Shown piece by piece: positions 1 through 64,000 of a stretch of DNA of 64,000 nt (positions are counted from its first letter, which is position 1; every line of letters begins with the position of its first letter). Under the pieces are notes generated by a model. It searched no databases. It saw only the letters and a list, made by a program, of their open reading frames with translations, and was not told the origin of the DNA. The stretch is from Rhodospirillales bacterium (GTDB taxonomy: Bacteria; Pseudomonadota; Alphaproteobacteria; TMED109). The DNA is taken from positions 1-64,000 of the forward strand of contig JAPPED010000022.1 of NCBI GenBank assembly GCA_028824295.1, read 5' to 3'. A program made the position numbers and the translations under genes.

Positions 1-335
1 CCCAGTCCCTCGAAGCGTTCCTGCGAATCATGGGGCGCGATCGACTCGATGACACCCTGCACATGATCGCGGACCCGCTGGAAGTCGGCGCTCGGGGGCG
101 CCGCCTCAACGCCGAACCTGCCGGCGTGACGCGTGGCGTGGGCGGCGTGCGCGGCTGCGATCAGGGACTTGGACGGTACGCATCCATAGTTCAGGCAATC
201 GCCGCCCATCTTGCCGCGTTCGATCAGGACGGTGTCGACGCCGAGTTGCGCCGCGGCGGCCGCGACGCTCAAGCCGCCGGAGCCTGCGCCAATAATGCAG
301 AGGTATGGGTACAACGTGGTATCTGATGAAGTCAT
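1..335 (-). CDS. FAD-dependent pyridine nucleotide-disulfide oxidoreductase, N-terminal part
   Basis: Only the first 111 codons are inside the window; the gene runs off the left edge. The translation begins [21 protein letters not shown], with a GxGxxG FAD-binding loop at residues 16-21. It continues to the redox-active pair Cys47/Cys52 in the motif [15 protein letters not shown], which is typical of the dihydrolipoamide dehydrogenase / mercuric reductase class. In this class, electrons pass from NAD(P)H through FAD to the disulfide. The C-terminal half that would separate Lpd, MerA and related enzymes is missing, so substrate cannot be assigned. The ATG start is chosen because only about a dozen residues precede the FAD loop. 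Confidence 0.85.
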
Positions 336-744
336 CGCGCTTGTGAACTATCCAGCTGGTCGTTTGGTCATGCCCCCCGGCACCATAGACTTGGCCCGCG
401 CAGCGCGCGATTCGAGAAGAGGGTGGTTCGCTTGCTGCCGGGTGGGCACATCATCCCGTATGACGTAGTGCTTTCCTCGGCGGAATACCAAGGCGCGATC
501 ACGATACCCCGGTTGCGCACCTGATACCCGTCCACCACGCGTTTGCCGATCCGCCGAGGGGGACTGCGCCGACCGGATCCACGCCACTGCGCTGCGGCAT
601 CAACATGCCGCAGCCGCCATCAGCGCCCCCGCTCGCAGGCGTCTCCGCGCGACCGCCGCCGTCAGGCCGTCGTATAGACTCGCGGGCACGCGCGATGCCA
701 TGCGTGGATCACTTGTCTCCGGTCGACCATCGAGGTAGGGAACC
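336..744. other. intergenic region between divergent genes
   Basis: This 409-bp stretch separates the minus-strand flavoenzyme from the plus-strand aldehyde dehydrogenase, so both promoters should lie here. Short open frames exist on both strands, but none shows a recognisable domain or a convincing ribosome binding site. I see no tRNA or riboswitch. Confidence 0.5.
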
Positions 745-2232
745 ATGGCCCAGCTTCCGAAGTATCAGATGCATGTTGGAGGTACGTGGGTGGACCCGCT
801 GTCGGGGGAATGGCTCGAAACGGACAACCCGTTCAACGGCAAGCCCTGGGCATTGATTCCCCGCGGCAACGCGGACGACGCGAACCGCGCCGTCGCCGTC
901 GCCAAGGATGCGTTCGTCGACGGCGAGTGGCCCCGCCTGACCGCGACAGAGCGCGGCAACCTGCTGCGCCGGCTCGGCGATCTCATCGCCCGCGATGCCG
1001 ACCGGCTAGCCGCAACCGAGGTTCAGGACAACGGCAAGCTGATCGCCGAAATGCGCGGGCAGCTCCGGTACGTGCCCCAGTGGTACTACTACTTCGGCGG
1101 ACTCGCGGACAAGGTCGAGGGTGCCGTGATCCCGTCCGACAAGCCGGACATGTTCAATTACACCCGTCACGAACCGCTCGGCGTGGTCGTCGCGATCACA
1201 GCCTGGAATTCGCCGCTGCTGCTCACGGCGTACAAGCTGGCACCGGCGCTCGCCGCCGGCAACACGGTGGTCCTGAAGCCATCCGAGTACACGTCCGCGT
1301 CGGCGCTCGAGTTCGTCAAGCTCGTGGACGAAGCCGGGTTCCCGCCGGGCGTGGTGAACGTGGCCACCGGGTACGGTCGTGAGGTCGGCGAGGCGCTCAT
1401 CTCGCACCCTGATGTCGCCAAGGTCGCCTTCACGGGCGGCAGTGTTACCGGTCGGCACGTCTACGAGACGGCGGCCGGCGGCCTCAAGCGCGTGACACTG
1501 GAACTCGGTGGCAAGTCGCCGAACATCGTGTTCGAAGACGCCGACATCGAGGATGCCGTCAAGGGCGCCATCTCAGGAATCTTCGCGGCATCCGGCCAGA
1601 CCTGCGTCGCCGGTTCGCGGCTGCTGCTGCAGGAAGACATCCACGACGAGTTCGTCGAACGACTGTTGCGGACCGCGGAAACCGCGCGCATGGGCGACCC
1701 GATGGACATGGACACTCAGGTCGGCCCGGTGACGACCCCGCCGCAGTTCGACAAGGTGCTGAACTACATCTCGATCGCCAAGGAGGAGGGCGCCAACTGC
1801 CTGCTCGGCGGCCGGGCCGCCCAGCGCCCGGAGTGCGGGGACGGCTGGTTCGTGGAGCCGACGATCTTCGACGACGTGAACAACGACATGCGGATCGCGC
1901 AGGAAGAGGTCTTCGGCCCCGTGCTCTCCATCATTCGCTTCCGCGATGACGACGAGGCCGTCGCGATCGCGAACGACGTCATGTACGGCCTTGCCGCAGG
2001 CATCTGGACCCAGAACGTCCGGCGGTCGATCACCGTTGCCGACCGACTGCAGGCCGGCACGGTCTGGGTCAACACGTACCGCGCCGTCAGCTTCATGTCC
2101 CCGTTCGGGGGCTACAAGATGAGCGGAATCGGGCGGGAAAATGGCGCGGACGCGATTCGCGAGTACCTGCAGACGAAGAGCGTCTGGATCAGCACGGCCA
2201 GCGAAGTTCCGAACCCATTCGTGTTGCGGTGA
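745..2232 (+). CDS. NAD(P)-dependent aldehyde dehydrogenase
   Basis: A full-length (495 aa) member of the aldehyde dehydrogenase superfamily, which oxidises aldehydes to carboxylates with NAD(P)+. The general-base glutamate is Glu253 in LELGGKSPNIVFEDAD, and the catalytic thiol is Cys287 in ASGQTCVAGSRL. The late motif EEVFGPVLSIIRF and the C-terminal PFGGYKMSGIGRENG are also intact. A purine-rich GAGGTAGGG lies just before the ATG. The protein is soluble, with no signal peptide. The gene stands alone, converging on the ABC transporter operon downstream, so the physiological aldehyde is unknown. Confidence 0.93.
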   Translation: MAQLPKYQMHVGGTWVDPLSGEWLETDNPFNGKPWALIPRGNADDANRAVAVAKDAFVDGEWPRLTATERGNLLRRLGDLIARDADRLAATEVQDNGKLIAEMRGQLRYVPQWYYYFGGLADKVEGAVIPSDKPDMFNYTRHEPLGVVVAITAWNSPLLLTAYKLAPALAAGNTVVLKPSEYTSASALEFVKLVDEAGFPPGVVNVATGYGREVGEALISHPDVAKVAFTGGSVTGRHVYETAAGGLKRVTLELGGKSPNIVFEDADIEDAVKGAISGIFAASGQTCVAGSRLLLQEDIHDEFVERLLRTAETARMGDPMDMDTQVGPVTTPPQFDKVLNYISIAKEEGANCLLGGRAAQRPECGDGWFVEPTIFDDVNNDMRIAQEEVFGPVLSIIRFRDDDEAVAIANDVMYGLAAGIWTQNVRRSITVADRLQAGTVWVNTYRAVSFMSPFGGYKMSGIGRENGADAIREYLQTKSVWISTASEVPNPFVLR

Positions 2233-2327
2233 GCCGGAACCCGCCGAGTTTCCCGAATTCGGTGTCGGCGCGCGACGGTCGGCACCGGGAGGACTGACGG
2301 CCGGCTTGCCGCGGATATCTGGGGGCG

Positions 2328-2346
2328 GTTCGGCCGGATCCCGAAC
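2328..2346. terminator. possible bidirectional hairpin between convergent genes
   Basis: The arms GTTCGG and CCGAAC form a 6-bp stem with a 7-nt loop in the 120-bp gap between the converging aldehyde dehydrogenase and permease genes. There is no U-tract on either strand, so this is only a weak terminator candidate. Confidence 0.25.
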
Positions 2347-2352
2347 GCCCGG

Positions 2353-3324
2353 TTACCCTTCTCTCGTGTACGGGATGCCGATCGCTTTCGGTGGCACGCC
2401 GCGCCCCACGAACCCGGCCAGCAGCAGCACGGTCAGCACGTAGGGAAGCGCCTGCACCAGATGAACCGGCACCTCGCCCAGACCGGGCAGCGATGCGCCC
2501 TGCAACCGGATGGACACAGCATCGAGGCAGCCGAACAGCAAGCAGGCCAGCACCGCCGGCACGGGACGCCAATTGCCGAAGATCAGTGCAGCTAGGGCGA
2601 TGTAGCCCTTTCCCGCGGTTATGTCGCGAAGGAACCCAGCGCTCTGCGCCAGTGCGAGATAGGCGCCGGCCAGACCGCAAAGCACGCCCGCGCAGACCAG
2701 CGCACGATAGCGGACCCCCGAAACCGACACGCCTGCCGTGTCGACCGCGTAGGGGTTTTCGCCAACCGCCCGGAGACGAAGGCCAAACCGGGTCCGATAG
2801 AGCGCCAGTGCCACCACCGGAACCGCCAGCCAGGTCAGGTACACGATCGCGTTGTGGCCGCTCAGGAGTTCCCCATACACCACGCCCACGATCGGAACCG
2901 CTTCGAGCACGCCCGCCCCCGGCCACTCCATGGACAGGAAGCGCGCCGAATCGGGGAGCTGGGGCGTGCGGCCGCCCTGTGCGAACCAGGCCACCGCGAG
3001 GAACGCAGTCAGGCCGGAAACCAGAATGTTGATCGCGAGCCCGGACACCACCTGGTTCCCCCGGTGCGTGACGCAGGCGTACCCGTGCAGGAGCGCCAGC
3101 AGTACGGACGTTGCAATGGCTGCAGTCAGCCCGACCCAGGCCGAACCCGTGACGGCCGCAACGCAACCTGCCGCGAAGGCCGCGCCGAGCATCTTGCCCT
3201 CGAGCCCGATGTCGATGATCCCGGAGCGTTCGGAGAACAGGCCCGCCAGTGCCGCGAGAACGAGCGGCGTGGCAAGACGCAATGTGGAATCGAGAACCAC
3301 GACCGCGGCCACCAAGACCTCCAT
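2353..3324 (-). CDS. BMP-type ABC transporter permease (second permease)
   Basis: A 323-aa integral membrane protein of the family that pairs with BmpA-like binding proteins (nucleoside-type importers such as NupQ/YufQ). It is almost entirely hydrophobic, with repeated long membrane segments and the family motif SGIIDIGLEGKMLGAAFAAG near residues 34-53. The ATG is chosen over an upstream in-frame start because translation from MEVLVAAVVV begins with the first membrane segment. It also places the start 1 nt after the stop of the upstream permease. It is the last gene of a four-gene operon (binding protein, ATPase, permease, permease). Imported substrate is inferred to be a nucleoside or similar compound. 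Confidence 0.87.
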   Translation of the reverse strand: MEVLVAAVVVLDSTLRLATPLVLAALAGLFSERSGIIDIGLEGKMLGAAFAAGCVAAVTGSAWVGLTAAIATSVLLALLHGYACVTHRGNQVVSGLAINILVSGLTAFLAVAWFAQGGRTPQLPDSARFLSMEWPGAGVLEAVPIVGVVYGELLSGHNAIVYLTWLAVPVVALALYRTRFGLRLRAVGENPYAVDTAGVSVSGVRYRALVCAGVLCGLAGAYLALAQSAGFLRDITAGKGYIALAALIFGNWRPVPAVLACLLFGCLDAVSIRLQGASLPGLGEVPVHLVQALPYVLTVLLLAGFVGRGVPPKAIGIPYTREG

Positions 3325-3325
3325 G

Positions 3326-4438
3326 TCAATCGACCGCGCGACGCGTGAGGAAGGGCCGAAGCGCCGGGGCGAACATGTATTCGAGCGCGCCTGCAAACAG
3401 GATGACCAGCCCCTGAATGATCACCACCATGTCGCGTGTGATCGCGGGGATCTCGAAGGCCAGTTCCGCCCCACCCTGGTACAGCGCACCAAACAGGACT
3501 GCTGAAGGCACGATCCCCGCAGGATGGCACCGTCCCATGAGGGCTACCGCGATGCCGACGAAACCGAACCCGCCGGTGAATTCGAGCACGAGCCGATGCT
3601 GCACACCCATCAGCTCGTTCAGGCTCATGCATCCCGCCAAGGCTCCCGAGAGCATCATCGCCACCAGCACCTGCGCACCGGGCGATATCCCGCCGAAGAC
3701 CGCTGCTGCCGGATTGGCGCCAACCACCCGCGTGCGGTAACCGGCTCGGGTATGCCAGACAAACAGCCACGCCCCGGCACAGCAGAGGAGCGCCAGAACG
3801 AGCGACACGTTGAGCGGTGAAGACGGGAGTTCCAATCCAAGAGCGGCAGCTACCTCATGCATGTAAGGGAGGCGGGCGTGTTCGGCAAAGGCACGGGTCT
3901 CCGGCTGCATCGAACCTGCCGGAGACATGACGTCGACCAGCAGGTACACCATGATCGACGTTGCAATGAAGTTGAACATGATGGTGGTGATGACAATGTG
4001 GCTGCCGCGCCCGGCCTGAAGAACGGCCGGCACAAATGCCCAGGCCGCCCCGAACAGCGCGGCAGCCGCGATCGCAACCGGCACCAGCAGGAGAAATGGG
4101 AGGAAATCCAGGTACAGGCAGACCAGGGCCACACCCAGTCCGCCGATCAGTGCCTGCCCTTCTCCACCGATGTTGAACAGACCGCACTGAAACGCCACGG
4201 CCACCGCCAAGCCGGTAAAGACGAAACTGGTGGCGTAGAACAGGGTGTAGCTGACCGCATCGGCAGACCCGAAGGCGCCCCCCACCAATACCTGCACCGC
4301 CTGCCACGGATCCTCTCCGGCGAGCAGCACAATCAGGCCGCAGGCGGCGAACGCGGCCAGCAGGTTGAGCCCGGGCAGCAGCCCAAGCACCGACCAGCGG
4401 GGAAGGCCCGAGACGGGATCGGGTGCCGTGACGCTCAT
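3326..4438 (-). CDS. BMP-type ABC transporter permease (first permease)
   Basis: A 370-aa membrane protein of the NupP/YufP type. The conserved segment FQCGLFNIGGEGQALIGGLG (about residues 83-102) is characteristic of permeases that work with BMP-family binding proteins. Roughly eight to ten hydrophobic segments can be seen. Its ATG overlaps the stop of the ATPase gene by 4 nt, and its stop lies 1 nt before the next permease start, so the three are likely translationally coupled. With the second permease it should form the heterodimeric membrane channel. Confidence 0.88.
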   Translation of the reverse strand: MSVTAPDPVSGLPRWSVLGLLPGLNLLAAFAACGLIVLLAGEDPWQAVQVLVGGAFGSADAVSYTLFYATSFVFTGLAVAVAFQCGLFNIGGEGQALIGGLGVALVCLYLDFLPFLLLVPVAIAAAALFGAAWAFVPAVLQAGRGSHIVITTIMFNFIATSIMVYLLVDVMSPAGSMQPETRAFAEHARLPYMHEVAAALGLELPSSPLNVSLVLALLCCAGAWLFVWHTRAGYRTRVVGANPAAAVFGGISPGAQVLVAMMLSGALAGCMSLNELMGVQHRLVLEFTGGFGFVGIAVALMGRCHPAGIVPSAVLFGALYQGGAELAFEIPAITRDMVVIIQGLVILFAGALEYMFAPALRPFLTRRAVD

Positions 4439-5982
4439 TGAGCGTGATCCGGGACGTCCGACTCGCGCACTCCGCCCATCAGCAGTCCGAGGTCCCGTTC
4501 AGCCGCCCGTCCTGCCGGAACTTCACCCATGATGCGGCCGCCTGCCATGACCATGACCCGATTTGACAGGTCCAGGATCTCGTCCAGATTCGCGGATACC
4601 AGCAGTATCGCCTTGCCGGCGTCGCGCAGGCTTCGAATGCGGTCATGGATGAACACGACGCCACCGAGATCGACCCCGCGCGTGGGCTGGCCGACAAGCA
4701 GCACCTTGGAGGCGCGCTCTACCTCCCTGGCCAGCATCAACTTCTGCTGGTTGCCACCCGAGAGTTCGGCCGTCAGTTGCTGGGGGTTCGCCGGTCGGAC
4801 GTCGAACGCCTTCATCCGGCTCTGGGTGTCGCCGGAAACGGCCGGCCAATCCAGCATCAGTCCACGACCGTAGCGGCGATCGTGGTGGTAGCCGAGGATG
4901 GCCGATTCGCAGGCCCGGAAGGGCATGACCAGTCCGGTGCGCTGGCGGTCCTCGGGGACGTGGGCTACGCCTCGGCGGCGGCGGTCGCGACTGTTGGAGA
5001 CTGTCGGTTCCCCGTCCACCAGGATCCGTCCCGTGGCGACGGGCCTGAGCCCAGCCAACGCTTCCAAGAGTTCGCTCTGCCCGTTGCCCGCGACGCCGGC
5101 GATTCCCACTATCTCACCCGCGCGGACCGAGAACGACACATCGTGCACGCGCACAACGCCAGATGAATCCCGTACGGTCACCCGATCAACATCCAAGAGA
5201 GAACGGCCCGGCTCGACCGGACCCCGCCTGATTGCCGGGCGAACTTGCCTCCCAACCATCAGTTCCGCGATCTCGGAAACCGTGGTGTCGGCAGTGCGTC
5301 GATGAGCCACGACCGCGCCGTTTCGCATGACCGATACGTGGTCGGTGGCCGCCACGATCTCCGCCAACTTGTGGGTGATGAGGATGATGGTCTTGCCCCG
5401 ACCAGCCAGCGTACGGAGGATGCGGAACAGCCTTTCCACTTCCCGCGGGGAAAGCACGCTGGTGGGTTCGTCCAGGATCAGAATGTCAGCCCCCCGGTAC
5501 AGGGCCTTCAGGATTTCGACCCGCTGCTGCTGTCCGACCGGCAGCTCACCGACGGGCACATCCGTGGGCACCTTCAGGCCAAATTCGCGCTCCAGTTCCG
5601 CCAGCGCTCGCCTCGCCCGCCGGCCGGCCGGACCCAGCAGCGGGCTGCCCTCCGCTCCCAGCATCACGTTCTCGACTGCCGTAAACGGTTCCACCAGCAT
5701 GAAGTGCTGGTGAATCATGCCGATTCCAGCCGCTATGGCGTCGCCGCTGTGCCTGAAGTCGAGGGGCTTGCCGGCAATCAGGATCTTGCCTCGATCGGCG
5801 CGATAGAATCCGTACAGGATGTTCATCAGCGTGGTCTTGCCGGCGCCGTTCTCTCCAACGATGCCGTGGACAGTCCCGGGCGGCACCGACAGGTGCACCC
5901 GCCGGTTGGCATGAATTTGGCCGAACCACTTGTCGACGGCACACAGCTCTACGGCTGGTGCACCGTTCGCCGCGGTCACCAT
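4435..5982 (-). CDS. BMP-type ABC transporter ATP-binding protein with two nucleotide-binding domains
   Basis: A 515-aa cytoplasmic ATPase with two tandem ABC domains, as in NupO/YufO and sugar importers of the RbsA type. Domain 1 has Walker A GENGAGKT at residues 43-50, signature VGQQQRVEIL and Walker B ILILDEPT. Domain 2 has a degenerate Walker A (GVAGNGQSELLEAL), signature LSGGNQQKLMLAREVER and a Walker B-like LLVGQPTRGVDLG. An unequal pair of sites is normal for the family. It lies 28 nt after the binding protein and overlaps the first permease gene by 4 nt. Confidence 0.92.
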   Translation of the reverse strand: MVTAANGAPAVELCAVDKWFGQIHANRRVHLSVPPGTVHGIVGENGAGKTTLMNILYGFYRADRGKILIAGKPLDFRHSGDAIAAGIGMIHQHFMLVEPFTAVENVMLGAEGSPLLGPAGRRARRALAELEREFGLKVPTDVPVGELPVGQQQRVEILKALYRGADILILDEPTSVLSPREVERLFRILRTLAGRGKTIILITHKLAEIVAATDHVSVMRNGAVVAHRRTADTTVSEIAELMVGRQVRPAIRRGPVEPGRSLLDVDRVTVRDSSGVVRVHDVSFSVRAGEIVGIAGVAGNGQSELLEALAGLRPVATGRILVDGEPTVSNSRDRRRRGVAHVPEDRQRTGLVMPFRACESAILGYHHDRRYGRGLMLDWPAVSGDTQSRMKAFDVRPANPQQLTAELSGGNQQKLMLAREVERASKVLLVGQPTRGVDLGGVVFIHDRIRSLRDAGKAILLVSANLDEILDLSNRVMVMAGGRIMGEVPAGRAAERDLGLLMGGVRESDVPDHAQ

Positions 5983-6010
5983 CCCATCGATGGCCGGAAG
6001 CGCCCTTCGG

Positions 6011-7006
6011 CTAGTCCACTGGACAGCGTCCGTCCGCGACGTAGTCGTGGACGCGGATGTTCCCGCGCTTGATGTCCGCTACCGCGCGGTCTGCGGCGGC
6101 TTTCATCCCGGGGGAGACAAGCGTTTCGTTGAATTCATCCAGCGCCCAGCCGACCCCGCCTTCCTTCAGACCCAGTTCGCGCACGCCGGCCGTCCACGTG
6201 CCCTGACGGGCGCTGTCAAATACCTCGTAGGCTGCCACGTCGACCCGTTTCAGCATTGACGTCAAGACACTTCCGGGATGGAGATGATTCTGGTTCGAAT
6301 CGACCCCGATCCCCAACATGTCCGCGTCTGCCGCCGCCTGGAGTACTCCAAGACCCGTGGTACCCGCAGCATGAAAGATGACGTCAGCGCCTCGGTCGAA
6401 CTGCGACCTAGCGAGTTCCGCCCCCTTCACGGGGTCGTTCCAGGCCGCGCCGGTAGTGCCCACCATGTTCTGGAAGATCTCGACGTCGGGGCTCGCGTGC
6501 CGCGCTCCCAGCACATAGCCGCAGGCAAACCTCCGGATCAACGGTACGTCCATGCCGCCGACAAACCCCAGCTTTCCGGTGCGGCTAGCCATTGCGGCCA
6601 GCACTCCCACAACGAATGCGCCCTCGTGTTCCCTGAACACGATCGATCGCACATTTGGCCGGTGAACTTCCGAGTCGATGATGGCGAAGCGGGTCTCGGG
6701 AAATTCGGCGGCAATTCTCTCCAATGCCGACGCGTACTGGAAACCCACGGCGAGGATCGGGTCGTAGCCGCGGCGGGCGAACGTACGCAGCGCCTGAACC
6801 CGCTGGGAATCCGTTTGAACTTCGAAGTCCCGAAACTCGATTCCCGTATCGGCGGCGAACCGCTTGGCACCGTTCCAGACGCCTTCGTTGAACGACTTGT
6901 CGAATTTGCCACCGAGGTCGTAGACGACACCGGGCCTGATGTCCGCGGCGTGGGCCGAGCACCCTACCAGTATCAGGATGATCGCCGCCAAGTTTTGATA
7001 CTTCAC
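6011..7006 (-). CDS. BMP family ABC transporter substrate-binding lipoprotein
   Basis: A 331-aa periplasmic binding protein of the BmpA/PnrA/Med family, which typically binds purine nucleosides or related ligands. The N-terminus is a signal peptide ending in LVGC (Cys16), a good lipobox, so it is probably membrane-anchored. An alternative signal peptidase I site after AHA is also visible. Family motifs include DLGGKFDKSFNEGVWNG and ADVIFHAAGTTGLGVLQAA. It is the first gene of the importer operon, so the promoter should lie in the large gap upstream. Ligand identity is not readable from the sequence. Confidence 0.9.
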   Translation of the reverse strand: MKYQNLAAIILILVGCSAHAADIRPGVVYDLGGKFDKSFNEGVWNGAKRFAADTGIEFRDFEVQTDSQRVQALRTFARRGYDPILAVGFQYASALERIAAEFPETRFAIIDSEVHRPNVRSIVFREHEGAFVVGVLAAMASRTGKLGFVGGMDVPLIRRFACGYVLGARHASPDVEIFQNMVGTTGAAWNDPVKGAELARSQFDRGADVIFHAAGTTGLGVLQAAADADMLGIGVDSNQNHLHPGSVLTSMLKRVDVAAYEVFDSARQGTWTAGVRELGLKEGGVGWALDEFNETLVSPGMKAAADRAVADIKRGNIRVHDYVADGRCPVD

Positions 7007-8357
7007 ACGAGGCCTCCGTCAACCTCTCGCAATATGCGGGCTCCGGCCGTGGATATTACATTCGGAGAAGTCGTGTTCCCTGACAGCATTATGACGATGC
7101 CGCCGCAAACGCATACGGTTGGACCGGACAGGCATGCCGATGGTTATCTTGCCAAGGGCACCGGCGCAAACAGACCCGTGACGCTGTCGTCACCCCACCG
7201 GGCCGCCGGAGTTCAAGGTGACTCGGTCGGTAAATCGCCGACTCAACTTCTCGGCGTTGCCAGCGGCCGTCATGGACCGCCTTCATCGTCCGTACCGACA
7301 CCCGTACGAGATCGCGAGTACGCGGCCCGACCGCCGCAACTGACCTCGTGCCCACGTCCCTCCCGAGGCCGTCCGCGACCGTCAGACCTGAGCCACCGAC
7401 ATCCGCAATACGCCCCAACCATAAACCCGGCTCACCCTGTCGCTCATCACGGTCCAGCAGACGTGATGCAACGATCTGTTCGCGGCCACAGGGTTCCAAG
7501 TAACATACTGAATCATTAATCCTACGGAGGCTGGCGTCCGTATCACTGAGACCATCGCCAATGGCCTTCCGCGACTGCCGTCACGGCCAGGAACATGTCT
7601 CATCTGATGCGCTGCGCGGTCCTATGGCGAGAACCGATCCTCGCGCGGGCACTGCACCGGCGGGTACCTGCGCGAGATGGCGCCGGTCGCCATTGTTGTC
7701 ACGGAAAGACTCGGATGTTTGCTTCCGCCGACCGGCACCGGAAGACAGGATGGCGGGCTGGGCAATCGAGGAATACACAGGGTGCGGGAACGAGTCCTCT
7801 CGCCTGGACGGCAGGAACCTTGGCTCGTTCATTGGCGCCGGCGTCGCTATCGTTCGTCACGCCACGGCACCGCCGTGATCCGCACCGCGGAGGCGGCGGC
7901 AATTCCGATGAAGCGGGATCGAATTGACCTCTTGAAGCCGCCTTCAGCCAGACCCCTTGAAACCGTGCACAGTTCGCAATTCCGAACCAATAAAGTATCG
8001 CTACTGCCAACTTGTGGATGGCAAGGTACGTACGGCGTGGCACACTTGATTCTTTGACAATCCGGAAATACATACTAAATTGCGCGAAATGCAAATAAAT
8101 TTATTTTCATTCCGGTCTTTCACGACTCGAACTTATGGGACTGTACCGTCCCCACTTGCCGGGTCCTCGAGCAATGTTCATGCGGCATCCATCGCAATTC
8201 AGGGGAACAAAGCCGCACCGGTCAAGAGTCGGCCCAGTGGTCGCTCGGGCTCCACAGAAGCCGACGACCGCCTGAGAGGTAGACCTCGGCTTCGTCGACG
8301 GTTGTCGGTTTGGCGCGGTCGCCAGCCCTCGAACCAAGGCGGTCTGGAGAAACCAAC
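7007..8357. other. 1.35-kb region without a convincing gene
   Basis: No open frame here has a recognisable domain, a good ribosome binding site and plausible codon usage together. The left end must hold the promoter of the minus-strand BMP operon. The right part, about 7970-8110, is clearly more AT-rich than the surroundings and contains a promoter-like pair. I find no tRNA, riboswitch or repeat array. It may be decayed coding DNA, or it may carry an undetected small RNA. Confidence 0.45.
8054..8081 (+). promoter_or_regulatory. candidate sigma-70 promoter in an AT-rich patch
   Basis: A perfect -35 box TTGACA is followed after 16 nt by TAAATT as -10. It lies in the only AT-rich patch of the gap and points towards the helix-turn-helix gene 277 nt downstream. 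The long leader could instead mean that a small RNA starts here. Confidence 0.4.
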
Positions 8358-8972
8358 ATGATTCAGGAACACCTGACCATCCGCGGCTTTCGGACGACGA
8401 TGCGGCGTATCGTTTCGGCGGTCGTGGGTGAGCTTCGGCAGATCGCACAAGAAGATGGCTATACTAGGGAGTGGCGGCCCGCACGCGACCGCAGGATTGA
8501 AATGCTCAACGCCTACCAGCAAGGCGCGTCTCTCCGGGCCGTAGGCGAACAGTTCGGGGTGTCGGGGTCACGCGTGCAGCAGATCCTGAAGTCGATGCCT
8601 GACTACCAAGCTGCCAGAGACGCCGCGAGATCCCATCGCAGGGGAACGTCGGCGGGAACGCGGCCGGCACAGCTCCAGTCGCCGCAGAGGACCTCGAATT
8701 CACGCGACGTGCGGCGATCGTGGAAAGCAGCGTCTGATGGCGAGGACGTCTTCGAGCGCCTCTATCAGATGCGCGCTGCCGGTAAGAAATGGAAGGATCT
8801 CGCGGAAGCAGTCGGTCGACCACCGGATCGGAGCAATGCGCACTCCACCATGCTGCACATGAAGCGGCAGGCAAAGGCAAAGGGCCGTCCGTGGCCGATC
8901 AAGCAGGCCCATGGTTCCGTGCAGCCGTCGCGCGCGCCCGGCATGCCCCCCGAGGTCGATTCAGCGGGATAA
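8358..8972 (+). CDS. helix-turn-helix domain protein of unknown function
   Basis: A 204-aa basic protein that I cannot place in a named family. Residues around RRIEMLNAYQQGASLRAVGE and QFGVSGSRVQQILKSM look like a sigma-70 region-4 or MarR/TrfB-like helix-turn-helix. A second, weaker HTH-like stretch (LYQMRAAGKKWKDLAEAVG) lies towards the C-terminus, separated by an Arg/Ser/Thr-rich linker. No enzyme motif is visible. The ATG start is preferred over an in-frame start 48 nt upstream because GGAG sits 7-10 nt before it. It stands alone between a large gap and the alcohol dehydrogenase. A DNA-binding role is inferred. Confidence 0.55.
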   Translation: MIQEHLTIRGFRTTMRRIVSAVVGELRQIAQEDGYTREWRPARDRRIEMLNAYQQGASLRAVGEQFGVSGSRVQQILKSMPDYQAARDAARSHRRGTSAGTRPAQLQSPQRTSNSRDVRRSWKAASDGEDVFERLYQMRAAGKKWKDLAEAVGRPPDRSNAHSTMLHMKRQAKAKGRPWPIKQAHGSVQPSRAPGMPPEVDSAG

Positions 8973-9121
8973 GCCGGACAGGCCGGCAATTGGCGCAACA
9001 CAGGACGGCATCCGCGGCTCCAGTAGTTCGAGGCGCGTCCCCGCCCCAGAGCAGTTGCGACGAACCCGGGCATCTGCCAGTACATGACCCGCCCTGACAA
9101 GTAACTGGGAGAGAGACCGTC

Positions 9122-10177
9122 GTGCGTGGACTGTATTTCCTCGGGAACCGCGAACTGGACTTGCGCGAAATTCCCGACCCTACTCCCGGCCCTGGCGAGG
9201 TCGTGCTCAAGATCAAAGCGTCGGGAATGTGCGGCAGTGATCTCAAGTTCTATCGGCCGCCACCAGGGGAAGCGCAACGTGCACTCGGTCTAGGGGACGA
9301 TGTGCCGCCAATCATTGGCGGCCACGAACCCTGCGGCGTGGTTGCTGAGCGGGGGGCCGGGGTAACGCCGGAAGCCGCACCGATCGATGCACGGGTCATG
9401 AATCACCACTATGCCGGGTGCGGCCTGTGCGACTCCTGCCGGGTTGGCTGGACGCAGATGTGTGAAACCGGGCCCGTGAAGGTCTACGGCGTGACGGCCG
9501 ACGGTGCACACGCCGACTACATCGTGGTACCGGCCATCAGCCTCGTTCCATTGCCTGAAGCACTCAGCTTTGCCGAGGGTTCTGCGATCGCCTGCGGTAC
9601 CGGAACCGCCTACGGCGCGCTGTGCCGCCTGCCCCGACTTGGGGGCTCGACCCTTGCGGTATTCGGCCTCGGACCGGTCGGTCTCAGCGCCGCACTGCTC
9701 GGCGAAGCCATGGGCGCGCGGGTCATCGCCGTCGAAGTGGAGTCGGAACGGCTGGCGCTCGCCACTGAGTTCGGCGCTGACGCGACTGTCGACGCCGCTT
9801 CCACTGACCCGGTCGAGGCCCTGATGGACCTTACCCACGGCCGAGGGGTGGACTTGGCCATCGATTGCAGCGCTTCCTCCGCGGCTCGCTCGGCGGCAGT
9901 GCGTTCGACGGGGCGATGGGGCACCGTATGTTTTGTCGGTGAAGGTGGCGACGTCACGATCGACGTCAGCCGCGACATGCTCCGCAAGCAACTCACCATC
10001 ATTGGCTCCTGGACGTTCAACCCGACCGGACAGGCCGAGTGCGCCCGCTTCATCGCTGACCGCAAGATTCCGTTGGAGAAGATTTTCACCCATCGGTACA
10101 CGCTTGATGAAGCCGTGGATGCCTATCGCTTGTTCGATACGCAGACCACGGGCAAAGGCGTGTTCCTGTTCGACTGA
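9122..10177 (+). CDS. zinc-dependent alcohol dehydrogenase family protein
   Basis: A 351-aa medium-chain dehydrogenase/reductase. Catalytic zinc ligands Cys37 (GMCGSD) and His68-Glu69 (GGHEPCG) are present. The structural zinc site is complete at Cys100, Cys103, Cys106 and Cys114. The Rossmann motif is GLGPVGLSAALLGEAMGA. The enzyme should oxidise a secondary or polyol-type alcohol with NAD(P)+, but the substrate is unknown. The start is GTG, with a purine-rich GGGAGAGAG 6-14 nt upstream. The gene converges on an RraA-family gene with only a hairpin between them. Confidence 0.9.
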   Translation: MRGLYFLGNRELDLREIPDPTPGPGEVVLKIKASGMCGSDLKFYRPPPGEAQRALGLGDDVPPIIGGHEPCGVVAERGAGVTPEAAPIDARVMNHHYAGCGLCDSCRVGWTQMCETGPVKVYGVTADGAHADYIVVPAISLVPLPEALSFAEGSAIACGTGTAYGALCRLPRLGGSTLAVFGLGPVGLSAALLGEAMGARVIAVEVESERLALATEFGADATVDAASTDPVEALMDLTHGRGVDLAIDCSASSAARSAAVRSTGRWGTVCFVGEGGDVTIDVSRDMLRKQLTIIGSWTFNPTGQAECARFIADRKIPLEKIFTHRYTLDEAVDAYRLFDTQTTGKGVFLFD

Positions 10178-10188
10178 GCCCGCAACGC

Positions 10189-10205
10189 CGACGGCCCCGC
10201 CGTCG
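10189..10205. terminator. hairpin between convergent genes
   Basis: A perfect 7-bp stem, CGACGGC / GCCGTCG, with a 3-nt CCC loop lies in the 48-bp gap between the stop codons of the alcohol dehydrogenase and the RraA-family gene. It lacks a U-tract. A bidirectional transcription barrier is plausible from position alone. Confidence 0.4.
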
Positions 10206-10225
10206 CTCCCCGCGGCGGCAGGCGT

Positions 10226-10927
10226 TCAGTGGATTTCCCTCGCGTCGGCCATGGCGCGCCGGAGCTGCGCGATATCGAATTCGGGCTGGCGTGCGCACGC
10301 CAGAATCACGGCCTCGCGCCGAGTCAACAGGTCGACGGCCGCTGGGAGCTCCTTCACTGCCTCCGGTGGAATGACGACGGCCCCATGACGGTCGGCATGA
10401 ATGATGGCGTCATGCTCGACCCTCATTCCGTACACTTCGACAGGGCAGCCGGTCTCCACGACGTGTACATGTGCATGGCTGGGACCCACCATGCCGGCCA
10501 GTAACTGAAAGCCGGGAGCGCAGGCATCCAGGTCACGGATGGATCCGTTCGTGACGACTCCCTGTACCCCGAGGCCCTTGTGCACAGCCGTGTTCACCTC
10601 GCCCCAGAAGGCACCAAACCCGGGATTGGGGTCGATATCTTGAATCACCGCAACCGCCGGCCGCACGCCATCCGCAACGTACTCGTAGTACGCGATCCTG
10701 CCGCGTTGCTGCTGTTCAGCCGGCGCCTCGGACGGGACGCTACAACGGATCGTGGCCGTGCGCGCCCAGCCGACGATTGGCTTGAGGTCGGGATCCGCAC
10801 AAACCATGGGGCGAACGGTGAAGCCGGTCGCCCGCCGGTCCGGTACCACCATCTCAAGCGCGTTGCAAATTGTGGGTGTGTCCCAAGCCGCAAGGTGCTC
10901 AAGATCCCGGGCAGTCACGTGTGTCAT
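10226..10927 (-). CDS. RraA / HMG-aldolase family protein
   Basis: A 233-aa protein of the RraA-like fold. This family includes 4-hydroxy-4-methyl-2-oxoglutarate (HMG) / oxaloacetate aldolases and the RNase E inhibitor RraA. The aldolase-type constellation is visible: GAFWGEVN, then VVTNGSIRDLDAC carrying the Arg-Asp pair, and IHADRHGAVVIP near the C-terminus. Retention of the Gly-Glu and Arg-Asp motifs favours a metal-dependent lyase over a pure regulator. Its neighbour is an alcohol dehydrogenase on the opposite strand, so shared catabolism is possible but not shown. Confidence 0.8.
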   Translation of the reverse strand: MTHVTARDLEHLAAWDTPTICNALEMVVPDRRATGFTVRPMVCADPDLKPIVGWARTATIRCSVPSEAPAEQQQRGRIAYYEYVADGVRPAVAVIQDIDPNPGFGAFWGEVNTAVHKGLGVQGVVTNGSIRDLDACAPGFQLLAGMVGPSHAHVHVVETGCPVEVYGMRVEHDAIIHADRHGAVVIPPEAVKELPAAVDLLTRREAVILACARQPEFDIAQLRRAMADAREIH

Positions 10928-11241
10928 GAGAATCCCTCAAGTAGTTGGCGCTACCGGCGTGCCGCCTCGTGCCCTCCTGAGCATTGCTCCTGGCGTCAGG
11001 CATGCGACACGCGGAACGTGCGGCTGCGACAGGGTAACCGAGTCATCGTGCACCCCGTAGCACCTGCCTGACCGAAACTGCACGACCGCCTGCCGACCGG
11101 CGAACACCGTCTGCGTGGCGGCTGGCGCGGCACCAGCTTCCCGGTATCCGTAATGGCGGCGAACGCAGCGCCGCCTGCCGCAGCGTCGAATTGACAGCCC
11201 TTCTAGTATCATCGTTTCCGCAAGAACCTCCGAGGGAGACC
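10928..11241. other. intergenic region between the divergent RraA-family gene and hfq
   Basis: This 314-bp stretch separates divergently transcribed genes and should carry both promoters. TTGACA occurs at 11191-11196, but the best -10-like hexamer, TATCAT, is only 10 nt further on, so I do not call a promoter. No other element is evident. Confidence 0.4.
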
Positions 11242-11517
11242 ATGGCCGCCCAGCATCGAGGAGCGCTACAGAACTCTTTCCTGAATCGGCTCCGGAAGTC
11301 GCGTACGCAAACGACGGTTCACCTCATGAACGGTGTACGTCTTCGCGGAACCGTTACGGCATTTGACGAATTCTGCATCTGGCTTTCAACGTCGGGTAAC
11401 CAGCAGCTGGTATTCAAGCACGCGATCTCCACGATTGTTCCGAGCAAGCCGATCAGCCTCGGAGAACCGGGCGAGCCGGAGGCGCGCGGGCCCGAGCCGG
11501 CATCAACGGACGAGTGA
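11242..11517 (+). CDS. hfq: RNA chaperone Hfq
   Basis: A 91-aa Sm-like protein that forms hexameric rings and pairs small RNAs with mRNAs. The Sm1 motif (VHLMNGVRLRGTVTAFDEF) and the Sm2 motif (LVFKHAISTIVP) are both intact, including the KHA proximal-site residues. The tail after about residue 70 is short, acidic and Pro/Glu-rich. GAGGGAG precedes the ATG, which is preferred over an upstream in-frame start because it gives the usual Hfq length. It overlaps hflX by 4 nt, the conserved hfq-hflX arrangement of proteobacteria. Confidence 0.97.
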   Translation: MAAQHRGALQNSFLNRLRKSRTQTTVHLMNGVRLRGTVTAFDEFCIWLSTSGNQQLVFKHAISTIVPSKPISLGEPGEPEARGPEPASTDE

Positions 11518-12824
11518 CTTCAGCACCGGTGGCCGAGGTTCCGGTTTGGGTTGTTCACCCGGTTGTCAGGGGAAACGACCCGCAGCTGCGTACACAGGCC
11601 AACCGGCTCGCTGAAGCCTGTTCACTGGCCGATTCCATTGGTCTTCGGGTCAAGCGTGCAGAGCAGTTCAGAGTCCGGCAGCCTCGGCCCGCCACACTGC
11701 TCGGACCCGGCGTCCTGGAATCCCTCCGGGCGGACATCGCTGGTGCCGCGGAAGCGCCACACCTGATCCTGTTCAATGTCGATCTGACGCCGGTCCAGCA
11801 GCGCAACCTGGAAGATCTGCTGCAAACGAAGGTCCTGGACCGTACCTCGCTCATCCTCGAAATCTTCGGTGCCCGTGCAGCCACCCGAGAGGGGCGTCTG
11901 CAGGTGGAACTCGCACATCTGGAATGGCAGCGGAGCCGGCTGGTCCGATCCTGGACTCACTTGGAGCGCCAGCGCGGCGGTTTCGGGTTTCTCGGCGGTC
12001 CGGGCGAATCGCAGATCGAGCTCGATCGTCGACTGATCACTGAACGCGTCATCCGGATCCGGAAAGAGCTTGAAGACGTGCGGCGACGACGGGGCCTTCA
12101 CCGACAGCGTCGCGACCACCCGACCGTAGCGTTGGTCGGCTACGCCAACGCCGGTAAGTCCACGCTGTTCAGTCGCCTCACCGGACAATCCACCGACGCC
12201 CGGAACCTGCCGTTCACCACGCTGGATCCGCTGATGCGGGCACGGGCGCTTCCTTCCGGCCGCACCGTGGTCTTTTCCGATACCGTGGGCTTCGTCTCCG
12301 ATCTTCCGACCCTGCTGATTGCGGCGTTTCGTGCCACCCTCGAAGAGGCGGTGCATGCCGACCTCCTGGTTCACGTCCGCGACATCACCCACCCGGAAAC
12401 GGCGGCGCAGCGGCGCGACGTCATCAGCGTGCTGTCCACGCTGGGAGCACTTGCCGATGGCGCCGACCCGCAACTTGAAGTTCTGAACAAGATCGACCAG
12501 ATGGCCGACGACGACATACAGCTGCTGCAAGCGCAGCTGCCGGCCGCGATTCCTGCATCAGGCCTGCTCGGTTCCGGTGTCACGGAGCTGCTGGAGGCCG
12601 TCGACCGCTGTCTTGGTCAAACCCGAAGCGAGTTCGATGTCGAACTCTCGCTGGCTGACACTTCCACACTTGCATGGCTGTACAGGCGAGGCGCAGTGGT
12701 ACGTCAGCACGCTGATGCCACCTCTCTTCACGTGCGAGTGGCGCTGGACCCGGCCGACCGAGGACGTCTCAACGCACGGTTGGCAAAGGCGTCGCCGACC
12801 GATCCGTCCAGGTTGCAAACCTGA
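11514..12824 (+). CDS. hflX: ribosome-associated GTPase HflX
   Basis: A 436-aa GTPase that splits or rescues stalled ribosomes. The N-terminal HflX domain ends in the glycine-rich linker GGFGFLGGPGESQIELDRR. The GTPase domain has G1 GYANAGKST (residues 209-217), G2 in the NLPFTTLDP segment, G3 DTVGF and G4 NKID. The GTG start overlaps the hfq stop, so translation is probably coupled. An expected C-terminal extension is present. All GTP-binding motifs look intact. Confidence 0.96.
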   Translation: MTSAPVAEVPVWVVHPVVRGNDPQLRTQANRLAEACSLADSIGLRVKRAEQFRVRQPRPATLLGPGVLESLRADIAGAAEAPHLILFNVDLTPVQQRNLEDLLQTKVLDRTSLILEIFGARAATREGRLQVELAHLEWQRSRLVRSWTHLERQRGGFGFLGGPGESQIELDRRLITERVIRIRKELEDVRRRRGLHRQRRDHPTVALVGYANAGKSTLFSRLTGQSTDARNLPFTTLDPLMRARALPSGRTVVFSDTVGFVSDLPTLLIAAFRATLEEAVHADLLVHVRDITHPETAAQRRDVISVLSTLGALADGADPQLEVLNKIDQMADDDIQLLQAQLPAAIPASGLLGSGVTELLEAVDRCLGQTRSEFDVELSLADTSTLAWLYRRGAVVRQHADATSLHVRVALDPADRGRLNARLAKASPTDPSRLQT

Positions 12825-12883
12825 AATCCGGCCCGTCACCCGCTCACGCGGTTCGGGGGCACCAAACCTCTTTCCCCAAGCCC

Positions 12884-12912
12884 CTTGACATCGGGGGTTC
12901 GCATCCCCACTT
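12884..12912 (+). promoter_or_regulatory. heat-shock (sigma-32-like) promoter of groESL
   Basis: CCCCTTGACA followed after a 14-nt spacer by CCCCACTT matches the sigma-32 pattern (CTTGAA, 13-15 nt, CCCCATNT) better than a housekeeping -10. It sits 19 nt before the CIRCE operator and drives groES-groEL. The same TTGACA could also serve as a housekeeping -35. Confidence 0.6.
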
Positions 12913-12930
12913 CTACCCCTAACGGATTTT

Positions 12931-12957
12931 TTGGCACTCTCAGTGTTAGAGTGCCAA
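12931..12957 (+). promoter_or_regulatory. CIRCE operator (HrcA binding site)
   Basis: A perfect inverted repeat TTGGCACTC-N9-GAGTGCCAA differs from the classical CIRCE consensus TTAGCACTC-N9-GAGTGCTAA only by a symmetrical A-to-G / T-to-C change. It lies in the groES leader just downstream of the promoter, the usual place for HrcA repression. Confidence 0.93.
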
Positions 12958-13029
12958 TCCCGTTTTATGGGCGCCTCACGGACGCGCCGTACGCCCAGCA
13001 CCCCTTTCCAATCAGAGAGGCATGGAAGC

Positions 13030-13317
13030 ATGAAATTCAGGCCGTTGCATGACCGCGTCATGGTCCAGCGCGAAGACGACGACGAGCGCTCGCCAGGCGG
13101 CATCATCATTCCGGACACCGCGAAGGAGAAGCCCATGAAGGGCAGGGTCATCGCGACTGGTTCGGGCATCCGGAGCGAAGATGGCAAGATCACGCCCCTG
13201 GATGTGCAAGAGGGCGACACCGTCCTGATCGGCAAGTGGTCGGGCACTGAAGTCAAGATGGATGGCGAGGAATACGTCATCGTCAAAGAGTCCGACATCA
13301 TGGGAGTCCTGGCCTAG
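13030..13317 (+). CDS. groES: co-chaperonin GroES
   Basis: A 95-aa co-chaperonin that caps the GroEL chamber. It begins [15 protein letters not shown] and contains the mobile-loop region ([15 protein letters not shown]) and the C-terminal [10 protein letters not shown]. The length is standard. AGAGAGG precedes the ATG; upstream in-frame starts lie within the CIRCE element and are rejected. It is cotranscribed with groEL, 39 nt downstream, under CIRCE and heat-shock promoter control. Confidence 0.98.
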
Positions 13318-15003
<1,686 letters not shown>

Positions 15004-15030
15004 CGAAGCCCACCCGGCTTTTGACATTGA

Positions 15031-15064
15031 AGGGGGGCCGTGCCCGGCACGGCCCCCCTTTTTT
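15031..15064 (+). terminator. intrinsic terminator of groESL
   Basis: A perfect 13-bp GC-rich inverted repeat (GGGGGGCCGTGCC / GGCACGGCCCCCC) is followed directly by six T residues, 28 nt after the groEL stop. This is the clearest rho-independent terminator in the window. Confidence 0.95.
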
Positions 15065-15434
15065 CTTCGGCAATCTGTTCCGGTTTGCCTGACCGTCCGC
15101 GTGTTCGCGAATTCGATTCGCGGATTGTTGCCGAACGGGGCTGTCGGTGGTCGACCTCTCGCCCCCGGGCCGGCGGCGCCGACCCCCCGGTCTCTCTACT
15201 CGTCCTGCGGCTTGCGACGCCCTGCCGGCCGCTGCGCGACCAGCCGGGTTGCATGCGGCCGTCGCCCGATCCCCGCGACCGCCCGCATCGTTCGTCAATC
15301 AATGTATATAGGCCGTTCGGGACACGATGGGCCGGTACGGCCGCAACCAGCCGAGTATCCATCGGCTGCCGCGTCAATGTCCCGTCGCGCCGTCTGCGCA
15401 TGACCACCGTCTAACATCTGGAGAAGCCGAGGCA
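15065..15434. other. intergenic region with a short perfect inverted repeat
   Basis: No gene is evident in this 370-bp stretch. It contains CGCGAAT-TCG-ATTCGCG, a 7-bp perfect inverted repeat with a 3-nt centre, at 15106-15122. A TATATA hexamer lies at 15305-15310, with no matching -35. Either could belong to the promoter of the downstream dehydrogenase. Confidence 0.4.
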
Positions 15435-16313
15435 ATGGCCAACCCGCAACGCACTGCATTCCTAGGTCTTGGAGTCATGGGCTATCCCATGGCCGGCCAT
15501 CTCGCAGCAGCCGGCCACGACGTCGTGGTCTACAACCGAACCCGGACACGGGCCGACGCCTGGACCAGCCAGCATGGCGGCGAATCGCGAGCGACACCCG
15601 CTGCGGCGGTCGAAGGCGCCGAGACTGTCTTCGTATGCGTCGGCAACGACCATGACTTGCGGAGCGTCGTCACCGGAGAGACAGGGGCGCTGGCTGGCAT
15701 GAAGGCGGGCTCCATTCTGGTCGATCACACGACAGCGTCCGCGGGAATCGCCCGGGAGCTCGCGGCCGCCAGTGCCGACGGCGGCGTAGGATTTCTCGAC
15801 GCCCCGGTCTCCGGCGGTCAGGCAGGAGCAGAAAACGGCCAACTCACCGTCATGGTCGGTGGCGAGTCCGGCACGTTCGAGCGTGCCCGCGGGCTGATCG
15901 ACTGCTACGCCCGCGCCACCACGCTGATGGGGCCGGCCGGCGCCGGCCAGCTCACGAAAATGGTCAACCAAATCTGCATAGCCGGCTTGCTTCAAGGCCT
16001 GTCCGAAGCCATGAATTTCGCGAGCCGCGCCGGCCTCGACGGCGAGCAGGTCATCGACGTGATTTCGAAGGGAGCTGCGCAGTCTTGGCAGATGGAAAAC
16101 CGCGCCGGCACGATGCTCGAGGGGAAATTTGATTTCGGCTTTGCTGTGCAGTGGATGCGGAAGGATCTCGCGATCTGTCTGGAGGAGGCGAAGCGCAACA
16201 ACGCTCGGCTCCCGGTGACTGCGCTGATCGACCAGCTCTACGCGCAAGTGGAGGCACGCGGCGGGAAACGGTGGGACACGTCCAGCCTTATCCACCTGCT
16301 ACAGAACGACTAG
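15435..16313 (+). CDS. NAD-dependent beta-hydroxyacid dehydrogenase (3-hydroxyisobutyrate dehydrogenase family)
   Basis: A 292-aa soluble enzyme that oxidises a beta-hydroxyacid with NAD(P)+. The N-terminus carries the dinucleotide-binding GLGVMGYPMAGHLAAAGH. The substrate-binding motif DAPVSGGQAGAENGQLTVMVGG and the catalytic-lysine region (GAGQLTKMVNQI) are in the expected order. The ATG is chosen because it starts 9 residues before the Rossmann glycines and has GGAG upstream. Members include MmsB, tartronate semialdehyde reductase and GlyR-like reductases; which one this is cannot be told. It is a single gene converging on mazG. Confidence 0.9.
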   Translation: MANPQRTAFLGLGVMGYPMAGHLAAAGHDVVVYNRTRTRADAWTSQHGGESRATPAAAVEGAETVFVCVGNDHDLRSVVTGETGALAGMKAGSILVDHTTASAGIARELAAASADGGVGFLDAPVSGGQAGAENGQLTVMVGGESGTFERARGLIDCYARATTLMGPAGAGQLTKMVNQICIAGLLQGLSEAMNFASRAGLDGEQVIDVISKGAAQSWQMENRAGTMLEGKFDFGFAVQWMRKDLAICLEEAKRNNARLPVTALIDQLYAQVEARGGKRWDTSSLIHLLQND

Positions 16314-16401
16314 CGTTGTTGCCGGACGGCGGGGCCTGGCATTCCGGGCTCCGTCCGTGCCTACGGCTCCCCCGATGCGAGCTCAACCCATCCAGGCGGC
16401 G

Positions 16402-17235
<834 letters not shown>

Positions 17236-17323
17236 GGAACACTCCGGCAAGAGCCTGCGATGCCTGCGCTCGACAGGCGGTGCAAGCGCTCCAGTTTAGT
17301 TTCGGAAATACGGGAGCGAGCCC

Positions 17324-18040
17324 TTGCAACTGCGTGAGTTCCGAGCCCTCAGCTTCGACTGCTATGGCACTCTAATCGATTGGGAAACCGGGATCTGGGA
17401 CGCTCTCAGCCCCCTGCGACGGGCCGGCTTGTCCGACCGATCAGCTGCTCTTGCAGCCTTCGCAAGACACGAAAGCGCTGTCCAGAAGGCGGAACCAGGG
17501 GCCAGTTATCCGGACGTGCTTGCCCGAGTGCACCAGCGCCTGTCGGAAGAGTTCGATTTTCCTCCCGACCCGGAACTCGATGTCCGGTTCGGCGGATCGG
17601 TTCAGGATTGGCCAGCGTTTCCCGATTCGGGGGCTGCGCTTCAATACCTCGGCCAGCACTTCCGGTTGATCATTCTTTCCAACGTGAGCAGGGCTGCTTT
17701 CACATCGAGCGAGCGCCGTCTCGTAGCCCGTTTCGACGCTGTCTACACGGCCGAGGACATCAAGAGTTACAAACCCGATCCGCGAAACTTCCGCTATCTG
17801 ATCGAGCACTGCGAACAAGACTTCGGAATCGACAAGGGAGAACTCCTGCACGTGGCGCAAAGTCTGTACCACGATCACGTGCCGGCACGCGCCGCCGGGC
17901 TCGCCACCGCTTGGATCGACCGCCAGCAAGGACGGCCCGGCGCGACCAGGCCGGTGACCGACCGCCCCGACGTCAGCTTCGTCTTTCCTGATCTGGCTGC
18001 GCTCGCCGCGTCCCACCGGGCGGAACACGATTCTGCCTAG
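17324..18040 (+). CDS. HAD-superfamily hydrolase, haloacid dehalogenase type II-like
   Basis: A 238-aa hydrolase with nucleophile Asp12 in FDCYGTLIDWE, motif II in ILSNVS, and the motif III lysine in IKSYKPDPRNF. The motif HVAQSLYHDHVPARAAGL is typical of the haloacid dehalogenase-like branch. It may dephosphorylate a small metabolite or dehalogenate a 2-haloacid; the sequence does not decide. The start codon is TTG, chosen because the nucleophile motif begins only 10 residues later. Its stop overlaps the converging lipocalin-like gene by 4 nt. Confidence 0.85.
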   Translation: MQLREFRALSFDCYGTLIDWETGIWDALSPLRRAGLSDRSAALAAFARHESAVQKAEPGASYPDVLARVHQRLSEEFDFPPDPELDVRFGGSVQDWPAFPDSGAALQYLGQHFRLIILSNVSRAAFTSSERRLVARFDAVYTAEDIKSYKPDPRNFRYLIEHCEQDFGIDKGELLHVAQSLYHDHVPARAAGLATAWIDRQQGRPGATRPVTDRPDVSFVFPDLAALAASHRAEHDSA

Positions 18041-18453
18041 GGACGCCGCCACAAGATGATGACACGGTGGTCGGGGCCCGCCTGCGGATGCGGGCCGCTG
18101 AACTTCAAAACCCCGTTCTCCCAAACGATGTCGCGTTCAAGAGTGGAACCTATCAGCCTTGGATCGTGCGATAGATGGATCGTATGGTGCACCGTGGAAC
18201 CAGAAAGGGTCCACGAACCTTGATAGGCAAAGAACCCGGCCCACGCCCGCGCCGCCGCCGCATCCGGCACCGGATTCTCCGGAAGCGACAGGTCGGAGCC
18301 GGCCAGCATCGCTATTACGGTGCGGTCGGCCCCGTAGTAGATCAAGCCCCGGGGGTTCTCTCCGAGGAGCGGAGTCCGCTCGCCATCCGGCGCTTCCAAA
18401 TAGGTGTCTACCAAGTCCCAACGGCCCAGCAGGTCACGCTCAACGACGGCCAT
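18037..18453 (-). CDS. lipocalin-like domain protein
   Basis: A 138-aa protein beginning MAVVERDLLGRWDLVDTYLE and ending DHRVIILWRRP. The opening GRWxLV, the central YGADRTVIAML, and the closing ILKFSGP-like strand pattern resemble the small lipocalin-like beta-barrel family found in many proteobacteria. It has no signal peptide, so it is probably cytoplasmic. A TTG four codons upstream is an alternative start, because GGGGAGG lies only 3 nt before the chosen ATG. Function is unknown. Its 5' end faces the anti-sigma kinase gene across a shared regulatory region. Confidence 0.65.
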   Translation of the reverse strand: MAVVERDLLGRWDLVDTYLEAPDGERTPLLGENPRGLIYYGADRTVIAMLAGSDLSLPENPVPDAAAARAWAGFFAYQGSWTLSGSTVHHTIHLSHDPRLIGSTLERDIVWENGVLKFSGPHPQAGPDHRVIILWRRP

Positions 18454-18470
18454 GAACCTCCCCAAAACCC

Positions 18471-18501
18471 GCGAAATCTGCTATAATCGATACGATTTCG
18501 C
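18471..18501. promoter_or_regulatory. perfect inverted repeat surrounding a -10 box (operator candidate)
   Basis: GCGAAATC and GATTTCGC form a perfect 8-bp inverted repeat separated by 15 nt. The spacer contains the extended -10 box TGCTATAAT. It lies between two divergent genes, so a repressor bound here could control one or both. Confidence 0.5.
18479..18487 (+). promoter_or_regulatory. extended -10 promoter of the rsbW-like operon
   Basis: TGCTATAAT gives a perfect -10 hexamer with the TGn extension, about 98 nt before the anti-sigma kinase start. No good -35 is seen at 17 nt, which is common for extended -10 promoters. Confidence 0.5.
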
Positions 18502-18584
18502 AACAGGGCACAACATCCTCCTGGCTGACCTACTCTGGCGCCCATATTGATGGTCTACGCGGCAGTGACGAATCGGAGTTGCAT

Positions 18585-19004
18585 ATGGGGCAGTCACTGA
18601 AACTCGACATTCCGGTCCAAATCAGCGCGCTCAGTGATGTGACCACCAAGGTTGAAGAGTTTTGTGACGCGGCCGATATTCCGATGGCAAGCGCCTTCAA
18701 GGTCAATCTCGTGATTCAGGAACTGGTCACCAACAGTTTGAATCACGGAGATTTTGGTGACCGGAAGCCGGAAATATCGCTATCAATCAATTGTGACGGC
18801 AGGCAGGTCGAGATGCTGTTCGAAGACAATGCTGCCCCGTTCGACCCCTTCACCGAAACGCCAGCACCTGATCTCAACTCAGATGTCAGTGAACGTTCGA
18901 TCGGCGGTCTCGGAATCCACCTGATCCGGACGTTTTCGGATCAGTCCAGCCACGAGCACGTCGATGGCAAGAACCGGATTCGGCTGATCAGCCCGGTTGA
19001 ATAG
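18585..19004 (+). CDS. RsbW/SpoIIAB-like anti-sigma factor, ATP-binding serine kinase
   Basis: A 139-aa GHKL-type ATPase domain protein. The N-box ELVTNSLNHG begins at residue 46, the G1 segment FEDNAAPFDP is at residues 79-88, and the G2 glycines GGLG are at 107-110, followed by IHLIRTF. In partner-switching systems, such kinases bind a sigma factor or other target and phosphorylate a STAS antagonist; the next gene encodes a STAS protein. The ATG has GGAG 6 nt upstream; a TTG two codons earlier is the alternative. No sigma factor or PP2C phosphatase gene lies nearby, so the target is unknown. Confidence 0.87.
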   Translation: MGQSLKLDIPVQISALSDVTTKVEEFCDAADIPMASAFKVNLVIQELVTNSLNHGDFGDRKPEISLSINCDGRQVEMLFEDNAAPFDPFTETPAPDLNSDVSERSIGGLGIHLIRTFSDQSSHEHVDGKNRIRLISPVE

Positions 19005-19021
19005 CTGATCCCGGAGCCCCC

Positions 19022-19360
19022 GTGCCTTTTTTCGCGGCGGCCAGATCCGGAAAGTTTCTCGTGTTTTCCCTGTCTGGTCGTATCGAAGGTGTGCGTGTGT
19101 CGGAATTCGCGGAACAACTCATGCGGCAAATCGATAGCGGAGAAAACCACATCGTCCTGGACTGTTCCGCGGTTTCCCGCCTTGCATCGCCAGCCAGAAG
19201 AGTGCTCCTCGCGGTGGCCCGCCGGCTGGAATCTCGCGGCGGCCTGTTCCGGGTCGCCGGTTTGCAACCGGCACTGCGAGCGCCCGTCGCGGAACTTCGG
19301 GGGCCGGGCGGCCCCCTGTCCCTCTTCGCGAGTCTTCCCGAGGCGCTGACTTCCCCGTGA
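19022..19360 (+). CDS. STAS-domain protein, putative anti-sigma factor antagonist
   Basis: A 112-aa protein with a STAS-like pattern: strand FLVFSLSGRIEG, helix VSEFAEQLMRQI, strand HIVLDCSAV, then SRLASPARRVLLAVARRLESRGG. Aligned by eye with SpoIIAA, the phosphorylatable serine corresponds to Ser56. The usual Asp before it and the Ser-Gly after it are replaced, giving Ala55-Ser56-Pro57-Ala58, so the site is divergent. The GTG start lies 17 nt after the kinase gene, and its stop overlaps the next gene by 4 nt. It is presumed to be the kinase's partner. Confidence 0.7.
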   Translation: MPFFAAARSGKFLVFSLSGRIEGVRVSEFAEQLMRQIDSGENHIVLDCSAVSRLASPARRVLLAVARRLESRGGLFRVAGLQPALRAPVAELRGPGGPLSLFASLPEALTSP

Positions 19361-20115
19361 CCCAGCCCTACGCGGATTTTCGACCGTTCGAGCACGCCAA
19401 TCCCCGCGGTCGTTTCCCGGCTCTGCTCGTCTGCGATCACGCGGTGAACACGGTACCGGAAGAACTGAGCGACTTGGGTCTGGACGCCAGGGAGCTTGAG
19501 CGGCACATTGGCTGGGACCCCGGGGCCCGAGCCGTAACGTTGGAGCTGGCCGCACTCCTGGATGCACCCGCCTTGCTCGCCGGCTATTCCCGTCTCGTGA
19601 TCGATCCGAACCGGTCGCCGCATTCAGAAACATCGATCCTTGAGAACAGTGACGGCACGATCATTCCAGGGAATATCGGGCTGGATGCAAATGCCCGCCA
19701 CGATCGGATCACTGCCTGTTTCCGGCCCTACCACGATGCCATCGATACGACGCTCGACCGGCTGGGCCCGCGCTGCGCCGCGCTCCTGTGTATCCATACC
19801 TTCACCCCCGCCCTTGCCGGCGACGGTATCGCGCGTCCATGGCACGCATCGATTCTGTGGGGCGGTAATCAAGCACAGTTTGCCGACCGGATCCGCATCG
19901 GACTCGGGCAGGTCACTGGCCTCAAGATTGGCAACAACCAGCCGTACGCCCAAACACCGGAATTCGGATACACGGCCGAAGCCCATGGGGAAGTCCGGGG
20001 ACTGCCGAACCTTCTGATCGAAATCCGCCAGGATCTCCTGGAAGACGCGAACGCCCCACAACAGTGGGCCAACCATCTGGCGGAGGTGCTCGTGGCGGAA
20101 CTGGCGACGGTCTGA
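19357..20115 (+). CDS. N-formylglutamate amidohydrolase family protein
   Basis: A 252-aa zinc hydrolase-like protein of the HutG-type N-formylglutamate amidohydrolase family. Typical elements are LLVCDHAVNTVP near the N-terminus, HIGWDPGARAV, YSRLVIDPNR, CIHTFTP and the late EIRQDLL, which supply the probable metal and carboxylate ligands. No other histidine-degradation gene is near, so a true HutG role is not supported by context. The GTG start overlaps the STAS gene stop, suggesting cotranscription with the kinase/STAS pair. Confidence 0.83.
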   Translation: MTQPYADFRPFEHANPRGRFPALLVCDHAVNTVPEELSDLGLDARELERHIGWDPGARAVTLELAALLDAPALLAGYSRLVIDPNRSPHSETSILENSDGTIIPGNIGLDANARHDRITACFRPYHDAIDTTLDRLGPRCAALLCIHTFTPALAGDGIARPWHASILWGGNQAQFADRIRIGLGQVTGLKIGNNQPYAQTPEFGYTAEAHGEVRGLPNLLIEIRQDLLEDANAPQQWANHLAEVLVAELATV

Positions 20116-20339
20116 GCCTCGGCATCGAATCAGGACCCGCTGTTTCGTCCGCAACAGCCGCCGCCCCGATTGCGAGGCTGCGTGTCGCCACGCACGGGCA
20201 GTTCCCGATTGCGGTGCGAAACCCCGACGGGCGATGCTGCCCCGCTCCGGCCAAGTTGCCCAGACGGCGCGCTTCCGCGTTGCCCGACGTTGCTCGCAAG
20301 CCATATATTGTCGGCGGCAATTCAAGGAGAAGCCCTCTC

Positions 20340-20924
20340 ATGCGCCTGCTTCCCGCCCTGTTAACCGCGCTGCTGGTTTGGCCCGCAGCTGCCGAGGAGT
20401 CCGGCGAGTCGGTGCTCGAAAAGATTCTCGGAAGTGCGGACGCACCGCATGAAATCATCGAGTACGCATCGCTTTCCTGCCCCCACTGCGCCGCCTTCCA
20501 CAACGAATCGTTGCCTGACATCAAGGCCCGTTTCATCGACACGGGACAGGTGCGGCTCGTCTTCCGGGACTTCCCTCTGGATCAGCCGGCCCTGACCGGA
20601 TCCATGCTTGCCCACTGCCAGCCCGACAAGCACTTCTTTCCCGTACTTGAGCAGTTATTTGCGCACCAGACGAAGTGGGCGTTCGCCGAGGCCCCGAAAG
20701 ACGTGCTGAAGGAAATATTTCTTCAGTTTGGAATCAGCGCGGACGATGTGGATGCGTGTTTCGCCGATACCGAAGCGAATCGCGCGCGCCTCAATCGCAT
20801 CCTCAATACCCGCATGGACGGCCAAAACCGGATGCAAGTGGATTCCACGCCGACATTCTTCGTCAACGGGTCGAAGGTGGACGGGCGATTCGACGCCAAT
20901 ACGCTCGCGGAACTGATCGAATAG
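20340..20924 (+). CDS. DsbA family periplasmic thiol-disulfide oxidoreductase
   Basis: A 194-aa exported thioredoxin-fold protein. The signal peptide is MRLLPALLTALLVWPAAA, followed by the mature protein. The active site is CPHC at residues 47-50 (the classical DsbA CPHC), and the cis-proline loop is STPTFFVNG. It probably introduces or shuffles disulfides in the cell envelope, perhaps in c-type cytochrome maturation. AAGGAG lies upstream of the ATG. It stands alone, downstream of the amidohydrolase with a 224-bp gap. Confidence 0.9.
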   Translation: MRLLPALLTALLVWPAAAEESGESVLEKILGSADAPHEIIEYASLSCPHCAAFHNESLPDIKARFIDTGQVRLVFRDFPLDQPALTGSMLAHCQPDKHFFPVLEQLFAHQTKWAFAEAPKDVLKEIFLQFGISADDVDACFADTEANRARLNRILNTRMDGQNRMQVDSTPTFFVNGSKVDGRFDANTLAELIE

Positions 20925-21172
20925 GGAGCAGTGGTTCAGGAAGCATTCGCTCCTGCGGAATGGACCGGGTTTCCGCCATGCGTCCAGCACCCGCGGCGAT
21001 AGACTGATTCGCTGCTTGTCGCTATGCTGAGTTTCCGCTCGTGAGCGGTATCGAGACGGCAACGGCGCCCGCCATTCGAGGTCGATGTCCTCGGGTCGCC
21101 CGACGCATAGGCCGCAACGCTCGCCGGGTAGCCCGACATCCCGCTACAGCCAACCCGAAGGGGGCCTGTACC

Positions 21173-21823
21173 ATGTTTCATCCCTCTCGCTTGCTATCGA
21201 TATTGTTGTTGGCCCTGCTACCGGCAGCCATGGCTTCGGCCGGGAACGTCGTTGACCCGCTCGTCCACTACTCGACAGACTATGATGGTCGAGAACACCA
21301 CCTGCGCATTACCGCCAGCTCAACCAGGGTTACCACACCCGACGAAACGTTCCGGGTGTCCACCCGCATGGTGCTCCAATACGACTGCCACGAAGTCGCG
21401 CCCCTGCATCCGGGAAGAGCCCTCCAGGCCGAGGCCTGGCACTTCCGCCTGCCGGCGGACGCAAAGGCCGCGGTCTCGGTGGAATCGCCTGCCAACTTCT
21501 TCGCCGATTTCTTCAATCTCGAGCCGCCGCCGTTCGTGGAAACGTCCGGTGTGTTGCGGGTCACCGATCTCGGTACGGGCGGATTCGTGGAGACGGCCGC
21601 CACGGTCATTCGTTCCGGCCACGGCTTTTCCACCGACACGGTCTACGAGACGCAGTTCGATTCCGGGGTGATCGCTCCGGAGAGGCTGCTCCGTGCGTTC
21701 GACGCCGGGCACTCCGTCGGGATCGAGCTGGAGTCGCCGGAATTCTCCTTGAGCGCGGTCTTCTCCCTGACCGCCGATCAAGCGGCTCCGCTGGCCACAC
21801 TTGTGAACCGCTGTCCGCGGTAA
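21173..21823 (+). CDS. exported protein of unknown function
   Basis: A 216-aa protein that I do not recognise. It has a clear Sec signal peptide (SRLLSILLLALLPAAMASA, cleavage predicted after ASA). The mature part is rich in beta-strand-like segments. Two cysteines, in YDCHEVAP and the C-terminal VNRCPR, could form a disulfide, which would fit the DsbA-like gene just upstream. No catalytic motif is visible. The ATG start is chosen over an upstream frame because the signal peptide begins there. Confidence 0.65.
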   Translation: MFHPSRLLSILLLALLPAAMASAGNVVDPLVHYSTDYDGREHHLRITASSTRVTTPDETFRVSTRMVLQYDCHEVAPLHPGRALQAEAWHFRLPADAKAAVSVESPANFFADFFNLEPPPFVETSGVLRVTDLGTGGFVETAATVIRSGHGFSTDTVYETQFDSGVIAPERLLRAFDAGHSVGIELESPEFSLSAVFSLTADQAAPLATLVNRCPR

Positions 21824-21944
21824 GGCAACAGAGCTCGGCAACTTCCCGCGTCGGTTGGCGCTGGCCTCAGGCCGGCCGGCGCCGACTCGTCGACGCCTTA
21901 GCGGCACCGCCCATCCGAACTGACCGGCCGGAGGGGCCGCGGTC

Positions 21945-22730
21945 ATGAACCAATCTCGCGCAGACGAAGCCGGGCGAATCGTTCACGATTGCTGGGCCGC
22001 CGGCTCGGTAGTCGCCGAACTGCCGGAGAACTGTCGGCCGGCGACGCTGGCGGCCGGCTACGAGGTGCAGCGGTCCTTCGTGCAACACTCCGGCGAGACC
22101 GTGGCGGGCTGGAAGATTGCGGCGACGAGTATCGCCGGCCAGCGCCATATCAATGTCGATGGACCGATCGCCGGGCGCCTGCTCAAGAGCCGCGTGCACC
22201 ATAGCCCCGGCAGCGTGCAGCTCGGTCAGAACCGGATGAGCGTCGCCGAGGCGGAATTCGCATTCGTGCTCGGCAGAGCATTGCCGGCCCGCGGTGCGCC
22301 CTATACGGAAGCAGAGGTCTTCGCGGCGGTGGCAGATGTCCACCCGGCGATCGAGATCCCGGATTCCCGATATCGCGACTTCACACGGGCTGGCGGCCCC
22401 CAGCTCGCCGCGGACAACGCCTGCGCATGCCAGTTCATCCTGGGTCCCGCAGCTGCGGCGGACCTGCAGTCGATCGACTTTGTGGCCCATCCGGTACGTT
22501 TGGTCATCGACGGCGAGGAAGCCACCCGCGGAACCGGCGCCGACGCGCTCGGCGATCCGCGAACCGCCCTCGCCTGGATCGCCAACAACCACGCATTGCA
22601 AGGAGGTTCGCTGAAGGCCGGCGACATTGTCACGACGGGAGTCTGCGGGCAACCGAGCCCGATCAGACAGGGCAGCCGGGTCGTCGCGGATTTCGGCAGC
22701 CTGGGCACCGCGGTGACGGTCCTGCTCTGA
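21945..22730 (+). CDS. 2-keto-4-pentenoate hydratase-like protein (FAH superfamily)
   Basis: A 261-aa protein of the MhpD/hydratase branch of the fumarylacetoacetate hydrolase superfamily. Features are GWKIAATS near residue 55, the metal-ligand glutamates in VAEAEFAFVLGRALP, AVADVHPAIEIPDSRY, and the C-terminal GDIVTTGVCGQPSPI. Such enzymes hydrate 2-hydroxypenta-2,4-dienoates in aromatic meta-cleavage pathways, or act on related keto acids. No other aromatic-degradation gene is nearby. It converges on thiC. Confidence 0.85.
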   Translation: MNQSRADEAGRIVHDCWAAGSVVAELPENCRPATLAAGYEVQRSFVQHSGETVAGWKIAATSIAGQRHINVDGPIAGRLLKSRVHHSPGSVQLGQNRMSVAEAEFAFVLGRALPARGAPYTEAEVFAAVADVHPAIEIPDSRYRDFTRAGGPQLAADNACACQFILGPAAAADLQSIDFVAHPVRLVIDGEEATRGTGADALGDPRTALAWIANNHALQGGSLKAGDIVTTGVCGQPSPIRQGSRVVADFGSLGTAVTVLL

Positions 22731-22924
22731 CCCGGCCGCCGACAGTGTAGATCCGGCACACCCGGCCTTCGGCCACGGCATCCGGGGCAGCCCGAGAATG
22801 CCATCGCCGGTCCTCCCGGGAATGCCCCATCCGCTGGAGCACGACACAGCAGCCGAATTGGCGAGCCAGGCTCACCGGTCAGGATGCGCCAGCAGCCCCA
22901 AAGCGCCGCCGGAGCCCGGAGTAC

Positions 22925-24899
<1,975 letters not shown>

Positions 24900-25144
24900 G
24901 AACGACGCAGGATGAAGTTTGCGCTGAACGGCGGCTGACGTCAAACCGTGGTGGCCGGAACCAATTGTCGAGGCGAGGCACGCGCCATCGTGCCACGCCG
25001 TTGCACGCTGCCGGCCCTACCGTAAACTCCGCTCCTCGACCCGGTCCCGGCATCCAGACGTTGCTTCGCTGCAGGATATCGTCTTTGCTGTCGGGGGCGG
25101 CGGTCCCGGCCGGCCCCCTGCAACCGCGTTCCAGGTAGCGTCCT

Positions 25145-25939
25145 GTGCTCCGAATCGCCTTGTCAGCAGTTGCGATTCTGTTGTTCGCGACGGCGCCGAA
25201 TTCGCACGCCGTACCCACATCCCCGCTCCACATCCAGCCGTTCAGCCTGATCGGCTCCGCCTTTGTGAGCGGGTTCCGTGCCGGCGAAGCCGTCATGGCA
25301 TTCGATATCAACGCTGACAGCTACTCGGTACGCTTCAACGCTGAATCGCAGGGATTGATCCGACTCCTGTTTCAGTGGGCTTTCGAGCTGGAGGTGCAGG
25401 GCACGCTGACGGCCGAACACGCCGCCGGTCTCCGACCGGCCGTGTACCAGTCCCGGCGCTACCATCGGGACGGACATGTCGAGCGTCATGTTCGCTTCCG
25501 GGCCGGTTTCGCCGAGACGGTCCTTCCGGAGGGTGCGGAGCCGTATCCACATCCGGTGCCGCCCGAGGAGCGACGCCAGGTACTCGATCCGGCAAGCGCC
25601 CTGTTGTCGGCTGGATTGGTACTGGCCCGCACCGGCCGCTGCGAACAGACCATCCGCGTATTCGACGGCAAGACGCGAAGCAATCTGGTCCTGACGGACC
25701 GGGGCGACGGACCGGCGGCCGGTTCTCCGGCTTCAGGGCGTCTGAGCGGTGACGCCAAGCGATGCGCATTTCGAAGCCACCGGGTCGCCGGGTACAGTGA
25801 TCGGCACATGCGCAAGCCTCCCGTCGAAGGTGAGATCTGGTTTCGTGCCCACGTCGACGGCCTGATGGTGCCGGTCCGGCTGCAAACCCCTACTCGGATT
25901 GGGATGGCGATCTTCCACTTCGAACCACCTGCCAGCTAG
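25145..25939 (+). CDS. exported DUF3108-like protein
   Basis: A 264-aa protein with a Sec signal peptide (ALSAVAILLFATAPNSHA). The mature part resembles the DUF3108 family of proteobacterial exported proteins: an early YSVRFNAES strand, AGLRPAVYQSRRYHRDG, a central VLDPASALLSAGLVLAR, and a C-terminal EIWFRAHVDGLMVPVRLQTPTRIGM. These proteins are beta-rich and of unknown function. The start is GTG. It sits between the thiC riboswitch and a quinone oxidoreductase without an obvious functional link. Confidence 0.65.
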   Translation: MLRIALSAVAILLFATAPNSHAVPTSPLHIQPFSLIGSAFVSGFRAGEAVMAFDINADSYSVRFNAESQGLIRLLFQWAFELEVQGTLTAEHAAGLRPAVYQSRRYHRDGHVERHVRFRAGFAETVLPEGAEPYPHPVPPEERRQVLDPASALLSAGLVLARTGRCEQTIRVFDGKTRSNLVLTDRGDGPAAGSPASGRLSGDAKRCAFRSHRVAGYSDRHMRKPPVEGEIWFRAHVDGLMVPVRLQTPTRIGMAIFHFEPPAS

Positions 25940-26055
25940 TTTCAAAGGCTCACGTCGAAACCGTGACATCCGCCGGCGCTGCACTGTCAGACGGGCACGG
26001 ATGACGGCGGTTCGCCTCCCATCGTTCCCAACACCGCCTGCCATCGCGAGGTTCC

Positions 26056-27039
26056 ATGAAAGCAGTCCTCTGCCACGCCTTCGGTCCGATCGAGTCGCTG
26101 TCGGTCGGTGACATCGACCCGCCGGTCCCTGCGGCTGACGAGGTCCGCATCAAGGTCCATGCAGCTGGCGTCAATTTCCCGGACATCTTGATCGTCGAAG
26201 GCAAGTACCAATTTCGTCCGGAATTCCCCTTCGCGCCCGGCTCCGAATGTGCAGGCGAGGTGATTGAGGTCGGCCGGGATGTGACGGACCTGGCCCCGGG
26301 GGACCGGGTCATGGCCCCTGCCAGGCACGGGGCCTTTGCGGAGGAAGTCTGTGCGCCGGCCATCAAGGCGGTGAAGTTGCCGGACCAGCTGGACTACACG
26401 ATTGCGGCGACGCTGCTCCTGACCTACGGAACTTCCGCCCATGCGCTCATTCAGCGCGCCGATCTTCAGGCCGGCGAGACGCTCCTGGTGCACGGCGCTG
26501 CGGGAGGGGTTGGCCTGGCCGCGGTCGAGATCGGCAAAGCGCTCGGGGCCACTGTCATCGCCACGGCAGGATCAGACGCGAAACTCGCCTTCGCGCGCGA
26601 GCACGGCGCCGACCACGGTATCAATTACACTGACGGCCCCTTCAAGGATCATGTGAAGGAACTGACCGGCGGCCAGGGTGCCGACGTCATCTACGACCCG
26701 GTCGGCGGTGCCGTCTTCGACCAGTCGCTCCGCTGCATCAACTGGAACGGGCGGCTTCTCGTCATCGGGTTCACCTCCGGAACGATTCCCTCCGCGCCAG
26801 CGAATCTTGCGCTGCTGAAGGGCTGTTCGATCGTCGGCGTGTTCTGGGGTGCATGGGTGGAGCGCGACCCGGCCGCGCATCGGGCGAACATGGCGCGCCT
26901 GCTCGCGTGGCAGGCGGAGGGTGTCATCCGTCCCCACGTGGAACTCAACGTCGGACTGGACGGCGTTCCCGATGCTCTGCAAGCCCTGCGTGATCGCACC
27001 ATCAAGGGCAAGGCGGTGGTCACGGTCCGGCCTGGCTGA
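26056..27039 (+). CDS. NADPH:quinone oxidoreductase family protein
   Basis: A 327-aa zinc-free medium-chain dehydrogenase/reductase of the quinone oxidoreductase group. The N-terminus MKAVLCHAFGPIESLSVGD and the segment AAGVNFPDILIVEGKYQ are family hallmarks. The NADPH-binding motif is HGAAGGVGLAAVEIGKALGA. Zinc-binding cysteines of classical alcohol dehydrogenases are absent. The physiological acceptor may be a quinone or an enoyl compound. GAGG lies 5 nt before the ATG. It is a single gene. Confidence 0.9.
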   Translation: MKAVLCHAFGPIESLSVGDIDPPVPAADEVRIKVHAAGVNFPDILIVEGKYQFRPEFPFAPGSECAGEVIEVGRDVTDLAPGDRVMAPARHGAFAEEVCAPAIKAVKLPDQLDYTIAATLLLTYGTSAHALIQRADLQAGETLLVHGAAGGVGLAAVEIGKALGATVIATAGSDAKLAFAREHGADHGINYTDGPFKDHVKELTGGQGADVIYDPVGGAVFDQSLRCINWNGRLLVIGFTSGTIPSAPANLALLKGCSIVGVFWGAWVERDPAAHRANMARLLAWQAEGVIRPHVELNVGLDGVPDALQALRDRTIKGKAVVTVRPG

Positions 27040-27328
27040 CCGAGGCCGTTCGCACGGATTCTTTCCGGCGGCGCGCCAGACGCCGCGGCGGCGGCGGCGA
27101 GCCATCGCGCATGCCCCCGTTCTGCGTGTGCTCCGCGAACCCTCCGACCCTTCGGTGCCGATCGTGAAGCCGATCTGCGCCGCGCCCGAGCGGCGGGACG
27201 CCGACCGGAAGCCAGTGATCGCGCACGCTGCAGCCACTTGAAACCGGAGGTATCGCCCGCCGCGTTGCGGACGCCTCCACGGGGGCCATAATGCGGGCGA
27301 ACGTACTGTCGTCCGGGAGGGCCGACCA

Positions 27329-28294
27329 ATGTTGGAGCGTTTTCCCGTAAACGGCGATGCGTGGTCTGGGAACGTCTTGGTTACCGGGTCCGGCGGCTGC
27401 ATCGGAGCCTGGACGATGGCGCTTCTGGTGCGCGCCGGCGTGGACGTCACGGCGCTCGATCTTGATCCCAAGCCGCGCCGGCCAGCACTGTTGATGTCGG
27501 ACGACGAGCTCGCCCGGATTAACTGGGTGGTCGGCGACATCACTGATCCCGAGACCGTCCGTCAGGCGGCAAAGGGCTGTCAGGCGATTATCCACCTCGC
27601 CGCCCTGCAGGTGCCCTTCTGCATGGCAGATCCAATCGGCGGCGCCAGGGTCAACGTGGTCGGCACGGTCAACGTGTTCGAAGCCGCCCGGCACGAGGGG
27701 ATCCGTCGCGTCGGCCACGCCAGTTCCATCGCCGCCCACGGATTCTTCCCGGACAGCCCATTCCTGAAGACCCTGTACGGTGCCTACAAGACGTGCGGCG
27801 AGCAGATCGCGGCGGTCTACTGGCAGGACTGGAACGTGCCCAGCGTCGGGCTGCGCCCCAGCGTGGTTCAGGGGGTCGGGCGTGACCAGGGAGTCACCTC
27901 GAAGACGACGGTCGCGATCCAGGCGGCGGCCCTTGGCGCCCCCTATACCGTGCCCTTCAGCGGACCCGTGTCCTTCCTCCACGCCGGAGAGGTGGCCTCC
28001 GCATTCATCCAGTCCGTGGCGCGTGACGGCGACGGCGCGCCGGTCTTCGACATCAATGGAGGCGCTACCACGGTGGAGGCGATCGTGAGCCAACTCCAAA
28101 CCCTGGCGCCCGACTCGAACATCGCCATCGAAGGTGACCCGCTCCCGTTTCCGGCAGATCTGCCCGATGCGGCTGTCCGCGCCCACCTCGGCGACTACGG
28201 CTCAATCCAACCCACAGAGGGCGTCGAAGGCACGTTTTACGCCTTTCGGTCACTTGCCGCGGAAGGCCGCATGACGGCCTCGGACATCCGCTGA
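27329..28294 (+). CDS. NAD-dependent epimerase/dehydratase family protein (extended SDR)
   Basis: A 321-aa short-chain dehydrogenase/reductase of the extended type. The Rossmann motif is VTGSGGCIGAW (a variant of TGxxGxxG), and the catalytic pair is YGAYK (YxxxK). DITD and HLAALQVPF mark the cofactor pocket. It could act on a sugar nucleotide or a free sugar acid. It lies 43 nt upstream of rpiB, so a sugar-related operon is possible. The exact reaction is not readable. Confidence 0.85.
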   Translation: MLERFPVNGDAWSGNVLVTGSGGCIGAWTMALLVRAGVDVTALDLDPKPRRPALLMSDDELARINWVVGDITDPETVRQAAKGCQAIIHLAALQVPFCMADPIGGARVNVVGTVNVFEAARHEGIRRVGHASSIAAHGFFPDSPFLKTLYGAYKTCGEQIAAVYWQDWNVPSVGLRPSVVQGVGRDQGVTSKTTVAIQAAALGAPYTVPFSGPVSFLHAGEVASAFIQSVARDGDGAPVFDINGGATTVEAIVSQLQTLAPDSNIAIEGDPLPFPADLPDAAVRAHLGDYGSIQPTEGVEGTFYAFRSLAAEGRMTASDIR

Positions 28295-28337
28295 TCTGTA
28301 CCGCCTCGGTTCTGGAATACCCTCCGGGGACGGGCGG

Positions 28338-28784
28338 ATGAACACGCAGGACGGCAAGAGGCCGGTCGCGTTCGCCGCCGACCACGCCGGCTATGCCCTC
28401 AAGGAGCACCTGCGCGGACGGCTGGCCGACACCGGCGTGCCGGTCCTGGACCTCGGCACGGATTCCGACAAGTCCGTGGACTATCCCGACTTCGGAAACG
28501 GGCTGGCCGACGCGCTGCTACGGGGGGACGCGTGGCGCGGTGTGGCGATCTGCGGCACCGGGCTCGGCATCAGCATGGCGGCGAACCGGCACCCGGGCAT
28601 CCGCTGTGCTCCGAGCCACGACGTCGATACCGTCAAGCTTGCCCGCGCCCACAACGACGCCAACGTGCTGGCCCTCGGGGCTCGGTTCATCGATTCGGAA
28701 ACCGCATGGAAATGCCTGCAGGCATTTCTTGGGACCGAGTTTGAAGCCGGACGCCACGCGACCCGCGTGCGCAAGCTTGGTTGA
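28338..28784 (+). CDS. rpiB: ribose 5-phosphate isomerase B (RpiB/LacAB family)
   Basis: A 148-aa isomerase interconverting ribose 5-phosphate and ribulose 5-phosphate. The N-terminal AADHAGYALKEHL, the active-site Cys in AICGTGLGISMAANR, and the ARAHNDANVLALGARF motif are all intact. The related LacAB/DerI enzymes share these features, and the neighbouring epimerase allows a sugar-specific isomerase role. It ends 9 nt before glyA, the common rpiB-glyA order, and leads into the long riboflavin cluster. Confidence 0.92.
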   Translation: MNTQDGKRPVAFAADHAGYALKEHLRGRLADTGVPVLDLGTDSDKSVDYPDFGNGLADALLRGDAWRGVAICGTGLGISMAANRHPGIRCAPSHDVDTVKLARAHNDANVLALGARFIDSETAWKCLQAFLGTEFEAGRHATRVRKLG

Positions 28785-28793
28785 TCTCGCGCC

Positions 28794-30122
28794 TTGACCG
28801 GTCTCCCCGCACAAGTCCATCCGCGACCTGGCACGGACGGGATGCTGGCTGGCGATCCGGAGGTCCGCGCCGGGCTGAATCTCGAGCTCGAGCGGCAGCG
28901 CTCGACCATTGAATTGATTGCTTCCGAGAACTTCACGAGTTCAGCGGTGCTCGCGGCGCAGGGGTCGGTACTGACCAACAAGTACGCCGAGGGCTATCCG
29001 GGTCATCGCTACTACGGCGGGTGCGCGGCCGTTGATGTAGTCGAGGACCTTGCCATCAGACGGGCTCGCGAACTGTTCCGGTGCGCCCACGTGAACGTGC
29101 AGCCGCATTCCGGTTCAGCCGCCAACCAGGCCGCCTTCCTGGCGTTAATCAAGCCGGGCGACACCGTGCTGGGCATGAGCCTGGCGGCCGGTGGACACCT
29201 CACCCACGGCAATGCGCCCAACCTGTCCGGCCGCTGGTTCCGTACGGCCTTCTACGGCCTGGGAGGCGACGACCGCATCGATTACGACGAGGTGGCGAGG
29301 CGGGCTGCCGAGGCGCGCCCGCAACTGATCATCGCCGGCGCATCCGCCTACAGCCGGACGATCGATTTCGAACGCTTCCGGGCCATCGCCGATTCAGTCG
29401 ACGCGTTTCTGCTGGCTGACGTCGCCCATTACGCCGGCCTCATCGCCGTGCACCGCTACCCGTCACCACTGCCGCATGCGCATGTTGTCTCGACCACGAC
29501 CCACAAGACCCTGCGGGGACCGCGCGGGGGCATGTTGCTGACCAATGATCCCGACATGGGCAAACAGATCGACCGGGCCCTCTTTCCCGGACTGCAGGGC
29601 GGCCCCCTGATGCACGTGATCGCCGCCAAGGCGGTCGCGTTCGGGGAGGCGCTGCAGCCAGACTTCCGTACCTACATCGACCAGGTATGCGCCAATGCCG
29701 CGGCGCTGGCGCGGGTGCTACTGGCACGCGGGTTCGACATCGTCTCCGGCGGCACCGACACGCACATGGTGCTGGTGGACTTGCGCCGGCACGACGTCAC
29801 CGGGCGCGATGCCGAGAACGCGCTCGAGCGGGCCGGCCTCACCTGCAACAAGAACGCCGTGCCCAACGACCCACGGCCGCCGCTGGTAACGTCCGGGATC
29901 CGGCTGGGATCACCAGCTGCCACGACGCGTGGCTTTGCCGTGCCGGAGTTCGAAACCGTCGGGCATCTCATCGCGGACGTCCTCGACGGCCTCCGCTCGA
30001 ACGGGTCGAACGAGGAAGCCAACGCCGCAGTGGAAGGGAAGGTACGGCACCGCGTCGGGGAATTGACCCGCAGATTTCCCCTCTATCCCGAACTTGGCAC
30101 TGAGTTGTCGGGAGAACTCTGA
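28794..30122 (+). CDS. glyA: serine hydroxymethyltransferase GlyA
   Basis: A PLP enzyme (442 aa) that interconverts serine and glycine and supplies 5,10-methylene-tetrahydrofolate. [26 protein letters not shown] and the PLP-lysine motif [14 protein letters not shown] are intact. The usual DVAHIAGL reads DVAHYAGL here. The TTG start gives about 20 residues before the DPEV motif; an ATG 48 nt later is a credible alternative because no strong ribosome binding site precedes either. Its stop overlaps the nrdR start (TGATG). Confidence 0.95.
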
Positions 30123-30586
30123 TGCGCTGTCCGTTCTGTGGTGCCGAGGAGACCCGCGTCACCGACTCCCGCCCGGACGAGAACAAGACGGTGACCCGTC
30201 GTCGCCGCACCTGCGAGGGGTGCGGCCTGCGGTTCACCACGTATGAACGCATTCACCTCAGGGAATTGATGGTCGTCAAGAAGAGCGGCGAGCGGGTTCC
30301 GTTCAACCGGGACAAGCTGGTCCGATCCATGGAAATCGCTCTACGCAAGCGCGATGTGGCGCCAGACCGGATCGAGCAGGCTGCCAATGCCATCGTGCGA
30401 CGGCTGGAGACCTCCGGCCAATCGGAATTCAACTCCACCGAAATCGGCGGCCTGGTTATGCAGACGTTGAAGCAGATGGACGAGGTCGCCTACGTGCGGT
30501 ACGCCTCGGTATACCGAAACTTCCGGGAAGTCGAAGAGTTCGAGAGAGCGGTCGAGAGCCTCCGGGACGGTGATCGCATCTCCTGA
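30122..30586 (+). CDS. nrdR: transcriptional repressor NrdR
   Basis: A 154-aa zinc-ribbon and ATP-cone repressor of ribonucleotide reductase genes. Zinc ligands are Cys3, Cys6, Cys31 and Cys34. The ATP-cone follows from VVKKSGERVPFNRDKLVRSM to about residue 140. Its length is standard. It overlaps glyA and ribD, the conserved alphaproteobacterial glyA-nrdR-ribD order, which links folate and dNTP supply. Confidence 0.97.
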   Translation: MRCPFCGAEETRVTDSRPDENKTVTRRRRTCEGCGLRFTTYERIHLRELMVVKKSGERVPFNRDKLVRSMEIALRKRDVAPDRIEQAANAIVRRLETSGQSEFNSTEIGGLVMQTLKQMDEVAYVRYASVYRNFREVEEFERAVESLRDGDRIS

Positions 30587-31676
30587 TTCGGCGCACCTGC
30601 GCACGGCCCTGGCACTGGGGCGGCAAGCCCTCGGCACGACGTGGCCCAACCCGGCGGTCGGCTGCGTCATCGCGGCTGCCGACGGGTGGGTCGTCGGACG
30701 CGGCGCCACCGGCATCGGCGGCCGGCCCCACGCCGAGGTGCAGGCGCTGGCCGAGGCAGGCGACCGAGCCGCGGGGGGCACGGCATACGTCACGCTCGAG
30801 CCGTGCGCGCACGACGGCGCCACACCGAGTTGCGCCCGGTTGCTCGCGGAGGCCGCGCTTGCGCGCGTGGTGATCGGCACGCACGACCCGGACCCCCGGA
30901 CCAACGGCACCGGCGCTGCCCTCTTGACCGCTGCCGGCGTCACGGTCACGAGCGGTTTGCACGAGGACGAGGCCAAGCGACTGCACGCCGGCCACCTGCG
31001 CCGCGTGGAATCGGGCCGCCCGCACGTCACGCTCAAGCTCGCCGCATCGCTCGACGGCCGGATCGCGACTTCGACGGGGGCCAGCCAGTGGCTCACAGGG
31101 CAACTGGCCCGCCGACACGGGCATCTCCTTCGTGCCCGGCACGACGCCATTCTGATCGGAGCCGGCACGGCCGTCCGCGATGATCCCGAACTCACGTGCC
31201 GGATCCCGGGCCTCGGCGACCGCTCACCCGTCCGCGTCGTGATGATCGGCGCCGAAACCGAGTTGCCGGCAGGGCGCCTCCTGTCAACGCTCGGCAGGTC
31301 CCCGGTCTGGCTCCTGGCCACGGCCCAGCGCCGACCGGACACGGCAGAACTGCAGGCCGCGGGCGTGGAGGTCATCGACGTAGCCGCGGATTCCGGTGGG
31401 CGCCCGTCCCTCGAACAGGCGCTCGGGACGCTGGGCGCACGCGGCGTGACGGCAGTGCTGGTCGAAGGCGGCCAGACGGTCGCCACCGCGCTTCTGCGCG
31501 ACCGTCTCGTCGATACGCTGGTGTGGTACAGTACGGATGCCATCGTCGGGAGCGACGGGTTGGCAGCGGTCGGCGGACTCACCCGCACCGCCCTCAGCGA
31601 AACGCGAGATTTTCGAACCTTCCGCGCGCGTTGGCTGGGGCCTGATCACGTCCGTTTTCTGGAGCGGGCCGCCTGA
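30570..31676 (+). CDS. ribD: bifunctional riboflavin deaminase/reductase RibD
   Basis: A 368-aa two-domain enzyme for steps 2 and 3 of riboflavin synthesis. The deaminase domain has His54-Ala-Glu56 and the zinc cysteines Cys79 and Cys88 (LEPCAHDGATPSC). The reductase domain begins near PHVTLKLAASLDGRIAT and contains DDPELTCR and LVEGGQTVATALL. The GTG start overlaps nrdR by 17 nt. It is followed by ribE, ribBA and ribH. Confidence 0.96.
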   Translation: MIASPDSAHLRTALALGRQALGTTWPNPAVGCVIAAADGWVVGRGATGIGGRPHAEVQALAEAGDRAAGGTAYVTLEPCAHDGATPSCARLLAEAALARVVIGTHDPDPRTNGTGAALLTAAGVTVTSGLHEDEAKRLHAGHLRRVESGRPHVTLKLAASLDGRIATSTGASQWLTGQLARRHGHLLRARHDAILIGAGTAVRDDPELTCRIPGLGDRSPVRVVMIGAETELPAGRLLSTLGRSPVWLLATAQRRPDTAELQAAGVEVIDVAADSGGRPSLEQALGTLGARGVTAVLVEGGQTVATALLRDRLVDTLVWYSTDAIVGSDGLAAVGGLTRTALSETRDFRTFRARWLGPDHVRFLERAA

Positions 31677-31750
31677 CCGTGTGCGGCACAATCCGCATCG
31701 CTTCCGACTACACTCGCGCGATCGTGTCCGGCAGCAATACCTATCAAGCA

Positions 31751-32356
31751 ATGTTCACTGGGATCGTCGTTGACACCGGCACCGTCACGGAGACCTCCGG
31801 ACCCGGCGAACGTTCGGTCCGGATCGAACCGAAGCGCATGCCCGATTCCCTGCGCCTCGGCTCCTCGATTGCCTGCGCGGGCATCTGTCTCACCGCGACG
31901 GCGGTGGACCCGACCGGCTTCTCCGTCGATCTTTCCCCGGAAACCCAGGCGCGAACCACGGCCGGCACATGGCAGCCCGGAACCGAGATCAACCTGGAAT
32001 ATGCCATCCGGGCAGGTGATCCGCTCGATGGACACGTTGTCACCGGTCACGTCGACACGGTCGCCGAGGTCCTCGACGTCACCGCGGCCGACGACTGCAG
32101 CATCGTGCGCTTCTCGCTGCCCGCCTCGATTGCCGCGATGATCGCGTCCAAGGGATCGATCGCCGTCGACGGTACATCGTTGACGGTCAACACCGTGGAT
32201 CGGGACGGGTTTTCCGTGACCCTGATCCCGCACACCGGTCGCGTCACCACCCTGGGCGCCCTGGCGGCCGGCTGCGCGGTCAACTTGGAGGCCGACATCC
32301 TCGCGCGCTACGTGGCCCGGGCCCTTGGCCGGAGCGGATCCGGAGACGCGCGTTGA
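31751..32356 (+). CDS. ribE: riboflavin synthase alpha subunit RibE
   Basis: A 201-aa enzyme that dismutates two lumazine molecules into riboflavin. It has the family N-terminus MFTGIV and two lumazine-binding barrel repeats. These are seen as CLTATAVD with GDPLDGHVVTGHVD, and SLTVNTVD at the end of the second repeat. The ATG giving MFTGIV is chosen over an upstream in-frame start. It lies 74 nt after ribD, and its stop overlaps the ribBA start. Confidence 0.96.
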   Translation: MFTGIVVDTGTVTETSGPGERSVRIEPKRMPDSLRLGSSIACAGICLTATAVDPTGFSVDLSPETQARTTAGTWQPGTEINLEYAIRAGDPLDGHVVTGHVDTVAEVLDVTAADDCSIVRFSLPASIAAMIASKGSIAVDGTSLTVNTVDRDGFSVTLIPHTGRVTTLGALAAGCAVNLEADILARYVARALGRSGSGDAR

Positions 32357-33483
32357 CCTCCCCTCTGGTGCAGCCGAAGGAAGTCTTCGCCTCGGTGGAG
32401 ACGCTCATCGACGAGGCCCGCAATGGGCGGATGTTTGTGCTGGTAGACGACGAAGGCCGGGAAAACGAAGGAGATCTCGTGATCCCGGCCCAGATGGCAA
32501 CTCCGGACGCCATCAACTTCATGGCCACGCACGGGCGCGGGTTGATCTGCCTCGCCCTCACCGGCAAACGCACTAGGCAGCTTGGCCTCGAACCTCTCGA
32601 CCGGCGCAATCCCGGCCCGAGGGATACGGCGTTCACGCTGCCGATCGAGGCGCGTGAAGGCGTGACGACCGGAATTTCGGCGGCCGACCGCGCCCGCACC
32701 ATCCAGGTTGCCATCGACCCCCGCAGCGCCGCCGACGACCTGCGCACACCGGGACACGTGTTTCCACTCGCCGCCCGCGACGGGGGCGTGCTCCTGCGGG
32801 CCGGTCACACCGAGGCGGCCGTCGATATTGCCCGTCTCGCGGGCCTGGTACCGGCCGCCGTCATCTGCGAGATCATGAAGGCAGACGGCACCATGGCGCG
32901 GCTGAACGACCTGATTCCGTTTGTCGAGCGCCACCAACTTCGTCTGGGCGCCATCGAGGATCTCATCGCCTGGCGGGTACGGCACGATCCGATCGTCACG
33001 CGCGTCCTGGAATCCGACTTCCTGTCCGACGAGGCCGGCAACTTCAAGCTGTACATTTACCGGAACACGGTCCTTGACGTGGAGCACGTGGCACTGGTCA
33101 AGGGCAGTATCGACGACGGTCGGCCGGTTCCGGTCCGCGTGCACGCACTGGACGTCCTCGCCGACGTACTCGGCGGCGGTACGGACGCGGCCGGACGCGA
33201 ACGCGCGGGAACCCTGCGGGCGGCCATGCGCACGGTCCACGCGCTCGGGCGCGGTGTCGTCGTCCTGATCCGGGAAGCCATGACCTCCGGACTCGCGCAA
33301 CGGCTCAACGCGGACGACGCGCCGCCCGGTGACCTCCGCGAGCACGGCGTCGGCGCCCAGATCCTGCGCGACCTCGGCGTGCGTGAGATGATCCTGCTCA
33401 CCCACACCCAGCGCCCGATCGTGGGACTGGAGGGCTTCGACCTCCGGGTGGTGGAACGGCGTCCGCCGGACGAGACCGCATGA
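32353..33483 (+). CDS. ribBA: 3,4-dihydroxy-2-butanone 4-phosphate synthase fused to a degenerate GTP cyclohydrolase II domain (RibBA/RibBX-like)
   Basis: A 376-aa protein starting at TTG. The N-terminal half (about 1-205) is a complete DHBP synthase, with VDDEGRENEGD at residues 31-41, THGRGLICLAL, and RAGHTEAAVD. The C-terminal half resembles GTP cyclohydrolase II, but the zinc-binding block (normally VRVHSEC-TGD-FGS-RCDCG) reads VRVHALDVLADVLGGG, with all three cysteines gone. The later HGVGAQILRDLGV is kept. The second activity is therefore probably lost, as reported for some alphaproteobacterial homologues. A separate ribA should exist elsewhere. Confidence 0.93.
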   Translation: MTSPLVQPKEVFASVETLIDEARNGRMFVLVDDEGRENEGDLVIPAQMATPDAINFMATHGRGLICLALTGKRTRQLGLEPLDRRNPGPRDTAFTLPIEAREGVTTGISAADRARTIQVAIDPRSAADDLRTPGHVFPLAARDGGVLLRAGHTEAAVDIARLAGLVPAAVICEIMKADGTMARLNDLIPFVERHQLRLGAIEDLIAWRVRHDPIVTRVLESDFLSDEAGNFKLYIYRNTVLDVEHVALVKGSIDDGRPVPVRVHALDVLADVLGGGTDAAGRERAGTLRAAMRTVHALGRGVVVLIREAMTSGLAQRLNADDAPPGDLREHGVGAQILRDLGVREMILLTHTQRPIVGLEGFDLRVVERRPPDETA

Positions 33484-33914
33484 CGCGCGATACCTTCCTG
33501 ATTGTTCGAGCCGTGTTCTACCGGGATGTCGCCGACATGCTGACCGGCGGCGCTACCGCGGTGCTTGCGGCTGCCGCGCGGACATGGGAGGTGGTCGAGG
33601 TTCCCGGTGCGTTCGAAATCCCGGGCGCCATCGCGCAGGCGGCGCGGGGCGAGGGCTTCGCCGGTTACATCGCCCTTGGTTGTGTCATCCGGGGCAAGAC
33701 CACCCACTACGACTACATCTGCAGCGAGAGTGCCCGCGGCCTGATGTCGCTGGCCGTCCGGGACCGATTGGCGATCGGCTACGGGATCCTCACCTGCGAG
33801 ACACGGGCACAAGCCGTCGAGCGGGCAGATCCGCAGCAGGGCAACAAGGGGGCGGACGCGGCCAACGCCGCCCTGGCCGTAGCCGAGCTGCGCTCCCGCT
33901 TCGCCGCGTCATGA
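33480..33914 (+). CDS. ribH: 6,7-dimethyl-8-ribityllumazine synthase RibH
   Basis: A 144-aa lumazine synthase that condenses the RibB and RibD products. Motifs VPGAFEIPGAI, GYIALGCVIRGKTTHYDYIC and the catalytic region ending GNKGADAANAAL are intact. The N-terminus is short but begins at the first strand (TFLIVRAVFY). It overlaps ribBA and nusB by ATGA junctions. Confidence 0.96.
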   Translation: MTRDTFLIVRAVFYRDVADMLTGGATAVLAAAARTWEVVEVPGAFEIPGAIAQAARGEGFAGYIALGCVIRGKTTHYDYICSESARGLMSLAVRDRLAIGYGILTCETRAQAVERADPQQGNKGADAANAALAVAELRSRFAAS

Positions 33915-34366
33915 GCGGTACCGCCCCATCCAAGAAGACCAAGCGGACGTCCGCGCGGCAGGCAGCCGTGCAGGCGCTCTTCCAGATCTCGGTCACCGGT
34001 GCCTCGCCCGAGCGGGTCATCCGCGAATTTCTTGATCGTCCGGTCACCGATTCAAGCGTGGCCCACAAGCCCCAGTTCCGGCGCATCGTCACCGGCGCGG
34101 CCGGATGCCTGACGGAACTCGACGCAACGATCGATCCCCTGCTCGGTGAGCGCTGGTCGCTGAAGCGCATCGACACCACCCTGCTCTGCGTGCTCCGCTG
34201 CGCAATCTGGGAACTGCTCCATGCCTCCCGAAAGGCACCCGCACGGGTGGTCATCGCCGAATACCTGAAGGTGGCCTACGGCTTCGCGGAGGACGGCGAA
34301 ATCAGGTTCGCCAATGCCCTGCTGGACCGTGTTGCGAGGTCGGCGCGCGTGAGCGAATTCGCCTGA
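33911..34366 (+). CDS. nusB: transcription antitermination factor NusB
   Basis: A 151-aa all-helical RNA-binding factor for rRNA antitermination. The N-terminus ARQAAVQALFQI and the C-terminal RVVIAEYLKVAYGF...FANALLDRVA are typical. The ATG overlaps the ribH stop, matching the conserved ribH-nusB pair, and thiL follows 6 nt later. Confidence 0.95.
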   Translation: MSGTAPSKKTKRTSARQAAVQALFQISVTGASPERVIREFLDRPVTDSSVAHKPQFRRIVTGAAGCLTELDATIDPLLGERWSLKRIDTTLLCVLRCAIWELLHASRKAPARVVIAEYLKVAYGFAEDGEIRFANALLDRVARSARVSEFA

Positions 34367-34372
34367 ACCGCG

Positions 34373-35353
34373 GTGGATGAGCACGACATCCTGACGCGCT
34401 GCCTCCGCCCGCTGGCCGCGGACTTCACGCCGGCGCACTGGCTGCTGGACGATGTGGCTGTACTGCCTTGCGACCCGGCGCTGGCCATCAGCACGGACAC
34501 CTTGGTCGAAGGCGTCCACTTCCCGTCCGGACTTTTGTCGGCGGAACAGATCGCCAGGCGGGCGCTACGCGTGAACCTGTCCGATCTGGCGGCCTCCGCC
34601 GCCACACCGCTCTGTTACTTGCTCGGGCTCCAGCTGCCGCCCTCGACCGACCTGGACTGGATGGCGGAGTTTGCCGGCGGCCTCAGACAGGACCAGGAGC
34701 ATTTCGGCATCCACCTCGCCGGGGGTGACACGGTCCGGACACCCGGCCCGCTTGCCGTGTCGATCACGGTACTGGGGCGACTCGCTGGCGGCGGCACTTT
34801 GCCGCGAACGGACGCCCAAGCCGGCGACGCGCTGGCGGTGACCGGAACCATCGGCGACGCCTGGCTCGGCCGACGGGAGCTGGAAGGCATGCTCCCGATT
34901 GCGGCGGGCGCTCCGGCGCTCGCCGAACGTTTCCTGCTCCCTGCGCCCCGGCTCGACATCGGCCGGGGGCTCGCCGCGCTGGCCCATGCGGCCATCGATG
35001 TCTCGGACGGCTTGATCGCGGATGTCCGTAACCTGTGCGGTGCCGCCGGGAAAGGGGCGCGGATCTCGCTCGACGACGCGCCGCTGTCCGAAGCCGCCCG
35101 GTTCCACCTGGACCGAGGCAACGCCACGCTGCCAGACCTGGCTGCCGGCGGAGATGATTACGAACTTCTGTTCAGCATTCCCGGGCGCGCGGTCCCGCAA
35201 GCCACGGAAGTGGCCACCGCGGGCGGAGTGGCGCTGACCGTGATCGGTGAGGTGACGGACGACCCGGGCGTGTTGGCGTCTACGCCGGACGGCGAGAGAC
35301 CGGGTACCGACACGGGCGGTTACGTGCACACCTGGGAGGGCCCGGCCGACTGA
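34373..35353 (+). CDS. thiL: thiamine-monophosphate kinase ThiL
   Basis: A 326-aa kinase making the cofactor thiamine pyrophosphate from the monophosphate. The metal- and ATP-binding motifs are present: DDVAVL, STDTLVEGVHF, VNLSDLAASAA, GGDTVRTPGPL and AIDVSDGLIADV, plus AGGDDYELLFSI near the C-terminus. The start is GTG. It belongs to the rib-nusB-thiL operon. It works with ThiC, which is encoded elsewhere in this window. Confidence 0.96.
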   Translation: MDEHDILTRCLRPLAADFTPAHWLLDDVAVLPCDPALAISTDTLVEGVHFPSGLLSAEQIARRALRVNLSDLAASAATPLCYLLGLQLPPSTDLDWMAEFAGGLRQDQEHFGIHLAGGDTVRTPGPLAVSITVLGRLAGGGTLPRTDAQAGDALAVTGTIGDAWLGRRELEGMLPIAAGAPALAERFLLPAPRLDIGRGLAALAHAAIDVSDGLIADVRNLCGAAGKGARISLDDAPLSEAARFHLDRGNATLPDLAAGGDDYELLFSIPGRAVPQATEVATAGGVALTVIGEVTDDPGVLASTPDGERPGTDTGGYVHTWEGPAD

Positions 35354-35514
35354 ACCTGATCGCGGTCCGGCCTGCCGTTGCGTCCAATGTCCGCAGTTTT
35401 TATCTTCTGTCCCGGCTTGAGCTAGTTGCCAGCCCAGAATCTTCGCCCATTGCAGGACACGCCTGGACATCCCGAGTCCAGGCCCAACCGAATCCCTCCT
35501 AGGAACGTCAACTC

Positions 35515-37623
35515 ATGAGCATGGAACTTTGGTTCGCAATCGCATGCGGCGCACTCGCTCTGGTCTATGGCTTGTTCACCGCCCGGTCGGTCCTGGCCGC
35601 CAGTGCCGGTGAAGCCCGAATGCAGGAAATTTCCAACGCCATCCAGTTAGGCGCTGCCGCCTATCTCAACCGGCAGTACCGGACGGTGGCCGTGGTTGGC
35701 GCAGTAATCTTCGTCATCCTAGCGCTCGTCCTCGAGATTTCGGTGGCGATCGGCTTCCTCATCGGCGCGGCGCTGTCCGGGGCCGCGGGATACATCGGCA
35801 TGATCGTCTCGACGCGAGCGAACGTTCGCACGGCCGAGGCTGCACGGACGGGGCTTGCGGCCGGACTGTCGCTCGCGTTTCGCTCCGGCGCCGTCACCGG
35901 CATGCTCGTCGCCGGTCTCGCCCTGCTGGCCGTTACCGTCTACTACATGATCCTGCTCGAATTGGGCGCCACCGGGAGGGGCTTGATTGACCCGCTGGTG
36001 GCGCTCGGCTTCGGCGCGTCGCTGATCTCGATCTTCGCGCGGCTCGGCGGCGGGATCTTCACGAAGGGGGCGGACGTCGGTGCCGATCTGGTCGGCAAGG
36101 TCGAAGCAGGCATCCCGGAGGACGATCCGAGAAACCCCGCGGTCATCGCCGACAACGTCGGGGACAACGTCGGCGATTGTGCCGGCATGGCGGCCGACCT
36201 GTTCGAGACCTACGCGGTGACCGTGGTGGCGACGATGGTGCTGGCGTCGATCTATTTCGCCGGTGCGGACATGTCAGCGATGATGGCGCTGCCGCTAGTG
36301 ATTGGCGGCGTCTGTGTTATCGCCTCCATCCTCGGCACCTACTTCGTCAAGCTCGGCGCCAACGGGTCCATCATGGGCGCGCTGTACCGGGGGTTCGTGG
36401 CGGCTGCTGTGCTGTCGCTGTTCGGTATCGCGGTCGCGATCGAGTGGCTGATCGGTTTCGGAAGCTCCGTCGGGGCCGCCGGTGAGACCCTGTCCGGCGG
36501 TGCGCTGTTCGGATGCGCCGTGGTTGGTCTCGTCGTGACGGCACTCCTCATTTGGGTCACCGAGTACTACACCGGCACCAACTACCGCCCGGTCCGCGCT
36601 GTCGCCAAGGCCTCGGAGACCGGCCACGCCACGAACGTGATCCAGGGGCTTGCAATTTCCATGGAGGCGACCGCAGTTCCGGCGGTGATCATCTGCGCCG
36701 CCATCATCGTGAGCTATCTGCTCGCGGGTCTGTTCGGGATCGCCATCGCGGTCACCAGCATGCTCGCACTGGCCGGAATGGTGGTCGCGCTGGACGCCTA
36801 CGGACCGGTGACCGACAACGCCGGCGGAATCGCCGAAATGGCCAACCTGTCCAGTGACGTCCGGAAGACGACCGATGCGCTTGACGCGGTGGGCAACACC
36901 ACCAAGGCCGTCACCAAGGGTTACGCGATCGGTTCGGCCGGCCTCGGCGCACTGGTGCTGTTCACGGCCTACACCGCCGATCTTGAGTACTTCGGCAGTG
37001 ACGCGGAGACCTACCCCTATTTCGCCGGGATCACCCTCGACTTCTCCCTCGCCAACCCGTACGTGGTGGTGGGCCTGCTGCTGGGCGGCCTGATGCCGTA
37101 CCTGTTTGGCGCCCTTTCCATGACGGCCGTGGGGCGGGCCGCCGGAGGCGTGGTGCTGGAAGTCCGTCGTCAGTTCAGGGATATCGCCGGAATCATGGAA
37201 GGAACCGCGAAGCCCGACTACGGGCGCGCCGTCGACATGCTGACCCGAGCAGCGATTCGCGAGATGATCATTCCCTCACTGCTGCCGGTGCTGATGCCCA
37301 TCGTCTTTTTCGTGCTGGTCAATCTGATCGCCGACAAGGCCGCTGCGTTCTCCGCGCTGGGAGCGATGCTGCTTGGCGTGATCGTCACCGGCCTGTTTGT
37401 CGCCATCAGCATGACGGCCGGCGGGGGCGCCTGGGACAATGCGAAGAAATACATCGAAGACGGCAATCTCGGTGGCAAGGGATCCGAGACCCACAAGGCA
37501 GCCGTCACCGGGGACACCGTGGGTGATCCGTACAAGGACACGGCCGGACCAGCCGTGAACCCGATGATCAAAATCACCAACATCGTGGCGCTGCTGCTGC
37601 TTGCCGTGCTGGCGCACGCGTAG
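35515..37623 (+). CDS. hppA: K+-independent proton-pumping membrane pyrophosphatase
   Basis: A 702-aa polytopic membrane enzyme (about 16 membrane segments) that couples PPi hydrolysis to proton export. The substrate motifs [29 protein letters not shown] and the following [16 protein letters not shown] are intact, as is the C-terminal DNAKKYIE...[14 protein letters not shown]. The segment [16 protein letters not shown] has Lys where K+-dependent enzymes have Ala, which predicts the K+-independent type. AGGA lies upstream of the ATG. It follows thiL, as in related alphaproteobacteria. Confidence 0.97.
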
Positions 37624-38113
37624 CCAGCGGTCGCACGGCGCGGCGCGGGACCGGGTCCAGCGGAGATCTTTCGCGCGGACCCGGCTGCCAAGGCTGCGGT
37701 TCCCGGACTCCTCTTCGTCACGCCGCGTTCGGTCAAATGCGGCGAACCGATGCGCGGCACCCCGCCACGAGGCTCCAGACCACCCGGCCGTGCGGCTAGA
37801 CAGACCCGGTACCGGGCCGACGGCAGTTCCTGCCCCGCGTGCCAGTGCGATCGCCGTTCGGACCGAGACCCGACGTCACGTGGTCCGCGACGTCGATCAT
37901 GCCCGCGCGGCAACACGGCGACCGGCGATTCGGGAATTGGCGCGTGGGCCCGCTCCGATCATCGCCGGCGAGACCGTGAAGATCATCGGTACTGCGTAAT
38001 CCAGCGCGTATTAACGTTTTACGTCCAATTAACTATGAATCTAAGATTGCCCGGATGCCGGAATCCTCGGTCATCTCGAACCGGAACAGCGGAGGGACCT
38101 GCCAAACATCGAC
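37624..38113. other. intergenic region upstream of the LysR gene
   Basis: No coding frame with recognisable content is seen in this 490-bp stretch. Most of it is GC-rich; the last 120 bp become AT-rich and contain a promoter candidate. Confidence 0.4.
38011..38039 (+). promoter_or_regulatory. candidate promoter of the LysR-family regulator
   Basis: TTAACG and TATGAA, each matching the consensus at 4 of 6 positions, are separated by 17 nt in an AT-rich patch about 75 nt before the LysR gene. The direction fits the downstream gene. Confidence 0.35.
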
Positions 38114-38980
38114 ATGCGACTGGTGCGGTCATTCCTGGCAGTCGCTGCGGAACGCAGCTTCTCGGTTGCAGCCGAGTTGCAGGGGTGCTCACAAGGAACC
38201 ATGTCCCTTCGGATCCGGACCCTCGAGGACCAGCTGGGGATTCGCCTGTTTGACCGGAAGCACTCGAAGATCAGGCTGATCACCGCCGGCCAGGACCTCC
38301 TGCCCAGCGCGCAGGATCTCGTGAGTACCCATGACCTGATAGCCGGTCGTGCACGCACCATCCAGCACACCGGAACGGTTCGCATCGGCGTGGCGGAAGG
38401 AAACGGGATCCCGCTGCTCACGGAACTGCTGGCCAGCGTGCGGGAACACAGCACCACCATCGAAATCAGCATCGTGTGCCAGCTCAGCCGCCACCTGCTG
38501 CAAGAGATCCAGACCGGCACGCTGGACCTTGCGGTGGTGACGACGCTCGAAGAGATTCCGTCGGCGATCCTGCTGGACCGGCCCCGATCGTTCTGGGTGG
38601 CAGCTCCGGAATTTGCGGCAGACGGCGGCGCGCCACCGCCCGTTGCCCTCTCTCCGGACGGCTGCCAATTGCGCACCGCGGCCCTCGAGGCGCTGCAACG
38701 TCAAGGGATCTCGTACCGAGAAATGCTCGCCACCCCGAGCGGGGCGCTGATCGAAAGCACCGTATCCGCTGGACTTGCCGTGACCATCATGGCCGAAGGG
38801 GCGGTCCTGACGAATCTCCGGGTCGTTCGGCAGCCCGCGCTGCTGCCCCCGCTCGGAACGGTCTGCGTCCATCTGGTGCAAAGCGCTGCCCCGCAATCCG
38901 AGGCCGTACGTGCCATGAAACAGGCGATTGCGGGAACGTACCGCGTCTCGTGGCCTGGCCGGGGCGATCCCGGCACGTAG
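38114..38980 (+). CDS. LysR-family transcriptional regulator
   Basis: A 288-aa regulator. The N-terminal winged helix-turn-helix spans about residues 1-60 (FLAVAAERSFSVAAELQGCSQGTMSLRIRTLEDQLGIRLFDR), followed by the periplasmic-binding-protein-like effector domain (VRIGVAEGNGIPLLTELL onwards). The ATG is used here. An in-frame CTG five codons earlier would give the common N-terminus PNIDMRLVRSF; a GGAGGGA lies just before that CTG, so the true start is uncertain. No divergent target gene is adjacent, so its regulon is unknown. Confidence 0.87.
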   Translation: MRLVRSFLAVAAERSFSVAAELQGCSQGTMSLRIRTLEDQLGIRLFDRKHSKIRLITAGQDLLPSAQDLVSTHDLIAGRARTIQHTGTVRIGVAEGNGIPLLTELLASVREHSTTIEISIVCQLSRHLLQEIQTGTLDLAVVTTLEEIPSAILLDRPRSFWVAAPEFAADGGAPPPVALSPDGCQLRTAALEALQRQGISYREMLATPSGALIESTVSAGLAVTIMAEGAVLTNLRVVRQPALLPPLGTVCVHLVQSAAPQSEAVRAMKQAIAGTYRVSWPGRGDPGT

Positions 38981-39489
38981 CCGCTTCAACGCCGGGCACA
39001 CGCGACCAGGCGAGCGCGGGATCCGGTCCTCTCGCCGCATGATCGATCTCTTCCAAGGGAGTTCATTGTCGCGATTCGACTGGCGGCCGGACTGACTGCT
39101 GGCACCAACCCGCGGGGCACTTGCGAACCGGATCGACAGTCGGCGCCCTTGCCAGCAAGTGAGGTGCGCTTCGAACGCTGCGTCCTGGGGTAGCCGCGCG
39201 AGTGCGGGCACCCGGCCGCCGCCACGGTAACCTGCAGCGAAATCCAAGCGCGGCGGACCGACCCGGGACGCAGGATCGCGCGCGGGTCGGGGAAGGTATG
39301 ACCGCTGGTTTCGCTATCGCTGCTCTGTGGCCATCATCTGGAGTTCAGTGGCACCGATGTCGGACCCTGCGACGTCGACTCTCATGCGAAGTATGTAAGT
39401 CCTGAACGGAACCCTTTACGCTTCGCACGCGTCCGGTCTGCGCGGACGTGAAGCATGGGACGGAGGAAACCCAGCTGCGGGAGGATCTC
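38981..39489. other. intergenic region between the LysR and CBS-pair genes
   Basis: I see no gene, repeat or structured RNA in this 509-bp stretch. Open frames on both strands lack recognisable sequence. The promoter of the CBS-pair/transsulfuration genes should be here. Confidence 0.4.
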
Positions 39490-39918
39490 ATGACGTGTAT
39501 TCGCGACATCCTGATGGAAAAAGGCATCCAGGTCACCACGGTGAGCCCCGAGGAAACCGTCCAGAAGGCGGCGGCCATGCTCGCCCGCCTCGGGATCGGT
39601 GCCCTGCCGGTCATTCAGGATGGGGCGCTGGTAGGCATCATCTCCGAGCGCGACATCGCCTATTCGGTCGGTGTCAAGGGCGTCCGCACGTCCACGCGAA
39701 AGGTCCGCGAACTCATGTCGGGAAACCCCAAGACCTGCTCTCCCGAGGAGCCCGTCGAGGATGTGCTGGAGCGCATGAGCCAGCGCCGGGTTCGTCACCT
39801 CCCGGTGATGGAAGGCGACAAGCTGGCCGGCATTGTCAGCATCCGCGATCTTGTTCGAGTTCGTCTTGGCGCCGCCTTGGCGGAGGCCGACCAGCTTCGC
39901 GAATACATCCAGAACTAG
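39490..39918 (+). CDS. CBS domain-pair protein
   Basis: A 142-aa protein made of two CBS (cystathionine-beta-synthase-type) domains and little else. The repeats are seen as VSPEETVQKAAAMLARLGIG...LVGIISERDIA and CSPEEPVEDVLERMSQRRVRHLPVMEGDKLAGIVSIRDLV. Such stand-alone pairs bind adenine nucleotides and act as energy sensors or regulators. The ATG with GGGAGG upstream is preferred over a start 14 codons earlier. It lies directly upstream of the cystathionine beta-synthase remnant, but is a different family and not derived from it in frame. Confidence 0.85.
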   Translation: MTCIRDILMEKGIQVTTVSPEETVQKAAAMLARLGIGALPVIQDGALVGIISERDIAYSVGVKGVRTSTRKVRELMSGNPKTCSPEEPVEDVLERMSQRRVRHLPVMEGDKLAGIVSIRDLVRVRLGAALAEADQLREYIQN

Positions 39919-39935
39919 CCGCAGGCACCGGGCCC

Positions 39936-40373
39936 GTGTCACGCGAACAAGTCATGCAGCCACCGCCGCCGCTTCACTCGACCCTCCGCCTTATCGGCAA
40001 CCCACCAATTAGCGATCTGCCGCTTACGGAAACGTACCGCTGCCAGCAGTTCCTTACGCTCGAATGTCGGAAGCCGGAAGGTTCCACCCAGGACCGCCCC
40101 GCACGGCGGATGATCGCGGAAGCCGAGCAGGCAGGCAGGCTGCAGCCCGGCGGGACCATCGTTGAGGGGACCGCCGGCAACACCGGTCTAGGCTTCACCC
40201 TGATCGCCCGTCAGAAGTCTGCCCTGGATACCACGTCAGCGCGATCGGATCTCGCACGCATGGTCGGCCAGAACGGGTACGCTGTGGTCACAGATGATGG
40301 ACGGCTGGTCGGAGTGGTCCCCGCGCTCGACTTGCTGCGCGATGCCGGGCGTACCGGCGTCAAGGAGCACTGA
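39936..40373 (+). pseudogene. internally deleted cystathionine beta-synthase / cysteine synthase remnant
   Basis: This open frame of about 145 codons (GTG at the left edge, or ATG 18 nt later) begins like a type-II PLP synthase: LIGNPPISDLPL, a KPEGSTQDRPARRMI block, and GGTIVEGTAGNTGLGFTLIAR. It then jumps straight to the end of a C-terminal CBS domain (NGYAVVTDDGRLVGVVPALDLL). Roughly 200-300 residues of the catalytic core are missing. The PLP lysine in the usual GGSVKDR is Gln here. It cannot be catalytic, yet the frame is open and its stop overlaps the next start (TGATG), keeping coupling. Confidence 0.8.
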
Positions 40374-41539
40374 TGAGCGGGCAAAACACACGATTCGAGA
40401 CGCGTGCCATCCATGCGGGTCAGCAACCGGACCCCGCGACCGGCGCCGTCATCACGCCGATCTACGCCACGTCGACCTACGTGCAGCGCGAGCCCGCCGT
40501 GCACCAGGGCTACGAGTACTCGCGCACGGGCAATCCCACGCGGGCCGCCTACGAACGATCCATTGCCGACCTGGAGGGCGGGACGCACGGCTTTGCCTAC
40601 GCCTCGGGGATGGCCGCCACGGACGCCGTGCTCACCCTGCTGGACTCCGGCAATCACGTCCTGGCCATGGATGACCTGTACGGCGGGACCCGTCGACTCT
40701 TTGAACGGGTGCGGCGCGATGCATCCAATCTTCGGTTCTCCTTCGCCGATCTGGCTGACGATGCGGTGGCGGATCGCGCCATCGACTCGGGCGTGCAGAT
40801 GATCTGGATTGAGACGCCTACCAACCCGATGCTCAAGCTGGTGGACCTAGCCAAGGTTGCGGAGCTGGCCCACCGGGCCGGGGCGATTGCGGTCGCTGAC
40901 AACACCTTTGCATCCCCCTTCCTGCAGCGGCCCCTGGAACTCGGGTTCGACATTGTCGTGCATTCCGCAACCAAGTACCTGAACGGCCATTCGGACATGG
41001 TCGGCGGGGTAGCCGTGACCCAAGACGCCGGGATCGCCGAGCAGCTCGCGTTTCTGCAAAATGCCGTGGGCGGTGTGCAGGGACCTTTCGATTCCTTCCT
41101 CGCGCATCGCGGCCTGAAGACACTGGCCCTGCGCATAGAGCGACATGTTGCCAACGCCATGACCATCGCGGCGTGGCTGGAGGGGCGGCCGGAAATCGAA
41201 CAGGTGATCTATCCCGGACTGCCGAGCCATCCCCAGCATGCCCTCGCGCGCCGTCAGATGCCGCTGGGGTCGGGCGGGATCGTCACCGCGATTCTGCGCG
41301 GAGACATTGAATCCTCGCGCCGAATGCTTGCTGCCTGTGAGGTGTTCGCGCTGGCCGAATCCTTGGGCGGTGTGGAGAGCCTGATCGAGCATCCAGCGCT
41401 GATGACGCACGCGTCGGTACCGCCGGAGGTGCGCGCTGAACTGGGCATCAGCGACGGGTTGATTCGTTTATCGATCGGCATCGAGCATGTCTCGGACCTG
41501 ATCGCTGACCTGGAACAGGCCCTCAGCGAAATCCGCTAG
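40373..41539 (+). CDS. cystathionine gamma-synthase/gamma-lyase family PLP enzyme
   Basis: A 388-aa transsulfuration enzyme. Markers are YSRTGNPTRAAYE, the ASGMAATDAVL loop, ETPTNPMLKLVDL, DNTFASPFLQRPLELG and the PLP-lysine motif SATKYLNGHSD. The family includes cystathionine gamma-synthase, gamma-lyase and O-succinylhomoserine sulfhydrylase; these cannot be separated by eye. Its position after a cystathionine beta-synthase remnant suggests the pair once formed a CBS-CGL reverse-transsulfuration operon (homocysteine to cysteine). Confidence 0.92.
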   Translation: MSGQNTRFETRAIHAGQQPDPATGAVITPIYATSTYVQREPAVHQGYEYSRTGNPTRAAYERSIADLEGGTHGFAYASGMAATDAVLTLLDSGNHVLAMDDLYGGTRRLFERVRRDASNLRFSFADLADDAVADRAIDSGVQMIWIETPTNPMLKLVDLAKVAELAHRAGAIAVADNTFASPFLQRPLELGFDIVVHSATKYLNGHSDMVGGVAVTQDAGIAEQLAFLQNAVGGVQGPFDSFLAHRGLKTLALRIERHVANAMTIAAWLEGRPEIEQVIYPGLPSHPQHALARRQMPLGSGGIVTAILRGDIESSRRMLAACEVFALAESLGGVESLIEHPALMTHASVPPEVRAELGISDGLIRLSIGIEHVSDLIADLEQALSEIR

Positions 41540-41541
41540 CC

Positions 41542-42051
41542 TTGCGAACCCTCTATCTCCTGCGGCATGCCAAGTCCTCTTGGGCCCGTCCGCTCCTTCG
41601 CGACCACGATCGGCCGCTGGCCCGCCGGGGCCGGGACGCCAGCCGCGCCATCGCCGACTACATCGCGAGCAGTCACCCTCTTCCCGATCTCGTGATCACC
41701 TCGACCGCAGCGCGAACGCTGGAAACCGCCCGGCTGGTCATCGCGCGGTGGAACCCCAAACCGCCTGTCGTGGAAGAAGCCTCGCTCTATCTCGCCGCAC
41801 CGGGCGACATGCTCAAGTGCATTCACGCGGTCGCGGATGCCCCGGTACTGATGCTGATCGGACACAACCCCGGGACCGCGGAGCTTGGCCACCTGCTGGC
41901 CGGCAACCGCCAGCTGTTCGGCAGCAAGTTTCCGACCGCCGGTCTGGCCGTGTTCACGTTTGACATCGACGACTGGGCGCTTGCCGAGCCAGGCGCCGGC
42001 AACCTCCAGGCCTTCGTCCAGCCGCGCGGCCTGATCGCTCAATCCGCCTGA
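41542..42051 (+). CDS. SixA-like histidine phosphatase
   Basis: A 169-aa histidine phosphatase superfamily protein. The phosphohistidine motif is LLRHAKSSW at the N-terminus, followed by DRPLARRGRDASRAIADYI, and the second catalytic histidine is in LIGHNPGTAEL. SixA-type enzymes dephosphorylate phosphohistidine on signalling or phosphotransfer proteins; the real substrate here is unknown. The TTG start lies 2 nt after the transsulfuration enzyme stop, so it is in the same transcript. Confidence 0.88.
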   Translation: MRTLYLLRHAKSSWARPLLRDHDRPLARRGRDASRAIADYIASSHPLPDLVITSTAARTLETARLVIARWNPKPPVVEEASLYLAAPGDMLKCIHAVADAPVLMLIGHNPGTAELGHLLAGNRQLFGSKFPTAGLAVFTFDIDDWALAEPGAGNLQAFVQPRGLIAQSA

Positions 42052-42094
42052 CCGGCCGAACGCGCCGGGGAGGAGCCAATCCCCAACCGCCGTC

Positions 42095-42988
42095 CTAATC
42101 CGATGGTGGCTTTTTCACCGTATTCCGCACCGCCGGTAGGTCCTGCAGCCAAGCGACCAATGCGTCAAGGTCTTCGGGCGTCATCTTGCCCGTGCTGTGT
42201 TCCACGACCAGTGCCATGGCGCCACCGGCAGCATCGCCATCCGGCGTCAGTCCGGTCTGCAGGAAGAAACGAAGGTCGACTGCGTCCCAGTCGAGGCCAG
42301 TTTCGGGGTCGGGGGTAAGGTTGCCAGCCACATCGCCGTCGCCCAACCTGGCCCCCGCCATCGCCATGGTTCTCCGCAAGGCGCCAAATCGGTTCCGAGG
42401 GGTATGGCATTCGCCGCAATGCGCCAGCGCATTGGCGAGATAGCCGCCGCGAGACGCGGTATCGAAAGAATCGTCCGCAGGGTCGAAGTAGAGGAGCCGC
42501 CAAGCCCACAGGCCGGTCCGGACAGAGAACGGAAACGCCAGATCATGACCGGGTGACGCCTCCCGAACCGGCTCCACGGTACGGAAATACGCGTAGAGAT
42601 CACGTGCGTCCTGGTCGGTCATCCGGGCATAGCTGAGATAAGGAAACGCCGGGTAGTACGGCTGCCCCGCCGGACTCACGCCCTGCTTGAGCGCCTTGAC
42701 GAAATCGGCCTCGCTCCACCCGCCGATTCCGTGGTCGGAGTCGAAGGTGATGTTCGGTGCCCGAAAGGTCCCGAAATCCGAATGCAATGGTGGACCGCCG
42801 GCGTAGTGTCTGCCGCCGTGCTCGAAGTCGGTATGGCACGACGCGCATCCCGCGACGGCCGCGAGGTAAGCGCCCCGTTCGGGGTCGCCCGCGTGGGCCG
42901 CAGCCGCGGCAAGAAACGTTGCCGCGGCCAAGGTGATGCGGCCTGCTATTCGTCCTTGATTCGGAATGACTTGTGGCATGCGCCGCAA
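42095..42988 (-). CDS. diheme c-type cytochrome
   Basis: A 297-aa exported cytochrome with a signal peptide (ITLAAATFLAAAAAHA). It has two heme-binding sites: CASCH at residues 48-52, and CGECH in LAHCGECHTPRNRFG in the second half. The two-domain layout, with GGPPLHSDFGTFRAPNIT and MTDQDARDLYAYFRT, resembles the cytochrome subunits of membrane dehydrogenases. It overlaps the upstream cytochrome gene by about 40 nt, so the two are cotranscribed. No dehydrogenase subunit is adjacent. An ATG three codons further in is an alternative start. Confidence 0.88.
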   Translation of the reverse strand: MRRMPQVIPNQGRIAGRITLAAATFLAAAAAHAGDPERGAYLAAVAGCASCHTDFEHGGRHYAGGPPLHSDFGTFRAPNITFDSDHGIGGWSEADFVKALKQGVSPAGQPYYPAFPYLSYARMTDQDARDLYAYFRTVEPVREASPGHDLAFPFSVRTGLWAWRLLYFDPADDSFDTASRGGYLANALAHCGECHTPRNRFGALRRTMAMAGARLGDGDVAGNLTPDPETGLDWDAVDLRFFLQTGLTPDGDAAGGAMALVVEHSTGKMTPEDLDALVAWLQDLPAVRNTVKKPPSD

Positions 42989-43404
42989 CTCTTGCCGAGC
43001 GCGCCGAGTGCTGCGCCTACTGCAGCCATGTCGCCGCCCGCGGCCGCCATTGCGAGCGCCTCAGCCTTGCCGATGGTGTCCTCGAGCGCAGCATCGAACT
43101 TCGCACGATCCTGCCAGATCTCGGGCTTGGCCTTGGTCTTGCCTTCGGCTGTGCCCTCCGGGAAGGCGATACCCGCGTTGTTCAGCAGGTCAACGATGGC
43201 TTGCGAGTCGGTGACCAGTCCGTCGGAGAAATCGACCTGACCTTTCACCAGCAATGCCACATTGCTGATGTGCCCGCCGACGGCCTTCATCAGGTTCTGC
43301 CGGTACTTAATCACGTGCTCCGGGGCGTTCGCGGCGGACGCCGCTCCCCCCACAACGGCGGCCGCCAGGATCGCAGCCGAGGCGATGCGGACGAGATGCT
43401 GCAT
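42946..43404 (-). CDS. cytochrome c-556 / cytochrome c' family protein
   Basis: A 152-aa periplasmic cytochrome of the four-helix-bundle class. It has a signal peptide (ASAAILAAAVVGGAASA), early KYRQNLMKAVGGHI, and one heme motif, CGACH, at about residues 140-144 near the C-terminus, as is typical for c'/c-556. The ATG has GGAGGGG immediately upstream. Its 3' end overlaps the diheme cytochrome gene, so the pair probably works together in electron transfer. Confidence 0.9.
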   Translation of the reverse strand: MQHLVRIASAAILAAAVVGGAASAANAPEHVIKYRQNLMKAVGGHISNVALLVKGQVDFSDGLVTDSQAIVDLLNNAGIAFPEGTAEGKTKAKPEIWQDRAKFDAALEDTIGKAEALAMAAAGGDMAAVGAALGALGKSCGACHKSFRIKDE

Positions 43405-43622
43405 GACCCCCTCCTTCCAAGGGTGTTTCGCGTACCGCAAGTGTGTGGCGTTTTGGAGGTGAGGGCAAGCCACGTCGAGGCCGCGACCCGTAGCCCGGGC
43501 CAGGAGGTGCCGGCGCCGGCAAGCAGCTGTTCGGCGCTGGTCCGGAGGGCACCCCGTGTCGGCAGGTTCGCTAGACTGCCGGCCTTTGCCGGAATCAAAC
43601 GTCCTGCCCGAGCTGCGCGCCC

Positions 43623-45179
43623 ATGCTGAACCTAGCCACCGTCCTCGAATCCAGCGCCCGCGACCGTCCGGACGCGACCGCGATCACGTTTCTCGGCAGC
43701 ACGTTCAGCTACGCGGAAGTCGATGCGCTGGCGAACCAGGTGGCCACCGGGATCCGGGCGGTAGGGATCGAGCCGGGTCAGCGTATCGCGCTCTGCTCAC
43801 CCAATGTCCCACAGTTCATCTTCGTCTATTTCGGGATCATCAAGGCCGGTTGTGTCGTGGTCCCGTTCAACGTCCTGCTGGCGGAGGACGAGTTCGCGTA
43901 CATCCTCGAGGACTCTGGCGCCGTCGGGTTCTTCTGCTTCGAAGGCACCAACGAGCTGCCGGTCGGAGAAACCGGCCGGAAAGCCTTCGTCCGGACGGAG
44001 GGCTGCCGTTGCTTCTGGTCCATTTCGCTGGATCCGCAGGCGCCGGACCCGTTCCCAGGCGCGAGCACATTCCAATCGCTCGTGCAGGGAGCGGACGACC
44101 ACTTCGACACGGTTGATCGGTCGGGCGAAGACACCGCCGTCATTCTCTACACCTCGGGGACCACCGGCCGCCCGAAGGGCGCAGAGCTCACACACTCGAA
44201 CCTGGTGCTGAACACGGTCGTGCTGGCGAAGGTGACCGATCTGTCAGATCAGGACCGCATCCTCGTGGCCCTTCCGCTGTTCCACGTGTTCGGCCAGGTC
44301 GTCCTGATGCTTGCGGGGTTCCTCGGAAACTGCCGCCTGGTCCTCATGCCGCGCTTCGAGCCGGCCGCCGTGTTCGAACGCGTCAAGGCGGAAGGGGTCA
44401 CCGTCCTAGCCGGGGTTCCGACGATGTACTGGGGCTTGCTCACGTACGCAGAAGCCGAACCCGGGCTGGACGCGGGCGGGGCGCTGGAGACCGTCCGGGT
44501 GTGCGCCACCGGCGGGGCCGCCATGCCCCTCGAGGTCCTTCGAGCGGTGGAAGAACGCTTCAACGTCACCGTGCTGGAAGGCTACGGTCTCTCGGAAACA
44601 TCGCCTGGCGTCAGCTTCAACAGCGTCGACGTCGAACGTCGGGCCGGCTCGGTCGGACGCGCGATCTGGGGCGTTGAGATGCGCATCGTCGATCCCGATG
44701 ACAACCCGTTGCCGCCCCGAGAGACCGGCGAAGTCGTCGTCCGCGGACACTGCGTGATGAAGGGTTACCTGAATCGGCCGGAGGCGACCGCCGAGGCCAT
44801 GCGGGGCGGCTGGTTTCATACCGGCGACCTGGGCTACATGGACGAGGAGGGTTATCTCTACATCGTGGACCGGCTCAAGGATCTGGTGATCCGGGGCGGT
44901 TACAACGTCTATCCGCGCGAAGTGGAGGAAGTCCTGATCGAGCACCCTGAGGTATCGTTGTGCGCGGTCATCGGTGTCCCGCATGAACAGTATGGCGAAG
45001 AGTTGAAAGCGTTCATCGTCCGCGAACCCGGCTCCGGTCTCGACGCTGAGACCGTGATTGCATTCGCGCGCGAGCGCATTGCGGCCTATAAATATCCACG
45101 AATTGTCGAGTTCTGCGACACCCTGCCCATGAACGCTACTGGTAAGATCCTCAAGACCCACCTTCGGAAGCAGCCGTGA
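43623..45179 (+). CDS. acyl-CoA synthetase (AMP-forming), long-chain fatty-acid CoA ligase-like
   Basis: A 518-aa member of the ANL adenylating superfamily. The AMP-binding P-loop is LYTSGTTGRPKGAELTH, followed by VLEGYGLSETSPG, FHTGDLGYMDEEGYLYIVDRLKDLVIRGGYNVYP and the C-terminal catalytic lysine in NATGKILKTHLR. The enzyme should activate a carboxylic acid to its CoA ester. The residues after the A5 motif resemble medium/long-chain ligases, but chain length is not certain. It overlaps ispH by 4 nt. Confidence 0.92.
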   Translation: MLNLATVLESSARDRPDATAITFLGSTFSYAEVDALANQVATGIRAVGIEPGQRIALCSPNVPQFIFVYFGIIKAGCVVVPFNVLLAEDEFAYILEDSGAVGFFCFEGTNELPVGETGRKAFVRTEGCRCFWSISLDPQAPDPFPGASTFQSLVQGADDHFDTVDRSGEDTAVILYTSGTTGRPKGAELTHSNLVLNTVVLAKVTDLSDQDRILVALPLFHVFGQVVLMLAGFLGNCRLVLMPRFEPAAVFERVKAEGVTVLAGVPTMYWGLLTYAEAEPGLDAGGALETVRVCATGGAAMPLEVLRAVEERFNVTVLEGYGLSETSPGVSFNSVDVERRAGSVGRAIWGVEMRIVDPDDNPLPPRETGEVVVRGHCVMKGYLNRPEATAEAMRGGWFHTGDLGYMDEEGYLYIVDRLKDLVIRGGYNVYPREVEEVLIEHPEVSLCAVIGVPHEQYGEELKAFIVREPGSGLDAETVIAFARERIAAYKYPRIVEFCDTLPMNATGKILKTHLRKQP

Positions 45180-46132
45180 AACGGATCCTCCTGGCCAACC
45201 CCCGAGGCTTCTGCGCCGGCGTCGAGCGCGCGATCGAGGTGGTCGAGCGGGCAATCGACATCTACGGGCCGCCGGTCTACGTCCGGCACGCAATCGTCCA
45301 CAACGAACATGTGGTCGCGACGCTCCGCGATCAGGGCGTCGTATTTGTCGACGAAGTGGACGAGATCCCGGTGGGCGCCATCGCAGTTTTCAGTGCCCAC
45401 GGCGTCGCCAGCAGCGTCGAGAACGCGGCGGGAGTCCGGAGCCTGCGGGTGATCGACGCCACCTGCCCGCTGGTTTCCAAGGTTCACAAGGAGGCCGTGC
45501 GCTACCACGAAGCAGGGTACGAAGTCCTGCTGGTCGGCCATCGCGGCCATCCGGAAGTGGTCGGTACCACGGGCCGGGTCAAGAGCGGTATCTTCGTGCT
45601 CGAGACGGTTGCCGATGTCGAAGCATTCACGCCTCGTGACCCCGAACGCCTCGCCTACGTCACGCAGACCACGCTGTCGATGGACGATACGCGCGAGATG
45701 ATCGACGCGCTGCAGGCCCGGTTCCCGACCATCCGGGGACCCGATCTGCGGGATATCTGTTACGCCACCCGGAACCGTCAGCAGGCGGTGCGGATCCTGG
45801 CCGGGCAATCGGACCTCATCATCGTGGTCGGCGGTTCCATGAGCTCCAATTCCGCGCGGCTGCGCGAAATCGGCGAGCAGGCCGACGTCCCGAGCTACCG
45901 CGTCAAGAGCGCGGACGACCTCGAGACCTCGTGGTTTGACGGGGTGTCGACGGTGGGCGTCACGGCCGGCGCATCCACTCCGGACGTGCTGGTCGACATG
46001 GTGGTCGAGCGCATCCAGACCATCGCCGGGCGCACCGTGGCCGTCCAGGAGCTCGAGGCAAAACCAGAGAACACCCGGTTCCGGCTGCCCAAGCATTGGC
46101 CCGAGGCCGAAACCCCGCTGCATCCCGCGTAG
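45176..46132 (+). CDS. ispH: 4-hydroxy-3-methylbut-2-enyl diphosphate reductase IspH
   Basis: A 318-aa 4Fe-4S reductase that performs the last step of the MEP isoprenoid pathway. The three cluster cysteines are Cys13 (NPRGFCAGV), the one in DATCPLVSKVHKEA and the one in DICYATRNRQQAV. The proton-relay glutamate motif TTLSMDDT and the SSNSARLRE phosphate site are present. The GTG start overlaps the acyl-CoA synthetase stop, giving probable coupling of two unrelated functions. Confidence 0.96.
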   Translation: MKRILLANPRGFCAGVERAIEVVERAIDIYGPPVYVRHAIVHNEHVVATLRDQGVVFVDEVDEIPVGAIAVFSAHGVASSVENAAGVRSLRVIDATCPLVSKVHKEAVRYHEAGYEVLLVGHRGHPEVVGTTGRVKSGIFVLETVADVEAFTPRDPERLAYVTQTTLSMDDTREMIDALQARFPTIRGPDLRDICYATRNRQQAVRILAGQSDLIIVVGGSMSSNSARLREIGEQADVPSYRVKSADDLETSWFDGVSTVGVTAGASTPDVLVDMVVERIQTIAGRTVAVQELEAKPENTRFRLPKHWPEAETPLHPA

Positions 46133-46513
46133 GCCAGAGCCCCTTTTTCGCACGCATCGCGCCCGGGCGATCGCCAAGCCGATCCCGGGCTGTACCGGTC
46201 GCGGCGAACCGGCCGGGCTCGCCAAGCATCCTCCAACGAGTGGCCGGCGGCTGCAGCTGCCGGGTTCGTCGAGCGCCACGCCCGATGCGACTTCTCGACG
46301 CGCCGATCGCCTGCGTCCCGGCGCCCTGTCGGCAACGGTCCTGGCTGCCCGTCGTCGATCAAGCCCGCCCAGGCAACGGAGCGGCCGACAGGATCCGCGC
46401 GCCTGGAACGGCGCCGCGAATGGGAAACCGGGACTCTTGTGGCCGGATTGGAACCATGAGCCCTGCTATGCTCTGCATCCTTTCACGGTCAAGGGGCTGA
46501 GGAAGGAGGGTCC
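46133..46513. other. intergenic region upstream of the solute-binding-protein array
   Basis: No gene is evident in these 381 bp. The last 50 bp form the leader that is repeated upstream of the third binding-protein gene. The promoter of the transporter operon should lie here. Confidence 0.45.
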
Positions 46514-46516
46514 ATG
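46464..46516 (+). repeat. 53-bp leader repeat, copy 1
   Basis: Ungapped alignment with 49628-49680 gives 45 identical bases of 53 by my count. It includes a TATGCT hexamer, the run GCATCCTTTCA, the ribosome binding site GGAAGGAGGG and the start codon of the first binding-protein gene. Confidence 0.8.
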
Positions 46517-47866
46517 GCCACGAAGACGACTTCGCGCCGGATCTTCCTGCAGTCCGCAGGCGCCGCCGCAGCCGGGGCGCTCGCCGCCCCCTATGTGAAG
46601 ACCGCTACGTCAGCCGGAAAACTGAAACTGGGCGTCCTGGACCACTGGGTGCCGGGCACGAACCAAGCGCTCCGACAGATCCTGACCCGGTGGGGTGAGG
46701 CCAACGGGGTCGACGTCTCCGTCGACTTCATCACGTCGCTCGGAAACAAGCCCCTGCTGACGGCGCAAGCGGAAGCCCGCGCCAGGGCCGGGCATGACAT
46801 CTTCATGCATTCCTCTGCGATGGTCCCCTTATTCAAGAATCGGCTCGTCCCCCTTGACGACGTGGTGGAAGACATTCTGTCCACGCAGGGCCCGATCGCT
46901 GACGTCTTCCGATACGCCGGCCACCTCGATGGCTCCTGGCGGGTGAGCCCTGCCCCTACCGGAACCAATTGCTACGCAACCGTGGCGCGGCGCGACCTCT
47001 TCTTGGAACACGCTGCCGTCGACCTGACGGAGTTGTTTCCGGCAAACGATTCGCGAGACCCCGCAAAGGTGGAAAGCTGGGACTGGGAGGCGTTTCGAAA
47101 CGCGGCGGGCGCGCTCCATGCCGCAGGCGTCCCCGTCGGAGCCCCTGTTGCGCCGATCCCCGACAGCACCGGTTGGCTGACCCAGCTGTTCGCCGCCTAC
47201 GGCGCGGCCGTGGTCGACGAACGCGGTGACATTGCCGTCAATTCCGACCCTGTACGGGAGGTACTCGAGTACGCAATCCGACTTCTGGAATTCCTGCCCG
47301 ACGGCGTGTACGCGTGGGACGACGCGGGCAACAATCGGTGGATCATTTCGGGCTCGGGCAGCGCCATTTTCAATCCGCCGAGCGCCTGGGCGGTCGCCAA
47401 ACGCGACAGCCCTGACGTGGCTCGTCACATCTGGCACTGCGATTCTCCCCGGGGACCGGCCGGCCGGTTTCGCACCTTCAACACGATCTTCTGGGGACTC
47501 TGGGACTTCTCCGAAAACCAGTCCGCTGCCCGTGACCTGCTCCGCTACGTGGCCGAGCCGGATGTGGTCGCGGCCATGCTGGAGGCTTCGCAGGGCTACG
47601 ACCTCCCCATGGTTCTTTCGCACTACGACCACACGAACGTGTGGGCGGAAGGTCAACCGCCAGCGGGCGGGCTGTACAACTATGCCATTCGCGGCGACGA
47701 ACAACCGATCGTCGGCGGGTACCCTGCGCCCGCTGAAATCGGCGCGAGCATTACGGTGCAGCGGGTCGTTTCCAATCTGGTCGCTCGCGTTACCCAAGGC
47801 GGGGACAGCATCGACGCGGGCATAAGCTGGGCCGAGAACGAGCTTGCAGGCGTGCTCCGCGGCTGA
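46514..47866 (+). CDS. extracellular solute-binding protein, Tat-type signal (paralogue 1)
   Basis: A 450-aa periplasmic binding protein of the UgpB-like (sugar-type) ABC importer class. The N-terminus TSRRIFLQSAGAAAAGALAAPY is a twin-arginine signal. Shared with its two neighbours are LDHWVPGTNQALRQIL, NNRWIISGSGSAIFNPPSAW and DFSENQSAARDLLRYVAEP. Segments that differ between the copies are residues 94-103 and 148-156, likely parts of the ligand pocket. It is the first gene of the three-binding-protein, two-permease, one-ATPase array. The ligand is unknown. Confidence 0.88.
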   Translation: MATKTTSRRIFLQSAGAAAAGALAAPYVKTATSAGKLKLGVLDHWVPGTNQALRQILTRWGEANGVDVSVDFITSLGNKPLLTAQAEARARAGHDIFMHSSAMVPLFKNRLVPLDDVVEDILSTQGPIADVFRYAGHLDGSWRVSPAPTGTNCYATVARRDLFLEHAAVDLTELFPANDSRDPAKVESWDWEAFRNAAGALHAAGVPVGAPVAPIPDSTGWLTQLFAAYGAAVVDERGDIAVNSDPVREVLEYAIRLLEFLPDGVYAWDDAGNNRWIISGSGSAIFNPPSAWAVAKRDSPDVARHIWHCDSPRGPAGRFRTFNTIFWGLWDFSENQSAARDLLRYVAEPDVVAAMLEASQGYDLPMVLSHYDHTNVWAEGQPPAGGLYNYAIRGDEQPIVGGYPAPAEIGASITVQRVVSNLVARVTQGGDSIDAGISWAENELAGVLRG

Positions 47867-48028
47867 TGGGCGCGGGTGACGGCTTCCACAGCGGCGGTCC
47901 GGGTTTGCCCACAGGAATTGCCGGTTTGGGACATGATTCGATGCTGGCGAGAACTGCATTTGCAGGCGCGCACCCGTCAGTCAGGTTGCCTGACCGTGCG
48001 CGTCCCTTGAGGTAACGAAGAAGGAAGC

Positions 48029-49384
48029 ATGAACTTGACGACAGGTTCGACCCGCCGAACTTTCCTGAAGGCCGCCGGTGCCGCCGCCGCGGGGACACTC
48101 GCGGCCCCCTACGTGCAGACCGCTGGCTCAGCCGGCCGGCTGAGACTCGGGGTCATCGACCATTGGGTACCGGGCACGAATGAGGTGCTGCAGCAACTCC
48201 TGGAACGATGGGGCGAAGCCAACCACGTCGAGGTCACGGTCGACTTCATCACCACCATCGGCAACAAGCTGCTGCTGACCGCCCAGGCGGAGTCGCGCGC
48301 CGGGTCCGGGCACGACATTTTTGCGCTCGAGTTTCACATGGTCCCGATGTTCAAGCATCGCCTGATTGCCGTCGACGACGTGGTCGACGACATCGTCGCT
48401 GCGTACGGACCCATTGCTGAACTGTCCAGGCAAGCCGCATTTCTCGACGGCGCGTGGCGAGGGGGCCCCTCCCCAGCGATGAACGCATCGGCGGCGACCG
48501 TGGCCCGGCGCGACCTGTTCCTGGAACACGCCGGCATCGATCTGACCGAATTGTTTCCGGCCAGCGATTCCCGTGATACCGCCAAAGTCGACCGTTGGGA
48601 CTGGGAGGCCTTCGCCAAGGCGGCGGCAGCCCTCCACGCTGCCGGTCGTCCGGTTGGTGCCGCGATTTCTCCCGTCACCGACAGCAGCGCCTGGCTGGCC
48701 CAGCTGTTCGCATCCTACGGCGCGGCCATGGTGAACGAGCAGGGCGAGATCGCCGCGGATTCGGATGCGGTTCGCGAGGCCCTCGAATACCTGACCCGAC
48801 TGGCGGAGGTCATGCCGGACAGCGTGTATGCGTGGGACGACGCCAGCAACAACCGCTGGATCATCTCGGGCGCCGGCAGCGCCATCTTCAACCCCCCGAG
48901 CGCGTGGGCCGTCGCCAAACGGGATAGTCCGGACGTGGCGCAGCACCTCTGGCATTGCGACGTGCCGCGTGGCCCGGCCGGGCGCTTCCGGGCCTTCAAC
49001 TCGATCTTCTGGGGCATCTGGGATTTCTCCGAGAACCAGTCGGCAGCCCGTGACCTGCTTCGCTACGTGGCCGAGCCGGAAGTGGTCGTTGCCATGCTGG
49101 AGGCTTCGCAAGGCTATGACCTTCCCCTGATTGCCTCGCATTATGATCGCACCGCGGTGTGGGCGGATGCCGGGCCGCCTGCCGGAGGGCTCTACAACTA
49201 CGCCCTCCGCGGGGACGAGCGGACGCTGACCGACGGCTACCCTGCGCCCCCGGAGATCGCGGCTCGGATCAGCTTGCAGCGAGTCGTTCCCAATCTCGTG
49301 GCCCGAGTCACGCAAGGGGGCGAGAGCTTCGACGACGCCATCGGATGGGCTGAGAACGAACTCGAAGGCGTGCTTCGCAGCTGA
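48029..49384 (+). CDS. extracellular solute-binding protein, Tat-type signal (paralogue 2)
   Basis: A 451-aa paralogue of the preceding gene with the same length and architecture. The Tat signal is TRRTFLKAAGAAAAGTLAAPY. Most of the protein can be aligned without gaps with copies 1 and 3, but the segment after GHDI reads FALEFHM and the later one PAMNASAAT, unlike either neighbour. GAAGGAAG precedes the ATG; its leader is not related to that of copies 1 and 3. The 162-bp gap upstream has no gene. Confidence 0.88.
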   Translation: MNLTTGSTRRTFLKAAGAAAAGTLAAPYVQTAGSAGRLRLGVIDHWVPGTNEVLQQLLERWGEANHVEVTVDFITTIGNKLLLTAQAESRAGSGHDIFALEFHMVPMFKHRLIAVDDVVDDIVAAYGPIAELSRQAAFLDGAWRGGPSPAMNASAATVARRDLFLEHAGIDLTELFPASDSRDTAKVDRWDWEAFAKAAAALHAAGRPVGAAISPVTDSSAWLAQLFASYGAAMVNEQGEIAADSDAVREALEYLTRLAEVMPDSVYAWDDASNNRWIISGAGSAIFNPPSAWAVAKRDSPDVAQHLWHCDVPRGPAGRFRAFNSIFWGIWDFSENQSAARDLLRYVAEPEVVVAMLEASQGYDLPLIASHYDRTAVWADAGPPAGGLYNYALRGDERTLTDGYPAPPEIAARISLQRVVPNLVARVTQGGESFDDAIGWAENELEGVLRS

Positions 49385-49627
49385 CCGCCACGATGGCCTG
49401 ATCGCGGCGCTCCCCGGGGCCTGACCACCCCAGCGCCTGCCTCGCCCTGCCCGTAACGGACCCAGCGTTCCGGCCGCGCCGCTCCTCGAAAACGGCCCGA
49501 TTCACAACTCGTTACCCATGCTGGTACGGGCCAGCACAACGCCGCAACCACAGCAGGCCTCCGGCGCCATGAATGCGGTCGGGACGCGATGCAGGGCGCT
49601 TCGCGCCAAGCAGGCGCCAAGGTCTCT

Positions 49628-49680
49628 TGCTATGCTCGGCATCCTTTCAAGGTCAGGTGGCTGTGGAAGGGGGGGACATG
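49628..49680 (+). repeat. 53-bp leader repeat, copy 2
   Basis: Same element as at 46464-46516, ending in the start codon of the third binding-protein gene. Differences are scattered substitutions without indels. It shows that the duplication that made the array included upstream non-coding DNA. Confidence 0.8.
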
Positions 49681-51033
49681 GGCACGAAGGCGACCCGTTC
49701 ACGCCGAACCTTCATGAAGACGGCTGGTGCCACTGCGGTGGGGGCGCTCGCCGCTCCCTACGTCAAGACCGCATACTCTGCCGGCAAGCTGAAACTGGGC
49801 CTATGGGACCACTGGGTGCCCGGCGCCAACGAGGCGCTGGAACAGATCCTGACCCGCTGGGGCGAAAACAACGGCGTGGAAGTCACGATCGACTTCATCA
49901 CGTCGATTGGCAACAAGTTGCTGCTCACGGCCCAGGCCGAGTCGCGCGCCGGCTCGGGCCACGACATCTACTCGCACGCGTTCGCGATGGTGCCGCTGTT
50001 CAAGCATCGGCTGGTGGCCGTGGACGACGTGGTCGAGGACATCCTTTCCACCCAGGGGCCGATCGCCGAGATCTCAAGGTTTTCCGCCTTCCTCGATGGC
50101 GCATGGAGGGGGAGTCCCTCGCCCACGGGAACGCTCTCGTACCCGACGGTCGCTCGCCGCGACCTGTTTCTGGAGCATGCAGGAATCGACCTCACGGAAC
50201 TGTTCCCCGCCAGCGATTCACGGGATCCTGCCAAGATCGACGGCTGGGACTGGGAGGCCTTCCTTCAAGCTGCGGCAGGGCTGCACGCGGCCGGACGCTC
50301 GTTCGGCGCCCCGCTGGCGACCACGCCCGACGGCAGCGCCTGGCTGGCCCACCTTTTCGCTTCCTACGGCGCAGCCATGGTGGACGAACAAGGGGAAGTC
50401 GTGGTCAATTCGGATGCCGTCCGCGAAGTGCTCGAGTACCTGATCCGAATCGCCGAGTTCATGCCCAACAGCGTGTACGCATGGGACGACGCCAGCAATA
50501 ACCGCTGGATCATCTCGGGAGAGGGCGGCGCAATCTTCAACCCGCCGAGCGCGTGGGCCGTCGCTAAACGCGACAATCCGGACGTGGCCAGACACATCTG
50601 GCATTTCGACGTCCCCCGGGGACCGGCCGGCAGGTTCCGCGCCTTTACGTCGTTCTTCTGGGGCATCTGGGACTTCTCCGAGAACCAGTCGGCAGCCCGC
50701 GATCTACTGCGTTACGTCGCCGAGCCGGAAGTGGTGACCCAGATGCTGCGGGCCTCTCAGGGCTTCGACCTCCCCATGATCCGCTCGCACTACAACCATT
50801 CGCAGGTCTGGGCTGAGGCGGAGCCTCCGGCAGGAGTCCTCTACAACTACGCTATGCTCGGAGACGAGCGGACGGTGTTTGCCGGCTATCCCGCCCCCCC
50901 GGAAATCGGGGCGCGGATAGCGACGCAGCAGATCCTCCCCACGCTGGCCGCATTGGTCACGCAGGGCGGCGAAACCATCAACGATGCCATCGGCTGGGCC
51001 GAGAACGAGCTCGAAGGGGTACTCCGCGGCTAG
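49678..51033 (+). CDS. extracellular solute-binding protein, Tat-type signal (paralogue 3)
   Basis: A 451-aa third paralogue. The Tat signal is SRRTFMKTAGATAVGALAAPY. The early part (KLKLGLWDHWVPG, ILTRWGE, STQGPIA) is closer to copy 1, while AFLDGAWRG, SYGAAMVDEQGE and YAWDDASNNRW match copy 2. The ATG is chosen over a longer frame because GGAAGGGGGG precedes it and the Tat motif starts 8 residues later. The permease genes follow after 51 nt, so this copy is the one most tightly tied to them. Confidence 0.88.
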   Translation: MGTKATRSRRTFMKTAGATAVGALAAPYVKTAYSAGKLKLGLWDHWVPGANEALEQILTRWGENNGVEVTIDFITSIGNKLLLTAQAESRAGSGHDIYSHAFAMVPLFKHRLVAVDDVVEDILSTQGPIAEISRFSAFLDGAWRGSPSPTGTLSYPTVARRDLFLEHAGIDLTELFPASDSRDPAKIDGWDWEAFLQAAAGLHAAGRSFGAPLATTPDGSAWLAHLFASYGAAMVDEQGEVVVNSDAVREVLEYLIRIAEFMPNSVYAWDDASNNRWIISGEGGAIFNPPSAWAVAKRDNPDVARHIWHFDVPRGPAGRFRAFTSFFWGIWDFSENQSAARDLLRYVAEPEVVTQMLRASQGFDLPMIRSHYNHSQVWAEAEPPAGVLYNYAMLGDERTVFAGYPAPPEIGARIATQQILPTLAALVTQGGETINDAIGWAENELEGVLRG

Positions 51034-51084
51034 TCGCCGCGGATCAGCCGGTCGGGAAGTGATGCAGGGAACAGGCTCCGACTA

Positions 51085-51969
51085 GTGCGCGTGCTTCCCC
51101 CGCTTCTCCGGCGCAAACCCGCCGTCGCGGTACTCATGTGCGTGCCGCTGTTCGGGCTCATTCTCGGCCTCGTGGCGTATCCGTTCTTCCACGCACTCTT
51201 CCTGGCCACCCTCAACAAGGCGGAAACCGCGTTCGTCGGGCTGGACAATTTCAGCTTCCTGTTCGGACGCCAGACGTTCTGGATGGTGGTTCGCCAGAGC
51301 CTGCTGTTCGCGCTCGTGGCCGTCGTCTTCAAGGCACTGATCGGACTCGCGGCGGCCCATGCCATCAACACAATCCCCACCAAGGGTCAGCGCAAATGGC
51401 GCGGCATGATGCTGATTCCGTGGGTCATTCCGCCAGCCCTCTCCACCCTCGGATGGTGGTGGCTGTTCGAGCCCACCTACAGCGCGATCAACTGGGGGCT
51501 GACGAAGCTGGCCGTGCCGGCCGTGCCGTGGCTGTCCGATACGTTCTGGGCCCGGTTCTCGATCATCCTCGTCAATGTCTGGGTCGGTGCCCCGTTCTTC
51601 CTGATCATGTATCTGGCGGCCCTCAAGTCGATTCCCGGCGAGCTCTATGAGGCGGCCGAGATGGACGGTGCCGGCCCCTGGCAGAAGTTCTTCTACATCA
51701 CGCTGCCGATGATCCGGAACATCATCGCCATCACCACGCTGTTCTCGATCATCGTCACCCTCGCCAATTTCGACATCGTCCGCGTCCTGACCCAAGGCGG
51801 GCCGCTCAATACGACCCACCTGTTTGCCACGTACGCATTTCGGGTGGGTATCGAGTCCGGCGACATTCCGTTGGGCGCGGCGGTCTCGCTGTTCATGTTC
51901 CCGATGCTGGCCATTCTCGCCTTCATCATTCTCCGAAACGTGCGCCGTCGGGCGGCGAGCCTCGCATGA
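51085..51969 (+). CDS. sugar-type ABC transporter permease (MalF/UgpA-like)
   Basis: A 294-aa inner-membrane permease with about six hydrophobic segments. The EAA loop, which docks the ATPase, is seen as YEAAEMDGAGPWQKFFYITLPMI. The GTG start gives a short cytoplasmic N-terminus before the first membrane segment (AVLMCVPLFGLILGLVAYPF). It overlaps the next permease by 4 nt. It should form a heterodimer with that permease and serve all three upstream binding proteins. Confidence 0.9.
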   Translation: MRVLPPLLRRKPAVAVLMCVPLFGLILGLVAYPFFHALFLATLNKAETAFVGLDNFSFLFGRQTFWMVVRQSLLFALVAVVFKALIGLAAAHAINTIPTKGQRKWRGMMLIPWVIPPALSTLGWWWLFEPTYSAINWGLTKLAVPAVPWLSDTFWARFSIILVNVWVGAPFFLIMYLAALKSIPGELYEAAEMDGAGPWQKFFYITLPMIRNIIAITTLFSIIVTLANFDIVRVLTQGGPLNTTHLFATYAFRVGIESGDIPLGAAVSLFMFPMLAILAFIILRNVRRRAASLA

Positions 51970-52841
51970 CCGCCGTTCCGGTCACGGGAGCCACGAGTCT
52001 TCGGGCCAACCGCCGGTGGGCGCTGATCGCCGCCTACGCGTGCCTCGGCGTCTTCGTGGTCTTCTTCCTGTTCCCGCCGTACTACATGCTGGTCACGTCG
52101 CTGAAGACGAATGCGGAGATTGCCGAACTCGCCTCCAATCCCTGGATCGTGACCGACGGCGTGACGTTCGGCCACTACGAACACCTGCTCACGGAATCGT
52201 CGTTTCCGAGGTTCTTCCTGAACACGACCATCGTCACGGTGGTCGTGGTCGCCATCACCATGGTGATCAGCGTGCTCGCCGCGTACTCGCTGGCACGGCT
52301 GCGGTTCTGGGGCTCCGGCGTGCTCGCCACCGGCGTGTTCCTCACCTACCTGGTGCCGGACACGCTGCTGTTCATCCCCCTGTTCAAGATCGTGGGTTGG
52401 CTCGGTCTGCTCGACACGTACTGGTCGTTGATCCTCGTGTACCCGACCCTTACCGTCCCATTCTGCACGTGGATCATGATCGGCTATTTCGGATCGATCC
52501 CGCGCGAACTCGATGAGGCGGCACTGATCGACGGCGCCAACCATCTGCAGATGCTGCTCAAGGTCTTCATTCCGGTGGCCCTGCCGGGGCTGATCGCGGC
52601 GACGATTTTCGCGTTCACGGTGGCGTGGGCCAATTTCCTCTACCCGCTCGCCTACATCTATTCCGAATCGGAGATGGTCCTGACCGTCGGAACGGTCACG
52701 ACGCTCATCAAGGGCGACGTGTTCCACTGGGGTGGGCTGATGGCCGGCGCGCTGCTCGCCGCGGCACCTCCCGTGATCCTGTACGCGTTCCTGATGGACT
52801 ACTACATTGCCGGTCTCACCTCGGGCGCGACCAAAGGCTGA
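51966..52841 (+). CDS. sugar-type ABC transporter permease (MalG/UgpE-like)
   Basis: A 291-aa second permease with about six membrane segments. Family features are FPPYYMLVTSLKTNAEI near the N-terminus and the EAA loop ELDEAALIDGANHLQMLLKVFIPVALPGL. Its ATG overlaps the stop of the first permease, and the ATPase follows after 5 nt. Confidence 0.92.
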   Translation: MTAVPVTGATSLRANRRWALIAAYACLGVFVVFFLFPPYYMLVTSLKTNAEIAELASNPWIVTDGVTFGHYEHLLTESSFPRFFLNTTIVTVVVVAITMVISVLAAYSLARLRFWGSGVLATGVFLTYLVPDTLLFIPLFKIVGWLGLLDTYWSLILVYPTLTVPFCTWIMIGYFGSIPRELDEAALIDGANHLQMLLKVFIPVALPGLIAATIFAFTVAWANFLYPLAYIYSESEMVLTVGTVTTLIKGDVFHWGGLMAGALLAAAPPVILYAFLMDYYIAGLTSGATKG

Positions 52842-52846
52842 TCCCG

Positions 52847-53950
52847 ATGGCAGACGTAACCCTCCAGAACCTCGTCAAGACCTTTGACACCGTGGAAGCG
52901 GTGCGGGGCATCGACTTGCGGATTCCGAATAACGAATTCGTGGTCCTCGTCGGGCCGTCCGGCTGCGGCAAGAGCACCGTGCTCCGCATGATCGCGGGAT
53001 TGGAAGACATCACCTCGGGCGACATCCGGATCGGTGATCTCCGCGTCAACGACGTGCCGCCCAAGGACCGGAACATCGCGATGGTGTTCCAGAACTATGC
53101 GTTGTACCCGCACATGACGGTCGAGCAGAACATGTCCTTCGGCCTGCGGCTCCGAAAGGTCGCCAAGTCGGAGATCCGCGGCAAGGTCCAGCGCGCCGCG
53201 GACATCCTCGGCATAGCGGAACTGCTCGGGCGGCGGCCGCGGGAGCTCTCGGGCGGGCAGCGGCAACGGGTCGCGATGGGGCGCGCCATCGTCCGCGATC
53301 CGCAGGTGTTCCTGTTCGACGAACCCCTGAGCAACCTTGACGCCAAGCTCCGAGGCCAAATGCGGATCGAGATCCAGCGGCTCCATCAGCAGCTTCGGAC
53401 GACCACCATCTACGTCACGCACGACCAGGTGGAGGCCATGACTCTCGCCGATCGCGTCGTGGTCATGAACGCCGGCCGGATCGAGCAGGCAGGAACCCCC
53501 GACGAGGTGTATCACCAGCCGCGCACACGCTTCGTGGCCGGCTTCATGGGGTCGCCCGCCATGAATTTCCTCAACTGCCAGGTCACCGAAGAAAACGGCC
53601 ACACGGTGGCGCGCCTGGCCGACGGCCCAGCGCTGCCGCTCCCGACCGAGCAGGCCGCGCGCGTGCGCAGCTACGCCGGTCGGACCCTGGTGGCCGGCCT
53701 CCGGCCTGAAAACATCCGCGAGGCGGCCAGCCACGACGGCGGCAACAGCAGCGGTGTCCCGCATGACGTCTCGATCGACATCGTGGAGCCTCTCGGTCGC
53801 GAAACAATCGTCTATTTCAGGCTGGGTGACAGCACCCTGTGCGCGCGTGTTGGGACCGAGGTACATCCGCGGGCGGGCGAGCAGACGTCACTCGTATTTC
53901 ACCCCGACAGACTGCACCTGATCGACCCCGAGACCGACCTCGTGCTGTGA
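52847..53950 (+). CDS. ABC transporter ATP-binding protein (UgpC/MalK family)
   Basis: A 367-aa ATPase. Walker A is GPSGCGKS at residues 36-43, the Q-loop is VFQNYALYPHM, the signature is LSGGQRQRVAMGRAI, and Walker B is VFLFDEPLSNLD, followed by the switch His in YVTHDQVEAMTLADR. The C-terminal TOBE-type domain (about 240-367) is of normal length. The short start is taken because it begins MADVTLQNLVKTFD in the usual way. It completes the importer. Confidence 0.94.
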   Translation: MADVTLQNLVKTFDTVEAVRGIDLRIPNNEFVVLVGPSGCGKSTVLRMIAGLEDITSGDIRIGDLRVNDVPPKDRNIAMVFQNYALYPHMTVEQNMSFGLRLRKVAKSEIRGKVQRAADILGIAELLGRRPRELSGGQRQRVAMGRAIVRDPQVFLFDEPLSNLDAKLRGQMRIEIQRLHQQLRTTTIYVTHDQVEAMTLADRVVVMNAGRIEQAGTPDEVYHQPRTRFVAGFMGSPAMNFLNCQVTEENGHTVARLADGPALPLPTEQAARVRSYAGRTLVAGLRPENIREAASHDGGNSSGVPHDVSIDIVEPLGRETIVYFRLGDSTLCARVGTEVHPRAGEQTSLVFHPDRLHLIDPETDLVL

Positions 53951-54005
53951 GCCGGGGCTCCGTCGGCCACGCGTCGAGACACCGTCAGTACCGGGCCCTC
54001 GGGTG

Positions 54006-55421
54006 ATGCCCGAGGTCAGCAATGCCGTACGGCGGGGCCTGCAGACCGTCGTCGGAGCGGCCGGCATCTTTACCGATCCCGCGGACCTTGAAGCTCACCT
54101 GGTCGACGAACGCGGGGCCTTCCGGGGCGTTTCCCCGGTACTCCTCAAGCCCGCCACGACCGACGAGGTCGCCGCGATCGTACGAATCTGCGCGGACGCC
54201 GGCGTCGGTATCGTTCCGCAGGGCGGACGGACCGGCCTTTGCGGTGGAACGGTACCTGTGACGCCGGGGGGCGAGGTCCTGGTCAGCCTCGAGCGCCTGC
54301 GGCGGATTCGGGAGTTGGATGCGCAGGGATTCACGATGACCTGCGAGGCGGGCTGCATCCTGCAAACCCTGCAGAATGAAGCAGAGAGCGCCGATCGCCT
54401 CTTCCCCCTGTCATTGGCGGCAGAAGGGAGCTGCACCATTGGCGGCAATCTCTCCACCAACGCGGGCGGGATCAACGTGCTGCGGTACGGCATGGCCCGG
54501 AATCTCACCCTTGGTCTTGAAGTGGTGCTTCCGGACGGGACGCTGTGGGACGACCTCGGCGCCCTGCGGAAGGACAACCGCGGCTACGACCTGAAACAGC
54601 TGTTCATCGGCGCCGAGGGGACGCTCGGAATCATCACCTGCGCGACCATGGAGCTCTTCCCCCGACCCCGGGACGTGGATACCGCGTTCCTCGCGGTGGC
54701 CGATCCCGAGGCGGCCCTCCAGCTGTTCGCTGTCGCACGCGAGGTGGCCGCCGACATGATGGTCGCCTTCGAGCTGAACGACCGAAATGCCCTGGACATG
54801 GTGTTCCGACACATGGACGGCGTCCGCGATCCGTTTCCCACCCGGTACAGCTGGTACGTGCTGCTTGAGCTCACGGCCGGCGTCGACGGCCACGCCCGGG
54901 CCGCCGGCGAGCAAATTCTCGCGGCAGCGGTCGACCGCGGTCTCGTGCTGGATGGCGTACGCGCCGAGAGCCTCGCCCACCGCGCCGGATTGTGGCGCCT
55001 GCGGGAGACCGTGACCGAGGCGCAGAAGCACGAGGGGCGCAGTCTCAAACACGATATCTCGGTTCCTGTGGTCGCGGTCCCGCAGTTCATCGACGAAGCC
55101 ACGGCGGCGGTCCAGCGCTACTGGCCGGGATACCGGGTGCTCGCGTTCGGCCACGTGGGTGACGGCAACATCCACTTCAACGTGTTCGGGCCGCCCGGAG
55201 ATGACGGCAACCGCCTGTTTGCGGAAAGCGACGCGATCGAGGAAGCCGTGTTCGCGATCGCCGATCGAATGCAGGGAAGTTTCAGCGCCGAGCATGGGAT
55301 CGGACAGCTGAAGCGCCGGGCCCTCCGGCAGTACGCCCCGGCCGGGTCCCTCGAGATGATGAAGGCCTTGAAACGCACGCTTGACCCGCAGGGGATCATG
55401 AATCCCGGCAAGGTGGTGTGA
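54006..55421 (+). CDS. FAD-linked oxidase, GlcD / D-2-hydroxyacid dehydrogenase family
   Basis: A 471-aa flavoenzyme with the vanillyl-alcohol-oxidase-type FAD domain (VPQGGRTGLCGGTVP, GGNLSTNAGGINVLRYGMARNL) and a C-terminal FAD-oxidase domain ending HVGDGNIHFNVF and EHGIGQLKRRAL. Relatives oxidise D-lactate, glycolate or D-2-hydroxyglutarate. The ATG is used; a GTG directly before it is possible. It lies 55 nt after the transporter ATPase, and so may use the imported compound or a product of it. It converges on ligA with 7 nt between stops. Confidence 0.9.
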   Translation: MPEVSNAVRRGLQTVVGAAGIFTDPADLEAHLVDERGAFRGVSPVLLKPATTDEVAAIVRICADAGVGIVPQGGRTGLCGGTVPVTPGGEVLVSLERLRRIRELDAQGFTMTCEAGCILQTLQNEAESADRLFPLSLAAEGSCTIGGNLSTNAGGINVLRYGMARNLTLGLEVVLPDGTLWDDLGALRKDNRGYDLKQLFIGAEGTLGIITCATMELFPRPRDVDTAFLAVADPEAALQLFAVAREVAADMMVAFELNDRNALDMVFRHMDGVRDPFPTRYSWYVLLELTAGVDGHARAAGEQILAAAVDRGLVLDGVRAESLAHRAGLWRLRETVTEAQKHEGRSLKHDISVPVVAVPQFIDEATAAVQRYWPGYRVLAFGHVGDGNIHFNVFGPPGDDGNRLFAESDAIEEAVFAIADRMQGSFSAEHGIGQLKRRALRQYAPAGSLEMMKALKRTLDPQGIMNPGKVV

Positions 55422-55428
55422 GCCACGC

Positions 55429-57522
55429 TCAGGCTTCCAGCAGCTCCTGGAACGCCGCCTCGTCCAGCACCTCGATGTTCAATTCTTCGGCCTTTCGCCG
55501 CTTGGCGCCCCCACCTTCCCCGGCGACGAGGTAGTCGGTCTTCGCGGAAACCGCGGACGCCACGCGCGCACCAAGTGCTTCCGCACGGGCCTTGGCCTCG
55601 TTCCGGGAGAGTCCGGCCAGCGTTCCCGTGAACACCAGCGTCCGACCGGAGAGAGGAGAATCGGCAGCCGGCGCTTCCGCATCCTGCACGTTCACTCCGG
55701 CCGCCCGGAGGTTGTCCACGACGGTTCGCGTGGACGGGTCCGTGAAATGGTCGACCAAGGCACGGATCTGCGCCGCGCCGATCCCGTCCACGCCCGCCAA
55801 CTCGGCGTACTCCGGCGTTTCCGGGTCTTGTGCGCGCTCGGCCAGTTCCATGAGCCTGCCGAGTGACTCGGCAGCCCGTGCCAGTTGCGCGGCGTTTCCC
55901 TGACCGACGTGCCGGATCCCCAGCGCGAACAGAAATCGCTCCAGCGCGACGTCCCTTGCCCCATGAATGGCGGTGCGAAGGTTGTGGACCGATGTCGGTC
56001 CCCAGCCCTTTTCGTCGCTCAGAGCCTGCAACCACTGCTCGTCTTCGGCTACCAGGAAGATGTCAGCGGGCTCGCGAATATCGCCACGGTCCCAGAAAGC
56101 CCGCAGTTGGCGCTCTCCCAGACCGTCGATCGCGAGGGCATGCCGGCTCACGAAATGCACCAGTTGCTGGAATGCCTGCGCCTCGCAGGCTCGGCCGCCC
56201 GGACACCGGGTCACGACCTCGTCGGGTTCACGCTCTACCGGGCGACCGCAGGCCGGGCACCGCTCCGGGAATTCGAACGATGCCGACGTTTCCGGTCGAC
56301 CATCGAGATCGACGTCCACGACCTGCGGGATCACGTCGCCCGCGCGCTGGACCGTCACGAGGTCGCCCTCGCGGACGTCGAGACGATCAATCTCATCGCG
56401 GTTGTGAAGCGTGGCCCGCCCGACCACCACGCCGCCCACCGTCACGGGTTGGAGCCTCGCGACCGGTGTCAGGGCTCCCGTTCGGCCGACCTGCACGTCG
56501 ATCGATAGGACGCGCGTCTTGGCACGTTCGGCCGGAAACTTGCGGGCGACGGAATGACGCGGCGCGCGCGTGGAGGCACCCAGCCGCTGCTGCCAATCCA
56601 GACGGTCCACCTTGTACACGATCCCGTCCACGTCGAATCCGAGCTCCGAACGGTTCGCGTAGAGCTGTTCGGCGAACCGCACCATGGCATCGATGTCCCG
56701 GCAGACCTCGGTGCCTGGCGTGACATTGAAACCGTGGCCGGCCAGCCGCTCCCTGGCCTTCGTCACCGTTTCTCCGAGCGCCTCAGAAGTCTCACCCCAG
56801 CTATGGACGAAGAACCCGAGGTCGCGTTCGGCCGTGATCACCGGATCGATCTGCCGAACGGACCCGGCCGCGGCATTGCGGGGATTCACGAACGCGCGCT
56901 TGCCGGACGCCAGTTGCTCGGCGTTCAAACGGTGAAAGGACTCGATCGGGAAGTACACCTCGCCGCGCACTTCAAGGCGTGCGGGTGGCCGGCCCTGCAG
57001 CCGCTCCGGCACGGCGGCGATCGTCCTGAGATTGCGCGTGACGTCCTCGCCGTCCCGTCCATCGCCGCGGGTAGCGCCTACCGCCAGCTCGCCATCGTCG
57101 TACCGCAGGGAGGCCGACAGGCCGTCGATCTTCGGCTCGGCCGCTATCGCGATCTCGACCGCCGGGTCCAGGTTGAGAAACTTTCGGACCCGTTCCACGA
57201 ATTCTTGCAACTCGTCGTCGGTAAAGACGTTGTCCAGCGACAGCATGGGTTGCGGATGCCGTACTTTGCGGAAGCCGGAGGTCGGGGGCGCGCCGACCCT
57301 TCCCGACGGGCTGTCGTTTCGAACCAGCTCCGGCCAATGCTTCTCGATCTCCGAGTTTCGGCGACGGAGAGCGTCGTAGTCCGCATCCGAGATCTTCGGT
57401 GAGTCATCGATGTAGTACGCGCGGTCGTGCCGCAGGATGGCGGCCGACAGCCGGGCGAGTTCGGACCGGGCTTCCTCCCGGCTGAGTGCCGCCACGGCGG
57501 TCGCGGCGGTATCGGCGGTCAC
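55429..57522 (-). CDS. ligA: NAD-dependent DNA ligase LigA
   Basis: A 697-aa replicative ligase. The adenylation lysine is Lys131 in AEPKIDGLSASLRY. The domain order is normal: Ia/adenylation, OB fold, a zinc finger (CPACGRPVEREPDEVVTRCPGG with CEAQ), helix-hairpin-helix repeats, and a C-terminal BRCT domain (SGRTLVFTGTLAGLSRNEAK). Its ATG overlaps the recN stop by 4 nt, matching the alphaproteobacterial bamD-recN-ligA order. Confidence 0.97.
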   Translation of the reverse strand: MTADTAATAVAALSREEARSELARLSAAILRHDRAYYIDDSPKISDADYDALRRRNSEIEKHWPELVRNDSPSGRVGAPPTSGFRKVRHPQPMLSLDNVFTDDELQEFVERVRKFLNLDPAVEIAIAAEPKIDGLSASLRYDDGELAVGATRGDGRDGEDVTRNLRTIAAVPERLQGRPPARLEVRGEVYFPIESFHRLNAEQLASGKRAFVNPRNAAAGSVRQIDPVITAERDLGFFVHSWGETSEALGETVTKARERLAGHGFNVTPGTEVCRDIDAMVRFAEQLYANRSELGFDVDGIVYKVDRLDWQQRLGASTRAPRHSVARKFPAERAKTRVLSIDVQVGRTGALTPVARLQPVTVGGVVVGRATLHNRDEIDRLDVREGDLVTVQRAGDVIPQVVDVDLDGRPETSASFEFPERCPACGRPVEREPDEVVTRCPGGRACEAQAFQQLVHFVSRHALAIDGLGERQLRAFWDRGDIREPADIFLVAEDEQWLQALSDEKGWGPTSVHNLRTAIHGARDVALERFLFALGIRHVGQGNAAQLARAAESLGRLMELAERAQDPETPEYAELAGVDGIGAAQIRALVDHFTDPSTRTVVDNLRAAGVNVQDAEAPAADSPLSGRTLVFTGTLAGLSRNEAKARAEALGARVASAVSAKTDYLVAGEGGGAKRRKAEELNIEVLDEAAFQELLEA

Positions 57523-59183
57523 TTGCCCCCTTCCTGCAACAGCCGCTTTGCGGCGGCGCGAGCCTCTTCGGTCAGTCCGCTGCCAGACATCATGCGTGCA
57601 ATTTCCTCGACGCGGGCGGCCTCGTCGAGTTCCGAAGCCGACACCGCATCTTCAGACCGAAGGATCAGCCATTGGCGCCGGCCGCGGGCCGCCACTTGCG
57701 GCTGGTGGGTAACCGCGAACACCTGGTGGCGCCGGGCGAGGCGCGCCAGGCGCGCGCCCACTGCATCCGCCACCGCACCTCCAACGCCCGCATCGATTTC
57801 ATCGAACACGAGCGTTGCCGGTTCGGTGACCCGTGCCAGGACGATATGGACCGCCAGCAGGAACCTGGACAGTTCGCCGCCCGAAGCGATTCGCTCAAGG
57901 GGTCCGATGGCGGCCCCCTTCATGGTCGCGACGCCGAAACGCACGCGCTCTCCGCCGTGCGGCCCCCACTTGTCACGCGGTAATTCTTCGAGCTCCGTCA
58001 CGAACCGCGCGCGTCCCATGCGGAGCGCCTCGAGTTCGTCACCGATGCGCTCGTCAAGGAACGCTGCCGCTTTCCGGCGACCCGCGCCCAGCACCTCGAC
58101 CGCGGCCTCATACGCTTGGCGAGCGGCACCGGCCGCTTCCTCGAGTTCCTTCACACGGTGCTCGTCAGCGTCGGTCTTCGCCGCCTGTTCACGCAGTTCC
58201 CCGAGCACCGTGCGCAGTTCATCCGGGGGCACGCCGTGGCGACGAGCCGCGGCCCGGAGTGCAAACAGCCGGGTTTCCACCTGTTCCAGTTCGTTCGGGT
58301 CCAACTCGAGGTCTGCGCGCACCGCGTCGAGCAGGTTTCGGGCCTCCCCCAGTTCGACCAACGCACGGTGCAGCGTCGACTTTAGCTCTGCGAACGGGCC
58401 CGAAACTTCCGGAAGCCCGTCGAGGGCAGCCGCCGCGTCGTGCAGGGACGGCGTCGCAGCAGCCGGGGTCGACCCCTCGCCCATGATGGCGGCCAATTGT
58501 TCGATCACCGCCAAGACCCGGCCGCTCTGCATCAGGAACGATCGGCGCTCCGCCAACTGTTCGGCTTCGCCGGGCTCAGGCGCCAAGGCCTCCAGCTCTG
58601 TCAGCCGGGCCCGGATTTCCTCCTCGGCGGCACGGGTGCTTGCCAGTCCTTCGGCGGCCTCGCGATGGGCCGCTTCGGCTTCACGCCAAGCCCGATACCG
58701 CTTGCCGAGGTTCCGCAACTCTCGGGACAGACTTCCGAACGCGTCCAGGAAGCCCTGATGCCTGGTGGCATCAAGCAACCCCCTCCGGTCGTGCTGGCCA
58801 TGAATCTGCAGCAAGCGATGACCGAGTTGCTCGAGCAGGCGGACCGTCACCGGCACGTCATTGATGAAGGCCCCGCCCCGGCCGTTCCGCGCCAGCACCC
58901 GGCGACACAGCAACGCGCCATCGCTCTGGATCCCGTGCTCGGAGGCAAATGCCACTGCCGGATGGTCGGCACCCACCTTGAACGACGCGGTGACGACTCC
59001 GTCGTCCGCTCCGACCCTCACCAGGCTGGCATCGGCCCGTCGACCCGTCGCCAGCGCGAGCGCTTCCATCAGCACCGACTTGCCCGCGCCGGTTTCACCC
59101 GACAACACGCAAAAGCCCGGGCCGAACGAAAAATCGAGAGCCTCGATCAGAACAACATTCCGGACCGAGAGGCTGATCAGCAC
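57519..59183 (-). CDS. recN: DNA repair ATPase RecN
   Basis: A 554-aa SMC-like protein for double-strand break repair. Walker A is GETGAGKS at residues 29-36, the central part is a long coiled coil interrupted near LEALAPEPGEAEQL, and the C-terminal half has LSRFLLAVHIVLARV and TLVFDEIDAGVGG. I prefer the GTG start (VLISLSVRNVVLIEAL) because a longer frame would run 56 nt into bamD and add a non-conserved leader. It is coupled to ligA. Confidence 0.94.
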   Translation of the reverse strand: MLISLSVRNVVLIEALDFSFGPGFCVLSGETGAGKSVLMEALALATGRRADASLVRVGADDGVVTASFKVGADHPAVAFASEHGIQSDGALLCRRVLARNGRGGAFINDVPVTVRLLEQLGHRLLQIHGQHDRRGLLDATRHQGFLDAFGSLSRELRNLGKRYRAWREAEAAHREAAEGLASTRAAEEEIRARLTELEALAPEPGEAEQLAERRSFLMQSGRVLAVIEQLAAIMGEGSTPAAATPSLHDAAAALDGLPEVSGPFAELKSTLHRALVELGEARNLLDAVRADLELDPNELEQVETRLFALRAAARRHGVPPDELRTVLGELREQAAKTDADEHRVKELEEAAGAARQAYEAAVEVLGAGRRKAAAFLDERIGDELEALRMGRARFVTELEELPRDKWGPHGGERVRFGVATMKGAAIGPLERIASGGELSRFLLAVHIVLARVTEPATLVFDEIDAGVGGAVADAVGARLARLARRHQVFAVTHQPQVAARGRRQWLILRSEDAVSASELDEAARVEEIARMMSGSGLTEEARAAAKRLLQEGGK

Positions 59184-59199
59184 GAGATGCCCCGCCCGA

Positions 59200-60018
59200 T
59201 CAGAACAGTCCGAAGAACCAGGAGGACCGCGGAATCTCCGGCCCATCTCCTTCAAGCAAGTCGTAGGCGTACGCGTACCAACGGTTATTCGGATAGTTGT
59301 GGCCGAGTACGGCCGCGTGCAGACGTGCTTCGCTCTCGAGGCCGAGGGCCAGGTTCAACTCGACCATCCGGGCGAGAGCCTCGGCGACATGCGTGGTCTC
59401 GGGGTACGATCGGACGACCGTCGCGAACCGACGCAGCGCGGCAGGATATTGACGCAGTTGAAGATAGGTCCGGCCCACCTCCATCTCCTTGCCCCCGAGA
59501 TGGTCGTAGACGAGATCGAGTTTCACCGCGGCGTCGCGCGCGTAGACGCTGCCGGGATAGCGGGCAATCACACCCTCCAACGCCTCTCTGGCAAGCCGGG
59601 TTTGCGTCTGGTCACGCCGGACATCCGGAATTTGCTCGTAGTGACACAGGGCGATCAGGTACCGGACATAGGGCACGTCAGAACTGCCCGGGTGCAGATC
59701 GATGAAGCGCTCGGCCGCCGCGACCGCCAGAGTGTAGTCGTTCTTCAGGTAGTTGGCGTACGCGACCAGCAGCTGCGCCCGCGTGGCCCATTCCGAATAC
59801 GGATACTGGGCTTCGACCTGCTCGAATTCCGTGACGGCGAGCACATAGTCGTCGTCAAGCAGCGCGTCGAGAGCGGAGTTGTAGATCTTCTCCATCGGGC
59901 GCTCGACGACCGGCTCCGGGTCCTGAAACACGGAGCATCCGACCAGCAGCACCGCCAATGCGAGCGATGCCGCGATTCGCGAGCAGGGCCAGCGGCGGTC
60001 GAGGGAGGAGACGGGCAT
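59200..60018 (-). CDS. bamD: outer membrane protein assembly factor BamD
   Basis: A 272-aa lipoprotein of the BAM complex that inserts beta-barrel proteins into the outer membrane. The signal ends in LLVGC, with lipid-modified Cys28. TPR-like helices follow (YNSALDALLDDDYVLAVTEFEQVEAQYPYSEW, repeating through the protein). It lies 16 nt upstream of recN. The lpxC and ftsZ genes that often precede it are not here; instead a divergent phosphatase gene follows. Confidence 0.93.
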   Translation of the reverse strand: MPVSSLDRRWPCSRIAASLALAVLLVGCSVFQDPEPVVERPMEKIYNSALDALLDDDYVLAVTEFEQVEAQYPYSEWATRAQLLVAYANYLKNDYTLAVAAAERFIDLHPGSSDVPYVRYLIALCHYEQIPDVRRDQTQTRLAREALEGVIARYPGSVYARDAAVKLDLVYDHLGGKEMEVGRTYLQLRQYPAALRRFATVVRSYPETTHVAEALARMVELNLALGLESEARLHAAVLGHNYPNNRWYAYAYDLLEGDGPEIPRSSWFFGLF

Positions 60019-60444
60019 TTGGGGTGTATACCACGCGAAACGGGTCGTGGGGCCCGGCGCTCCCGGCGCCGGCACCACCGGCGCCGGATGCCGGAAGACC
60101 GATCAAGAGCCTGAAGAAATTCGCAAGAATGTCACACCTACCCAGATTCGGTTGAGGACGATCGGGGAGCGCCAACGGCACGGCCAGGACGCCTTCCACG
60201 CTCACTTCCACCGACATTCGCGTGCCTTGAGACGCGCCGGCACAGCACCCCCCGGCGGGCAACCCGCATCGGCTGTTCGCGTTTCGTACGGCTGCACCCT
60301 GACTGCTCAGGGTCGGGTTCGTGCGACTGGCACACCGGCGATCGCGGCAATTCCTCGCGCCATCCGGCGCGGCCCGCGTGGTGGTCATCCGGGCACACGG
60401 GGCCGTGTATCGTGGCTCCCCACCGGCGCACGAGTTCCAGTCCG
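60019..60444. other. divergent intergenic region with paired palindromes
   Basis: This 426-bp region separates bamD from the divergent phosphatase gene. It contains two copies of the perfect 10-bp palindrome CCGGCGCCGG at 60063-60072 and 60078-60087. No convincing coding frame or tRNA is seen. Confidence 0.5.
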
Positions 60445-61233
60445 ATGGCTTCCTACGACGAATTTCTGACCTTTGCGCACGAACTCGCCGATCTCGCCCG
60501 TACGGCGATCCAACCGCTATTTCGGTCCCGCGATGCGATCGAAGTCAAGAGCGGGAAAGGAAGCCGGCTGCAGCTGGTGACCAAGGCCGACCGGGCGGCC
60601 GAAGCCAGGATGCGCGACGCCATCGGCCGCCGCTTCCCCCATCACGGTGTCGTGGGCGAGGAATACGGGTCCGAAAATTCGGACGCCGAGCACACGTGGA
60701 TTCTCGACCCGATCGACGGCACCAAGGCGTTTGTCGCCGGATTGCCGGTCTTCGGCACACTCGTCGGACTGCTGGAGCAAGGGCGCCCGACGATCGGCGT
60801 CATCGATCAGGCGATCACGGGAGAACGCATGTGGGGTGCGCCACAGGGAGCCTGGCTAAACGGCGAGCTGGTGACCACCTCCCGCCCGGCGGATCCGGAG
60901 CGCATGATCGTCGCGATGACGGAGCCGGGCATGATTCGCTCTGCCGCCGCTCGCGCGGCCTTCCAGCGGCTGGCCGATGAGGCCCTGTTTGTGCGGTACG
61001 GCACGGATTGCTGGGGGTATGCGATGCTGGCCGCCGGCTACATCGACGTGGTCGTGGAATCCGATATCAAGCCTTGGGATGTGCTGCCGGGAACGGCGAT
61101 CATTTCCGCGGCTGGTGGCATCGCCAGCGCGTGGGACGGGTGCCGTCCAGGATCCAACGGAACCGTCCTCGCCGCCGGCGATCCGGACCTGCATACGGCG
61201 CTCGTCGATCGCTTTCCAGATACCGACGACTAG
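60445..61233 (+). CDS. inositol monophosphatase family phosphatase (histidinol-phosphatase HisN-like)
   Basis: A 262-aa Mg2+-dependent phosphatase. The metal site is complete: GEEYGSENSD, then WILDPIDGTKAFVAGLPVFGTLVGL, and the last ligand in DIKPWDVLPGTAIISAAGG. The closest group by eye is histidinol-phosphatase (HisN) of alphaproteobacteria, but inositol-1-phosphatase and 3'-phosphoadenosine phosphatase share these motifs. The start ATG is taken because the longer frame adds a non-conserved leader. There are no histidine genes next to it. Confidence 0.87.
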   Translation: MASYDEFLTFAHELADLARTAIQPLFRSRDAIEVKSGKGSRLQLVTKADRAAEARMRDAIGRRFPHHGVVGEEYGSENSDAEHTWILDPIDGTKAFVAGLPVFGTLVGLLEQGRPTIGVIDQAITGERMWGAPQGAWLNGELVTTSRPADPERMIVAMTEPGMIRSAAARAAFQRLADEALFVRYGTDCWGYAMLAAGYIDVVVESDIKPWDVLPGTAIISAAGGIASAWDGCRPGSNGTVLAAGDPDLHTALVDRFPDTDD

Positions 61234-61455
61234 CGACCTTCCAACCTTGGTCACGGCGATCCGCCCCGGCCCGACAGCGCGGACGGGCCTAGCCGCCGAA
61301 CGTGTCCACGTCGTGGTACGTGGCCCGGCAAATCCAGTTCCGGACCGACGAGGGCTTGCACGACGTCCGTCGCTCTTCTACGAAACTGCAGTCAGGGGAA
61401 CGCTTGCCGGAAACGTCGGGCGCGGGCACCCGGGGCGAAGGGCCGGTGGCAGGCC

Positions 61456-62736
61456 ATGCGCCGCTATCGGGCGGGGGTCGACCCCGTCAAGGAGGCCAAG
61501 CTGTCGACTGTAATCGGGGCTAACGGAATACCGCCGGAGAGTTCGAACCTCAGCCCGACCGACCTCGTCGATGATCTGGAGAACTTCGCCGAATTCGGAA
61601 CACAGACCCAGGTCGAGACGATCGACGGTGTGCGGTATTTCGTTAACGAGTTCTGGACCTCACGGCAACGCCAAGCACATCGCATTCATGAAGTCTCGTA
61701 CCGCGCCTGCTTCAAACCGCAGCTCCCGGGGTTCTACATCCGGCGCCTGACGGCCAGGAACGACGTTGTCTACGACCCTTTCATGGGCAGGGGTACGACT
61801 CCGATCGAGGCGGCACTGGCCGAACGGATTCCCTACGGGAACGACACCAACCCACTGAGCAAGGCCTTTGCCGAGCCCCGTATCAACCCGCCCACCCAAT
61901 CCGAGGTCCTGACGCGGCTCCGGTCGATTCCGTGGGACAGTTTCACCCGCGTTGACCACGACGATCTGGAGGCCTTCTACCATCCGGAGACCCTCGCCCG
62001 GATCGAAGGGCTTCGACGATGGATTTTGGACCGTCAGGACGCCGGTTACCTAGATTTGGTGGACAAGTGGATCCGAATGATTGCGATCAACCGGCTGACC
62101 GGGCATTCGTCCGGGTTCTTCTCGGTGTACACCATGCCGCCCAACCAAGCGGTGTCGCTGGAACGGCAGCGGATCATCAACCGGCGTCGCAATCAGGTGC
62201 CGCCCCGCCGAGATGTTCCAGCGATCATTGAGCGAAAGTCGCGGTCCCTGCTGTCATCGCGCGTGCTGCCGGCGGCCAGGCGCCACCTGCTGTTGACCGA
62301 GCAATCGAACGAAACGTTCCAAATCCCGTCCGGGGCGGTCGCCTTGACCGTGACCTCTCCCCCATTCCTCGACGTGGTCGATTACGTGACCGACAACTGG
62401 CTTCGGTGCTGGTTCCTAGGAATCGACCCCCACGAAGTCAGGCTTTCCCAGCTCCGGAACGTCGACGACTGGCAGCAGTTCATTCGCTCCACGCTCGCGG
62501 AACTGGCCCGGGTCACGAGGTGGGGGGGGCATATCGCCTTCGAGGTGGGCGAGGTCCGTAACGGATCCGTCCGTCTGGAAACCCATGTCGTGGCCGCCGC
62601 CGAGGGATTGCCGCTGGAAGTCATCGGCGTGATGATCAACCAGCAGGAATTCACCAAGACCTCCAACTGTTGGGGTGTTGCGAACAACCGGCGTGGAACA
62701 AACAGCAACCGCATTGTCTTGATGCGCAAGGTCTGA
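61456..62736 (+). CDS. orphan DNA methyltransferase (N4-cytosine/N6-adenine type)
   Basis: A 426-aa amino-methyltransferase. The SAM-binding motif DPFMGRGTT is at residues 107-115, and the catalytic motif SPPF is at 301-304 within TVTSPPFLDVVDYV. The order (SAM motif first, long recognition region, then SPP) matches the alpha-like arrangement and an N4-cytosine or N6-adenine target. No restriction endonuclease or specificity gene is adjacent, so it is probably an orphan modifier. The start is ATG; later in-frame starts are possible because the first 40 residues are poorly conserved-looking. Confidence 0.85.
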   Translation: MRRYRAGVDPVKEAKLSTVIGANGIPPESSNLSPTDLVDDLENFAEFGTQTQVETIDGVRYFVNEFWTSRQRQAHRIHEVSYRACFKPQLPGFYIRRLTARNDVVYDPFMGRGTTPIEAALAERIPYGNDTNPLSKAFAEPRINPPTQSEVLTRLRSIPWDSFTRVDHDDLEAFYHPETLARIEGLRRWILDRQDAGYLDLVDKWIRMIAINRLTGHSSGFFSVYTMPPNQAVSLERQRIINRRRNQVPPRRDVPAIIERKSRSLLSSRVLPAARRHLLLTEQSNETFQIPSGAVALTVTSPPFLDVVDYVTDNWLRCWFLGIDPHEVRLSQLRNVDDWQQFIRSTLAELARVTRWGGHIAFEVGEVRNGSVRLETHVVAAAEGLPLEVIGVMINQQEFTKTSNCWGVANNRRGTNSNRIVLMRKV

Positions 62737-62750
62737 CGCGGGGCGCGATG

Positions 62751-62778
62751 TTGACCTGTCGGGGCGATCCATTACGCT
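62751..62778 (+). promoter_or_regulatory. candidate promoter of the glycine riboswitch-gcvT transcript
   Basis: TTGACC and TACGCT are separated by 16 nt, placing the likely transcription start a few bases before the first aptamer. The -10 matches the consensus weakly (3 of 6), but its position is ideal. Confidence 0.45.
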
Positions 62779-62785
62779 CCGCTTG

Positions 62786-62985
62786 TCCTCCCGCGGGAGA
62801 GTTCGGTGCATGTCACCGACGCCGAAGGAGCAACGGGGCCTCGGAACCTCTCAGGCACCAGGGACCGCGGGAATGGAGCACCTCTGGAGAGTGGCGAAGG
62901 TGACTTCGCCCACCGAAGGGGTAAGTCCGATATCCATTCCGGGCGTCGGACGAATCTCTCAGGTCCCATGACAGAGGAGGCCTTG
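62786..62985 (+). ncRNA. tandem glycine riboswitch
   Basis: Two consecutive glycine aptamers are visible. The first has CGGGAGAGTTC, GCCGAAGGAGCAA and CCTCTCAGGCACC followed by GGACCGCGG. The second has CTGGAGAGTGG, CACCGAAGGGGTAAG and ATCTCTCAGGTCCCATGACAGAGG. The arrangement and the gcvT gene downstream are the classical context, in which glycine binding turns on the glycine cleavage system. Confidence 0.95.
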
Positions 62986-63022
62986 CCCGGCATCGGTTGA
63001 TCCGTGCCGGAGGGAGGCGCTC

Positions 63023-64000
63023 CTGCCGGGATCCTCGCAAGGTACAGCGCGGCCCACACCGCTCCACGACCTGCACATGGCCCTCGGGGGCAAGCTGGTG
63101 CCGTTTGCCGGCTGGGAACTCCCCGTCCAGTACGAGGGCATCCTCGCGGAACATCGCTGGACCCGGGAATCGGCGTCGCTGTTTGACGTATCCCACATGG
63201 GCCAGGTCGAGGTCTCCGGCAACGACGCCGCCGGCCAGCTCGAGACCGTCGTTCCGGCCAGCCTCCAGAGCCTGCCCGAGGGCCGCACCCGGTACGCGGT
63301 CATCACCAACGACGACGGCGGAATCGTGGACGATCTCCTCGTGACCCGCCGGGCCGACGACATCTTCCTGGTCATCAATGCGGCCAGGATCGACGCTGAC
63401 CTAACGTGGTTCCGGTCACGCTTGCCCGCGCTCATGTTCAACTACCGCCAAGAGCGGGCGCTGCTCGCCCTCCAGGGGCCGAAGGCGGCCGACGCCTTGT
63501 CCGACCTGATTCCGGCCGCACTCGAATTGGCGCCGTTCGCCTACGGGGAGTTTGAGCTCCTCGGCGTGCCCTGCACGTTCAGCCGCAGCGGATACACCGG
63601 CGAGGACGGTTTTGAGATCGGCTGCGACGGGCCGGCCGCCGTGTCGGTCGCCGAGGCACTGCTAGCCCGTTCGGAGGTGCGGCCAGCTGGCCTCGGGGCG
63701 CGCGACAGTCTTCGACTCGAGGCCGGTCTCTGCCTCTACGGGAGCGACATCGACGCCGACACCAGTCCTGTCGAAGCGGGATTGGCGTGGACATTCGGTG
63801 CGCGACGGCAGGGCGCCCTCGCGGTGCCCGGCGGTGCGCGCATCGAACGTGAACTGGCGAACGGTCCCACCCGACGACGCGTGGGACTCCTGCCTGAAGG
63901 GCGCGGCGTGGTCCGCGGCGGCGCCGTGGTCCTGGACGCATCCGGACACGAGATCGGCGAGGTCACCAGCGGGACCTTTTCGCCGTCGCTCGGTGTTCCC
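63023..64000 (+). CDS. gcvT: glycine cleavage system aminomethyltransferase GcvT, 5' part
   Basis: The tetrahydrofolate-dependent T protein; 326 codons are in the window and the gene continues beyond it. Motifs include TPLHDLHMALGGKLVPFAGWELPVQYEG, LFDVSHMGQVEV, and RSGYTGEDGFEIG with the following RLEAGLCLYG. The only in-frame ATG is inside the conserved HMALGG block. Upstream in frame there is no ATG, GTG or TTG, only a CTG 12 codons before TPLH, with GGAGGGAGG 6-14 nt before it. I therefore use CTG, but a frame error after an out-of-frame GTG at 63004 is the alternative. Confidence 0.9.
   Translation, partial: MPGSSQGTARPTPLHDLHMALGGKLVPFAGWELPVQYEGILAEHRWTRESASLFDVSHMGQVEVSGNDAAGQLETVVPASLQSLPEGRTRYAVITNDDGGIVDDLLVTRRADDIFLVINAARIDADLTWFRSRLPALMFNYRQERALLALQGPKAADALSDLIPAALELAPFAYGEFELLGVPCTFSRSGYTGEDGFEIGCDGPAAVSVAEALLARSEVRPAGLGARDSLRLEAGLCLYGSDIDADTSPVEAGLAWTFGARRQGALAVPGGARIERELANGPTRRRVGLLPEGRGVVRGGAVVLDASGHEIGEVTSGTFSPSLGVP

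Follow-up and report, generated by a model that had tools for sequence, protein, structure and literature searches.

A divergent, genus-specific RsbW/STAS gene pair followed by an amidohydrolase gene in an uncultured alphaproteobacterium

Introduction

A contig stretch of 64,000 nucleotides from a Rhodospirillales bacterium (hereafter, the window) contains a gene for an RsbW-type kinase, a gene for a STAS protein and a gene for an amidohydrolase, one closely after the other. The locus raises the question of whether such a pair, with an unusual sequence around the probable phospho-serine, may still work as a partner switch, and whether the enzyme encoded behind it has any part in the mechanism. 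The nearest studied system is RbaVW of R. capsulatus, described in the accessible text of PMC3999984 as two genes predicted to form an operon, with no gene for a sigma factor in the vicinity and with the phosphatase RbaY encoded at a locus other than rbaVW. The same text reports the interaction of RbaW with RbaV and no cognate sigma factor, and favours RbaV as the output. Given this precedent, partner switches with neither a sigma factor nor a phosphatase linked to them are already known, and the novelty of the window pair seems to be modest: an altered phospho-loop accompanied by what look like co-altered kinase residues.

Organization of the locus

The three genes follow one another in the same orientation on the forward strand (Table 1), with Pfam matches that all exceed the curated cut-offs. 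The kinase frame opens with an ATG, or alternatively with a TTG two codons upstream (18579), and closes with a TAG at 19002-19004; the STAS frame runs from a GTG to a TGA at 19358-19360, and the amidohydrolase frame from a GTG to a stop at 20113-20115. The 4-nt overlap (GTGA) between the STAS and amidohydrolase genes described in the original prediction agrees with these coordinates, whereas the kinase and STAS genes are separated by 17 nt.

Table 1. Features of the locus, in window coordinates
Feature	Position	Strand	Evidence
Lipocalin-like protein (PF13924), divergent neighbour outside the unit	18040..18465	-	Pfam 2e-10
RsbW/SpoIIAB-type GHKL serine kinase, 139 aa	18585..19004	+	Pfam HATPase_c_2 7.7e-18
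Single-domain STAS protein, RsbV/SpoIIAA-like, divergent phospho-loop ASPAR, 112 aa	19022..19360	+	Pfam STAS 4.7e-13
Ser56 codon, probable phospho-serine	19187..19189	+	alignment and model
PF05013 (FGase-superfamily) amidohydrolase, 252 aa	19357..20115	+	Pfam FGase 1.8e-39

A scan of positions 18400-20450 gave a single promoter-like site (20280-20309; 0.4 expected in shuffles), upstream of the next forward-strand gene, which is thioredoxin-like, but none upstream of the three-gene unit and no terminator-like site, so that it is the spacing of the genes that points to an operon; the amidohydrolase is probably co-transcribed with the kinase and the STAS protein. The longest frame of the thioredoxin-like gene starts at 20064, and the ATG at 20340 looks the likelier start. 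Broadened profiles revealed no further kinase, STAS or PP2C among the window ORFs of at least 60 aa. The mean pairwise dN/dS values of 0.07 for the kinase, 0.13 for the STAS protein and 0.11 for the amidohydrolase (21 pairs from seven genomes of the genus) are low, which indicates that these are not chance ORFs and that they are under purifying selection; the neighbouring HAD and lipocalin genes show values of 0.14 and 0.13.

Conservation within and beyond the genus

The proposal of a tight unit holds throughout the genus, where the gene order and the 4-nt overlap are kept in seven of seven genomes and the gap between kinase and STAS genes measures 16-17 nt. The kinase is 90-99% identical in the six other genomes, and the adjacent STAS protein 82-95% identical across the genus. 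The upstream HAD and lipocalin genes and the downstream thioredoxin gene are equally syntenic, however, and gene order within the genus is therefore not evidence of function.

Within a set of 61 genomes of relatives it is present in 12, which are the seven of the genus (about 90% identity or more) and five from other families, where the match is weak (26-35% identity), while none of the 21 genomes from other genera of the family carries it. A survey of the class gave a kinase match at 1e-8 in 61 of 385 genomes, three of them from the genus (best outside it, 2.1e-28), and a survey of the phylum at 1e-20 gave three of 398, own genome included. A GTDB scan with two short kinase patterns, which reaches close relatives only, found six loci, all in MAGs titled Alphaproteobacteria or Rhodospirillales and all carrying the same three genes.

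Around the kinases of the 58 non-genus genomes with a match at 1e-8, two samples were inspected. In 18 wider regions (roughly +-5 kb), seven had a STAS match without a PP2C match, seven had both, two had PP2C only and two had neither, whereas in 26 narrower loci (flanks of ~1.5 kb) STAS was found in 12, PP2C in five, both in three and neither in 12. Outside the genus, the kinase domain that scores best in the class survey (L076, G078:C2:1725044-1725457) occupies the end of a frame of 591 aa and shares the stretch AAPFDPFTE with the window kinase.

The STAS protein and the kinase

The STAS protein was predicted to keep its probable phospho-serine in an unusual Ala-Ser-Pro-Ala context, and the alignments bear this out. 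At the position of S56, 35 of 36 STAS domains from relatives have Ser (these domains, like the 35 kinases considered below, were gathered by similarity to the window pair and are thus not a random sample), and the counterpart of S56 in the entry titled 'Moorella thermoacetica RsbS S58E' is the Ser changed to Glu. S56 is invariant in the seven genomes of the genus, as is the whole of A55-S56-P57; the motif reads ASPA in six and ASPT in one, the full loop being ASPAR in five (the window included), ASPAS in L014 and ASPTR in L016. The typical loop of the relatives is SSAGLR: the residue after the serine is P in the genus and A in 31/36 relatives, the second is A (T in one genus genome) as against G in 35/36, and the third is R (S in one genus genome) as against L in 35/36. 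As the canonical S-[AST]-G-L loop is absent from the window protein, the pair is classed as a divergent relative and not as a canonical member. Judging from its residues, the altered loop may indicate that phosphorylation has been lost or changed.

The best of five AlphaFold2 models of the STAS protein has a mean pLDDT of 90.7 (two of the five were poor, with 53.6 and 39.7) and places S56 as the first residue of a helix spanning 56-71; in Foldseek its best match is 1th8_B, the SpoIIAA chain of a complex with SpoIIAB. Confidence is low for the kinase model (mean pLDDT 70.9, and under 50 in residues 93-97 and 99-108), whose top Foldseek matches are the SpoIIAB chains 1l0o, 1til and 1th8. With the NCBIfam anti-sigma and antagonist models, the RsbW/SpoIIAB equivalogs included, both proteins stayed below the cut-offs (the STAS protein reached at best 34.8 of 53.45 bits, the kinase 30.7 of 135), and in a profile search against solved structures the best kinase matches were chains of blue-light histidine kinases (6.5e-04), with SpoIIAB (6.4e-03) close behind.

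The GHKL motifs had been described as intact, which is slightly generous: the kinase keeps E46 and N50 (the N-box Glu/Asn), D81 (the G1 Asp) and the G2 motif GGLG, but the G1 glycine is replaced by Ala83 (Gly in 29 and Ala in six of 35 relatives). It also has Q45 where 35/35 relatives have D or E, H123 where 34/35 have Tyr, H125 where 34/35 have Arg and I114 where 31/35 have Val, and all five residues are invariant in the seven genomes of the genus; S102 takes the place of a Glu present in 28/35 relatives and is Gly in one genus genome. What sets the window unit apart is the loop, these substitutions in the kinase, the order of the genes and the enzyme encoded behind them, the pair being ordinary in kind and unusual in detail.

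Sigma factors, phosphatases and a second STAS protein

A sigma factor had been noted as absent, in agreement with the search of the genome for sigma factors of the SigB/F/G type, as distinct from ECF factors, where the three matches all lie on contigs other than that of the window and none passes the TIGR02980 cut-off. The reported absence of a PP2C phosphatase is correct for the window but does not extend to the genome: two SpoIIE/PP2C genes occur on contig C15, and two in each of the six other genomes, so that all seven of the genus have them, whereas among 21 genomes from other genera of the family two have one. The C15 cluster (L028, G000:C15:148000-166000, positions 7616-14677), a second one that looks partner-switch-like, contains, together with the two SpoIIE/PP2C genes, of which one has HAMP, a methyltransferase gene, a gene for a GHKL protein that matches DUF6272 below threshold and another for a protein whose STAS match is likewise sub-threshold. 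Since the phosphatases adjoin this GHKL/STAS-like pair, they may serve it instead.

An orphan STAS protein with the canonical loop ISSAGLR is encoded on contig C3 (L027, 7518-7928) and kept in seven of seven genomes of the genus with 94-100% identity, the copy of G003 (L129) showing the canonical loop as well. The matched stretch contains one TGA in three of the seven genomes, which possibly lies upstream of the real start. With this protein as a phmmer query, de novo designed trefoils top the listing, taken here as an artefact of repeated weak matches. By reading of its sequence, the remaining genomic STAS match appears to sit in a SulP-transporter-like protein.

A probable partner switch with components in trans

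The reading that we favour, with moderate confidence, is that of a divergent, genus-specific RsbW/RsbV-type pair working like RbaVW, with phosphatase and target encoded in trans. The kinase would bind the unphosphorylated STAS protein and would phosphorylate it on Ser56, releasing it; a PP2C encoded elsewhere, presumably one of the two C15 SpoIIE proteins, would strip the phosphate, and one of the two proteins in its free form, kinase or STAS, would act on a trans-encoded target, whether a sigma factor or not. That the module may control something other than a sigma factor, as originally suggested, is plausible in the light of RbaVW (accessible text of PMC3999984).

This reading is favoured by Pfam families and predicted folds that fit SpoIIAB/SpoIIAA, by the retention of E46, N50, D81 and GGLG in the kinase and of S56 at the phospho-site and helix start, by the grouping of the STAS protein with its relatives in a FastTree tree (local support 0.91) and by the purifying selection on the three genes. 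Kinase and STAS genes without a PP2C in the region are also common in the class (7/18), two SpoIIE/PP2C genes occur in 7/7 genomes of the genus, SigB/F/G factors over the cut-off are absent from the genome, and RbaVW offers a precedent. Counted against it are the departures in the loop and in the kinase (Q45, A83, H123, H125, S102, I114), the blue-light histidine kinase chains that outrank SpoIIAB by profile, and the lack of a promoter-like site upstream of the unit; moreover, the orphan ISSAGLR protein may be the real substrate, and the C15 phosphatases may serve another pair.

The window pair resembles RbaVW as an alphaproteobacterial RsbW-type kinase with a single-domain STAS protein, without a sigma gene beside it and with PP2C encoded elsewhere. 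Set against the R. capsulatus system as described in the accessible text, the differences are that rbaW overlaps rbaV with its start, whereas in the window the kinase gene comes first and is followed by a gap; that RbaV carries two serines (S56/S57), as against ASPAR; and that RbaY has an N-terminal REC domain, which Pfam finds in neither C15 phosphatase. In addition, the window pair is followed by the amidohydrolase gene. With SpoIIAB/SpoIIAA and RsbW/RsbV of Bacillus it shares the predicted folds, the N-box Glu/Asn and the position of the phospho-Ser, but differs in the altered phospho-loop and in a genome without SigB/F/G factors over the cut-off. From uncultured Alphaproteobacteria, the locus contributes a predicted partner switch that is divergent and has no sigma factor linked to it; should the loop change be real rewiring, the pair would offer a natural test of the residues that a GHKL serine kinase needs around its phospho-serine.

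A less probable reading takes the adjacent STAS protein for a modified or locked constitutive binder, which would set a threshold or form a second branch, and the orphan C3 protein for the real phospho-switch. The changes in loop and kinase could make the adjacent protein such a partner beside a canonical STAS, and the orphan protein has both the canonical ISSAGLR loop and the higher conservation (94-100% as against 82-95% identity). Cases of one kinase with several STAS partners have been described, in the accessible parts of the reports on RsbV1/RsbV2 of Chlamydia (PMC8256260) and on RsfA/RsfB of M. smegmatis (PMC10950880). On the other hand, the invariance of S56 means that the acceptor serine remains in the adjacent protein, and the operon pairing favours the latter as the cognate partner. 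More speculative, and rather unlikely, is a version in which the genus remodelled both sides of the interface (A55-S56-P57 in the STAS protein; Q45, A83, H123 and H125 in the kinase) and the altered or locked adjacent STAS protein rivals the orphan one for a single kinase, a two-STAS, two-phosphatase, sigma-free switch insulated from canonical partners.

An anti-sigma system of the classical kind, with the sigma factor encoded in trans, is likewise a less probable reading; it would be a sub-case of the favoured one and is compatible with it. The predicted fold of the kinase matches anti-sigma F chains and the genome does contain three sigma-factor matches, but none of these reaches the SigB/F/G cut-off, and in R. 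capsulatus, according to the accessible text of PMC3999984, the search for a cognate sigma factor was unsuccessful.

It is improbable that the pair is RsbS/RsbT-like, with a STAS protein that would sequester the kinase until phosphorylation of S56 frees it to activate a PP2C in trans. As in a stressosome, the serine lacks the canonical Gly-Leu after it (the aligned RsbS loops read DSFVTR and DSFIAK), the stretch GLQPA resembles the GIQPA of Listeria RsbS, and in a PDB profile search with the genus alignment the Moorella stressosome STAS chain 2vy9 came first (4.2e-05), ahead of TM1442 (0.0081). The single window sequence, however, has the mycobacterial antagonist 4qtp as its first PDB match, the kinase scores with RsbW/SpoIIAB models, and the matches listed for the kinase include neither an RsbT model nor an RsbT chain. 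In the FastTree tree, built from about 110 columns with partial chains as PDB rows, the window protein sits on a long branch among alphaproteobacterial STAS proteins, in a clade (0.91) that takes in 35 of the 36 domains from relatives, and apart from the only two RsbS chains included, a placement on which RsbS/RsbT membership was rejected as the main reading.

The amidohydrolase

The third gene had been called N-formylglutamate amidohydrolase-like, which is correct at the level of the PF05013 superfamily (136.6 bits for a gathering cut-off of 28.9), but the equivalog model of the N-formylglutamate deformylase HutG, TIGR02017, gives 23.8 bits and has its cut-off at 278.75. The only solved relative found at E 0.01 is Atu2144 (2odf, 7.7e-35), homologous over most of its length, and relatives at 1e-20 occur in 208 of 385 class genomes.

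The functional linkage proposed from the overlap fared worse, and so did co-occurrence in relatives, which was observed within the genus but not outside it in the loci sampled. With the broadened kinase, STAS and PP2C profiles (1e-2; flanks of ~1.5 kb, shorter at contig ends), none of these genes was found beside the amidohydrolase in 42 loci outside the unit, which comprise 27 non-genus loci of the class (the best-scoring ones, from the 208 genomes with a match), nine from other genera of the family and six second copies from the genus. Conversely, no amidohydrolase lies near the non-genus kinases in the 26 narrower loci, screened with the same profiles, or in the 18 wider regions. Beyond these sampled loci, rare links outside the genus are not excluded.

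Literature text searches found nothing joining N-formylglutamate with partner-switching or with a STAS domain and, with matches judged by title, nothing on the gene combination. A functional module of pair and amidohydrolase was rejected on the 42 and 26 loci. As the enzyme is seen with the pair only in the genus, there is little reason to think that the switch controls it, and from its gene context it is probably an operon passenger and not a mechanistic part. Control of the amidohydrolase by direct binding, or its making or destroying the switch signal, is thus the least probable reading, for despite an overlap kept in 7/7 genomes, it is opposed by the sampled loci, by the equal synteny of unrelated neighbours and by the empty literature searches. 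The case calls for caution, as a 4-nt overlap within one genus is a poor ground for functional linkage.

In the class, the PF05013 homologues examined have no partner-switch genes beside them. In 14 of the 27 loci a different ORF cluster (single-linkage BLAST), which we take to be carboxylate-amine ligase-like, recurs next to the amidohydrolase. No second copy was found in the window's own genome at 1e-20 (seven of 13 candidates scored), and each of the six other genomes of the genus has a second, distant one (L164-L169, G001-G006; E 2.5e-36 to 9.5e-44). Finally, the G001 amidohydrolase (L019) has a Lys where the other six genomes have the Glu of LLIEIRQD, which is either a sequencing error or the loss of a conserved residue.
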